From: Candidatus Omnitrophota bacterium
GTDB lineage: Bacteria > Omnitrophota > Gorgyraeia > 2-01-FULL-45-10
Direction of reading: 5' to 3'
Length of the DNA stretch: 41,856 nt
Assembly: GCA_016935115.1 (NCBI GenBank)
Contig: JAFGRN010000014.1
Location: forward strand, 1 to 41,856
The notes below the pieces were generated by a model. It was not told the DNA's origin and ran no database searches. It saw only the letters and a list, made by a program, of their open reading frames with translations. The translations under genes and the position numbers were made by a program. Positions within the stretch are counted from its first letter, which is position 1; the number at the start of each line of letters is the position of its first letter. Shown one piece after another: positions 1-41,856 of this stretch.

Positions 1-438
1 GTGATCACAAAAGAGTCGGATAGTTTCAGGGAGGGTAAGGCAAGTATATTAAGGGAAGGCAAGGACCTGGCGATATTTGCCTGCGGCCAGATGGTCTATG
101 AATCCATACTGGCCTGCGATGAGCTCGCCAAAGAGGGCATAAAGGCCCGGCTCGTCAACCTCCATACCATTAAGCCCATCGACAGGGATGCCATCATAAG
201 CGCCGCGTATGAAACCGGCGCGATCGTTACCGTCGAGGAGCATACTGTCATGGGTGGGTTCGGTTCGGCCATAGCGGAGATCGCGGCGCAAGACAGGCCC
301 GTTCCGATAAAGATGGTAGGCATACGGAACAGGTTCGGAGTCTCGGGCGAGCCAGATGAATTGTTTGAATATTTCGGCCTTAAGCCAAAGAATATAGTCC
401 TTGCGGCCAGGGAAGCCCTGCAGATGAAGAAGGGTTAA
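1..438 (+). CDS. Transketolase C-terminal domain/subunit, 5'-truncated by the window edge
   Basis: ORF contains LAIFACGQMVYESILACDELAKEGIKARLVNLHTIKPID and VTVEEHTVMGGFGSAIAE, typical of the transketolase C-terminal domain; the upstream part is outside the window. Confidence 0.8.
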   Translation: MITKESDSFREGKASILREGKDLAIFACGQMVYESILACDELAKEGIKARLVNLHTIKPIDRDAIISAAYETGAIVTVEEHTVMGGFGSAIAEIAAQDRPVPIKMVGIRNRFGVSGEPDELFEYFGLKPKNIVLAAREALQMKKG

Positions 439-454
439 ATAAGAATCTGGTATT

Positions 455-1318
455 ATGAGTTCCATCGAATTGACAGCGCCGGCCAAAGTAAATCTCGTCC
501 TTAAGGTATTTAACAAGCGTAAAGACGGATATCACAATCTCCTGACCCTCTTCGAGCGCATCTCTCTCTCCGATCTCGTAACCGTTTCCATGGCGCCTTC
601 GGGAATATCGATCACCTGCGACAGGGCTGTCGTAAAAAGAGCGAAGGATAATATAGCTTACAAAGCGGCCGAACTTATCCTGAAAACTGCCCGGGTGGGC
701 GCGGGAGTCAGGATCGATATCAGAAAGCGAATTCCCGTAGCCGCAGGGCTGGGCGGAGGTAGTTCCGATGCCGCGGCAACCCTTATAGGCATTAACAGGC
801 TGTTTAATATTAATATGGGCAAAGCCGGATTAATGCGCCTTGGCGCAAAATTGGGGGCTGATGTCCCTTTCTTTATATTTGATACACCATTTGCGGTGGG
901 TAGGGGTATAGGGGACAGGCTAAAAAAAGCGGATTTAAGGGTAAAATTATATCATCTTCTCATATATCCGGGCTTTAAAGTGGCTACAAAAGACGTATAT
1001 AAGGCGCTGGATTTAGGCTTGACAATGAGGCGGGGCGGTGATAAAATTACACTCCCTAAGGATTGGAGCGGCTTCGAAGGGATCGTTCACAACGACTTAG
1101 AGGATATAATTATAATTAAAAGGCCGGTCATCGGCAAAGTGATACAATGCTTGGTCTCTTCACTCGGCAGGAAGGCTATGGTTTCAGGAAGCGGACCGAG
1201 CGTATTTTGTCTTTACAGGACACGAAGGGAGGCGGTACGGGCCAGGGATAAGTTATTTAGCAGTGTGCCCGCCCGGTTAAGGCGAAACTGGCAGGTATTC
1301 ATCGTCGAGACGGTTTAG
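455..1318 (+). CDS. ispE: 4-diphosphocytidyl-2-C-methyl-D-erythritol kinase
   Basis: GHMP kinase motifs APAKVNLVLKV, PVAAGLGGGSSDAAATL and VSGSGPSVFCL; upstream of spoVG-glmU-prs-ctc-pth as in many bacteria. Confidence 0.95.
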   Translation: MSSIELTAPAKVNLVLKVFNKRKDGYHNLLTLFERISLSDLVTVSMAPSGISITCDRAVVKRAKDNIAYKAAELILKTARVGAGVRIDIRKRIPVAAGLGGGSSDAAATLIGINRLFNINMGKAGLMRLGAKLGADVPFFIFDTPFAVGRGIGDRLKKADLRVKLYHLLIYPGFKVATKDVYKALDLGLTMRRGGDKITLPKDWSGFEGIVHNDLEDIIIIKRPVIGKVIQCLVSSLGRKAMVSGSGPSVFCLYRTRREAVRARDKLFSSVPARLRRNWQVFIVETV

Positions 1319-1330
1319 GAGGAGCGCGCA

Positions 1331-1822
1331 ATGGATATTACGGAAGTAAAGATCTTTTTAAAAGAGGGGCAGGACAAGAAGCTGAAGGCGTATGCGACCA
1401 TCACCTTCGATAACATGTTCGTGGTAAGGAACGTGAAAGTTATCGAGGGCACAAAAGGTTTGTTTGTCGCAATGCCGTCGAGAAAACTTAAAGAGCCGTG
1501 TCCGAAATGCAACTTCAGGAATTCGGTGAGGTCCAAATACTGCAATAACTGCGGCGCGGCGCTGCCGATGACCGAGCATAAGGCTCCCCCCGCGGGCGCG
1601 GAAGGCGCGGCGAGAGAGTCCGAACATAAAGACATAGCGCACCCTATAACGGCGGAGTGCAGGGACTATATACAGAAGAAAGTGCTGGAAGCCTATGATA
1701 AAGAGAAGAAACATACATCTGTCCCATCCTCGCCGTCATCGGCATCGTCTTCCGGAACGCATTCATCCCGTGGACAGGCAAAGCCCGCCATTACAATGGA
1801 AGACGAGGACATAGAGCTGTAG
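1331..1822 (+). CDS. spoVG: SpoVG-family regulator with an inserted CxxC/CxxC zinc-ribbon-like segment
   Basis: SpoVG core ITEVKIFL...AYATITFDNMFVVRNVKVIEGTKGLFVAMPSRK and DIAHPI...IQKKVLEAY; insert CPKCNFRNSVRSKYCNNCG between the two. Confidence 0.88.
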   Translation: MDITEVKIFLKEGQDKKLKAYATITFDNMFVVRNVKVIEGTKGLFVAMPSRKLKEPCPKCNFRNSVRSKYCNNCGAALPMTEHKAPPAGAEGAARESEHKDIAHPITAECRDYIQKKVLEAYDKEKKHTSVPSSPSSASSSGTHSSRGQAKPAITMEDEDIEL

Positions 1823-1852
1823 TTCGGGCGAACCGTAAGCCATTAACTATAT

Positions 1853-1926
1853 TGCCCGGTGGTGTAATGGTAGCACATCAGATTTTGGATCTGAGTGTTC
1901 AGGTTCGAATCCTGGCCGGGCAGCCA
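1853..1926 (+). tRNA. tRNA-Gln (anticodon UUG), CCA encoded
   Basis: Acceptor TGCCCGG/CCGGGCA, anticodon stem TCAGA/TCTGA with loop TTTTGGA (anticodon TTG), T-loop GGTTCGAATCC, 3' GCCA. Confidence 0.96.
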
Positions 1927-1954
1927 GTAGCTTGAGCAAGAGAAGTCAGGGATT

Positions 1955-2026
1955 CGAAGCTTGTGAGCGCCGAGCGAATAGCGAGGAAAAGCGCTATGCG
2001 CGGTAGCCAGGCTGTATGAAGCTTCG
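1955..2026. repeat. Structured sequence downstream of tRNA-Gln (element E, related fragment)
   Basis: Arms CGAAGCTT/AAGCTTCG, inner ATAGCG/CGCTAT hairpin, GTGAGCGCCGAGCGAATAGCGAG resembling GTGAGCGGCGAGCGAAAGCAAG of element B. Confidence 0.5.
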
Positions 2027-2044
2027 TAGGAATGAGAGGTTGAG

Positions 2045-3346
2045 TTGAAAGATATAGTTGCTATAGTACTGGCCGCGGGGCGCGGAACGAGGATGAATTC
2101 GGATATTCCGAAGGTCCTTCACCGCATATTCGGTAAGCCGATAATCTCCTATGTGCTGGGCTCTTTGAGGGAATCGGGCGTGGCCGATATCATAACTGTG
2201 GCGGGGTTCGGCAGTGATAAACTGCGCGAAACGGTAGATACCAGGATCGTTATCCAGAAGAAACTTCTCGGTTCAGGAGACGCGGTCGCCTCGGCGACAG
2301 GCGCCCTCGGGAAATACGAAGGCGATGTGGTCGTAATCTGCGGAGATACTCCGCTCGTCAGCGCTAATACTATACGTGAATTGATCGCCAAACACAGGGC
2401 GTCGGGGGCGAGCGCCACGCTCACAACGGCGGTGCTTAAGGATCCGATGGAATACGGCAGGATCGTGAGAAGCGAGGACGGCAGGATCACGAAGATCGTC
2501 GAAGAGATAAAGGCTGAGCTGCACGAGAAGGCGATAAATGAAGTCAATGTCGGGACATACTGTTTTAAATCGAGAGACTTATTTGACGCGCTCGGCCAGG
2601 TTAAGCGCGACCCGAAAAAGGGAGAGTCCTTCCTGACCGATACGGTTGAAATACTGCGCCGGGCAGGCAAGTCGGTGGAGTCGATATCGATCAAGGACGC
2701 TGACGAAATGATAGGGATAAATTCCCGCAAGGATCTTGCCCGGGCGGCCTCCATCCTGAAGAATAGGATTCTTGATGAGCTGATGTTGAGCGGTGTAACG
2801 ATAGAGGATCCTGCCACTACTACGGTATACCCTGATGCCAGAATAGGCCGTGACACGGTGATCCGTCCCAACACGTTTATAGGCCCGGATGTGGAGATAG
2901 GCAAGGCCTGCAGTATCGGGCCTTTCGCCAGGATCACGGGGAATGTGCGCGTAGGCAATGAAGTCATAATAGGGAACTTTGTCGAGCTGGTGAGGACCGT
3001 GATAGACGACGGATGCAGGGTAAAGCACCATACATATCTCGGGGACACGACGCTCGGCAGGAAAGTCAATATAGGAGCCGGCACTATAACGGCAAACTAT
3101 GATGGCAAGAACAAAAATAAGACGGTAATAGAAGACGGCGCTTTTATAGGAGTGGGCTCGGTATTGATAGCTCCGATAAGGATCGGAAAGGCTGCTACAG
3201 TCGGAGCCGGCTGTGTGGTATTGAGGGGCAATGATGTGCCTTCGGGCAAAACGGTCGTCGGAGTACCGGCGAGGATTCTTGAAAAACGCACGGGTAAGGG
3301 GAGAAGGAGAACGGATGAAAAACGGCCTGTTAATATTCAGCGGTAA
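2045..3346 (+). CDS. glmU: Bifunctional UDP-GlcNAc pyrophosphorylase / glucosamine-1-P acetyltransferase
   Basis: AIVLAAGRGTRMNSDIPKVLH nucleotidyltransferase motif, left-handed beta-helix hexapeptides, C-terminal NIGAGTITANYDGKNKNKTVIEDGAFIG; TTG start. Confidence 0.95.
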   Translation: MKDIVAIVLAAGRGTRMNSDIPKVLHRIFGKPIISYVLGSLRESGVADIITVAGFGSDKLRETVDTRIVIQKKLLGSGDAVASATGALGKYEGDVVVICGDTPLVSANTIRELIAKHRASGASATLTTAVLKDPMEYGRIVRSEDGRITKIVEEIKAELHEKAINEVNVGTYCFKSRDLFDALGQVKRDPKKGESFLTDTVEILRRAGKSVESISIKDADEMIGINSRKDLARAASILKNRILDELMLSGVTIEDPATTTVYPDARIGRDTVIRPNTFIGPDVEIGKACSIGPFARITGNVRVGNEVIIGNFVELVRTVIDDGCRVKHHTYLGDTTLGRKVNIGAGTITANYDGKNKNKTVIEDGAFIGVGSVLIAPIRIGKAATVGAGCVVLRGNDVPSGKTVVGVPARILEKRTGKGRRRTDEKRPVNIQR

Positions 3347-4256
3347 TTCCAATAAACGGCTTGCGGAAGACATCTGTAAGTTCCTGAAGGTTGAATTGGG
3401 CGACGCGTCGGTCGACAAATTTTCCGACGATGAAATACGGGTAAAGATAAACGAGAATGTGCGCGGTCACGATGTATTTGTAGTACAGTCCACATCCCAG
3501 CCCTGCAATGACAATTTAATGGAATTATTGATCATGATCGACGCCTTAAAACGCGCTTCTGCCCAGAGGATCACGGCGGTCCTGCCGTATTTCGGATATG
3601 CCAGGCAGGACAGGAAAGACCAGCCGCGCGTTCCAATAACAGCGAAGCTTGTCGCCAATGTGCTATCTGTCGCCGGAGCGGACAGGGTCCTCACCGTAGA
3701 CCTGCATGCGGGCCAGATACAGGGATTTTTTGATATTCCACTGGATCACCTCTACGCCTTTACGATATTCGCCGAATACATAAAAGACCTGGGGATCGAT
3801 AAGAACCTGGTTATCGTTACTCCGGATGTCGGCGGCATAAAGACCGCCAGGGCTTATGCAAAGAAGATGAACTGCCACCTGGCCATTGTCGATAAGAGGC
3901 GAATAGACGATAAGCAAGCTGAAGCCATGCATATAATGGGGGATGTCGCGGGCAAGAATGTTGTCATAGTGGATGACATGGTAGCCACGGCCGGTTCGCT
4001 TGTCGAAGCCGTTACCGCGCTTAAGAAAGCGGGAGCGCTGGAAGTATATGCGACGATAACCCATCCTGTTCTCTGCGGCCCGGCTATAGAACGGCTGAAG
4101 AAAGCCAATATAAAAGAACTCGTTGTAACGGATACAATACCGATTCCGAAGGAGAATATGATTCCCCGGATAAAGGTCCTGTCAGTAGCTTCCCTGCTGG
4201 GAGAAGCGATAATGAGGATCCATACAGAAAAATCCATCAGCGTGCTGTTCGATTAG
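3315..4256 (+). CDS. prs: Ribose-phosphate pyrophosphokinase (start placed at 3315 rather than the track's 3231)
   Basis: NGLLIFSGNSNKRLAEDICKFL, PYFGYARQDRK and VIVDDMVATAGSLVEA motifs; SD-like GAGAAGGAGA before ATG 3315. Confidence 0.95.
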   Translation: MKNGLLIFSGNSNKRLAEDICKFLKVELGDASVDKFSDDEIRVKINENVRGHDVFVVQSTSQPCNDNLMELLIMIDALKRASAQRITAVLPYFGYARQDRKDQPRVPITAKLVANVLSVAGADRVLTVDLHAGQIQGFFDIPLDHLYAFTIFAEYIKDLGIDKNLVIVTPDVGGIKTARAYAKKMNCHLAIVDKRRIDDKQAEAMHIMGDVAGKNVVIVDDMVATAGSLVEAVTALKKAGALEVYATITHPVLCGPAIERLKKANIKELVVTDTIPIPKENMIPRIKVLSVASLLGEAIMRIHTEKSISVLFD

Positions 4257-4275
4257 AGAAGGAGAGTGTAGCGAT

Positions 4276-5007
4276 ATGGAAAAAGTGGTACTTAAAGCCC
4301 AGGTTCGCACTGAAACCGGCAAGAGGGTTGCCAAGGACCTGAGGGCGAAAGGATTGATTCCCGCTAATGTCTATAAAGGCGGCTCAGGCGCGGTGAGCCT
4401 TCAGCTGGCTTCCGGCGAGCTGATTAATGCGCTTGAAACAAAGGCTGGAGAGAACGTACTGATAACACTCAAGATATCCGGCGGAAAGTCCGTCATAAAG
4501 GATAAGACCGTGCTGATCAAGGAGATCCAGAGGGAGCCGATAAGGGATGGTATACTTCATGTGGATTTTAACGAGATATCCCTTACTGAGATGCTAAAAG
4601 TCAATGTGCCGCTCTCATCCAAAGGAGAGCCTGTCGGAGTGAAGATGGATGGCGGGGTACTGGAGCATATCATGTGGGAGATAGAAGTCGAGTGTCTGCC
4701 TACGGATATACCCGAAAAACTGGAGGTCGATGTCTCCGGCCTGAAGATCGGGGAGTCGTTGCATGTCAAGGATATCGCCGTGCCGTCCGGCGTTAAGATT
4801 ATCAACGATCCTGAGCTTATTATAATGAGTGTGAAGGCTCCTAAAGTCGAGGTTCCAAAAGAAGAGGTTCCTGCCGAAGGCGCGGCCGAACCTGAGCTCA
4901 TAAGGAAGAAGAAGGAAGAGGAAGCCGCCGAAGGCGCCGAAGAGGCTCCAAAAGAAGCTCCAAAAGAAAAGGAAGCCCCTAAGGATAAAGAGGCCAAGAA
5001 GGGATAG
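4276..5007 (+). CDS. rplY: 50S ribosomal protein L25/general stress protein Ctc, low-complexity charged C-terminus
   Basis: L25/Ctc fold motifs (AQVRTETGKRVAKDLRAKGLIPANVYKGG); prs-ctc-pth synteny. Confidence 0.93.
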   Translation: MEKVVLKAQVRTETGKRVAKDLRAKGLIPANVYKGGSGAVSLQLASGELINALETKAGENVLITLKISGGKSVIKDKTVLIKEIQREPIRDGILHVDFNEISLTEMLKVNVPLSSKGEPVGVKMDGGVLEHIMWEIEVECLPTDIPEKLEVDVSGLKIGESLHVKDIAVPSGVKIINDPELIIMSVKAPKVEVPKEEVPAEGAAEPELIRKKKEEEAAEGAEEAPKEAPKEKEAPKDKEAKKG

Positions 5008-5588
5008 TGTTGAAGTTTATCATAGGCCTTGGCAATCCCGAGCCGGAATATAAGGGTACGAAACATAACATAGGCTTTGCTGTAGTGAATGCCCTCGCCG
5101 GGGATTACGGCATAAAGATAAAGGAGAAGTTCCATTTCTCCCTTGCAGGGCACGGCAGGATTGAAGGCAAGGAAGTGACGCTGGTGCTTCCGCAGACTTT
5201 CATGAACCTATCGGGCAATGCCGTGGGAGAGATAATGCGCCGGGGGGCAAAGAAGCTCGAAGATATACTGGTCATACATGATGACGTGAATCTCGAGCTG
5301 GGGCGCATCAGGCTGAGGAAGAGCGGTTCATCCGGCGGGCATAAAGGGATCGAATCGATAATACATACGTTGAAAGACGGCTCTTTCCCGCGGCTTAAGG
5401 TAGGGATAGCTACCGAGGTCCATAAAGGGGACATTACAGGATATGTCCTTAGCCCCTTTAGGAGAAAAGAGCTGCGCAATGCCGCGCACGCAGTGGAGTT
5501 AGCGAAAGAATCGGTAATAACGCTCTTGACAGATGGCATGGATGCCGCGATGAACAGGTATAATAAAAGGAAAGTGGGAACCTCATAA
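5007..5588 (+). CDS. pth: Peptidyl-tRNA hydrolase
   Basis: IIGLGNPEPEYKGTKHNIGFAVV, PQTFMNLSGNAVGE and HDDVNLELGRIRLRKSGSSGGHKGI. Confidence 0.96.
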   Translation: MLKFIIGLGNPEPEYKGTKHNIGFAVVNALAGDYGIKIKEKFHFSLAGHGRIEGKEVTLVLPQTFMNLSGNAVGEIMRRGAKKLEDILVIHDDVNLELGRIRLRKSGSSGGHKGIESIIHTLKDGSFPRLKVGIATEVHKGDITGYVLSPFRRKELRNAAHAVELAKESVITLLTDGMDAAMNRYNKRKVGTS

Positions 5589-5673
5589 TACATAGTTTTA
5601 ACCTTTGATTTATTAAATGTGGTGTGGTAGTCTAGGTGCTAAATAATTAATAAGCGGAGGAAGAGAGAAGAGG

Positions 5674-5955
5674 ATGAATAATTACGAAGGGGTTTTTATA
5701 ATAAGGCCGGAGATCAAAGAAGAGGACGTAAAGAATATTTTCAAGACCATAAATGATATGGTGTCTAAAAACGGCGGCAATATTAAGAAAGAGGAGCCAT
5801 GGGGTAAAAGGCCGCTCTCCTATCCGGTCAATAAGCTGAAAGAGGCGTATTATTATAAGCTCGATTTTGAAGCGCCTTCTTCCGCTGTGGCGAAAGTCGA
5901 AGCCGCATGCAAGCTCAATGCCGATATAGCAAGGATAATGATAACCAGGAGATAA
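5674..5955 (+). CDS. rpsF: 30S ribosomal protein S6
   Basis: MNNYEGVFIIRPEI...WGKRPLSYPVNKLKEAYYYKLDFEA; S6-Ssb-S18-L9-DnaB order. Confidence 0.94.
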   Translation: MNNYEGVFIIRPEIKEEDVKNIFKTINDMVSKNGGNIKKEEPWGKRPLSYPVNKLKEAYYYKLDFEAPSSAVAKVEAACKLNADIARIMITRR

Positions 5956-5959
5956 GCGG

Positions 5960-6439
5960 ATGGCAAGCCTTAACAGAGTATTGCTTATAGGAAATCTCAC
6001 CAGAGATCCGGAACTCAGATATATACCGAGCGGCTCGGCTGTCGCTACCTTTACTATAGCCGTTAACCGTGTCTATACGACGCCTGCGGGCGAGAAGAAG
6101 GAGCAGGTGTCTTTCATACGTATCGTTGTCTGGGGGCGCAGGGCCGAGGTCTGTGGGGAATATCTATCTAAGGGAAGCCCGGTCTTTGTGGAAGGCCGTC
6201 TGCAATCGCGCGACTGGCAGACCCAGGACGGGCAGAAGCGCAATACAGTCGAAGTAATAGCCGATAATGTGCAATTTTTAAGAAGCGGCGACAGGAAAAG
6301 CCCGGCCGTCGCGGGAAAACAGCCCTCCCAACAGGAGGAGATAGGCACAATAGACCTGAACGAGGAATCTGCCGCATCGCCGGTAGATAACAGTGCCGGC
6401 GCGGGAGCCGGGGTTGCCGACGAGGAAGTTCCGTTTTAA
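5960..6439 (+). CDS. ssb: Single-stranded DNA-binding protein
   Basis: LNRVLLIGNLTRDPELRYIPSGSAVATFTIAVNR, acidic tail ending EEVPF. Confidence 0.95.
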   Translation: MASLNRVLLIGNLTRDPELRYIPSGSAVATFTIAVNRVYTTPAGEKKEQVSFIRIVVWGRRAEVCGEYLSKGSPVFVEGRLQSRDWQTQDGQKRNTVEVIADNVQFLRSGDRKSPAVAGKQPSQQEEIGTIDLNEESAASPVDNSAGAGAGVADEEVPF

Positions 6440-6461
6440 CATGGATAATAAGGAGAAATGA

Positions 6462-6740
6462 ATGTTTAAACCGTTTAACAAGCCTGAAAAAAAGAAACCG
6501 ATAAAAAAAACCGGCGAAAGGAAGAAGAAGGTCTTTAAAAAAAGGCCTTGCCGTTTCTGTATAGACAAGGTTAAGGCTATAGACTATCTGGAGTATCAGA
6601 AATTTTCCAGGTTCCTGACCGAGCGCGGCAAGATAGTTCCGTCCAGGATATCCGGAAATTGCGCGAAACATCAACGGTTGCTCGCCAGAGCGGTCAAAAA
6701 AGCGCGGGTGCTGGCGCTATTACCATTCGTATCGGAGTAA
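6462..6740 (+). CDS. rpsR: 30S ribosomal protein S18 with Lys-rich N-terminal extension
   Basis: KRPCRFCIDKVKAIDYLEYQKFSRFLTERGKIVPSRISGNCAKHQRLLARAVKKARVLALLPF. Confidence 0.93.
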   Translation: MFKPFNKPEKKKPIKKTGERKKKVFKKRPCRFCIDKVKAIDYLEYQKFSRFLTERGKIVPSRISGNCAKHQRLLARAVKKARVLALLPFVSE

Positions 6741-6744
6741 AGAG

Positions 6745-7188
6745 ATGAAACTTATATTGACACAGGATATAGACAGGCTGGGAAAGGCCGGCGACGTTGT
6801 TGATGTGGCGGAAGGTTACGCGCGTAATTTTCTACTGCCTAACAGTAAGGCGAAGGCCGCGACGGCCGGTAATATGAAGCTGCTGGAAGCCAGGCGGAAG
6901 AAGGAAGCCTCCGACGAGGCTAGGAAAGTCGAAGCTGCCAGGGCCCTTGCTAACAGGATCGGCAATCTTTCCATAACCATAGCGGTTCAGGCCGGTGAAG
7001 AAGAGAAACTCTTCGGATCGGTTACGAGCGAAGCGGTTTCGGAGAGGCTGAAAGAAGAAGGGATAGAGATAGACAAGAAAGATATATTGTTGGAAGAGCC
7101 CATAAAAAAACTGGGCGTCTATCAGATCTCGGCTAAGGTACATCCGGAAGTGAAAGCTACTTTAAGGGTCTGGATAGTAAAGAAATAA
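6745..7188 (+). CDS. rplI: 50S ribosomal protein L9
   Basis: MKLILTQDIDRLGKAGDVVDVAEGYARNFLLPNSKA. Confidence 0.96.
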   Translation: MKLILTQDIDRLGKAGDVVDVAEGYARNFLLPNSKAKAATAGNMKLLEARRKKEASDEARKVEAARALANRIGNLSITIAVQAGEEEKLFGSVTSEAVSERLKEEGIEIDKKDILLEEPIKKLGVYQISAKVHPEVKATLRVWIVKK

Positions 7189-7194
7189 GGCAAG

Positions 7195-8565
7195 ATGGCT
7201 AACCAAGAGATTATCGAAAAGATACCGCCTCAGAGTATTGACGCGGAGATGGCTGTGCTCGGCGCGATGCTTCTCGACAGGGAGGTGATACCGCAAGCGA
7301 TAGAGATGCTGATCGCGGATTCTTTTTATAAAGAGGCTAACAGGAAAGTTTTTTCGGCCATCATCAAGATTTTCGACGAAAACAGAGGCGTTGACCTCAT
7401 AACCGTTATAGAGGAGCTTAAAAGCACAAACTCCCTCGAGGCGGCAGGGGGGCCGGATTATATTACAGGCCTGGCTTCGAGCGTGCCCACCGCGGCAAAT
7501 TTCATACACTATGCCAGGATCGTGAGGGAGAAGATGATCCTGCGTAACCTAATCAGCACGGCCACCTCCATAGTCACGGAATGCTATGACACCTCAAAGG
7601 GCGTCGACAGCCTGGTCGATAAAGCCGAGCAGATGATATTCGAAGTAGCGTCGAGGAAGGTCGACAGGAAGCTTACGCCCCTCAAGGATATCATAAAAAA
7701 TTCCATCGAAACTATAGATAACCTGTATCAGCGCAAGGAGAATGTAACCGGCATATCCACGGGATTCAGGGAGCTTGATATCAAGACGGCGGGATTCCAG
7801 CAGTCGGATCTGATAGTGGTGGCGGCCCGTCCGTCGATGGGAAAGAGCGCGCTTGCGTCATGTATCACGGAACATGCGGCCGTTATTGATAAGGTACCGG
7901 TGGCATTCTTCAGCCTTGAAATGTCGAAAGAACAGCTGGTACAGAGGATGCTATGCTCGCATGCGCGCGTGGACGCGCATAAGGTAAGGACAGGCTTCCT
8001 CTCGCAGGCGGACTGGCCAAAACTTGTGAGCGCGGCTGGGAAATTGTCCGAAGCGCCTATCTATATCGACGACACGCCGGGCATATCGGTGCTGGAATTG
8101 CGCGCCAAGGCGCGCCGCATGAAAGCGCAGTTTGACGTGAAGCTTATAGTCCTGGATTATCTTCAGCTTATGCAGGGGCCCTCCGGAGCGGATTCCAGGC
8201 AGCAGGAGATATCCGAGATATCAAGGTCGCTTAAGGCGCTCGCAAGGGAACTGAATGTCCCGATAATCGCTATAAGCCAGCTTTCAAGGGCGGTAGAGCA
8301 GAGGACGGACCACCGTCCGCAGCTCTCGGACCTGAGGGAATCCGGCGCGATAGAACAGGACGCGGATGTTGTTATACTCCTGCTGAGAGAGTGGTACTAT
8401 AATCCCACAGAAGAGAATAAGGGCCGCGCGGAGATAATTGTGGCTAAACAGAGGAATGGCCCAACAGGAAGTTTTGAACTGGCGTTTTTGGGAGAATATA
8501 TGAGATTTGAGAACCTTGTTTCGCGCACAGAAGAGTTTATGGACGCGGAAATGGAGAAGGTATGA
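7195..8565 (+). CDS. dnaB: Replicative DNA helicase DnaB
   Basis: PPQSIDAEMAVLGAMLLD N-terminus; ARPSMGKSAL Walker A; LDYLQLM Walker B; DLRESGAIEQDADVV. Confidence 0.97.
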   Translation: MANQEIIEKIPPQSIDAEMAVLGAMLLDREVIPQAIEMLIADSFYKEANRKVFSAIIKIFDENRGVDLITVIEELKSTNSLEAAGGPDYITGLASSVPTAANFIHYARIVREKMILRNLISTATSIVTECYDTSKGVDSLVDKAEQMIFEVASRKVDRKLTPLKDIIKNSIETIDNLYQRKENVTGISTGFRELDIKTAGFQQSDLIVVAARPSMGKSALASCITEHAAVIDKVPVAFFSLEMSKEQLVQRMLCSHARVDAHKVRTGFLSQADWPKLVSAAGKLSEAPIYIDDTPGISVLELRAKARRMKAQFDVKLIVLDYLQLMQGPSGADSRQQEISEISRSLKALARELNVPIIAISQLSRAVEQRTDHRPQLSDLRESGAIEQDADVVILLLREWYYNPTEENKGRAEIIVAKQRNGPTGSFELAFLGEYMRFENLVSRTEEFMDAEMEKV

Positions 8566-10877
8566 CATTGAAAAAGATCACGATCCTTCTAGCGGTCTCC
8601 GCGGTTGCCGCTATCTCCATTCCATGTTTTATCCAGGCCCAGCAGGGCGGTAATGACGGCAGGATTGTTACCGCCGTAAAGGCGGAAAATAACAGGGCCA
8701 TCAGCAGCGACTCCATACTCTCCAAGATAAGGACGAAAGCAGGTGATACATTCAGTCAGGATGCCATAAATGAGGATCTCAAGCGGCTTTACGCGACAGA
8801 CTATTTTATGGATGTCTCCGTAGATGTCAGGGATGAAGCAGGTGGAGTGGCCGTGGTATTTATAGTGGAAGAGAAATCAGTAGTCGAAGATATCGCCTTT
8901 AAGGGCAATGTTTCCATAAGGGCGCCGAAGCTGAAAGAATTGATGAAGACGAAGGCTAACGAGATGCTCAACCTGGCCATCCTCGCTCAGGATGTTTCGG
9001 ACATAAAAGAATTCTATTCGAAGAAAGGGTATCCATTTACCGAAGTGAAGTACGAGATAAACGTCGATAAAGATACCAATAAGGCCGTCGTTATCATAGT
9101 GATTGACGAGAAGACAAAAGTAAAAGTTACGAACATAACGATAACCGGAAACAAGGCGATAAAGACGGGCGAGTTAAAAAAGATACTGTCCACAAAAACA
9201 GCATGGTGGTTTAATCCCGGCGTTTTTAAGGATGAAGTCCTCCAGGAGGATATGGACAGGATCAGGTCCATGTACGACGATATAGGATATCTCGACGTTG
9301 AAGTGACGCCGGACCTGCAATACAGCGAAGACGGAGGGGCTCTTAAGATAGAGATCAAGATAAATGAAGGTAAGCAGTATAAGGTAGGCGACGTAGTGCT
9401 CAAGGGGAATCTTGTGCTTTCGGAAAAAGACATATTAAAGAAGATAACCCTGAAGAAGGGCATGCCATTCTCCAACAGGGCGCTCAGGCAGGACTCTGCG
9501 GAAGTGAGGCAGTTATATCAGAATTACGGGTACATGAATGTGGTCCTGGATGTTGAGAGAAACTTGAACCAGTCTACCGGCGATATAGATATAGTATTCA
9601 ACATCGACGCCAAAGAACCCGTATATGTCGGCAGGATAGATATACGCGGGAATATGAAGACAAAGGAACTGGTAGTAAGGAGAGAACTCAGGATCTATCC
9701 GGGAGAGAAGTTTAACGGCGACAAGATAAAGCGGTCCAAAGAGCGCCTCTATAATCTTGGCTTTTTCGAGAATATATCTTTTGACACGGAACCCACGGAG
9801 ACCCCGGATATACAGAACCTGATAGTTACTGTCAAGGAGACGAAGACCGGCGAATTTTCCTTCGGCGGCGGATACAGTTCGGTGGATATGCTTATAGGAT
9901 TTGTCGAGATAACCCAGAGGAATTTTGATATATTGAATTTTCCGACATTTGTCGGCGGCGGGCAGAATCTCTCGATAAAAGCGGAACTTGGCATGACGCG
10001 CAGTAACTATAATATAGGATGGACCGATCCGTGGATATTCGGCTGGCCATACTCTTTCGGGTTTGACCTTTACAGGACGGCTCATGACAGGAAGAACGCG
10101 ATTGGCTGGGCCTATGATGAGTCCAGGATGGGCGGTGACGCGCGTATAGGTAAAGAATTTACTGATGAATTCAGGGGGCTATTGTTATACAGGCTGGAGG
10201 AGATCAAAATATCGAACCTTGCCGAGGGAGCGTCCCAGGACCTTTCCAGGGAAGTCGGTTCAAATCTGATATCGAGCCTTACACTGGATCTTACCTATGA
10301 TACAAGAGACAATATATATACCCCATCCAGGGGTGTTGTCGCGAACGGATCGATAGAAGGCGCGGGAGGTATATTCCTCGGAGATAAGGACTTTATAAAA
10401 GGGACAGGCACACTGGTGTATTACCATACGTTTTTCGGAAAGATATTGCTTGAACTGAAAGGCCGTGGCGGAATGGCCGGGGCTTACAGCAGCACGGATG
10501 AAGTCCCCATATATGAAAGATTCTTTGCCGGAGGCGCAAATACCATACGCGGCTATAAAGAGAGAAGGGTCGGCCCCAGGGATGCCGGCTCCAACCAGCC
10601 CATAGGAGGCGATGCCATAGCCATAGGAAACGCGGAAGTCACATTTCCTATTTTTGAGAAGATTATAAAGGGCGCGGTTTTTTACGATATAGGTAATGCA
10701 TGGAGAGATGCCAGTGATTTCATTGTAGGGGGAAATTATAAATACGGGGCCGGTGTAGGCGTCAGGATAAAAACTCCTATAGGCCCGGTAAAAGTCGACT
10801 ACGGTTATCCGCTTATAGGTAATTACGATGATGACAGGACGGGAGAGTTCTATTTCAGCATGAGCAGGGGATTTTAA
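8562..10877 (+). CDS. bamA: Outer membrane assembly factor BamA (POTRA + Omp85 barrel)
   Basis: Signal peptide, repeated POTRA units, GGANTIRGYKERRVGPRD and GNAEVTFPI Omp85 motifs, terminal FYFSMSRGF. Confidence 0.95.
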   Translation: MTLKKITILLAVSAVAAISIPCFIQAQQGGNDGRIVTAVKAENNRAISSDSILSKIRTKAGDTFSQDAINEDLKRLYATDYFMDVSVDVRDEAGGVAVVFIVEEKSVVEDIAFKGNVSIRAPKLKELMKTKANEMLNLAILAQDVSDIKEFYSKKGYPFTEVKYEINVDKDTNKAVVIIVIDEKTKVKVTNITITGNKAIKTGELKKILSTKTAWWFNPGVFKDEVLQEDMDRIRSMYDDIGYLDVEVTPDLQYSEDGGALKIEIKINEGKQYKVGDVVLKGNLVLSEKDILKKITLKKGMPFSNRALRQDSAEVRQLYQNYGYMNVVLDVERNLNQSTGDIDIVFNIDAKEPVYVGRIDIRGNMKTKELVVRRELRIYPGEKFNGDKIKRSKERLYNLGFFENISFDTEPTETPDIQNLIVTVKETKTGEFSFGGGYSSVDMLIGFVEITQRNFDILNFPTFVGGGQNLSIKAELGMTRSNYNIGWTDPWIFGWPYSFGFDLYRTAHDRKNAIGWAYDESRMGGDARIGKEFTDEFRGLLLYRLEEIKISNLAEGASQDLSREVGSNLISSLTLDLTYDTRDNIYTPSRGVVANGSIEGAGGIFLGDKDFIKGTGTLVYYHTFFGKILLELKGRGGMAGAYSSTDEVPIYERFFAGGANTIRGYKERRVGPRDAGSNQPIGGDAIAIGNAEVTFPIFEKIIKGAVFYDIGNAWRDASDFIVGGNYKYGAGVGVRIKTPIGPVKVDYGYPLIGNYDDDRTGEFYFSMSRGF

Positions 10878-10892
10878 CCAAGGAGGAGTGCG

Positions 10893-11396
10893 ATGAAGAA
10901 GTCGGTTGTGTTATTGACGGCAGTGATATTTGTCGCGGGCATGTTCTTGGGGGTATCGCAGGTTTCCGCGAAAGAATACAAGATAGGTTATGTGGATCTG
11001 GCCAAGGTCTTCGATGATTTTAAGAAGACGAAGGAGTCAGAGAAGGAGCTGGAAACAAAAGGCAAGGCCAAAGAGGCCGAGCGCAACAAGATGGTCGACG
11101 AGCTGAGGAAGCTTAAAGACGAGCAGGCCCTTCTTTCCGAGAAAGCCAAAGCTGAGAAGCAAACCATAATAGATAATAAGATAAAGGCGCTTCAGGATTT
11201 TGACAGAAAGACCAGGGATGATCTTATGAAAGAGAGGAATGATATACTTTCCGCGATCCTCAAAGATATAGAGAAAGTGGTTACCGAATATTCCAAAGCC
11301 AATGGCTATGACATCATCCTTAATTCGCGCATGCTTCTTTATGCCGACGAAACGTATGATCTCACCAAAGAGATATTGGCAAGACTCAACAAGTAG
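10893..11396 (+). CDS. skp: OmpH/Skp-family periplasmic chaperone
   Basis: Signal peptide, YKIGYVDLAKVFDDFKKTKESEKELE coiled coil, downstream of bamA. Confidence 0.9.
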   Translation: MKKSVVLLTAVIFVAGMFLGVSQVSAKEYKIGYVDLAKVFDDFKKTKESEKELETKGKAKEAERNKMVDELRKLKDEQALLSEKAKAEKQTIIDNKIKALQDFDRKTRDDLMKERNDILSAILKDIEKVVTEYSKANGYDIILNSRMLLYADETYDLTKEILARLNK

Positions 11397-11411
11397 TGTT
11401 TATAATACCTG

Positions 11412-11446
11412 CGAAGCCTGCCTTATAAGCAGGCTTCGTGTTTTTT
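11412..11446 (+). terminator. Rho-independent terminator between ompH/skp and lpxC
   Basis: Perfect 10-bp stem CGAAGCCTGC / GCAGGCTTCG, 7-nt loop CTTATAA, followed by TGTTTTTT. Confidence 0.88.
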
Positions 11447-11459
11447 AAAGGAAGAGGTA

Positions 11460-12296
11460 ATGAAACAGCGCACGATAAGAAACACGATCCGCATAGAAGG
11501 CGTGGGCCTGCAAACCGGCAATAAGGTTTCGCTTATATTAAAAAGCTCGCCGGAGAATAGCGGCATAAGCTTTATCAGGACGGACCTTGCGGAGAAACCT
11601 TTATTAAATCTGCGCTCGATAGAATTTGGCGCGGGCGGGACGGCTGAGCGCAGGACGACTGTAGGGCTGGGGCCCATGCAGATACAGACCACGGAACATC
11701 TCCTGGCTGCCCTGGCAGGCATTGGCATAGATAATATCGTCATAGAGATGAATAATGTGGAGCTGCCCGGACTTGACGGCAGCGCAAAAGGATTCCTTAA
11801 TTCTATTAAGAAGGCGGGCATAGCTGAACAGAATGAGGAAAAGAAATTTCTGGACCTGAAATCCCCATTGTGGTGTTCTTCAGGGGATTCTTTTCTTGCG
11901 ATATTTCCCGATGAATGTTTCAGTGTTACTTATATGCTGTCGTATCCCGGGATCGGCACGCATCTCTTCAACGCGATGATAGATGAAAAATATTTTGAGA
12001 AAGAGATAGCGCCAGCAAGGACCTTCTGTTCCCAGGCCGAAGCGATGGAGCTTTTGAAGAGAGGGCTCGGCAAAGGCGCAAACTATGATAATACGCTTGT
12101 CATGGGCCCGAACGGCCCGATAAACAATACGCTGAGGTTTACCGATGAGCCGCTCAGGCATAAAGTTCTTGATCTGATGGGGGACCTCTATCTGGCGGGA
12201 AGGCCGGTAAAGGGCCGTGTCATTGCCGTGAAGAGCGGGCATAAATTAAATATGGAGCTTGTGGGCAAGCTAAGGTCGCAAAAGATTTCTCGCTAA
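11460..12296 (+). CDS. lpxC: UDP-3-O-acyl-N-acetylglucosamine deacetylase
   Basis: RTIRNTIRIEGVGLQTG, TTEHLLAALAGIGIDNIVIEMNNVELPGLDGSA, PARTFC, HKVLDLMGDLYLAGRPVKGRVIAVKSGHKLN. Confidence 0.96.
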   Translation: MKQRTIRNTIRIEGVGLQTGNKVSLILKSSPENSGISFIRTDLAEKPLLNLRSIEFGAGGTAERRTTVGLGPMQIQTTEHLLAALAGIGIDNIVIEMNNVELPGLDGSAKGFLNSIKKAGIAEQNEEKKFLDLKSPLWCSSGDSFLAIFPDECFSVTYMLSYPGIGTHLFNAMIDEKYFEKEIAPARTFCSQAEAMELLKRGLGKGANYDNTLVMGPNGPINNTLRFTDEPLRHKVLDLMGDLYLAGRPVKGRVIAVKSGHKLNMELVGKLRSQKISR

Positions 12297-12347
12297 AGCT
12301 CGAGATTGTTATCTTGAGTCAGGCGGGGGATAACAAGGAGATTTGAA

Positions 12348-12818
12348 ATGGGAAATGAAGAACAGGATATAACAGGCAAGGCGCTCGATATAAATACGAT
12401 AATGAAGATACTGCCGCACAGATATCCTTTTCTTCTGGTCGACAGGGTGCTTGAAGTTTCTGAGAATAGGATAGTCGGCATAAAGAACGTTACGATGAAT
12501 GAGCTCTTCTTCCAGGGTCATTTTCCGGGAAAACCCATAATGCCAGGGGTATTGATCCTGGAGGCGATGGCCCAGGCCGGAGGCGTAGGTGCCCTGAGCC
12601 ATAAAGATAATGTGGGCAAGCTTGCGTACTTCCTTTCCATAAATAATGCCAAATTCCGCAAGCCGGTGGTGCCGGGCGATACGCTCAGGATGGAGATAGA
12701 TATTACCAAGAGGAAGACCAGTATTCTCCAGTGCCGCGCGGTCGCCAAGGTCGATGGCGAGGTAGTGACGGAGGCAGAGATGACATTTGCGCTCATAAAA
12801 CCCAATGAGGCCGAGTAA
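12348..12818 (+). CDS. fabZ: 3-hydroxyacyl-ACP dehydratase FabZ
   Basis: [19 protein letters not shown] and [27 protein letters not shown]. Confidence 0.96.
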
Positions 12819-12823
12819 CGGTT

Positions 12824-13627
12824 ATGGCAACGATAGGTCTCGTCGCTGGGTCGGGAAAGCTTCCGGCGATATTTTCGGACTCTGCCAGGCAGCGGGGGGA
12901 TAAGGTAATAGGCATAGGCCTGAAGGGGGTTACCCCTCCGGAGATAGAGAACCATGTTGATAAGTTTATCTGGTTTGAACTGGCGGCATTGCAGAAGATG
13001 ATCTTTGCGGCCGTTTCGAACCGGATAACCAAAATTGTTCTTCTGGGAAAGCTTAGGAAAGACATCTTCTTCAAGAATACGGAAGGATTCGACGAGGATA
13101 CAAGGAAGATCCTGGGCAAACTTACGGATAAAAAGGATTATTCGATGCTCAATAAAGTATCCGAAACTCTCTCGAAGTTCGGCATGGAGGTGCTGGATCC
13201 CACTCCTTATCTGAAGGATTATATGCCGTCTAAAGGCGTCCTTACCAGGCGGCACCCTTCGGAAGATGAGGCAAAGGACCTGGAATATGCCAGGAAGATA
13301 GCTCTGGAGAACGCCGGGCGGGACATAGGACAGGCCGTGGCGGTAAAAAACAGGACGGTCATAGCCATCGAGGCGGTCGAAGGTACAGATGAGATGATAG
13401 CCCGCGCGGGAAGCCTCTCCGGCCGGGGCTTTGTTGTGGCAAAGGTCGCGCGGCCCGAGCAGGACATGCGGTTCGACGTACCGCTCGTCGGGCTCGAGAC
13501 CGTCGAGGCCCTGGTGAAGGCAGGAGCTACGGCGCTTTCCATAGAAGCGGGCAGGACATTCCTCATAGACAGGGAAGAGATAATAAAGCTCGCCGACGAA
13601 AAATCCCTCTCCATAGTCATAGTGTAG
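12824..13627 (+). CDS. lpxI: UDP-2,3-diacylglucosamine pyrophosphatase LpxI (DUF1009)
   Basis: IGLVAGSGKLPAIFSDSARQRG, SVLGK-like VLLGKLRKD, VAVKNRTVIAIEAVEGTDEMIARAG. Confidence 0.92.
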   Translation: MATIGLVAGSGKLPAIFSDSARQRGDKVIGIGLKGVTPPEIENHVDKFIWFELAALQKMIFAAVSNRITKIVLLGKLRKDIFFKNTEGFDEDTRKILGKLTDKKDYSMLNKVSETLSKFGMEVLDPTPYLKDYMPSKGVLTRRHPSEDEAKDLEYARKIALENAGRDIGQAVAVKNRTVIAIEAVEGTDEMIARAGSLSGRGFVVAKVARPEQDMRFDVPLVGLETVEALVKAGATALSIEAGRTFLIDREEIIKLADEKSLSIVIV

Positions 13628-13638
13628 CTCCTCCGCAG

Positions 13639-13763
13639 TAGCGAAAATATCCCCCGCTCGTACCAGGTATCTTTCGGCATACCTATAAGGGAAAGTGTTA
13701 CAAGGCTCCCCACCCGGGCTGTAAGGGCTGACTACGGATGAGAAGCCGGGGATATTTTTGCTA
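13639..13763. repeat. Intergenic palindromic repeat, element A (MITE/foldback-like)
   Basis: Near-perfect terminal inverted repeats TAGCGAAAATATCCCC (13639-13654) and GGGGATATTTTTGCTA (13748-13763); shares internal blocks GGTATCTTYCGGCA, AGTGTTACAA and CACCCGGGCTGTAAGGGC with element B. Confidence 0.85.
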
Positions 13764-13843
13764 TGGAAGCAGCTGCCGGGGACAGGTCTGAGAAGGATTT
13801 TGAAAACGTCCCTGATTCTACAGTAGCGAGGAGAGGGAGAGTT

Positions 13844-13852
13844 TGTTATAAT
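13844..13852 (+). promoter_or_regulatory. Extended -10 promoter TGTTATAAT upstream of the hypF-like gene
   Basis: Exact TGnTATAAT; -10 ends 9 nt before ATG 13862, no SD in between. Confidence 0.6.
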
Positions 13853-13861
13853 AGAATCCCT

Positions 13862-14992
13862 ATGAAGACCATAAAGCTGCCGTTTAATGTCCGGAAGGCG
13901 GTACTGGCGTGCGGAGCCGATATGAAGGGCGCTTTTGCCCTTGCGAAAGGCCGTAATGCGTATCTCTTCGAAGGTTTCGGGGACCTGGGCGATCCGGCGA
14001 ATATGTCTAAGTATGAGAGATCCGTCGCTTTATACGAGAAGAAGCTTGGCATAATACCGCGTATCATCGCCTGTGACCACCATCCGGGATACCATTCGAC
14101 CCGCTTCGCGGAGATGCACGGCCTGCGGCTCTTGATCCCGAATCTTTGCGATGTACAGCACCACGAGGCCCATATAGCGGCCGCGATCGCGGATAACGGC
14201 ATAAAGGGCGATGTAATAGGGGTGGCGTTCGACGGTACGGGCCTTGGCTGGGACGGTTGTATATGGGGAGGGGAGTTCTTTACCGGGAACATCAGGAGAT
14301 TAAAGCGCGCGGCGCACCTGGAGTATATTCCAATGCCCGGAGGCGAAATGGCGGTGAAAGAGCCCTGGCGGATGGCGCTTGCCTATCTCTACAGGGCATA
14401 CGGCAGCAGCCTGTTTAAACTTAATATACCTATGGCAAAGAAGCTCAATAAGAAACACCGGCTTATAATGAAGAAGATGCTCCGCGGCGGAATAAACTCG
14501 CCGCTCACATCGAGCGCCGGAAGGCTCTTCGATGCCGCCTCAAGCATAGTGCTATCCAGGGAGAAGACGTCATTCGAAGCCGAGCTGCCGGTGATAATGG
14601 AGAAGATCGCATCCGGCGACCGTGATGAGCATTACAGGTTTGACATTTGTACTGAGCGCGGAATGCGTATCATAGAGGCAGCCGGTATAATGAGAGGCAT
14701 GATCCGTGATATCGAGTCCGGTATAGATAAAGGGGTAATATCCGCCAAATTTCATAATACCGTAGCGCATATAATAACCGCCGTAGCGCTGCTTATAAGG
14801 CAGCGCTACGGAGTGAACAGGGTCGTTTTGAGCGGTGGAGTGTTCCAGAACCATTACCTGACCGGGAGATCTGTGAGCCTTTTACGTAAATCGGATTTCA
14901 GTGTTTATACCAATTCCGGCATCAATACGAATGATTACGGAATACCTATAGGGCAGGTGGCGATCGCGAATGCGAGGGGTGTATGTGCCTAG
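13862..14992 (+). CDS. hypF: HypF Kae1-like carbamoyltransferase domain only (lacks acylphosphatase, zinc-finger and YrdC parts)
   Basis: AVLACGADMKGAFALAKGRNAYLFEGFGDLGD, DHHPGYHSTRFA, VQHHEAHIAAAIADNG, FDGTGLGWDGCIWGGEFF, LSGGVFQNHYLT; about 376 aa from the internal ATG. Confidence 0.88.
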   Translation: MKTIKLPFNVRKAVLACGADMKGAFALAKGRNAYLFEGFGDLGDPANMSKYERSVALYEKKLGIIPRIIACDHHPGYHSTRFAEMHGLRLLIPNLCDVQHHEAHIAAAIADNGIKGDVIGVAFDGTGLGWDGCIWGGEFFTGNIRRLKRAAHLEYIPMPGGEMAVKEPWRMALAYLYRAYGSSLFKLNIPMAKKLNKKHRLIMKKMLRGGINSPLTSSAGRLFDAASSIVLSREKTSFEAELPVIMEKIASGDRDEHYRFDICTERGMRIIEAAGIMRGMIRDIESGIDKGVISAKFHNTVAHIITAVALLIRQRYGVNRVVLSGGVFQNHYLTGRSVSLLRKSDFSVYTNSGINTNDYGIPIGQVAIANARGVCA

Positions 14993-15189
14993 CTATCCCA
15001 ATGAAAGTCATAAAGATCGATGGTGATGAATGCCTGGTGGAATCCGGCGGCCTGGAGCGCAGGGCTAATCTGGCGCTTCTTGAGGGTGTGAAGAGAGGCG
15101 ATTATATACTGTTGCATGCCGGCTTTGCGATAGAGAAACTTGATCCCGCAGAGGCCAGGAAGACCCTGCGGCTTATCAATGAATCATGA
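14983..15189 (+). CDS. hypC: Hydrogenase maturation chaperone HypC
   Basis: MCLAIPMKVIKIDGDECLVESGGLERRANLALLEGVKRGDYILLHAGFAIEKLD. Confidence 0.95.
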   Translation: MCLAIPMKVIKIDGDECLVESGGLERRANLALLEGVKRGDYILLHAGFAIEKLDPAEARKTLRLINES

Positions 15190-15199
15190 GGGGGCAGAT

Positions 15200-16867
15200 A
15201 TGAGAAGATGGATAAATTTTATCATCGTAGTATTATTAATGTTTGGCATAACCTATGCCGCCGCGGCCGCGGCTGACGGAGATCTTCGCTGGGACGATGC
15301 CGCCCAATGGTCGACAAATGCCGATAGCGGCTGTTTTGTAAAGGTGAACGGATTCACCGGCGAAAACGATGACGGCCTTAGGATAGATTATAGACTGAAG
15401 CCCGAAGGCGGATGGGTCGCATTGTCGAAGGTCGTTATAGGCCGAATAGATCAAGATACCCCTGTAAAATTCCTTATTAAGGCATCATCTTCGGATGATA
15501 TAGAGATGAAGTTCGTAGATGTCGATTCATCTATCTTCGGCAAGAAAGTGGCGTTGAATAGATACGGCCGGTGGACCGAAGTGGTGATCTATCCCGGCAA
15601 TACTGATCACTGGTGGGGAGGCGACGACAACCTCGACCAGATAGTGACATTCGAGATCGCCGTATCGGGCAAAGGCTCAGGCAGGATCTTTATAGACGAG
15701 ATCGGGACCGGAAAAACCGGCACGGAGGCCAGTTTTGTGCAGGGAGGCCCGGCACTCGATCCGGACAGGGAGCTTGCAGGGATAGGTTTCAGGCAGCGCC
15801 GCGCCTCGGAGATGATGGCAGAAGACCCGCTTGTCGTCGAATATCTTAAGGTTATGCAGGACCGTTCGTCACCGGACAGGAAGCTTGTGCCGTCGATGGA
15901 AGATAATATGGCACAGACTTTTAATAACAGTATCGTCGCAATGGCATTTATACTGAAAGGCGAACGCGAAAGAGCGGAGCGCATACTTGATTTTTACGCG
16001 AATGCCACGAGAGTAAATAACGATGATCTTTATCTGCAGAACTTCTTCTATAAAGGCCAGCCGCGCGGATTTTACCAGTTTGTATTTCTCAATGACCAGC
16101 CGGGAACCGCAGCATACCACAACTCTGGTGATTCCGACAGGTGGATAGGGGATATGGCATGGCTGCTGATCGCCTACAAGTATTATGAAAAGGAATACGG
16201 TTCGGACAGGTATGGTAAGATCATAGGGCTGATAAAGGACCTCCTTAAATTTTATTATAAAGAAGAAGGCGGCGGCGGTTACATCCAGCACGGCTGGCGC
16301 CGGGGAGACAGTAAGCTTCATGAAGACTATGGCCATCCGGAAGCGAATATAGACTGTTATGCCGCCCTGAAACTTTGCGGCGAGGATGAGTATGCCGGGA
16401 AGATAAAGAAATGGATCGATGAGAATGTCAAGGGCAACAGCCTCGCCCTCGATAATTATACATGGCGCGTTCTTGCCTTCGGCAAAGATTACGAAGGCCT
16501 GCTCAATATACCAGAATACGATTTCAGGTACAGGAAGACGATGGATCATAAAGGCGCCAGGGTGGCGGGATTTTTTCATGGCCCCGATATCGAGATGGAG
16601 AATATCTGGGTTGACGGAACGGGCCATATGGCATGCGCCTTCATGGAGGTGGGGCAGTTGGAGCGCGGTTATTTCTACGCGAATCAGATGGATCCGATCA
16701 TTTTCGACAGGTATTTTTCCGGCAAGCGCACGAGGGCGCTTCCGTATACGCTTAATAAGGCCGGCGGTTATGATTGGGTCGATACGTCGAAAGGCTTTGT
16801 CTCATGCGCCGCCTGGTATATATTTGCCAAGAACAGATTTAATCCCATGACACTGGAGAAGAATTGA
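15200..16867 (+). CDS. Secreted protein: carbohydrate-binding-like N-terminal domain plus alpha/alpha-toroid glycosidase-like domain
   Basis: Signal peptide MRRWINFIIVVLLMFGITYAAAAA; beta-rich N-terminal part; helical repeats rich in W/Y/D (GDMAWLLIAYKYYEKEYG, NIDCYAALKLCGE, IWVDGTGHMACAFMEVGQLERGYFY). Confidence 0.6.
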   Translation: MRRWINFIIVVLLMFGITYAAAAAADGDLRWDDAAQWSTNADSGCFVKVNGFTGENDDGLRIDYRLKPEGGWVALSKVVIGRIDQDTPVKFLIKASSSDDIEMKFVDVDSSIFGKKVALNRYGRWTEVVIYPGNTDHWWGGDDNLDQIVTFEIAVSGKGSGRIFIDEIGTGKTGTEASFVQGGPALDPDRELAGIGFRQRRASEMMAEDPLVVEYLKVMQDRSSPDRKLVPSMEDNMAQTFNNSIVAMAFILKGERERAERILDFYANATRVNNDDLYLQNFFYKGQPRGFYQFVFLNDQPGTAAYHNSGDSDRWIGDMAWLLIAYKYYEKEYGSDRYGKIIGLIKDLLKFYYKEEGGGGYIQHGWRRGDSKLHEDYGHPEANIDCYAALKLCGEDEYAGKIKKWIDENVKGNSLALDNYTWRVLAFGKDYEGLLNIPEYDFRYRKTMDHKGARVAGFFHGPDIEMENIWVDGTGHMACAFMEVGQLERGYFYANQMDPIIFDRYFSGKRTRALPYTLNKAGGYDWVDTSKGFVSCAAWYIFAKNRFNPMTLEKN

Positions 16868-17946
16868 AATACATAGACGAGTTTAGAAGAAAACCGCTTA
16901 TTGGGAAGCTCGCCGGAAGAATAAGAGCCGCCGCGGAGAGGGGCCGCTCCCATTCTTTTATGGAGGTCTGCGGTACGCATACCATGGCAATATTCAGGTT
17001 CGGCTTGCGCGAATTATTGCCGCGGAATATAATGCTAACCTCCGGCCCGGGATGCCCCGTCTGTGTCACGCCGGACAGTTATATCGATCACGCCGCGGCA
17101 ATAGCGCGGTTGCCGGGGATTATCATGGCCACTTTCGGAGACATGCTGCGCGTACCGGGCACTCGATTGAGTCTGGAGAAGGAGCGTTCCCGCGGTAGGG
17201 TTATAAAGACAGTCTATTCTACCGACGACGCGCTCAATATCGCCCGGAACAACCCGGGTAAAGAAGTGGTCTTCCTGGGAGTCGGATTCGAGACTACTGT
17301 CCCAACGGTGGCAGCGTCGATAATCACGGCGGCTAAGGAGGGCATTGGAAACTATTCAGTGCTCTCTACACATAAAACTATGCCGGAAGCGCTTAGGGCA
17401 TTGGCAGAAGACAGGAGCATAAGAGTTGACGGGTTTATACTGCCCGGCCATGTCGGCGTGATAACAGGCTCCGCGCCCTATGGGTTCCTTTCAAAGAAAT
17501 TTGGTATAAGATCCGTAATAGCTGGATTTGAACCGACCGATATATTACAGGCGATACTTATGCTTTTAAGGCAGAAGAAGCCCCGCCTGGAAGTGCAGTA
17601 TTCGAGAGCGATACATCCCGGCGGTAATGCCCTTGCCCGCAGAATAACGGGAAGAGTCTTTGAGCCATGCCCGTCCGTATGGCGCGGCATCGGCAAGATC
17701 GAAAAAAGCGGGTTGAGGATAAGAAAAAAATATTCGCGTTTCGATGCGGCGCTTAAATTTGGCGTAAAAGTCGCGCCGGGGCGCGTAAATAAGGACTGTA
17801 TTTGCGGCGAAATCCTTAAGGGCAAGAAGACGCCCTATGAGTGCAGGTTATTCGGCAGGGCCTGCAATCCGGATAATCCCGTGGGCGCATGCATGGTTTC
17901 GGGCGAAGGCACATGCGCCGCGTACTACAGGTTCGGAAAGAGATGA
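16864..17946 (+). CDS. hypD: Hydrogenase maturation protein HypD
   Basis: FMEVCGTHTMAIFRFGLRELLP, LTSGPGCPVCVT, YGFLSKKFGIRSVIAGFEPTDIL, RVNKDCICGEILKG; TTG start overlapping the upstream stop. Confidence 0.96.
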   Translation: MKYIDEFRRKPLIGKLAGRIRAAAERGRSHSFMEVCGTHTMAIFRFGLRELLPRNIMLTSGPGCPVCVTPDSYIDHAAAIARLPGIIMATFGDMLRVPGTRLSLEKERSRGRVIKTVYSTDDALNIARNNPGKEVVFLGVGFETTVPTVAASIITAAKEGIGNYSVLSTHKTMPEALRALAEDRSIRVDGFILPGHVGVITGSAPYGFLSKKFGIRSVIAGFEPTDILQAILMLLRQKKPRLEVQYSRAIHPGGNALARRITGRVFEPCPSVWRGIGKIEKSGLRIRKKYSRFDAALKFGVKVAPGRVNKDCICGEILKGKKTPYECRLFGRACNPDNPVGACMVSGEGTCAAYYRFGKR

Positions 17947-18950
17947 AGATGGATACCATAACATTGAGCCATGGCGGCGGCGGAAGAAAGATGCACGAAC
18001 TGATCGATTCGGTCTTCAGGAAAGAATTCGCCGACACGGCTCTCGATGAAAAGAAGGATTCGGCAATAGTGAATCTGGCAGGGAGGCCCATCGCGTTTAC
18101 GACGGATTCCTATGTGGTTAATCCGATATTTTTTCCCGGCGGAGATATCGGCTCCCTCGCTATTTACGGCACCGTGAATGACCTGGCAGTGTGCGGGGCC
18201 AGGCCCCTCTATATTTCGGCGGGCGCCGTTATAGAGGAAGGTTTTCCGAAAAAGGACCTCTTGAGGATAGTCCGTTCCATGGCCAAAGCCGCCGGAAAAT
18301 CGGGTGTGCGCATAGTAACGGGAGATACGAAGGTGGTTGAGCGCGGGGCATGTGACAGGATCTTCATCAATACGAGCGGTATAGGCGAGATCTATTACAG
18401 CGGATTGTCGCAGGCGAAGATAAGGGCCGGCGATTCGTTAATATTAAGCGGCCCGGTCGGCGACCATGCCGTAAGCATTCTGTCGAAAAGGGAGGGGATA
18501 GGTTTTTCTACCGCGATAAAGAGCGATTCGGCGCCGCTAAATGCGCTTATTAGAAAAATTCTCGGGGTATCGAAAAGATTGCGTTTTATGCGCGACCCGA
18601 CCAGAGGCGGCCTTGCTACCACGCTCAATGAGATCGCGTCCGGTTCCCGTTTTTCGATCGCGGTAGACGAAGCGGCCGTTCCGGTGCGGGATGGTGTTCG
18701 CCAGGCATGCGAATTATTGGGGCTGGACCCTTTATATCTTGCCTGCGAAGGCCGTGTGGTATTGGTCGCGGCCCAGGATGACGAGCGGGGGATACTGAAA
18801 GCATTACGCTCCGATAAGTCCGGACGCATGGCTGCAAAGATCGGCAGTATCACGGGCGATTATCCCGGGAAAGTATATCTCAATACGATAGCTGGCGGCA
18901 GGAGGATCCTTGATATGCTTTCCGGGGAACAGCTGCCCAGGATCTGCTGA
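17943..18950 (+). CDS. hypE: Hydrogenase maturation protein HypE (start 17943, ATGA overlap with hypD)
   Basis: ITLSHGGGGRKMHELI, TTDSYVVNPIFFPGGDIG, MRDPTRGGLATTLNEIA, C-terminal PRIC. Confidence 0.96.
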   Translation: MKMDTITLSHGGGGRKMHELIDSVFRKEFADTALDEKKDSAIVNLAGRPIAFTTDSYVVNPIFFPGGDIGSLAIYGTVNDLAVCGARPLYISAGAVIEEGFPKKDLLRIVRSMAKAAGKSGVRIVTGDTKVVERGACDRIFINTSGIGEIYYSGLSQAKIRAGDSLILSGPVGDHAVSILSKREGIGFSTAIKSDSAPLNALIRKILGVSKRLRFMRDPTRGGLATTLNEIASGSRFSIAVDEAAVPVRDGVRQACELLGLDPLYLACEGRVVLVAAQDDERGILKALRSDKSGRMAAKIGSITGDYPGKVYLNTIAGGRRILDMLSGEQLPRIC

Positions 18951-19669
18951 TGTACAGAGAGCGCGCCTACAGGAGATGGGTTAATGCAGACGGCCTCGTC
19001 ACATTCGAGGTGATGGAGAAAGAGACGGATCTCGCCATCTCCGCCTCAAGGGACCTGGAGAGGCAGGCTCGTTCGGCACTATTGACCTACCGCAAGGAGA
19101 TTGAAGATTATATAAAACTTGACTGCGCCTTTTTAACATCTCTGGAGCCGTTAAGCGTGAGAGCCGGAGCCCCTCTTATAATAAGGTCGATGGCTGATGC
19201 GGCCGCGAAAGCCGGTGTCGGACCGATGGCGGCTGTCGCCGGTGCGGTCGCCGAATTCGTCGGCAGGGATCTCCTGCAGTTCTCCGGCGAAGTTATAGTC
19301 GAGAACGGCGGCGACATATTTTTAAGGAGCGCGAAGAAGAGAGTGATGGGTATCTATGCAGGCGAGGAGTCGCCGTTTACCGGCAAACTGGCCATAGAAA
19401 CGGGGCCCTCGGAGGACGGCATCGGCGTATGCGCTTCGAGCGGCACGGTCAGCCACTCCTTAAGCTTCGGGAAATCGGACGCTGTAGTGATCATGGCCGA
19501 TGAGGCCGCCCTGGCGGATGCAGTTGCCACGGCATCGGGTAATATGTTAAAATCTTCCATGGATATAGAGAAGGCTATCGATTTTGCCCGGTCTGTAGAA
19601 GGCGTAAACGGAGCCCTTGTCATAATAAAAGATAAGATGGGAAGCTGGGGCGGGATAAAATTAGTGTAA
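18950..19669 (+). CDS. UPF0280 (COG2122) family, ApbE-like
   Basis: YRRWVNADGLVTFEVMEKETDLAISA, MAAVAGAVAEFVGRDLL, VIVENGGDIFLR, GVCASSGTVSHSLSFGKSDAVVIMA. Confidence 0.85.
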   Translation: MYRERAYRRWVNADGLVTFEVMEKETDLAISASRDLERQARSALLTYRKEIEDYIKLDCAFLTSLEPLSVRAGAPLIIRSMADAAAKAGVGPMAAVAGAVAEFVGRDLLQFSGEVIVENGGDIFLRSAKKRVMGIYAGEESPFTGKLAIETGPSEDGIGVCASSGTVSHSLSFGKSDAVVIMADEAALADAVATASGNMLKSSMDIEKAIDFARSVEGVNGALVIIKDKMGSWGGIKLV

Positions 19670-19703
19670 AGAGTGAGACGGGGGACAATAAGGGGGTTTA
19701 AAG

Positions 19704-20111
19704 ATGGTATCCAAAAGAATAGTCCTGACATTTCCGCATGACATGGTGGACCAGCCTATAGTCTATAAGCTTGTCAAGGAACACAATCTTGTCTTTAATA
19801 TATTACAGGCCAAGATCACTCCGCGGGAAGAAGGGGTAATGGTGCTGGAATTGAAAGGCAAGAAAGAAGATTATGTCGCGGGCATAAAATACCTGAGGTC
19901 CATAGGCGTGAAGATCCAGCCGATAAGCCGCGATGTGACGAGGGATGAGGAGAAGTGCACCCATTGCGGCGCATGCGTAACAATATGCCCGACAGGAGCG
20001 CTCTATACGGATAAGAAGACGATGAAAGTCATGTTCGATTCCGAAAAGTGTATTGCCTGCGAACTCTGCGTAAAGGCCTGCCCGCCCCGCGCCATGATGG
20101 TGAAATTGTAA
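19704..20111 (+). CDS. NIL domain plus 2x[4Fe-4S] ferredoxin
   Basis: NIL-like N-terminus (KRIVLTFPHDMVDQPIVYKLVKEHNLVFNILQAKI) then CTHCGACVTICP and CIACELCVKACP. Confidence 0.9.
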   Translation: MVSKRIVLTFPHDMVDQPIVYKLVKEHNLVFNILQAKITPREEGVMVLELKGKKEDYVAGIKYLRSIGVKIQPISRDVTRDEEKCTHCGACVTICPTGALYTDKKTMKVMFDSEKCIACELCVKACPPRAMMVKL

Positions 20112-20122
20112 CAGATTTCGCC

Positions 20123-20152
20123 TTGACGGAATGGCAATGCTTAGTTTACAAT
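20123..20152 (+). promoter_or_regulatory. Sigma70-like promoter before the hydrogenase operon
   Basis: TTGACG - 18 nt - TACAAT, 36 nt before ATG 20189. Confidence 0.6.
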
Positions 20153-20188
20153 ATTGGCTCCCTTATTTGTTAACATATAACTTATATC

Positions 20189-21235
20189 ATGAAGAATAAC
20201 CTGTACACCATAACCAAGAAAGACCTGTTCGACTTATTCGGGCGCCTTGCCGGAGCCAACAGGGTAGTCGTGCCTTACATTAAGGGCGAGAAGCTCTCTT
20301 TCGACGACTTTGACCCTAAAAAAGAAGATGTGATAGAGCTCGGCGGCGTTAGGCAGAGCCAGCCGGTCAAGTCATTTATAAATCCGGTAAGGGAGAAGAT
20401 AACCGGTTCAGCCCCCCGTGGCAAGCCTCTCGTATTAGCCGGCGTAAAAGCATGCGACCTGTCGAGCCTTTTTGTGCAGGATTCCGTTTTCCTGGGCGGA
20501 GATATCGAAGACCCTTTTTACGCGGAAAACAGGAAGAATACGACTATTATAGCCTCGGATTGCACATATGCCAAAGAGACCTGTTTTTGCGTAGCGATGG
20601 AAGGCGCGCCTTATCCATCCAGGTATTTTGACCTTTCCATATCGGCGATAGATAATTATTTTCTGGTGGAGGTAGGAAGCGAAAAAGGGCAGAAGCTGAT
20701 CGACGGGTATAAGACTTTCTTCAAGTCTCCCTCAGTTCATGCCGAGGACCTGCGCCGCGCCGCCCGCGAAAGGGTTACAGGGCAGGTCCGCGATTTCATA
20801 GCAGGAAGAGGCACACCCGATACCGCCCGGATCAAGGGCATGGTGAGAAAGAACTATGATCTGACGGACTTCTGGAAGGAGATGGCGTCGACCTGTGTGG
20901 AGTGCGGAGCCTGTAATTTGGCCTGTCCCACGTGTCATTGTTTTCTCCTCTTCGACGAGAAAGACCAGGCTGGAGCGAAACGCTTCAGGGTTTGGGACGC
21001 CTGCCTTTACAGCACATTCGCGAAGGTCGCCGGAAATCATAATCCCAGGAAGCATCTGTACGAACGCCTGCGCAACAGGTTCGACAAAAAATTCGATTTC
21101 TTTCCGGAAACGCTCGGCTGTTTCGCTTGCACGGGATGCGGCCGCTGTATAGAGGCGTGCCCCGGGAGCATAGACATAAGAGAAGTATTGAAAGGCCTGG
21201 TATCAGGCAAATGGAAGACACCTCCCCATGAGTGA
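20189..21235 (+). CDS. Sulfhydrogenase beta-subunit-like / AsrA-like 2x[4Fe-4S] protein
   Basis: GVKACDLSSLFVQDSVFLGGDIEDPFY; CVECGACNLACPTCHC and CFACTGCGRCIEACPGSIDIREVL. Confidence 0.85.
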   Translation: MKNNLYTITKKDLFDLFGRLAGANRVVVPYIKGEKLSFDDFDPKKEDVIELGGVRQSQPVKSFINPVREKITGSAPRGKPLVLAGVKACDLSSLFVQDSVFLGGDIEDPFYAENRKNTTIIASDCTYAKETCFCVAMEGAPYPSRYFDLSISAIDNYFLVEVGSEKGQKLIDGYKTFFKSPSVHAEDLRRAARERVTGQVRDFIAGRGTPDTARIKGMVRKNYDLTDFWKEMASTCVECGACNLACPTCHCFLLFDEKDQAGAKRFRVWDACLYSTFAKVAGNHNPRKHLYERLRNRFDKKFDFFPETLGCFACTGCGRCIEACPGSIDIREVLKGLVSGKWKTPPHE

Positions 21236-22058
21236 TTGTAAAAAGAACCCCTACGCTTTCATAGAAGCCGAAGTGATAAAGGTTACCGATGAGACATCCA
21301 ATATAAAGACGTTGACCTTGAAGCCGCGCGGTGATATTGCCTTCAGGGCGGGCCAGTTCATGGAGGTAACGCTTCCGGGAATAGGCGAAGCGCCGTTCAC
21401 GCCTTCATCAAACCACAACAGCAAAGAAACCCTGGATTTTACCATAATGAGCGCCGGGCGAGTCACGAAGCTTATCCACCAGGCTAAGGCTGGGGATGTG
21501 GTGGGCCTGCGCGGGCCGTACGGCACGCGGTATCCGCTGGAGCAGTTCAAGGGCAGGGAAGTATTCATCGTAGGCGGCGGTGTCGGGCTGGCGCCGCTCA
21601 GGGCGCTTCTTTACGCTCTCTTCAATGACATCGGGGATTATAAGAAGATAATACTGCGTTACGGCGCGAGGTCCCCGGGCGACATTGTCTATAAGAGCGA
21701 GATAGATTCATGGCGCCGCAAGGCCGGCAATGTGGATGTAGGGATAACGTGCGATGTCGGAGATCCGTCATGGAGCGGCCATGTCGGGCTTGTTACCACG
21801 ATCCTCAGTAATGACGGCCTCGATATCGGAAATGCGGTTGCCATAGTCTGCGGGCCCCCGATAATGATGAAATTCGCCACATTCAAGCTGTTGGACCTGG
21901 GCTTCAAGGACAGCCAGATACACCTTTCCATGGAGAAGAACATGTCCTGCGGCATAGGCAAATGCGGCCATTGCAGGATAGGGCCATATTACGCGTGCAA
22001 AGACGGGCCGGTCTTTACTTACGATAAGATAAAGAGCCTGCCGAATATCTGGGATTAG
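21228..22058 (+). CDS. Sulfhydrogenase gamma-subunit-like FAD/NAD(P)-binding oxidoreductase with [2Fe-2S] motif
   Basis: FRAGQFMEVTLPGIGEAPF FAD site, IVGGGVGLAPLRALLYAL NAD(P) site, CGIGKCGHCRIGPYYAC. Confidence 0.88.
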   Translation: MSDCKKNPYAFIEAEVIKVTDETSNIKTLTLKPRGDIAFRAGQFMEVTLPGIGEAPFTPSSNHNSKETLDFTIMSAGRVTKLIHQAKAGDVVGLRGPYGTRYPLEQFKGREVFIVGGGVGLAPLRALLYALFNDIGDYKKIILRYGARSPGDIVYKSEIDSWRRKAGNVDVGITCDVGDPSWSGHVGLVTTILSNDGLDIGNAVAIVCGPPIMMKFATFKLLDLGFKDSQIHLSMEKNMSCGIGKCGHCRIGPYYACKDGPVFTYDKIKSLPNIWD

Positions 22059-22062
22059 GATC

Positions 22063-22566
22063 ATGAAACGGTTGTTGATAGATCTGGATATATGTTCAAA
22101 GTGCGATGAGTGCGGGATGCTCTGCAGTTATATCCGGCACCCCTCGAATAACGGCATAACATCCCTGCGGGAATTCGGGCATTTCGCCGTAGTCTGCCGC
22201 CGCTGTGACGACGCGCCGTGTGTGGCATCGTGCCCGTGGGAGGCGCTTGAATTGCAGAAAGATACGAACATGCTGAAGAGATACATGATGCGCTGCACAT
22301 CATGCAAATCATGTTCGAGGGCCTGTCCGTTCGGAGTAATATATCCTGAGACTATACCGTTTGTTATAGCGAGATGCGATCACTGCCTTGGCAGGCTTAA
22401 GGGCGACGAGAAGCCAGTCTGCCTGGAATCGTGCGGCCATGGAGGCATAAAGTACGGCGAGTTTTCGGAAAATAAAGAAGAGGGGATATTCGCCGCTTCC
22501 GAAAATCTCCTCGTGAAGACGTCTTACAAGTGGGAGAGGGTGCTCGAGGCTCCAAAGAAAAAGTAA
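22063..22566 (+). CDS. CooF/HycB-like polyferredoxin (about four [4Fe-4S] motifs)
   Basis: CSKCDECGMLC, CRRCDDAPCVASCPWEAL, CTSCKSCSRACPFGVI, CDHC...CLESC. Confidence 0.88.
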   Translation: MKRLLIDLDICSKCDECGMLCSYIRHPSNNGITSLREFGHFAVVCRRCDDAPCVASCPWEALELQKDTNMLKRYMMRCTSCKSCSRACPFGVIYPETIPFVIARCDHCLGRLKGDEKPVCLESCGHGGIKYGEFSENKEEGIFAASENLLVKTSYKWERVLEAPKKK

Positions 22567-22576
22567 AAGGAATACG

Positions 22577-23515
22577 ATGAAGTTTCCGGCATATATGTTC
22601 GCGTTTCTGGTCTTCCCCGGGTTTGTCTTCTCGGCTGTAGCGGGACTCATGGCAGGGTGGGTGGACAGGAAGGTCACAGCCCGCCTTCAATGGAGGGTAG
22701 GGCCGCCATGGTACCAGAACTTCTTTGATATATTAAAGCTCTTGCTGTATAAGGAGACCCTTATACCGAGGGGTGTGCCCAAAGCTGTCTTTCTTGGAAT
22801 GCCAGCGCTGGGCCTGGCCGCCGCTACTCTCGTTTCGACGATAGTGCTCATTACGAGCGGCATGCCCAAGATCGGATTTATCGGTGATGTAATAGTAGTG
22901 GTCTACCTGATGCTGATACCGCCGATTACGCTCATGCTCGGCGGTTTTGCCTCCGCGAATTCGCTCGCTTCCCTGGGCGCTTCCCGCGAAATGAAGCTGA
23001 TGCTATCGTACGAACTGCCTTTTATACTGGCGCTGGCCGTGCCTATAATGAAATGCGGTTATGTCATACGGCTGGGTGATATCATCGCCTACCAGCGCCT
23101 TCACGGAGATATTTTCGCGAGCCTGTCCGGAGGGATCTCTTTCTTTGTCATGCTTCTCTGCATACAGGCAAAACTCGGGTTTGTCCCTTTTGATATGCCC
23201 GAAGCCGAGACGGAACTGATGGGCGGGCCCTACATAGAGTATTCCGGCAAAGCCCTCGCGATATTCAAATTGACAAAAGCGGTCATGACAGTCGCGATAC
23301 CGGCATTCATGATAGCGCTCTACCTGGGTGGGATTAAATTAACGCTTGATGGCATCGTGAAAGCCGTGATAAAGTACATTCTTATACTTACGGCGATGAT
23401 AATCATAAAGAATACCAATCCCAGGGTAAGAATAGACCAGGCGGTGAAGTTTTTCTGGGGCATTGTAATGGTTCTGGCGGCAGTATCGCTGGTACTGGCA
23501 TTCATGGGAAGGTAA
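22577..23515 (+). CDS. Membrane subunit NuoH/EchB/MbhM-like
   Basis: AGWVDRKVTARLQWRVGPPWYQNFFDILKLLLYKE and PFDMPEAETELMGGPYIEYSG. Confidence 0.92.
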   Translation: MKFPAYMFAFLVFPGFVFSAVAGLMAGWVDRKVTARLQWRVGPPWYQNFFDILKLLLYKETLIPRGVPKAVFLGMPALGLAAATLVSTIVLITSGMPKIGFIGDVIVVVYLMLIPPITLMLGGFASANSLASLGASREMKLMLSYELPFILALAVPIMKCGYVIRLGDIIAYQRLHGDIFASLSGGISFFVMLLCIQAKLGFVPFDMPEAETELMGGPYIEYSGKALAIFKLTKAVMTVAIPAFMIALYLGGIKLTLDGIVKAVIKYILILTAMIIIKNTNPRVRIDQAVKFFWGIVMVLAAVSLVLAFMGR

Positions 23516-23516
23516 G

Positions 23517-23951
23517 ATGGGACTAAAAGAGATTGTACTGACGAAGTCGATATACGTATTCCACGTCTCGAGCGGAAGCTGTAATAACTGTGATATAGAG
23601 ATAATAGCCGCGCTTACGCCGAGGTTCGACCTCGAGCGTTTCGGGGTGGTCCTGGTCGGCAGTATCAAACACGCGGATGCCATGCTCTGCACCGGCTCAT
23701 CGAACCGCCTGGCGATACCGAGGGTAAAGGCCCTGTATGAACAGATGCCGAAACCCGGCTTTGTCATCGCATACGGCTCATGCGGTGCTTCGAGAGGTTT
23801 ATTCAAGGATAGCTACAATACCTGTGCGCCTCTCGATGAGATAATACCTGTCGATGCCTATATACCGGGATGCCCTCCGAAGCCGGAAGCCACTATAGCA
23901 GCGCTCGCAAAACTTATAGCCAGGGTCAGGGCAAAGAAGGCGGTTAAATGA
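23517..23951 (+). CDS. Group 4 [NiFe] hydrogenase small subunit (NuoB/EchC/MbhJ-like)
   Basis: HVSSGSCNNCDIEIIAALTPRFD, YGSCGASRG, DAYIPGCPPKPEAT. Confidence 0.92.
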   Translation: MGLKEIVLTKSIYVFHVSSGSCNNCDIEIIAALTPRFDLERFGVVLVGSIKHADAMLCTGSSNRLAIPRVKALYEQMPKPGFVIAYGSCGASRGLFKDSYNTCAPLDEIIPVDAYIPGCPPKPEATIAALAKLIARVRAKKAVK

Positions 23952-24415
23952 AGATAGATGATATATTGAAGAGATTGACCGATCGTTACGGCGACCGCCT
24001 GCTTAAGGTCGAGAGGAAGTCGCATAAGCGGGCGTACATAGACATATATCCGAAGGAAATAGTCGATGTGGCTGGATATATCTTCAGGGAACTTGGCATG
24101 CGTTTCAATATAGCTAGCGCGGTGGACGAACTTGAGCGGCTGGAGATATTGTACCATTTTTCATACGATCCCTCGGGCATTATCATATCCGTAAGGACGC
24201 TCTTGAATGACAAGGATAATCCGCGCATCGATACGATTACCGGAGTGACGCCCGCGGCATGGTGGATAGAGAGGGAGATACATGAGCTTTTCGGGATACA
24301 CTTTGACGGCAATGAGGACCTGCGGCAGCTCCTTCTGCCGGATGATTGGCCGAAAGGCGTCTATCCGTTGAGAAAGAGTTTTGTGGTGCCGAAGAGAGAT
24401 TCGAGGAAGTCATGA
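23948..24415 (+). CDS. NuoC/EchD/MbhK-like subunit
   Basis: ITGVTPAAWWIEREIHELFGIHFDGNEDLRQLLLPDDWPKGVYPLRKSF. Confidence 0.9.
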   Translation: MKIDDILKRLTDRYGDRLLKVERKSHKRAYIDIYPKEIVDVAGYIFRELGMRFNIASAVDELERLEILYHFSYDPSGIIISVRTLLNDKDNPRIDTITGVTPAAWWIEREIHELFGIHFDGNEDLRQLLLPDDWPKGVYPLRKSFVVPKRDSRKS

Positions 24416-25602
24416 GTTCCAACAGATCGACCATACCCATAGGGCCTTACCATCCGCTGCAGGAAGAGCCGGAGTTCTGGAAGCTGATAGTCGAGGGCGA
24501 GAAGGTCGTTGACGTGGACGTAAGGATAGGCTACAACCACCGTGGCATTGAGAAGCTTTCGGAAGCGAAGAGCTTCGACCAGTCGATATTTATCGTCGAG
24601 CGGATATGCGGCATATGTTCATCGAGCCATCCCATAGCCTGCGTTCAGGCCGTCGAGGATATCTGCAATATAGAAGTCCCGGAGAGGGCCCTGTATATCC
24701 GGACTATAACTCAGGAGCTCGAGAGAATACACTCGCACATGTTATGGCTCGGCCTGGCAGGGCACTTTATCGGTTATAATACAGTATTCATGTGGAGCTG
24801 GAAATACCGCGAGCCCATATGCGAGATCATGGAGACAGTAACTGGGAACCGCCAGAACTACGCTATGCATAAGGTGGGCGGAGTAAGGCGCGATATCGAG
24901 AAAGAGCACATACCTTATATATTGACGAAGCTCGACGAATTCTTAAAACAGCTCGATATGCTTAAAGGAGCGGTACTCGACGACCCTGTTATACACGCCC
25001 GCCTTAAGGGAGTGGGCGTGCTTTCCAGGGAAGCTGCGATAAATTACTCGGCAGTCGGGCCGGTCGCCAGGGCTTCAGATTTCGACATAGACGTAAGGCG
25101 CGACCATCCTTACGGCGTATACAGCAGGCTTAAGTGGAACGTGATCACGCAGAAAGAAGGGGACGTATTCGCGAAGGCGGTTGTGAGGATACTCGAGATG
25201 TTTGAATCCGCCAGTATTATAAGGCAGTGTCTTGATAAGATGCCAGATGGGCCTATAGATTCCAGGCCGAAAGATATTGAGCCGGGCGAAGGTATAGGGG
25301 TCATCGAGGCCCCAAGGGGGGAGTGCTTCCACTATATAAAGTGCGACGGCACAAATTCACCCGTCCGCCACAAGGTCAGGGCGCCTACTTATATGAACTT
25401 TCCGACATTCAGGGAGACTGTGATAGGCGGGAGTGTATCGGATGCCACTATAATAATGGCCGCGATAGACCCCTGTTACTGCTGTACGGAAAGAATGATG
25501 ATAGTGGATGGCGATAATAAAGAACTGCTTAAAGCCGGAGACCTCATAAGGCTTTCACAGGAAAAGACACGCAGGATAAAAGAGAGATTCGGGGTAATAT
25601 AA
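24412..25602 (+). CDS. Group 4 [NiFe] hydrogenase large (catalytic) subunit (NuoD/EchE/MbhL-like)
   Basis: L1 motif RICGICSSSHP, L2 motif DPCYCCTER; IPIGPYHPLQEEPEFWKL N-terminus; ATGA overlap with the previous gene. Confidence 0.95.
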   Translation: MSSNRSTIPIGPYHPLQEEPEFWKLIVEGEKVVDVDVRIGYNHRGIEKLSEAKSFDQSIFIVERICGICSSSHPIACVQAVEDICNIEVPERALYIRTITQELERIHSHMLWLGLAGHFIGYNTVFMWSWKYREPICEIMETVTGNRQNYAMHKVGGVRRDIEKEHIPYILTKLDEFLKQLDMLKGAVLDDPVIHARLKGVGVLSREAAINYSAVGPVARASDFDIDVRRDHPYGVYSRLKWNVITQKEGDVFAKAVVRILEMFESASIIRQCLDKMPDGPIDSRPKDIEPGEGIGVIEAPRGECFHYIKCDGTNSPVRHKVRAPTYMNFPTFRETVIGGSVSDATIIMAAIDPCYCCTERMMIVDGDNKELLKAGDLIRLSQEKTRRIKERFGVI

Positions 25603-25605
25603 AAG

Positions 25606-27408
25606 ATGTTCTCAGATCCGCTTCCGATACTGGTCATGGCGCCTATTGCGGCGGGATTTGCCTGCATAGCCGTGCCAGACGGCATGAAAGGTCTTATTAA
25701 ACTGTTTACGGGTATCGTGACTGCCGCATGCCTTGCCGGGAGCATCTTTGTATTCAGGGAAAAACCTGCCTTCTGGTTCTATGGAGATACGGCGGTCCTG
25801 CTGGCTGACAACCTGTCGGGTTTTATTGCAATAGCTGTTTCGGCATTCGCGTTTCTCATAACGATATATTCCTTCGGTTCCGTAGAGAGGTCATTTGGCA
25901 GGTACTTCGGGTATGTGCTGATGACTCTGGGTGCTTCCATGGGGGTCATATTTGCCAATAATCTCCTGGTCATGCTGGTATTCTGGGGATTCCTGGCGGC
26001 GATGCTCTACCTGCTGGTTAATCTGGAAAATACCAAAGAAGCGGCGCTTGCCGGCCGTAAAGCGCTCATAATAATAGGCGGCACTGATGCTGTGATGATA
26101 TTCGGAATAGGGCTCATATGGATCATGACGGATACTTTTTCCATGGATATGATACGGTTGCCTCTCGACAGCATATTAACTTACACCGCTTACTTTTGCA
26201 TAGTCATAGCGAGCTTCGCGAAAGCGGGGGCGATGCCTTTCCATTCATGGCTTCCGGATGTGGCAGAGAGCGCTTCCGGATCTGTGGCGGCATACCTGCC
26301 GGCCTCGCTCGATAAACTTCTCGGGATATACCTGCTTGCCAGGGTTTCATTCGACCTCTTTATAACGACAGCGGCGTCCAACCTTGTGTTATTGGCCGTG
26401 GGCGCTATTACTATAGTGTTGGCGGTTATGATGGCTCTCGTTCAGCATAATTACAGAAAACTTCTTGGGTATCATGCTGTTTCTCAGGTGGGTTACATGA
26501 TACTGGGTATAGGCAGCGGAACTGTGATAGGTATCGCCGGCGGGCTCTTCCACATGCTCAATAATGCAATATATAAATCATGCCTCTTTCTGACGAGCGG
26601 CGCGGTGGAGAAAAAGGCCGGTACAATGGATCTTGATAAGCTGGGCGGTCTGGCGAAGTTCATGCCGTTTACTTTTCTGGCCTGTGTCATAGCATCATTG
26701 GCCATATCCGGAATACCGCCTTTCAATGGTTTTGTATCAAAATGGATGATATACCAGGGCATAATAGAATCGGCCTCTTCATCAAGGTTGTGGGTGGTAT
26801 GGTTATGCGCGGCTATGTTCGGAAGCGCGCTTACCATAGCGAGTTTTATGAAACTGCTGCATGCCGCGTTCATGGGGAGAAAGTCGGATAATATAAAAGA
26901 GATCCGCGAAGTGGGCCCATCCATGTATATCCCGATGCTTACACTGGCCTTAATATGTATCATTTTCGGCATATTTGCTTTTAGCATACCGCTTCCGCTT
27001 TTTATATTGCCGGCCGTAAGCGGCGTTCCGGCTTTTATAGGGACGTGGGGCGCTGTTCTTGCTACGATACTTATCCTTGTGGGGGCGGCAGCGGGTTTTA
27101 TATTATACAGGTTCTTCGGCAGAAGCGGGTTACGCATTGTAGATAATTTCGTCGGCGGAGAAGCGCCGGAGAAATTATCGCGCGTATCGGGCACCGAATT
27201 CTATGATACTATAAATGATATAAGCCTGATCGGCAGGATCAACAGGGCCGAGTCGGCGGGGAATTTCGACCTTTATAACATAGGAATGAAGGCAGTTAAT
27301 TTTTTTACCATACCCCTGCAGCGCCTGCATAACGGCGTACTGCCTACATACCTTATATGGTGTTTTCTGGGAATGGTGGGAATGTTCCTCTTTTTATTTT
27401 TCAGGTGA
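25606..27408 (+). CDS. Antiporter-like membrane subunit 1 (NuoL/MrpD family)
   Basis: ASFAKAGAMPFHSWLPDVAE, YHAVSQVGYMILGIG, GIPPFNGFVSKWMIYQG; many TM helices. Confidence 0.9.
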   Translation: MFSDPLPILVMAPIAAGFACIAVPDGMKGLIKLFTGIVTAACLAGSIFVFREKPAFWFYGDTAVLLADNLSGFIAIAVSAFAFLITIYSFGSVERSFGRYFGYVLMTLGASMGVIFANNLLVMLVFWGFLAAMLYLLVNLENTKEAALAGRKALIIIGGTDAVMIFGIGLIWIMTDTFSMDMIRLPLDSILTYTAYFCIVIASFAKAGAMPFHSWLPDVAESASGSVAAYLPASLDKLLGIYLLARVSFDLFITTAASNLVLLAVGAITIVLAVMMALVQHNYRKLLGYHAVSQVGYMILGIGSGTVIGIAGGLFHMLNNAIYKSCLFLTSGAVEKKAGTMDLDKLGGLAKFMPFTFLACVIASLAISGIPPFNGFVSKWMIYQGIIESASSSRLWVVWLCAAMFGSALTIASFMKLLHAAFMGRKSDNIKEIREVGPSMYIPMLTLALICIIFGIFAFSIPLPLFILPAVSGVPAFIGTWGAVLATILILVGAAAGFILYRFFGRSGLRIVDNFVGGEAPEKLSRVSGTEFYDTINDISLIGRINRAESAGNFDLYNIGMKAVNFFTIPLQRLHNGVLPTYLIWCFLGMVGMFLFLFFR

Positions 27409-27414
27409 AGATAT

Positions 27415-27945
27415 ATGCTTGAGATAGACCTTTTACTGTTATTTATGATAGCTTCCGCCATTATCGCGGTGCAGGTCAAGGACCTGCTTTCAAGCGTGAT
27501 AGCGGTAGGCGCCGTGGGCATAGGATTATCCATGTCATTCCTTATCATGAAAGCGCCCGACCTGGCCATAATGCAGCTGGTAGTTGAGGTCCTGAGCCTT
27601 ATAATACTTATCCGCGCTACGATAAGGAAAGACCTGCCTTTCAGCGCTTCCGGCAGATGGGCCTTCAATACGTTTTCCATGATACTCTTTCTGGCCGTAT
27701 TCCTCGTATTTGCGTATTTTTCTTTCAGCGATATGCACAGGTTCGGCGCCCCGCTCATGAAAGTATCGCAGGAATATCTGGGAGAGGCCATGGCGAAGAC
27801 AGGGGCACATAATGTCATCGCGGCGATAACGCTTAAATATCGTTCCATCGATACGCTGGGGGAAGTGGCGGCGTTATTTGCCGCTGTTGTAGGGGTACTA
27901 GCTATCGCGCGTAAAGTATCGCGTCCGGGAGGGATCAGGAAATGA
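27415..27945 (+). CDS. Fused MbhD(DUF4040)/MbhE-like Mrp subunit
   Basis: MKAPDLAIMQLVVEVLSLIILIRA (MbhD) followed by HNVIAAITLKYRSIDTLGEVAALFAAVVGVLAIAR (MbhE). Confidence 0.82.
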   Translation: MLEIDLLLLFMIASAIIAVQVKDLLSSVIAVGAVGIGLSMSFLIMKAPDLAIMQLVVEVLSLIILIRATIRKDLPFSASGRWAFNTFSMILFLAVFLVFAYFSFSDMHRFGAPLMKVSQEYLGEAMAKTGAHNVIAAITLKYRSIDTLGEVAALFAAVVGVLAIARKVSRPGGIRK

Positions 27946-28346
27946 GCCGCGCCGGGAACAAAGGCATGACTTTGATAGTCAAGACCGTGACCAGGATCAC
28001 CCTCGGTTTTATACTCCTCTACGGTATTTATATAGCCCTTAACGGTGAGACCGCCCCTGGCGGGGGGTTTGCCGGAGGCGTGATAGTAGCGCTTGCCCTT
28101 GTCCATGTCATGCTGGCTTTCGGCAGGGACGTATCGCTGAAATGGCTGCATGTTGGCGGCCTGCGCGCGGCGGTATCTATAGCGGCCTTGATATTTTTAT
28201 TAGCCGCCTGGCCAAGAGGCCAGAGGATCATATTTGGCAATGATATTATATTGCCGGTCTGCGAGATGGTCATAGTAGGCGCCGGCCTATTCGCGATATT
28301 CGTGGCGCTTGTCCTGGTATCGAAAGCGGATAAGGAAGCGGAATAA
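27942..28346 (+). CDS. MnhB/MbhF-like Mrp subunit
   Basis: ITLGFILLYGIYIALNGETAPGGGFAGGVIVALALV. Confidence 0.88.
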   Translation: MSRAGNKGMTLIVKTVTRITLGFILLYGIYIALNGETAPGGGFAGGVIVALALVHVMLAFGRDVSLKWLHVGGLRAAVSIAALIFLLAAWPRGQRIIFGNDIILPVCEMVIVGAGLFAIFVALVLVSKADKEAE

Positions 28347-28357
28347 AGGATTAGAAT

Positions 28358-28696
28358 ATGGTGACTTATTTATTGTGCCTGGTGTTATTCTCCGTCGGAC
28401 TGTATTGTGTTGTAAGGAAGAGGAATATTATAAAGATAATAATAGGCATAGGCATAATGGAGTATGCCATCAACCTTTTCTTTATTCTGATAGGCTACCG
28501 CTCCAATGGCCGCGCTCCGATATTCGCCGATGACCAGGCAGTCGTGAACATGGTCGATCCGCTGCCGCAGGCCATGGCGCTTACCGCGATAGTGATAAGC
28601 CTCGCCGTGACCATGATGCTTGTGGCCCTTGCTATCAGGATTTACGAGAAGTACGGCACATTCGATATAACGAAGATAAACAGGCTGAAGGGGTAG
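28358..28696 (+). CDS. MnhC/NuoK/MbhG-like subunit
   Basis: LFSVGLYCVVRKRNIIKIIIGIGIMEYAINLFFI and DPLPQAMALTAIVISLAVTMMLVALAIRIY. Confidence 0.9.
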   Translation: MVTYLLCLVLFSVGLYCVVRKRNIIKIIIGIGIMEYAINLFFILIGYRSNGRAPIFADDQAVVNMVDPLPQAMALTAIVISLAVTMMLVALAIRIYEKYGTFDITKINRLKG

Positions 28697-28701
28697 GGTT
28701 G

Positions 28702-30192
28702 ATGCATCTTTTTCTTATAATACCGCTTGCCGCCGCTTTCATGATGGCGATTTTAGCCAGAACCGGCGACTGTGTCCGGGACATTATTTCCGGACTTGCG
28801 GCGATATCGCTTGCCGTTTTTTCGGTATTAACACTGATGGCGGCTAATTTCTTTCACAGCGCCGTGATCGTCAAGTCTTTTGCGGGTTTTATGCCGCCGG
28901 CAGGGACGGCATTCGTGGTGGACGGCCTTTCAGCCTTCATGCTGGTGACCGTGAATACAGTCGCGTTATTTGTCGTATTATATTCCGCCGGCTACATGAA
29001 TAAATATACGGATAAGTGGAAGTTCCAGTCATTATTCTTCCTGATGATCTCCGGCATAAACGGTGTCCTGGTAGCTTCGGACATGTTCAATCTGTATGTT
29101 TTCCTGGAGATCGCGGCTATATCGGCGTACTTTCTCGTCGCGTTCGGTACGGAGGCCGAGGAACTCGAAGCGTCGTTCAAATACGCTGTCATGGGCACGG
29201 TTGCGTCAGCTTTTATACTGCTCGGCATAGCGTTTTTGTACAGCCACACGTCTACTCTCAGCCTTGCAGGCATCGCGCAGGCAATTGCCGCCGCGCCTTC
29301 AGCGCGTATTGTGCAGTTTGTCAGCGTGCTTTTCCTTATGGGATTCGCGCTCAAGGCGGCGCTGGTGCCATTCCACGCGTGGCTGGCATATGCGCATTCA
29401 TCCGCTCCCGCGCCTATATCGGCGATGCTCTCAGGGGTACTCATAAAAGTGCTCGGCATATACGCAATAGCCAGAATATTTTTCAGTGTTTTCGGGGCAA
29501 GCGCCGGCATATGCCAGATACTTATAGCTCTGGGCGTCCTGTCCATGATAGCCGGTGGCGTCCTGGCTTTCGGCCAATCTGACATAAAGAGGCTTTTTGC
29601 TTATTCGACCGTGAGCCAGATAGGATACGTGGCCCTGGCGCTCGGAGTGGCTACGCCGCTGGCTTTTTTCGGGGCGGTATTCCACCTCTTCAATCATAGC
29701 ATAGTAAAGTCGCTGCTCTTCCTTAATTCCGGGTCGATAGAACAGATGTTTCGCACAAGAGACCTTAGCAAGATTTCCGGTGTGGTGGCGGGCGCTCCCG
29801 TTACAGGTTATACGAGTATCATGGGGGCCATGTCTATAAGCGGCGTTCCGCCGTTCGGAGGATTCTGGTCGAAACTGATAATCATCTTTGCCTGCTTACA
29901 GGCTGGCCATCCGGTACTCGCGGCGATCGCCGTATTGGTAAGCGTAATGACCATGGCGTATTACTTTGCCGCAATGACTCCGGCGCTGTTCGGCGCAGGG
30001 ATAAACAGTTTTAATGCCGTGAAGAAGGTGCATGGCATCATGAATGTGTCTGTAATGGCGCTAGCGGTTTTAGCTCTGGCTGCGCCGCTGGCGCTTCTGC
30101 CGGAAATGAGGCAGAGGCTGATCGATGGCGCTGTCCAGGCGCTGGTGAACGGCAGTGCCTATGCAGCCACGGTTTTGGGGGCGATCAAATGA
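28702..30192 (+). CDS. Antiporter-like membrane subunit 2 (MnhD/MbhH/NuoM-N family)
   Basis: MFNLYVFLEIAAISAYFLVAFG, ALKAALVPFHAWLAYAHSSAPAPISAMLSGVLIKVLGIY, GVPPFGGFWSK; TTG at 28699 also possible. Confidence 0.92.
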   Translation: MHLFLIIPLAAAFMMAILARTGDCVRDIISGLAAISLAVFSVLTLMAANFFHSAVIVKSFAGFMPPAGTAFVVDGLSAFMLVTVNTVALFVVLYSAGYMNKYTDKWKFQSLFFLMISGINGVLVASDMFNLYVFLEIAAISAYFLVAFGTEAEELEASFKYAVMGTVASAFILLGIAFLYSHTSTLSLAGIAQAIAAAPSARIVQFVSVLFLMGFALKAALVPFHAWLAYAHSSAPAPISAMLSGVLIKVLGIYAIARIFFSVFGASAGICQILIALGVLSMIAGGVLAFGQSDIKRLFAYSTVSQIGYVALALGVATPLAFFGAVFHLFNHSIVKSLLFLNSGSIEQMFRTRDLSKISGVVAGAPVTGYTSIMGAMSISGVPPFGGFWSKLIIIFACLQAGHPVLAAIAVLVSVMTMAYYFAAMTPALFGAGINSFNAVKKVHGIMNVSVMALAVLALAAPLALLPEMRQRLIDGAVQALVNGSAYAATVLGAIK

Positions 30193-30683
30193 TAAAGAAT
30201 GTTATCATGTTCATGATATGGTACATGGTCTGGATATTCCTGTCATGGCCGCCCGAACCAAAAGATATTATTGTGGGAGCGGTTGTTTCGTTGTTTGTGA
30301 TTCTTATGACGGCAGACATGATGGATCGCTGCGACTCGAAAGCGGATATCATCCGGTTGCCTGTGCGTCTCGCATGGTTCGCATGTTACGCGCTTGTCTT
30401 CATATGGGAATGTTTGAAAGCAAATGTCGATGTAGCTTACAGGGTCATACGTCCGGACCTTCCCATAAGGCCGGGCACCATAAAGGTGAAGGTTGATCTG
30501 AAGTCCGACGCGGGCCTGACATTCCTGGCAAATTCCGTTACGCTTACGCCCGGCACTACGACCGTTGACCTGGATGCCGGAAAGGGCTTTCTTTATGTGC
30601 ACATGCTGGTATTGAAGCGGGATGGGCGCTCGATCAAAGCCATAGGCAGATTCCAGAAAATATTAAAGAGGATATTCGAATAA
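30189..30683 (+). CDS. MnhE/MbhA-like Mrp subunit
   Basis: WYMVWIFLSWPPEPKDIIVGAVVS, AFVIWECLKANVDVAYRVI-like segment, ANSVTLTPGTTTVDLD. Confidence 0.9.
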   Translation: MIKNVIMFMIWYMVWIFLSWPPEPKDIIVGAVVSLFVILMTADMMDRCDSKADIIRLPVRLAWFACYALVFIWECLKANVDVAYRVIRPDLPIRPGTIKVKVDLKSDAGLTFLANSVTLTPGTTTVDLDAGKGFLYVHMLVLKRDGRSIKAIGRFQKILKRIFE

Positions 30684-30687
30684 TACC

Positions 30688-31047
30688 ATGAAGAGGATGC
30701 GTTATTTCACAGGCTTGGCCGTAATAATAATAATAGCGGCAGTAATTCTTTATTGCCCGGCCAGATCGATCATAAGATGGCAGTCCGAATTCCTGGGGCG
30801 GGCGTTCCTCTTCCTGCTCCTGTCCGCGTCAATGTGCCTGTACAGGGTGCTGCGCGGCCCGACAGCCCCAGACAGGGCGGTTGCCATAGATATGCTGGGG
30901 ATTCTCATAGTGGGATTCTGCGCCATTCTTTGTATTCCGACGGGAAGGGACTGGTATATTGATATAGGCATAGCCTGGGCGCTGCAGAGTTTTATAGGCA
31001 TAATGGCGCTGGCCAAGTACCTGGAAGGGAAGGATTTTGATGAATGA
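30688..31047 (+). CDS. MnhF/MbhB-like Mrp subunit
   Basis: MCLYRVLRGPTAPDRAVAIDMLGI and IDIGIAWALQSFIGIMALAKYLEGKDFDE. Confidence 0.87.
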   Translation: MKRMRYFTGLAVIIIIAAVILYCPARSIIRWQSEFLGRAFLFLLLSASMCLYRVLRGPTAPDRAVAIDMLGILIVGFCAILCIPTGRDWYIDIGIAWALQSFIGIMALAKYLEGKDFDE

Positions 31048-31375
31048 GACCATAGGAATGGTGCTGGTTGTGACAGGGCTGGTGTTTGATTTTTTCGGAT
31101 GCCTGGGGCTTGTGCGGTTTCCCGATGTGTATAACCGCCTGCAGGCATCGGCTAAATGTATTACGCTCGGCACCTGCGGCATACTCCTGGGGCTTATCTG
31201 TTTTAAGGGGTTCGGCGCCACAAGTGTAAAAGCGTTCCTATGCCTGGTTTTTATAATATTGACCGCTCCCGTATCTGCGCACGCGCTTGCGCGGGCCGCC
31301 TACCGTTCAGGTGTCAAGCCCTGGTCCGGAACAGTCGAGGATGAATATAGTAAAGATATGGATGGCATAAAATGA
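31037..31375 (+). CDS. MnhG/MbhC-like Mrp subunit
   Basis: LVVTGLVFDFFGCLGLVRFPDVYNRLQASAKCITLGTCGILLGL and TAPVSAHALARAAYRSG. Confidence 0.9.
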   Translation: MMNETIGMVLVVTGLVFDFFGCLGLVRFPDVYNRLQASAKCITLGTCGILLGLICFKGFGATSVKAFLCLVFIILTAPVSAHALARAAYRSGVKPWSGTVEDEYSKDMDGIK

Positions 31376-31989
31376 GATATCCTAAGCTGAGAGAACTTAA
31401 GGAAGCGGTGATTGCCCTTATAAAGGGGCCGTATACCGAAGCTTATCCGCGTAAGCCGATCCAGAGCCCCAAGAGGTTCCGCGGCAAACCGGAATATTCC
31501 GATGAGGGCTGTATAGGCTGTACCGCCTGCGCCCTGGTATGCCCGGCCAGGGCCATAGAATTCCGCGATACAGTCGAGAACGGTAAAGCGACGAGGAAGA
31601 TGATATTGCATCTGGATGAATGCCATTACTGCGGGCAGTGCAGCGCTCTCTGCACCACGCGCGAAGATACTCCGCCCGGGATCAGGCATACGGCGGAATT
31701 TGATCTTGCGGGCTTCGACCGCGCCTCGATGGTGTCGGCTACGGAGGAGAAAGAGCTCGTGCTTTGCGAGATATGCGGAGATATTATCACCACGAAGGCG
31801 CATCTTGCGTGGATCGCGAAGAAACTCGGGTCGCTGGCATTCTCGAATCCCACGCTCTTCATGTCGAGCCTTAAGGGGATGGGATTTGCCGAAAACGTCC
31901 TCCAGGCAGCCAAAGATTATGTCTTAAGGCCTGACAGGATAAAGATACTCTGCTCCAAATGCAGAAGAAAAGCGACCATTGAGCGATAA
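31372..31989 (+). CDS. NuoI/HycF/MbhN-like 2x[4Fe-4S] subunit with C-terminal CxxC...CxxC
   Basis: CIGCTACALVCPARAIEF, CHYCGQCSALC, then CEIC...CSKC. Confidence 0.9.
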   Translation: MRYPKLRELKEAVIALIKGPYTEAYPRKPIQSPKRFRGKPEYSDEGCIGCTACALVCPARAIEFRDTVENGKATRKMILHLDECHYCGQCSALCTTREDTPPGIRHTAEFDLAGFDRASMVSATEEKELVLCEICGDIITTKAHLAWIAKKLGSLAFSNPTLFMSSLKGMGFAENVLQAAKDYVLRPDRIKILCSKCRRKATIER

Positions 31990-32473
31990 TAGCGTCAGAT
32001 CGGGCGATCTAGCCGCGGAGATAAAGAAGAGGGTAAGGGGCAAGGTCACGATATCCGCCATCGGCAACATAATGAGGGGCGATGACGGCCTCGGCCCGAA
32101 ACTGATAGAGATGCTGAAGGCCCGCAATGTGAAGGCGGGCCTTTTTGATTGCGGAACGGCCCCGGAGAATTATATCTTTCCAATGCTCACGACGCTGTGC
32201 GATACTCTCATCCTCGTGGACGCGGCGGACATGGCCATAGAGCCGGGGCTCGCCAGGGTGCTTAATGTCGATGATATAGCGAATGTCAGCTTCTCCACGC
32301 ACTGCCCGTCGCCGCGGCTCTTCATAGACCTGCTGAAGACTGGAAACGAAAACCTCAATGTCTTCGTCATATCCGTACAACCCAAAGATACCTCTCTCGG
32401 GATCCCATTGAGCGCGGAGGTCCTCAAAGGGCTCGAAACCCTCGCGGACGCGCTCACAGAAGCGCTTGCCTGA
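31979..32473 (+). CDS. hycI: Hydrogenase maturation endopeptidase (HycI/HyaD type)
   Basis: ISAIGNIMRGDDGLGPKLIEML, LFDCGTAPENY, LVDAADM, VFVISVQPKDTSLGIPLSAEVLKGLE. Confidence 0.9.
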   Translation: MSDNSVRSGDLAAEIKKRVRGKVTISAIGNIMRGDDGLGPKLIEMLKARNVKAGLFDCGTAPENYIFPMLTTLCDTLILVDAADMAIEPGLARVLNVDDIANVSFSTHCPSPRLFIDLLKTGNENLNVFVISVQPKDTSLGIPLSAEVLKGLETLADALTEALA

Positions 32474-32475
32474 TA

Positions 32476-32720
32476 GGGATTTTTCAGCTATCAGCTTCAG
32501 GTGGAAGTGACCAAAGCGATCCACCTGGAGCGACTGTCGTAAAAATGCGATACCTATAGGCGATATACCGGGACAAGGAAACTGCTCCATGGCTTATGTG
32601 TATGCAGGTTCATTGGCCATCGCATTTTTACCACAGCGAATTTACATGCCTAATGTAAATTCGCGGCAAGCGAAAGGTGGTCGCTTGGTCACATCTGTAG
32701 GGATGGGACCGAAAAATCCC
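32476..32720. repeat. Structured intergenic repeat, element D (nested hairpins)
   Basis: Ends GGGATTTTTC/GAAAAATCCC; 18-bp outer stem with two bulges; perfect 13-bp hairpin GTAAAAATGCGAT/ATCGCATTTTTAC; perfect 12-bp hairpin GCGAATTTACAT/ATGTAAATTCGC. Confidence 0.85.
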
Positions 32721-32738
32721 GAAAAGGGACGTTTTAGC

Positions 32739-32767
32739 TTGAATTTACGCGTGATATTATACATAAT
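32739..32767 (+). promoter_or_regulatory. Candidate promoter upstream of pabB
   Basis: TTGAAT - 17 nt - CATAAT, ending 6 nt before ATG 32774; no SD in the gap. Confidence 0.45.
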
Positions 32768-32773
32768 TGAAAT

Positions 32774-34171
32774 ATGCTGAGCGCGACTATAGAAGAGATC
32801 AAGGATCCGCCGGAACCGCAGGAGATATTCCGTTCGATGCACGATCGCGCCTGCGGCTTCTTCCTGGATAGCGCATGTGATCCGGAAAAACTGGGGCGCT
32901 ATTCGTTGATGGGATGCGACCCGTTCCTGGTATTCAGGTCCAAGGGTGATGCCATCATGTTGGAACGCCCCGGCCGCCCGACGGAGAAATTGACGGGCAA
33001 TCCTTTCCTTGTATTAAAAAAACTGCTGAAAAAATACCCCGCAAGGCCTGTAAAGGAGATTCCTTTTGCCGGAGGCGCCGTTGGATATTTCTCCTACGAC
33101 CTGAAGAACTTCATAGAGGACCTGCCGGACCGCCCGCCGGATGACCTTAAGATTCCGGATTGCATCCTGGGGTTTTATGATTCGGTCGTTATATACGACA
33201 ACCTTAAGAAGAGGTGTTATATTTCGGACATGGGAATAACCGGAGGGGCTTCGAAGCGTCTGGCGAAACTTATCCGGGCCGCTTCGCGTAAAGGGACAGG
33301 CCCGGAGGATTTTAATCCGCCCAGGAACGTGAGGTCAAATTTCTCGAAACGTTCATATATGGCCGCCGTCGAAAGGGCAAAAGATTATATCCGGAAGGGC
33401 GATATATATCAGGTCAATCTTTCCCAAAGATTTAAAGCCGTTCTCGCCTGCGGGGCATTCGGCCTTTATATGCGGCTGAGGGAATGTTCTCCGGCGCCGT
33501 TTGCTTCATATCTAAATTTCGGACAGGTGAAGATATTAAGCTCATCGCCGGAACGTTTTCTCTTTAAGAGGGGCGGCTATATCGAGACCCGGCCCATAAA
33601 AGGGACCAGGCCGCGCGGCGCCGATAAGGTTTCAGACGCGGCTATGGAAGCGGAACTGAAAGCCAGCCGGAAGGACATGGCCGAGCATATCATGATAGTG
33701 GACCTGGAGCGCAATGACCTGGGCAGAATATGCCGCTACGGCTCCGTCGGAGTGGATGAATCGGCGGTCATAGAGAAGTATGCAAATGTCTTTCATATGG
33801 TTTCAACGGTCTCCGGCACCCTGAAAGACGGAGTCGATCCCGTCGACTGCCTTTTGGCGGCTTTCCCGGGAGGGTCGATAACGGGAGCGCCCAAAATCCG
33901 GTCGATGGAGATTATCGAGGAGCTTGAAAATGTGAAGAGGTCCGTATATACAGGAGCCATAGGGTATATAGGTTTCGATGGCAATATGGATACTTCCATA
34001 GTGATTAGAACCTTACTGGTTAAAGAAAGAGACGCGTATTTCCAGGTGGGCGGGGGCATAGTTGCCGATTCCGATCCCGAAAAAGAGTATGATGAGACCC
34101 TGCATAAAGCCGCCGGGCTCATTGACGCGCTCGGCCTTGAATCGAAGAATAAGGAGCCGATCCCGGCATGA
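32774..34171 (+). CDS. pabB: Aminodeoxychorismate synthase component I
   Basis: Chorismate-binding fold; YIRKGDIYQVNLSQRF, ETRPIKGTRPRG (PIKGT favours PabB over TrpE), AAFPGGSITGAPKIRSMEII. Confidence 0.9.
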   Translation: MLSATIEEIKDPPEPQEIFRSMHDRACGFFLDSACDPEKLGRYSLMGCDPFLVFRSKGDAIMLERPGRPTEKLTGNPFLVLKKLLKKYPARPVKEIPFAGGAVGYFSYDLKNFIEDLPDRPPDDLKIPDCILGFYDSVVIYDNLKKRCYISDMGITGGASKRLAKLIRAASRKGTGPEDFNPPRNVRSNFSKRSYMAAVERAKDYIRKGDIYQVNLSQRFKAVLACGAFGLYMRLRECSPAPFASYLNFGQVKILSSSPERFLFKRGGYIETRPIKGTRPRGADKVSDAAMEAELKASRKDMAEHIMIVDLERNDLGRICRYGSVGVDESAVIEKYANVFHMVSTVSGTLKDGVDPVDCLLAAFPGGSITGAPKIRSMEIIEELENVKRSVYTGAIGYIGFDGNMDTSIVIRTLLVKERDAYFQVGGGIVADSDPEKEYDETLHKAAGLIDALGLESKNKEPIPA

Positions 34172-35019
34172 ACAAAGTCTGGCTGAATAAGAAGATAATT
34201 GACGCTGAAAGCGCTTGCATACCGATATCGGACAGGGGTTTCATGTACGGTGACGGCGTGTTTGAGACAATGCGTTCTTATTCCGGAATGGTTTTTAAGA
34301 TAGACGCCCATCTTGACAGGTTGTTCAATTCCCTTAAAGTGGCGAAATTTTCCAGTCCTTACGCAAAAGATTATCTGAAGCGGGAAATATACAGGCTGCT
34401 TGACGCCAATCGCCTTAAAGAAGCGTATATCCGCCTAATGATAACCAGGGGCGAGGGGCGATTCGGGATGGAACATAAGGATAGATTTATTCCTAATACC
34501 GTGATAGTCGTAAAAGAGTTCCACAGCTACCCGGCGCGCGTGTACGCTAAGGGTATAACGGCCGGAGTGGTCGATATAAGGCAGAATGAGCTATCACCGG
34601 TTTCGGGGATCAAATCCTTGAACTTCATTAATTACATCCTGGCGAGGTTTGAGGCGAAAGAGAAAGGTTATGACGAGGCCATTCTCGCGAATTCCAGGGG
34701 GCATATTGCCGAGGCGACCACGAGCAATATATTCATGGTGAAGGGAATGGGGCTTATAACACCATCCCCCGATAGCGGTATCCTGCCCGGCATTACAAGG
34801 ATGGTCGTGATGCAGCTGGCCAGGCGCCGCGGGATATTCGTCAAAGAGATGGCCGTTACCAGGCGCGAGCTATATAATTCAGATGAGATATTTCTCACCA
34901 ATTCACTCTCCGAGGTCCTGCCGGTAGTTGCCGTTGACGGGAAGAGGATAGGCCGCGGCGTTCCCGGAGAAACAACCCGGCTCCTTCACAGCCTCTACCG
35001 CAAAGAAACCTCCCGATAG
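34168..35019 (+). CDS. pabC: Class IV aminotransferase, probable 4-amino-4-deoxychorismate lyase
   Basis: PISDRGFMYGDGVFETMRSYSG, IKSLNFINYILARFEAKEKGYDEAILANSRGHIAEATTSNIF; next to pabB. A branched-chain aminotransferase cannot be fully excluded. Confidence 0.75.
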   Translation: MNKVWLNKKIIDAESACIPISDRGFMYGDGVFETMRSYSGMVFKIDAHLDRLFNSLKVAKFSSPYAKDYLKREIYRLLDANRLKEAYIRLMITRGEGRFGMEHKDRFIPNTVIVVKEFHSYPARVYAKGITAGVVDIRQNELSPVSGIKSLNFINYILARFEAKEKGYDEAILANSRGHIAEATTSNIFMVKGMGLITPSPDSGILPGITRMVVMQLARRRGIFVKEMAVTRRELYNSDEIFLTNSLSEVLPVVAVDGKRIGRGVPGETTRLLHSLYRKETSR

Positions 35020-35031
35020 AGATATAATTTG

Positions 35032-35663
35032 TAGCAAAAATATCCCCTGTGCCCCCGCTCCAGTTAAGCCATAATCCAAAGTTATGTTCGCACCGGGTAT
35101 CTTCCGGCACAGGGGGTGAAGTATATTACAAAGCGACCACCTTCCCATAGTCAGCCCTTACAGCCCGGGTGCATCGCGGGGACGTGGAAATTCCCCTGCG
35201 AGGAATTTCCACTCGGAAAGGTCGCTCGCTCTCCCGCCAAATAGGCCGGATGTCAAGCAGAGTATTTTAATATGTATTTGGCGGGATCCATGCCACGCCC
35301 TACGACTTTCGACGCCCCGCTCAACACCCGGGCTGTAAGGGCACTAATGATAAGCTCCAGGTGAGTCGCTTTGTAACACTTTCCCTGTATGCCGGAAGAT
35401 ACCCGTTACTCTCTCCCTGAAGCAAAAATATCGTATGGGGTGTCCCCAAATGGACCGTCCCCTGTTGCGGGGTGGCAGAACTTTTGGCACCTTGCTGGAG
35501 CGAATCTCTAAAATTTCGATACCTATAGGCGCTACAGACTTTATCATCGAAATTTTAGCGACAGCGAACGAGGAAGCCTATTGACGAGTGAGCGGCGAGC
35601 GAAAGCAAGTGCCAAAAGTAAATGCCACCACTGAGGGGATGGGGGCCCGGGGGATATTTTTGC
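35032..35663. repeat. Composite structured intergenic repeat, element B
   Basis: TAGCAAAAATATCCCC (35032-35047) and GGGGATATTTTTGC (35650-35663) ends; about 80-bp imperfect palindromic arms 35095-35171 / 35325-35404; internal direct copy of AGCAAAAATATC at 35421; D-like cruciform at 35471-35629. Confidence 0.88.
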
Positions 35664-35674
35664 CCTGATAGCAT

Positions 35675-35704
35675 TTGACCTTAATAGCATATATATGATA
35701 CAAT
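35675..35704 (+). promoter_or_regulatory. Sigma70-like promoter before the Kdo/heptose cluster
   Basis: TTGACC - 18 nt - TACAAT, 27 nt before ATG 35732, which has an SD-like GAAAGGA. Confidence 0.65.
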
Positions 35705-35731
35705 AGCGCCCGAATTTCGAAAGGAAAAATT

Positions 35732-36679
35732 ATGCCTCATAAGCCAAGATCGAGGGCGGATCTGAGCAAGATAAGGACTATTCCGCTCAATGCCCGCAAG
35801 TGCAAGGTCTCCATAGGCGATTTTGCCCATTCTGCGAAGAAAGGCGAGAGTTTCAGGAAGTTCTATGATTCCCTTCCCAGGATACTGGCCGCCCAGAGCC
35901 TAAGAGCCGTTTCTGATGCGGTAGTCACCGCATACAGGAAGGGGAAGATGATCATTATAATGATGGGCGCGCACGTCATAAAATGCGGAATCTCGCCTCT
36001 TATTATCGATCTCATGAAGCGGGGCGTCCTGAAGGCCGTGGCATTAAACGGCGCCGGCGTAATTCACGATACCGAAATAGCGATGATCGGGCGCACAAGC
36101 GAGGATGTGGGCGAGGCTATTCTCGACGGGTCATTTGGCATGGCAAAAGAGACGGCGGGATTTATAAATCAGGCCATAAGCGCGGGGTTTAAGAAGGGAA
36201 TCGGCATAGGCGAATCCGTCGGAGGCGCTATCGTCAAAGCGAAGTTGCCTCACAGTAATATGAGCATATTGGCCAATGCTTATAAGCTTAATGTACCTGT
36301 GACCGCGCATGTCGCGATAGGCACCGACATAATACACCAGCATCCTTCGGCGAACGGCGCGGCGATAGGCGAGGGCTCTCTCCTCGACTTCAAGAACTTT
36401 ATCTACAGTGTTTCCAGGCTGGAGGCGGGAGTACTTATCAACCTGGGATCCGCCGTGATATTGCCGGAAGTGTTCCTGAAGGCTATTACGGTGGCGCGCA
36501 ACCTCGGCCATAAAGTCGATACGCTTACCACCGCAAATTTCGATATGATAAGCCAGTACAGGCCGCATCAAAATATACTGTCGAGGCCTACGTCTAAAGG
36601 CGGCAAGGGTATTAATATAATAGGTCACCACGAAATAATGATCCCGCTCCTGTACCGTTCGATAATAGAGAGAATATAA
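35732..36679 (+). CDS. Deoxyhypusine synthase-like protein of unknown function
   Basis: GAHVIKCGISPLIIDLMKRGVLKAVALNGAGVIHDTEIAMIGRTSEDVGEAILDGSFGMAKETA is reminiscent of bacterial DHS-like NAD-binding proteins. Confidence 0.55.
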   Translation: MPHKPRSRADLSKIRTIPLNARKCKVSIGDFAHSAKKGESFRKFYDSLPRILAAQSLRAVSDAVVTAYRKGKMIIIMMGAHVIKCGISPLIIDLMKRGVLKAVALNGAGVIHDTEIAMIGRTSEDVGEAILDGSFGMAKETAGFINQAISAGFKKGIGIGESVGGAIVKAKLPHSNMSILANAYKLNVPVTAHVAIGTDIIHQHPSANGAAIGEGSLLDFKNFIYSVSRLEAGVLINLGSAVILPEVFLKAITVARNLGHKVDTLTTANFDMISQYRPHQNILSRPTSKGGKGINIIGHHEIMIPLLYRSIIERI

Positions 36680-36680
36680 T

Positions 36681-37682
36681 ATGGCCGCCAGAGGCATTGC
36701 CGATTACAGGAAGGTGCTTTCGAACTTTAAGAAGTCGAAAGTGCTGGTCATAGGCGACCTGATGCTGGACGAGTTCATCTGGGGGGATGTGTCGAGGATC
36801 TCTCCCGAAGCCCCGGTACCCGTTGTCTGGGTGAAGAAGGAGAGTTTCATGCCGGGCGGGGCATCGAATGTCGCCAATAACCTGAGGTCTCTTGGAGCGG
36901 ATGTGCGCGTGGTGGGCGTCATAGGAGATGACGAGCATGGCGCCATCCTGAAGAGCGAATTGGAGCAGAAGGGCATAAACACCTTCGGGATCGTCACAGA
37001 TCCTTCGAGGCCTACAATACTGAAGACGCGTGTTGTGGCGCACCATCAGCAGGTGGTCAGGATCGATAAGGAGAGGAAAGACCGGTTGAGCGATGCCGTG
37101 ATAGCGAAGATGGTCGCCCATGTGAAGAATATTATCAGGGATGTCGATGCGGTCATAATCGAGGACTATGCTAAAAATGTCATAACTCCGGCGCTCCTTA
37201 AACAGGTCCTTCCGCTGGCCAGGCGCAATAATAAGATAATATCGGTCGATCCGAAAGAAGAGCATTTTAAGTATTACAGGAATATCAGCGTGATAACGCC
37301 CAATAACCATGAAGCCGAGCGCGCTGTCGGATTTGCCATCACCGATGATGCGGCTCTCAGGAAAGCAGGTGCCAGGCTGATCGAGAAGCTTAATTGCGGG
37401 ATCGCCCTTATTACATTGGGCGAACACGGCATGGCGGTATTCCGGAAGAATAAACCCATGAAACATATACCGACGGTGGCGCAGGATGTTTTCGATGTCT
37501 CGGGCGCCGGCGATACCGTGATAGCCAGCTATACACTATCTCTGGCGGCGGGGGCGGATCCTATCGTTGCGGCGCACATATCGAACTGCGCGGCCGGCAT
37601 AGTGGTGGGCAAAGTAGGGATAGCCGTGGTTTCGCCGGATGAACTGATGGCAAGGATCGAAGAAGAGGAGGTTTTTTCGTGA
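36681..37682 (+). CDS. rfaE1: D-glycero-beta-D-manno-heptose-7-phosphate kinase (RfaE/HldE domain I only)
   Basis: VLVIGDLMLDEFIWGDVSRISPEAPVPVVWV, MPGGASNVANNLRSLGADV, DVSGAGDTVIASYTLSLAAG. Confidence 0.9.
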   Translation: MAARGIADYRKVLSNFKKSKVLVIGDLMLDEFIWGDVSRISPEAPVPVVWVKKESFMPGGASNVANNLRSLGADVRVVGVIGDDEHGAILKSELEQKGINTFGIVTDPSRPTILKTRVVAHHQQVVRIDKERKDRLSDAVIAKMVAHVKNIIRDVDAVIIEDYAKNVITPALLKQVLPLARRNNKIISVDPKEEHFKYYRNISVITPNNHEAERAVGFAITDDAALRKAGARLIEKLNCGIALITLGEHGMAVFRKNKPMKHIPTVAQDVFDVSGAGDTVIASYTLSLAAGADPIVAAHISNCAAGIVVGKVGIAVVSPDELMARIEEEEVFS

Positions 37683-38437
37683 AGGCAATAGGAGTAATAC
37701 CGGCGCGCTGGGGCGCTACGAGGTTCGAGGGGAAAGTGCTTGCCAACCTGCTTGGCAAACCCGTCATCCAGCATGTCTGGGAGAACGCGAAGAAGGCAAA
37801 GACGCTCGACGACCTTCTCGTGGCGTGCGATGATGAGCGGATATTGAAAGTGGTCGAGGATTTCGGCGGCAAGGCGGTCTATACTTCGCCAAGCCAGCCT
37901 TCGGGTACCGACAGGCTGGCTGAAGTAGTCAATGCCATGGATATAGACATTGCCGTCAATATCCAGGGCGACGAACCGCTTATGAAATCGATAATGATAG
38001 ATAACCTCGTCATGGCGCTCCAGGAGGAGAAAGAGGCGCACATGGCGACCATCATAAAGAAGATAGACGACTACGACGAGCTTACCAATTCCAATGTCGT
38101 GAAAGTGGTCATCGACAAGAATGGTTACGCCATCTATTTCTCGCGTTACGCCATTCCTTATAACAGGACGGGTGAGACCGACCCGAAGAAGAGGCCCGTT
38201 TATTATAAGCATATCGGCCTCTACGCTTTTACAAAAGACTTTCTCTTCACTTTCAAAAAACTGCCGAATTCTTCACTCGAGAATGCGGAGAAGCTGGAAC
38301 AGCTGAGGGCCCTGGAGAACGGGTACAAGATCAAGGTCGTGGAAACAAAGTTTGATACCGTGGGAGTGGACAGGCCCGAAGACCTGAAGAAGGCCGAAGA
38401 CGCGCTCCTGAGAGAACGTGAAACACAGGCGCAATGA
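37679..38437 (+). CDS. kdsB: CMP-Kdo synthetase (3-deoxy-manno-octulosonate cytidylyltransferase)
   Basis: [58 protein letters not shown] start. Confidence 0.95.
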
Positions 38438-39258
38438 TCATGACGAAAGAGATAGGGATAGGAAATGTGAAGATCGGCGGGACGAATCCCATCGTCCTTA
38501 TTGCCGGGCCGTGTGTGATCGAGTCGGAGGCGAGCGCGTTGCGCCATGCCAAAGCCATAAAAGCCGTTGCCAGAAGGGCCGGAATACCGTTCATATTTAA
38601 ATCCAGCTATGATAAGGCTAACCGCACGTCAGTATCATCCTTCAGGGGGCCGGGAATAAAGAAAGGCCTTAAGATCCTCAGGAAGGTGAAGGAAGAGCTT
38701 GGCCTGCCGGTACTCTCCGACGTCCATTCCGCGGGAGAAGTGAAGGAAGCCGCCAGGGTCATTGATATAATACAGATACCCGCATTCCTGTGCCGCCAGA
38801 CCGATATCGTCCTGGCCGCCGCCGGGACGGGGAAAACGGTGAATATAAAGAAGGGCCAGTTTCTCGCTCCTTGGGATATGAGGCATATCGTGAAGAAGAT
38901 AGAGTCCGCCGGCAATAGGAAGATACTGCTTACCGAGAGGGGTGTGAGTTTTGGCTACAATACGCTGGTGAGCGACTTCAGGTCGCTTTTAATAATGAAG
39001 GAACTGGGATATCCGGTCGTCTACGATGCCACGCATTCCGTTCAGGCGCCCGGCGGGATGGGGGATAGGTCCGGCGGCGAGAGGAAGTATATACCGTACC
39101 TGGCCATGGCATCGGTTACGTGCGGAGCCGATGCGCTGTTTATGGAAGTGCATGAAGACCCGGACCGCGCGCCCAGCGACGGGCCTAATATGGTCAGGCT
39201 CGGGGATCTCGAGAAACTGCTTGTGAAGATCGCGAAGATAGAGAGGATAGTCCGATAA
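38434..39258 (+). CDS. kdsA: Kdo-8-phosphate synthase
   Basis: [53 protein letters not shown]. Confidence 0.95.
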
Positions 39259-40217
39259 TGCCCAAAGCCATAGCCAGAAGAGTGCTTCAGATAGAACGCG
39301 ACGCGATATCCAGCCTTATACCCAGGATCGACGGCACTTTCGAAAAAGTCGTCAGCCTCATATACAGGACATCCGGCCGTGTCATCGTCACAGGCATGGG
39401 CAAGCCGGGATTTATCGCCCAGAAGATATCGGCTACGCTTTCATCCACAGGCACGCCATCGCTTTATCTCCATCCGGCAGAAGCCCTGCACGGAGACCTT
39501 GGGAGGGTCACTAAGGACGACCTGATCCTCGCGCTTTCGAACAGCGGGGAGACCGAGGAGATAATAAAGTTCCTGCCGATATTAAAGAAGATAGGAGCCA
39601 AACTCGTTTCGATGACGGGCAATTCCCGCTCCACCCTCGCGCGTTTTTCCGATTATGCCATGAATACTTCGGTGAAGAGGGAGGCATGCCCTCTGGGATT
39701 GGCGCCGACGACATCCACTACGGTTATGCTTGCCCTCGGAGATGCGCTGGCGGTTGCCCTTCTGGATAAAAAAGGGTTCAGGGAGAAGGATTTCGCATTC
39801 TATCATCCCGGCGGCATACTGGGCAAGAGGCTGCTTCTTACGGTAGGCGACATCATGAGGAAAGGGAATGATACGCCGGTAGTCAGAGAGACCGCGAAAG
39901 TCAAGCAGGTACTCCTGGCCATAACGAAGTGCCGCGCGGGAAGCGCGAGCGTCGTCGATTCCCGGGGCAGGCTTACGGGCATATTTACGGACGGCGACTT
40001 GAGAAGGCATCTTGAGACCAATCCGAGGCTCATTGAATGCGAAGTCAGGCACGTCATGACTAAGGGCCCGACCGTAATTACGAAAGATAGGCTGGCCGCG
40101 GAGGCTTTTGACATATTGAGATCGAAGAGGATAGACGAGCTTCCCGTGGTCGATGAAAAGAAACGGCCCGTGGGGCTCCTGGATGTACAGGACATACTGA
40201 AAGCGGGGCTTGTATGA
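39258..40217 (+). CDS. kdsD: D-arabinose-5-phosphate isomerase (SIS + CBS domains)
   Basis: RVIVTGMGKPGFIAQKISATLSSTGTPSLYLHPAEALHGDLG, LSNSGETEEII, two C-terminal CBS domains. Confidence 0.94.
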   Translation: MPKAIARRVLQIERDAISSLIPRIDGTFEKVVSLIYRTSGRVIVTGMGKPGFIAQKISATLSSTGTPSLYLHPAEALHGDLGRVTKDDLILALSNSGETEEIIKFLPILKKIGAKLVSMTGNSRSTLARFSDYAMNTSVKREACPLGLAPTTSTTVMLALGDALAVALLDKKGFREKDFAFYHPGGILGKRLLLTVGDIMRKGNDTPVVRETAKVKQVLLAITKCRAGSASVVDSRGRLTGIFTDGDLRRHLETNPRLIECEVRHVMTKGPTVITKDRLAAEAFDILRSKRIDELPVVDEKKRPVGLLDVQDILKAGLV

Positions 40218-40744
40218 TCGGTCAGGATATCCTGGACAGGGTAAGACGAATAAAGCTCCTGATCCTCGATATAGACGGCGTAATGACCGACGGACATATA
40301 ATATATTCCATCTACGGAGACGAGCTTAAGTTCTTCGATGTCCAGGACGGATTCGGCATAACTCTCCTCGCGCGCGCCGGGATAAAAAGCGTTATCATTA
40401 CGGCAAAGAAGTCGCGTATCGTGAAATTGAGGGCGCGTGACATGAAAGTCGCCGGTGTCTATCAGGGATATACTGATAAATTGAAAGCCTTTGAGCACGC
40501 CCTGAGAAAATTCAGGGTCAAGCCGGAAGAGGTATGTTTTATCGGTGATGACCTTATAGACATCCCCGTCTTAAAACGCGCGGGACTGGCCGTCGCGGTG
40601 CCCAATGCGGTTGATGAGGTTAGGGCGAGCGCTCATATAGTCACCTTGAGGGCCGGAGGACATGGCGGCGTGCGCGAACTGTGCGATCTTATCCTTAAAA
40701 CCCAGGAAAAGTGGGACCCAGTCACTGAAAAATATTTCAAATGA
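40214..40744 (+). CDS. kdsC: Kdo-8-phosphate phosphatase (HAD)
   Basis: LLILDIDGVMTDGHIIYS, VIITAKKSRIVKLRARDMKV, VCFIGDDLIDIPVLKRAGLAVAVPNA. Confidence 0.93.
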   Translation: MIGQDILDRVRRIKLLILDIDGVMTDGHIIYSIYGDELKFFDVQDGFGITLLARAGIKSVIITAKKSRIVKLRARDMKVAGVYQGYTDKLKAFEHALRKFRVKPEEVCFIGDDLIDIPVLKRAGLAVAVPNAVDEVRASAHIVTLRAGGHGGVRELCDLILKTQEKWDPVTEKYFK

Positions 40745-41670
40745 TCAGAAGAATCCTGCCGGTAGTCCTGCTTATAATAATGGTGTTTATTTCCACTGCC
40801 TTCGCCAGGGAGAGTACATACATAGAGCCGGAGGAGACATGGGATCCTCCATCGCCAGGCCCATTAAATGCCTGGAGCGCGCCTCTCCTCGAGGCAGGAA
40901 CGATGGTGGTCCAGCCGTTATTCTACTATAACCGCGCCCGTGGTATTTTCAATGAAACCGGTTCCTATAAATCATTTGTTGACGGTGAAAAATTCTACCA
41001 GAATATATGGGATCTGGTCCTGTACTATGGCGTTACCGACAAGCTCGAGATAGATTTTGAGGGGTTCTATTACCAGAACTATGCCCAGGCCGGCCCGGAT
41101 ATTAACTGGGATGAGGGCAGGATAGGGGACTCATATATCTATGCGCGCTATTGCCTGATGGAGGAGAAAGATAAGCACTGGATGCCGTGCGTAACGGCCA
41201 TGGCCCAGATGAAATTTCCTACGGGTTCTTACCAGAAATTCGATCCCGACAAGCTCGGTACCGATATGAGCGGGACCGGGTCCTATGATCAGGGTTACGG
41301 CGTGGTATTGACGAAGAGGATAAAGCCTTTCATCCTGCACGCGGATTTCGTATACAATATACCTGTACATGTCATGGTAGACGGGATCAAGACCAATTAC
41401 GCCGACTACATAAACCTCGATTTTGCCGTGGAATATATACTGCCTAAAGGCTTCAGCCTTCTCCTGGAGGCGAACTATTTGCAGCAGGGGGATATGAAGC
41501 TGGACGGCGACCTTGCGCCCGCTTCTGATACGGGATTCCTCCAGCTGGTCCCGGGTATCGGATGGTCCTGTAAGCATATCAGGACCCTCTTCTGTTACCA
41601 GAGGACTATTGCCGGTACCAATACGGACGTTTACGACTCTTTTGCCTGCACCGCCATCCTCGCATTCTGA
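40741..41670 (+). CDS. Outer-membrane beta-barrel protein (MetA/phenol-degradation-like transporter fold, tentative)
   Basis: Signal peptide MIRRILPVVLLIIMVFISTAFA, alternating amphipathic strands rich in aromatics, C-terminal Phe (ACTAILAF). Confidence 0.65.
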   Translation: MIRRILPVVLLIIMVFISTAFARESTYIEPEETWDPPSPGPLNAWSAPLLEAGTMVVQPLFYYNRARGIFNETGSYKSFVDGEKFYQNIWDLVLYYGVTDKLEIDFEGFYYQNYAQAGPDINWDEGRIGDSYIYARYCLMEEKDKHWMPCVTAMAQMKFPTGSYQKFDPDKLGTDMSGTGSYDQGYGVVLTKRIKPFILHADFVYNIPVHVMVDGIKTNYADYINLDFAVEYILPKGFSLLLEANYLQQGDMKLDGDLAPASDTGFLQLVPGIGWSCKHIRTLFCYQRTIAGTNTDVYDSFACTAILAF

Positions 41671-41679
41671 TCATTTCTC

Positions 41680-41760
41680 CGGCAAAAATATCCTCCGGGC
41701 CCTGCCGCTCCAGTTAAGCCATAATCCTCGTTATGTTCGCACTGAAAATATCTCCCCGCC
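41680..41760. repeat. Intergenic repeat, element C (copy probably truncated by the window end)
   Basis: GGCAAAAATATCC then CCGCTCCAGTTAAGCCATAATCC-tc-GTTATGTTCGCAC, nearly identical to 35055-35093 of element B; second motif-like GAAAATATCTCCCC at about 41744. Confidence 0.8.
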
Positions 41761-41856
41761 AAGGCGGGGCCGGTCTTTTGTTCAGGATAAAAAGGGGAAC
41801 CTGCTTAAACTCGGCCACTTGGAAGTGGCCTCATCCTCCTACGCTTTCTACACTTA

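Follow-up and report, generated by a model that had tools for sequence, protein, structure and literature searches.

The window, i.e. the whole stretch of 41,856 nucleotides analyzed here, is contig 34 of an Omnitrophota genome of 1.395 Mb in 79 contigs. It carries two copies of a single repeat family that has not been described before: element D, which lies between HycI and pabB, and the right half of the composite element B. The features of both are as follows.

32476..32720, plus strand: the whole of element D, bounded by its outer inverted repeats GGGATTTTTC (32476-32485) and GAAAAATCCC (32711-32720); also delimited by outer complementarity in other copies and by the empty site in six relatives
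32513..32687, plus strand: core of D, 170.7 bits with covariance model R1
32507..32526, plus strand: P1 left arm, GTGACCAAAGCGATCCACCT
32527..32533, plus strand: GGAGCGA, which forms the junction and the 5' side of the purine internal loop; largely invariant across the 42 aligned copies
32534..32551, plus strand: P2 left arm (covariation alignment)
32552..32569, plus strand: conserved one-sided internal loop ACCTATAGGCGATATACC (alignment of copies)
32570..32584, plus strand: P3 left arm, absent from B and other short forms
32604..32618, plus strand: P3 right arm (42-copy alignment)
32619..32636, plus strand: P2 right arm (covariation alignment)
32636..32664, plus strand: P4 hairpin GCGAATTTACAT-GCCTA-ATGTAAATTCGC (sequence and covariation alignment)
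32663..32676, plus strand: conserved GCGGCAAGCGAAAG, 3' side of the purine internal loop (sequence and 42-copy alignment)
32675..32692, plus strand: P1 right arm, AGGTGGTCGCTTGGTCAC
35034..35663, no strand: composite element B; inside its outer inverted repeat GCAAAAATATCC..GGATATTTTTGC lie the 35483..35616 core and, as the left half on the minus strand, another palindrome family
35113..35380, minus strand: left half of B, sharing P1 and CTGGAGC with D and differing in the inner hairpins; relatives on contigs C78, C26, C58, C18, and others
35483..35616, plus strand: core of the second copy (right half of B), 91.4 bits with R1; a short form in which P3 is absent and P4 is of the tandem-G.A type

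Fold, covariation, and distribution of the repeat

The repeat is ~245 bp long, and we gathered ~80 copies from Omnitrophota genomes, usually several to at least 14 per genome. All copies share one fold: P1 forms a long outer stem, followed by an internal loop of purines (GGA/GGA) and a three-way junction from which P2, capped by P3, and P4 extend. Across 42 aligned cores, the sequence of P1 varies among most copies, and CTGGAGC opposes GCGGAAGG across this stem as a three-by-three purine loop whose two closing G-C pairs are invariant. P2 comprises 12-14 pairs and is followed by the conserved one-sided loop ACCTnnnGGCGATnTAGA and then by P3 (GGCCAATGAAAC/GTTCATTGGCC), while P4 occurs either as a plain hairpin with the loop GCCTA or as a tandem-G.A stem (GAGCGAGGA/TCCGAGCGAG). 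In the P4 of one relative (G018), the doublets between the G.A pairs have changed from GC/GC to GT/AC with the G.A pairs unchanged. Judged from the sequence, these stretches probably form tandem G.A pairs, the alternative being that they are unpaired. Against dinucleotide shuffles, D folds with a z of -7.7 as RNA and -9.7 as DNA.

The words on which the original prediction was built are found in both copies, i.e. TGGAGCGA (32526/35496), ACCTATAGGCG (32552/35521), and GCGGCRAGCGAAAG (32663/35592), and the two 13-bp hairpins it quoted, GTAAAAATGCGAT/ATCGCATTTTTAC and CTAAAATTTCGAT/ATCGAAATTTTAG, are likewise in place. Both ACCTATAGGCG and GCGGCRAGCGAAAG have exactly two perfect matches in the window, and ACCTATAGGCG occurs 8 times in the genome vs once for a reversed control. 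The layout that it gave for D and the right half of B is indeed one fold, but D has a P3 (32570-32584/32604-32618) that B is without, and the fourth stem is a plain hairpin in D and carries tandem G.A pairs in B. Its view of the conserved words as unpaired also needs correcting: ACAGCGAA is partly paired as the start of P4, and TGGAGCGA and GCAAGCGAAAG are opposed as the purine loop with its two closing G-C pairs.

That the stems differ in sequence yet stay paired was borne out by the 42-copy alignment, where 42 of the 54 base pairs have changed on both sides. Covariation in this alignment is 0.363, compared with 0.116 in column shuffles and at most 0.113 in slid structures, well above both controls and in line with the selected fold that had been proposed, whether of a structured ncRNA or of a protein-bound DNA hairpin. 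Double-changed cells number 309, whereas shuffling the columns leaves 84.6 ± 9.2 and sliding the structure leaves 48-91; one-sided changes amount to only ~22 cells. Since column shuffles disregard relatedness, these double changes are not counts of independent events; however, slid controls, which retain relatedness, are also far lower. An 84-copy alignment, fitted to R1 and thus biased toward the model by construction, gives 47 of 54 pairs, with 899 double-changed cells vs 249 when shuffled. The arms of P1 also pair best with their own partners, scoring 15.5 compared with 6.7 when arms are swapped between copies; within a single genome (G016), the scores are 17.8 and 7.0, despite left arms that are only ~50% identical. 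What evolution preserves is the fold and not the letters, as paired arms change yet stay complementary, and an observation made on two copies is far stronger once dozens are compared.

DNA searches locate other copies in the same genome on contigs 18, 23/48, 35, 43, 51, 52, 62, 68, and 73, with several at contig ends, as expected of repeats, which break assemblies. Of 37 genomes examined, 20 have DNA matches, and all 20 are from the same taxonomic family; inside this family, 19 of 22 relatives match by DNA and two of the other three (G018 and G021) by model. The covariance-model search of related genomes that had been suggested found more copies with the same fold: R1 matches 12 of 191 Omnitrophota genomes, of which ten belong to the same family, one to the same order (G023), and one to another family of the class (G081), with at least 14 copies in the richest genomes. 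With each GTDB species represented by one genome, a pattern scan picked out 24 stretches, every one with Omnitrophota or Omnitrophica in its title, and no match to the core pattern was found in the viral contigs scanned. The repeat is restricted to one bacterial family plus two outliers. As anticipated, it has no match in Rfam 15: at the gathering score the whole window yields one tRNA only, and a permissive search to E = 5 over 32400-35740 gave no relevant match. Among open-licence papers, we found none on such repeats in Omnitrophota.

Insertion sites, orientation, and nested palindromes

HycI and pabB are adjacent, at most a few dozen bases apart, in six relatives (G001, G002, G003, G004, G006, and G016), and D separates the pair in the window genome. 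Two copies of G003 behave similarly, one (L040) having no counterpart in G004 or G006 and the other (L171) being absent from G002 and G000; the L171 site in G001 holds a rearranged relative containing a REP-like hairpin. Filled and empty versions at three loci represent insertion polymorphism between relatives, a trait of bacterial MITEs. The repeat is mobile on an evolutionary scale, as seen from presence and absence between species, and its copies have inserted between adjacent genes; because the flanks have diverged, insertions are assigned to lineages without exact ends.

Terminal inverted repeats, NNATTTTTCGGC..GCCGAAAAATNN, are present at many copy ends, with an outer complementarity of 2.3 pairs vs 1.0 for shuffled partners, which is another MITE trait. 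By eye, no target-site duplication or TA is common to 29 terminal pairs, and the right boundary varies between genomes; in the loci read, no transposase gene lies between the element ends. A Y1/RAYT partner was considered and rejected, given that PF01797 is present in G012 and G025, which have no copies, and missing from G014 and G015, which do (copies as detected). Some loci are common to genera, one example lying downstream of pabC in both G000 and G015, where the core has opposite orientation, and these possibly reflect retained function, hot spots, or turnover.

Among the 56 copies with genes on both sides, 22 are sense and 29 antisense to both neighbors, 5 are divergent, and none is convergent, with genes called by a simple codon model and some flanks short. 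Copies are often near the stop codon of the preceding gene, and none lies inside a called gene. We rejected a terminator role, as no copies lie between convergent genes, and also a riboswitch-like cis element, as orientation is mixed and the strand signal (see below) is independent of transcript direction.

The outer frame and junction words of D are also found with other inner hairpins, namely on contig 8, in a second element on contig 62, and in the left half of B (minus strand), and further palindromes sit inside P3 loops (L046/L075 and the second copy in L148). The repeat thus belongs to a wider collection of palindromes that these genomes carry nested in one another. REP-like hairpins are separate sequences that insert into the repeat, for example at L207 and within B.

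Other palindromes lie in the window and in related genomes. The REP-like hairpin within B is GGGGTGTCCCCAAATGGACCGTCCCC (window ~35435-35470), and a related stretch on contig 20 of G000 (15530-15557) adjoins a Y1 (RAYT-like) transposase gene (15781-16125), so that RAYT hairpins seem nested within the larger element. The outer repeat of B (GCGAAAATATCCCC..GGGGATATTTTTGC) also has relatives in further palindromic elements of the window, at 13638-13763 and 41682-41742. At L104 (pabB of G002), L204/L205 (G002), and L203 (G016), ~60-105 extra bases break the protein matches with the frame kept open, which suggests palindromic inserts within genes, like Rickettsia palindromic elements.

Strand asymmetry and competing explanations

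Isolated mismatches on the element's plus strand comprise 33 G.T vs 4 A.C (binomial p ~1e-6, for cells that are not fully independent), and antisense copies alone have 22 G.T vs 1 A.C on that same strand. Equal numbers would be expected if both DNA strands mattered alike or if arms were corrected neutrally; as the excess includes antisense copies, the plus strand itself appears to be selected, and not the operon read-through mRNA. Selection thus appears to act on the element's own strand as a single strand, whichever way it faces its neighbors, and part of the excess could come from cytosine deamination, if the plus strand is the more exposed one. G.T and A.C looked equal in P2-P4 at first, but five of the C.A cells belong to the position that closes the P4 loop; once P1 is paired without bias and only isolated mismatches are counted, G.T is clearly higher. 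Neither this asymmetry nor mobility with empty sites had been reached by the original prediction.

For comparison, the RNase P RNAs of four of these genomes have 20 G-U vs 1 A-C. The wobble share of paired cells is ~0.9% in the repeat vs 6.4% in RNase P RNA (p ~6e-10, cells treated as independent), and we read this low share as a single strand held to Watson-Crick pairing more strictly than an ordinary RNA is, which favors ssDNA over RNA without being decisive. As a separate observation, the RNase P RNAs of this bacterial family are between ~350 and 570 nt long, and compared with the Rfam consensus they carry additional hairpins or long insertions (L179-L197).

D and the right half of B probably belong to a small interspersed repeat that is structured, mobile, and non-autonomous, and that is specific to one Omnitrophota family. 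In its plus strand, the outer repeats and P1 make up one long imperfect stem that leads through the purine internal loop to the three-way junction with P2/P3 and P4, and a putative trans-acting enzyme would recognize the conserved loops GGA/GGA, ACCTnnnGGCGAT, and GCAAGCGG on this folded single strand. Stems required merely as stems would be free to drift in sequence, and the compensatory pattern would arise, we propose, because only foldable copies propagate. The folded molecule would be ssDNA that is exposed when DNA is replicated or transferred; an RNA intermediate is less probable. The covariation, the own-arm pairing of P1, the interspersed copies, the empty sites, the presence of both orientations, the strand bias, and the switch of P4 forms with covarying doublets all favor a mobile repeat. 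Against it, movement shows only as presence or absence between species, pairing is kept in every old copy, exceeding the need of a neutral relic, Y1 genes do not track copies, the 29 terminal pairs are without a consistent target duplication, and some loci are common to genera. It is doubtful that this is a new kind of mobile element, i.e. one that would have to form a branched single strand, of ssDNA or RNA, in order to transpose or function, whose stem arms could be exchanged on the conserved junction with its purine loop, and that an undescribed enzyme would move.

The same strand bias, similar in kind to that of RNase P RNA, would also fit a putative structured RNA gene or an RNA-based mobile element (SINE-like or guide-RNA-like), with its own promoter or one close by driving transcription of the plus strand, which would act as RNA and be multiplied as a by-product. 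Long conserved loops, the three-way junction, and independence from the direction of neighboring genes agree with this; however, the wobble share is far below that of RNase P RNA, no Rfam family matches, and there are many copies per genome with no conserved neighbor gene, which leaves an RNA role a minority possibility. It is very improbable that the repeat works in cis on mRNA, as an attenuator, processing site, or terminator selected within each host operon: sites between codirectional genes, often close to a preceding stop codon, would suit it, and ERIC and Correia elements can act in this way (PMC3049150, PMC2229807), but antisense copies outnumber sense copies and still favor G.T on the plus strand (22:1), opposite to what read-through transcripts predict, and none between convergent genes means that they are not terminators. 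Lastly, template switching in replication could copy one arm onto the other with no selection, and the large excess of double over one-sided changes, with few intermediates, and the abundance of nested palindromes in these genomes are in keeping with such correction. It would, however, leave equal G.T and A.C remnants rather than 33:4, and loop and junction words are conserved across genera, so we give neutral correction little credence.

Relation to known repeat families

REP/REPIN are short hairpins spread in trans by a RAYT (Y1) enzyme working on folded single-stranded DNA. Y1 genes are present in these genomes as well, but the repeat is several times longer and branched, and the presence of Y1 does not track copies. 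Rickettsia palindromic elements are similarly families of palindromic repeats dispersed through a genome and often lie inside genes, whereas the repeat described here is in no called gene. Palindromes of the ERIC/BOX type have been known for decades, and to our knowledge, fold selection and the selected molecule are not clear for most of them. Here, dozens of compensating copies, filled and empty sites, and a strand mismatch signature make the choice between RNA, ssDNA, and neutral palindrome testable. They also call for caution, in that strong covariation and many intergenic copies alone do not prove an ncRNA gene.

The repeat resembles ERIC/IRU of enterobacteria (and Correia/NEMIS and RUP), which are small, intergenic, multi-copy palindromes inserted between genes in both orientations, and ERIC-type transcripts are predicted to fold strongly (PMC2229807). 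By contrast, no sequence relation was found (no Rfam match), the repeat is ~245 bp long and branches at a three-way junction, where those elements form a single long stem loop, neither TA termini nor target duplications were seen, and the phylum is another. BOX elements of Streptococcus pneumoniae (boxA-boxB-boxC) are modular structured repeats with exchangeable parts and a predicted RNA fold (PMC3049150). The present repeat is also modular and structured with exchangeable parts, but whole stems swap inside a common outer frame (C8, C62, and the left half of B) and no related insertion sequence was identified. With no sequence or model match, and with neither target duplications nor a partner transposon found, membership in any named family is unsupported, and the most that the data allow is that the repeat is a branched, modular variant of bacterial small interspersed repeats (ERIC, BOX, RUP; PMC3049150, PMC2229807).
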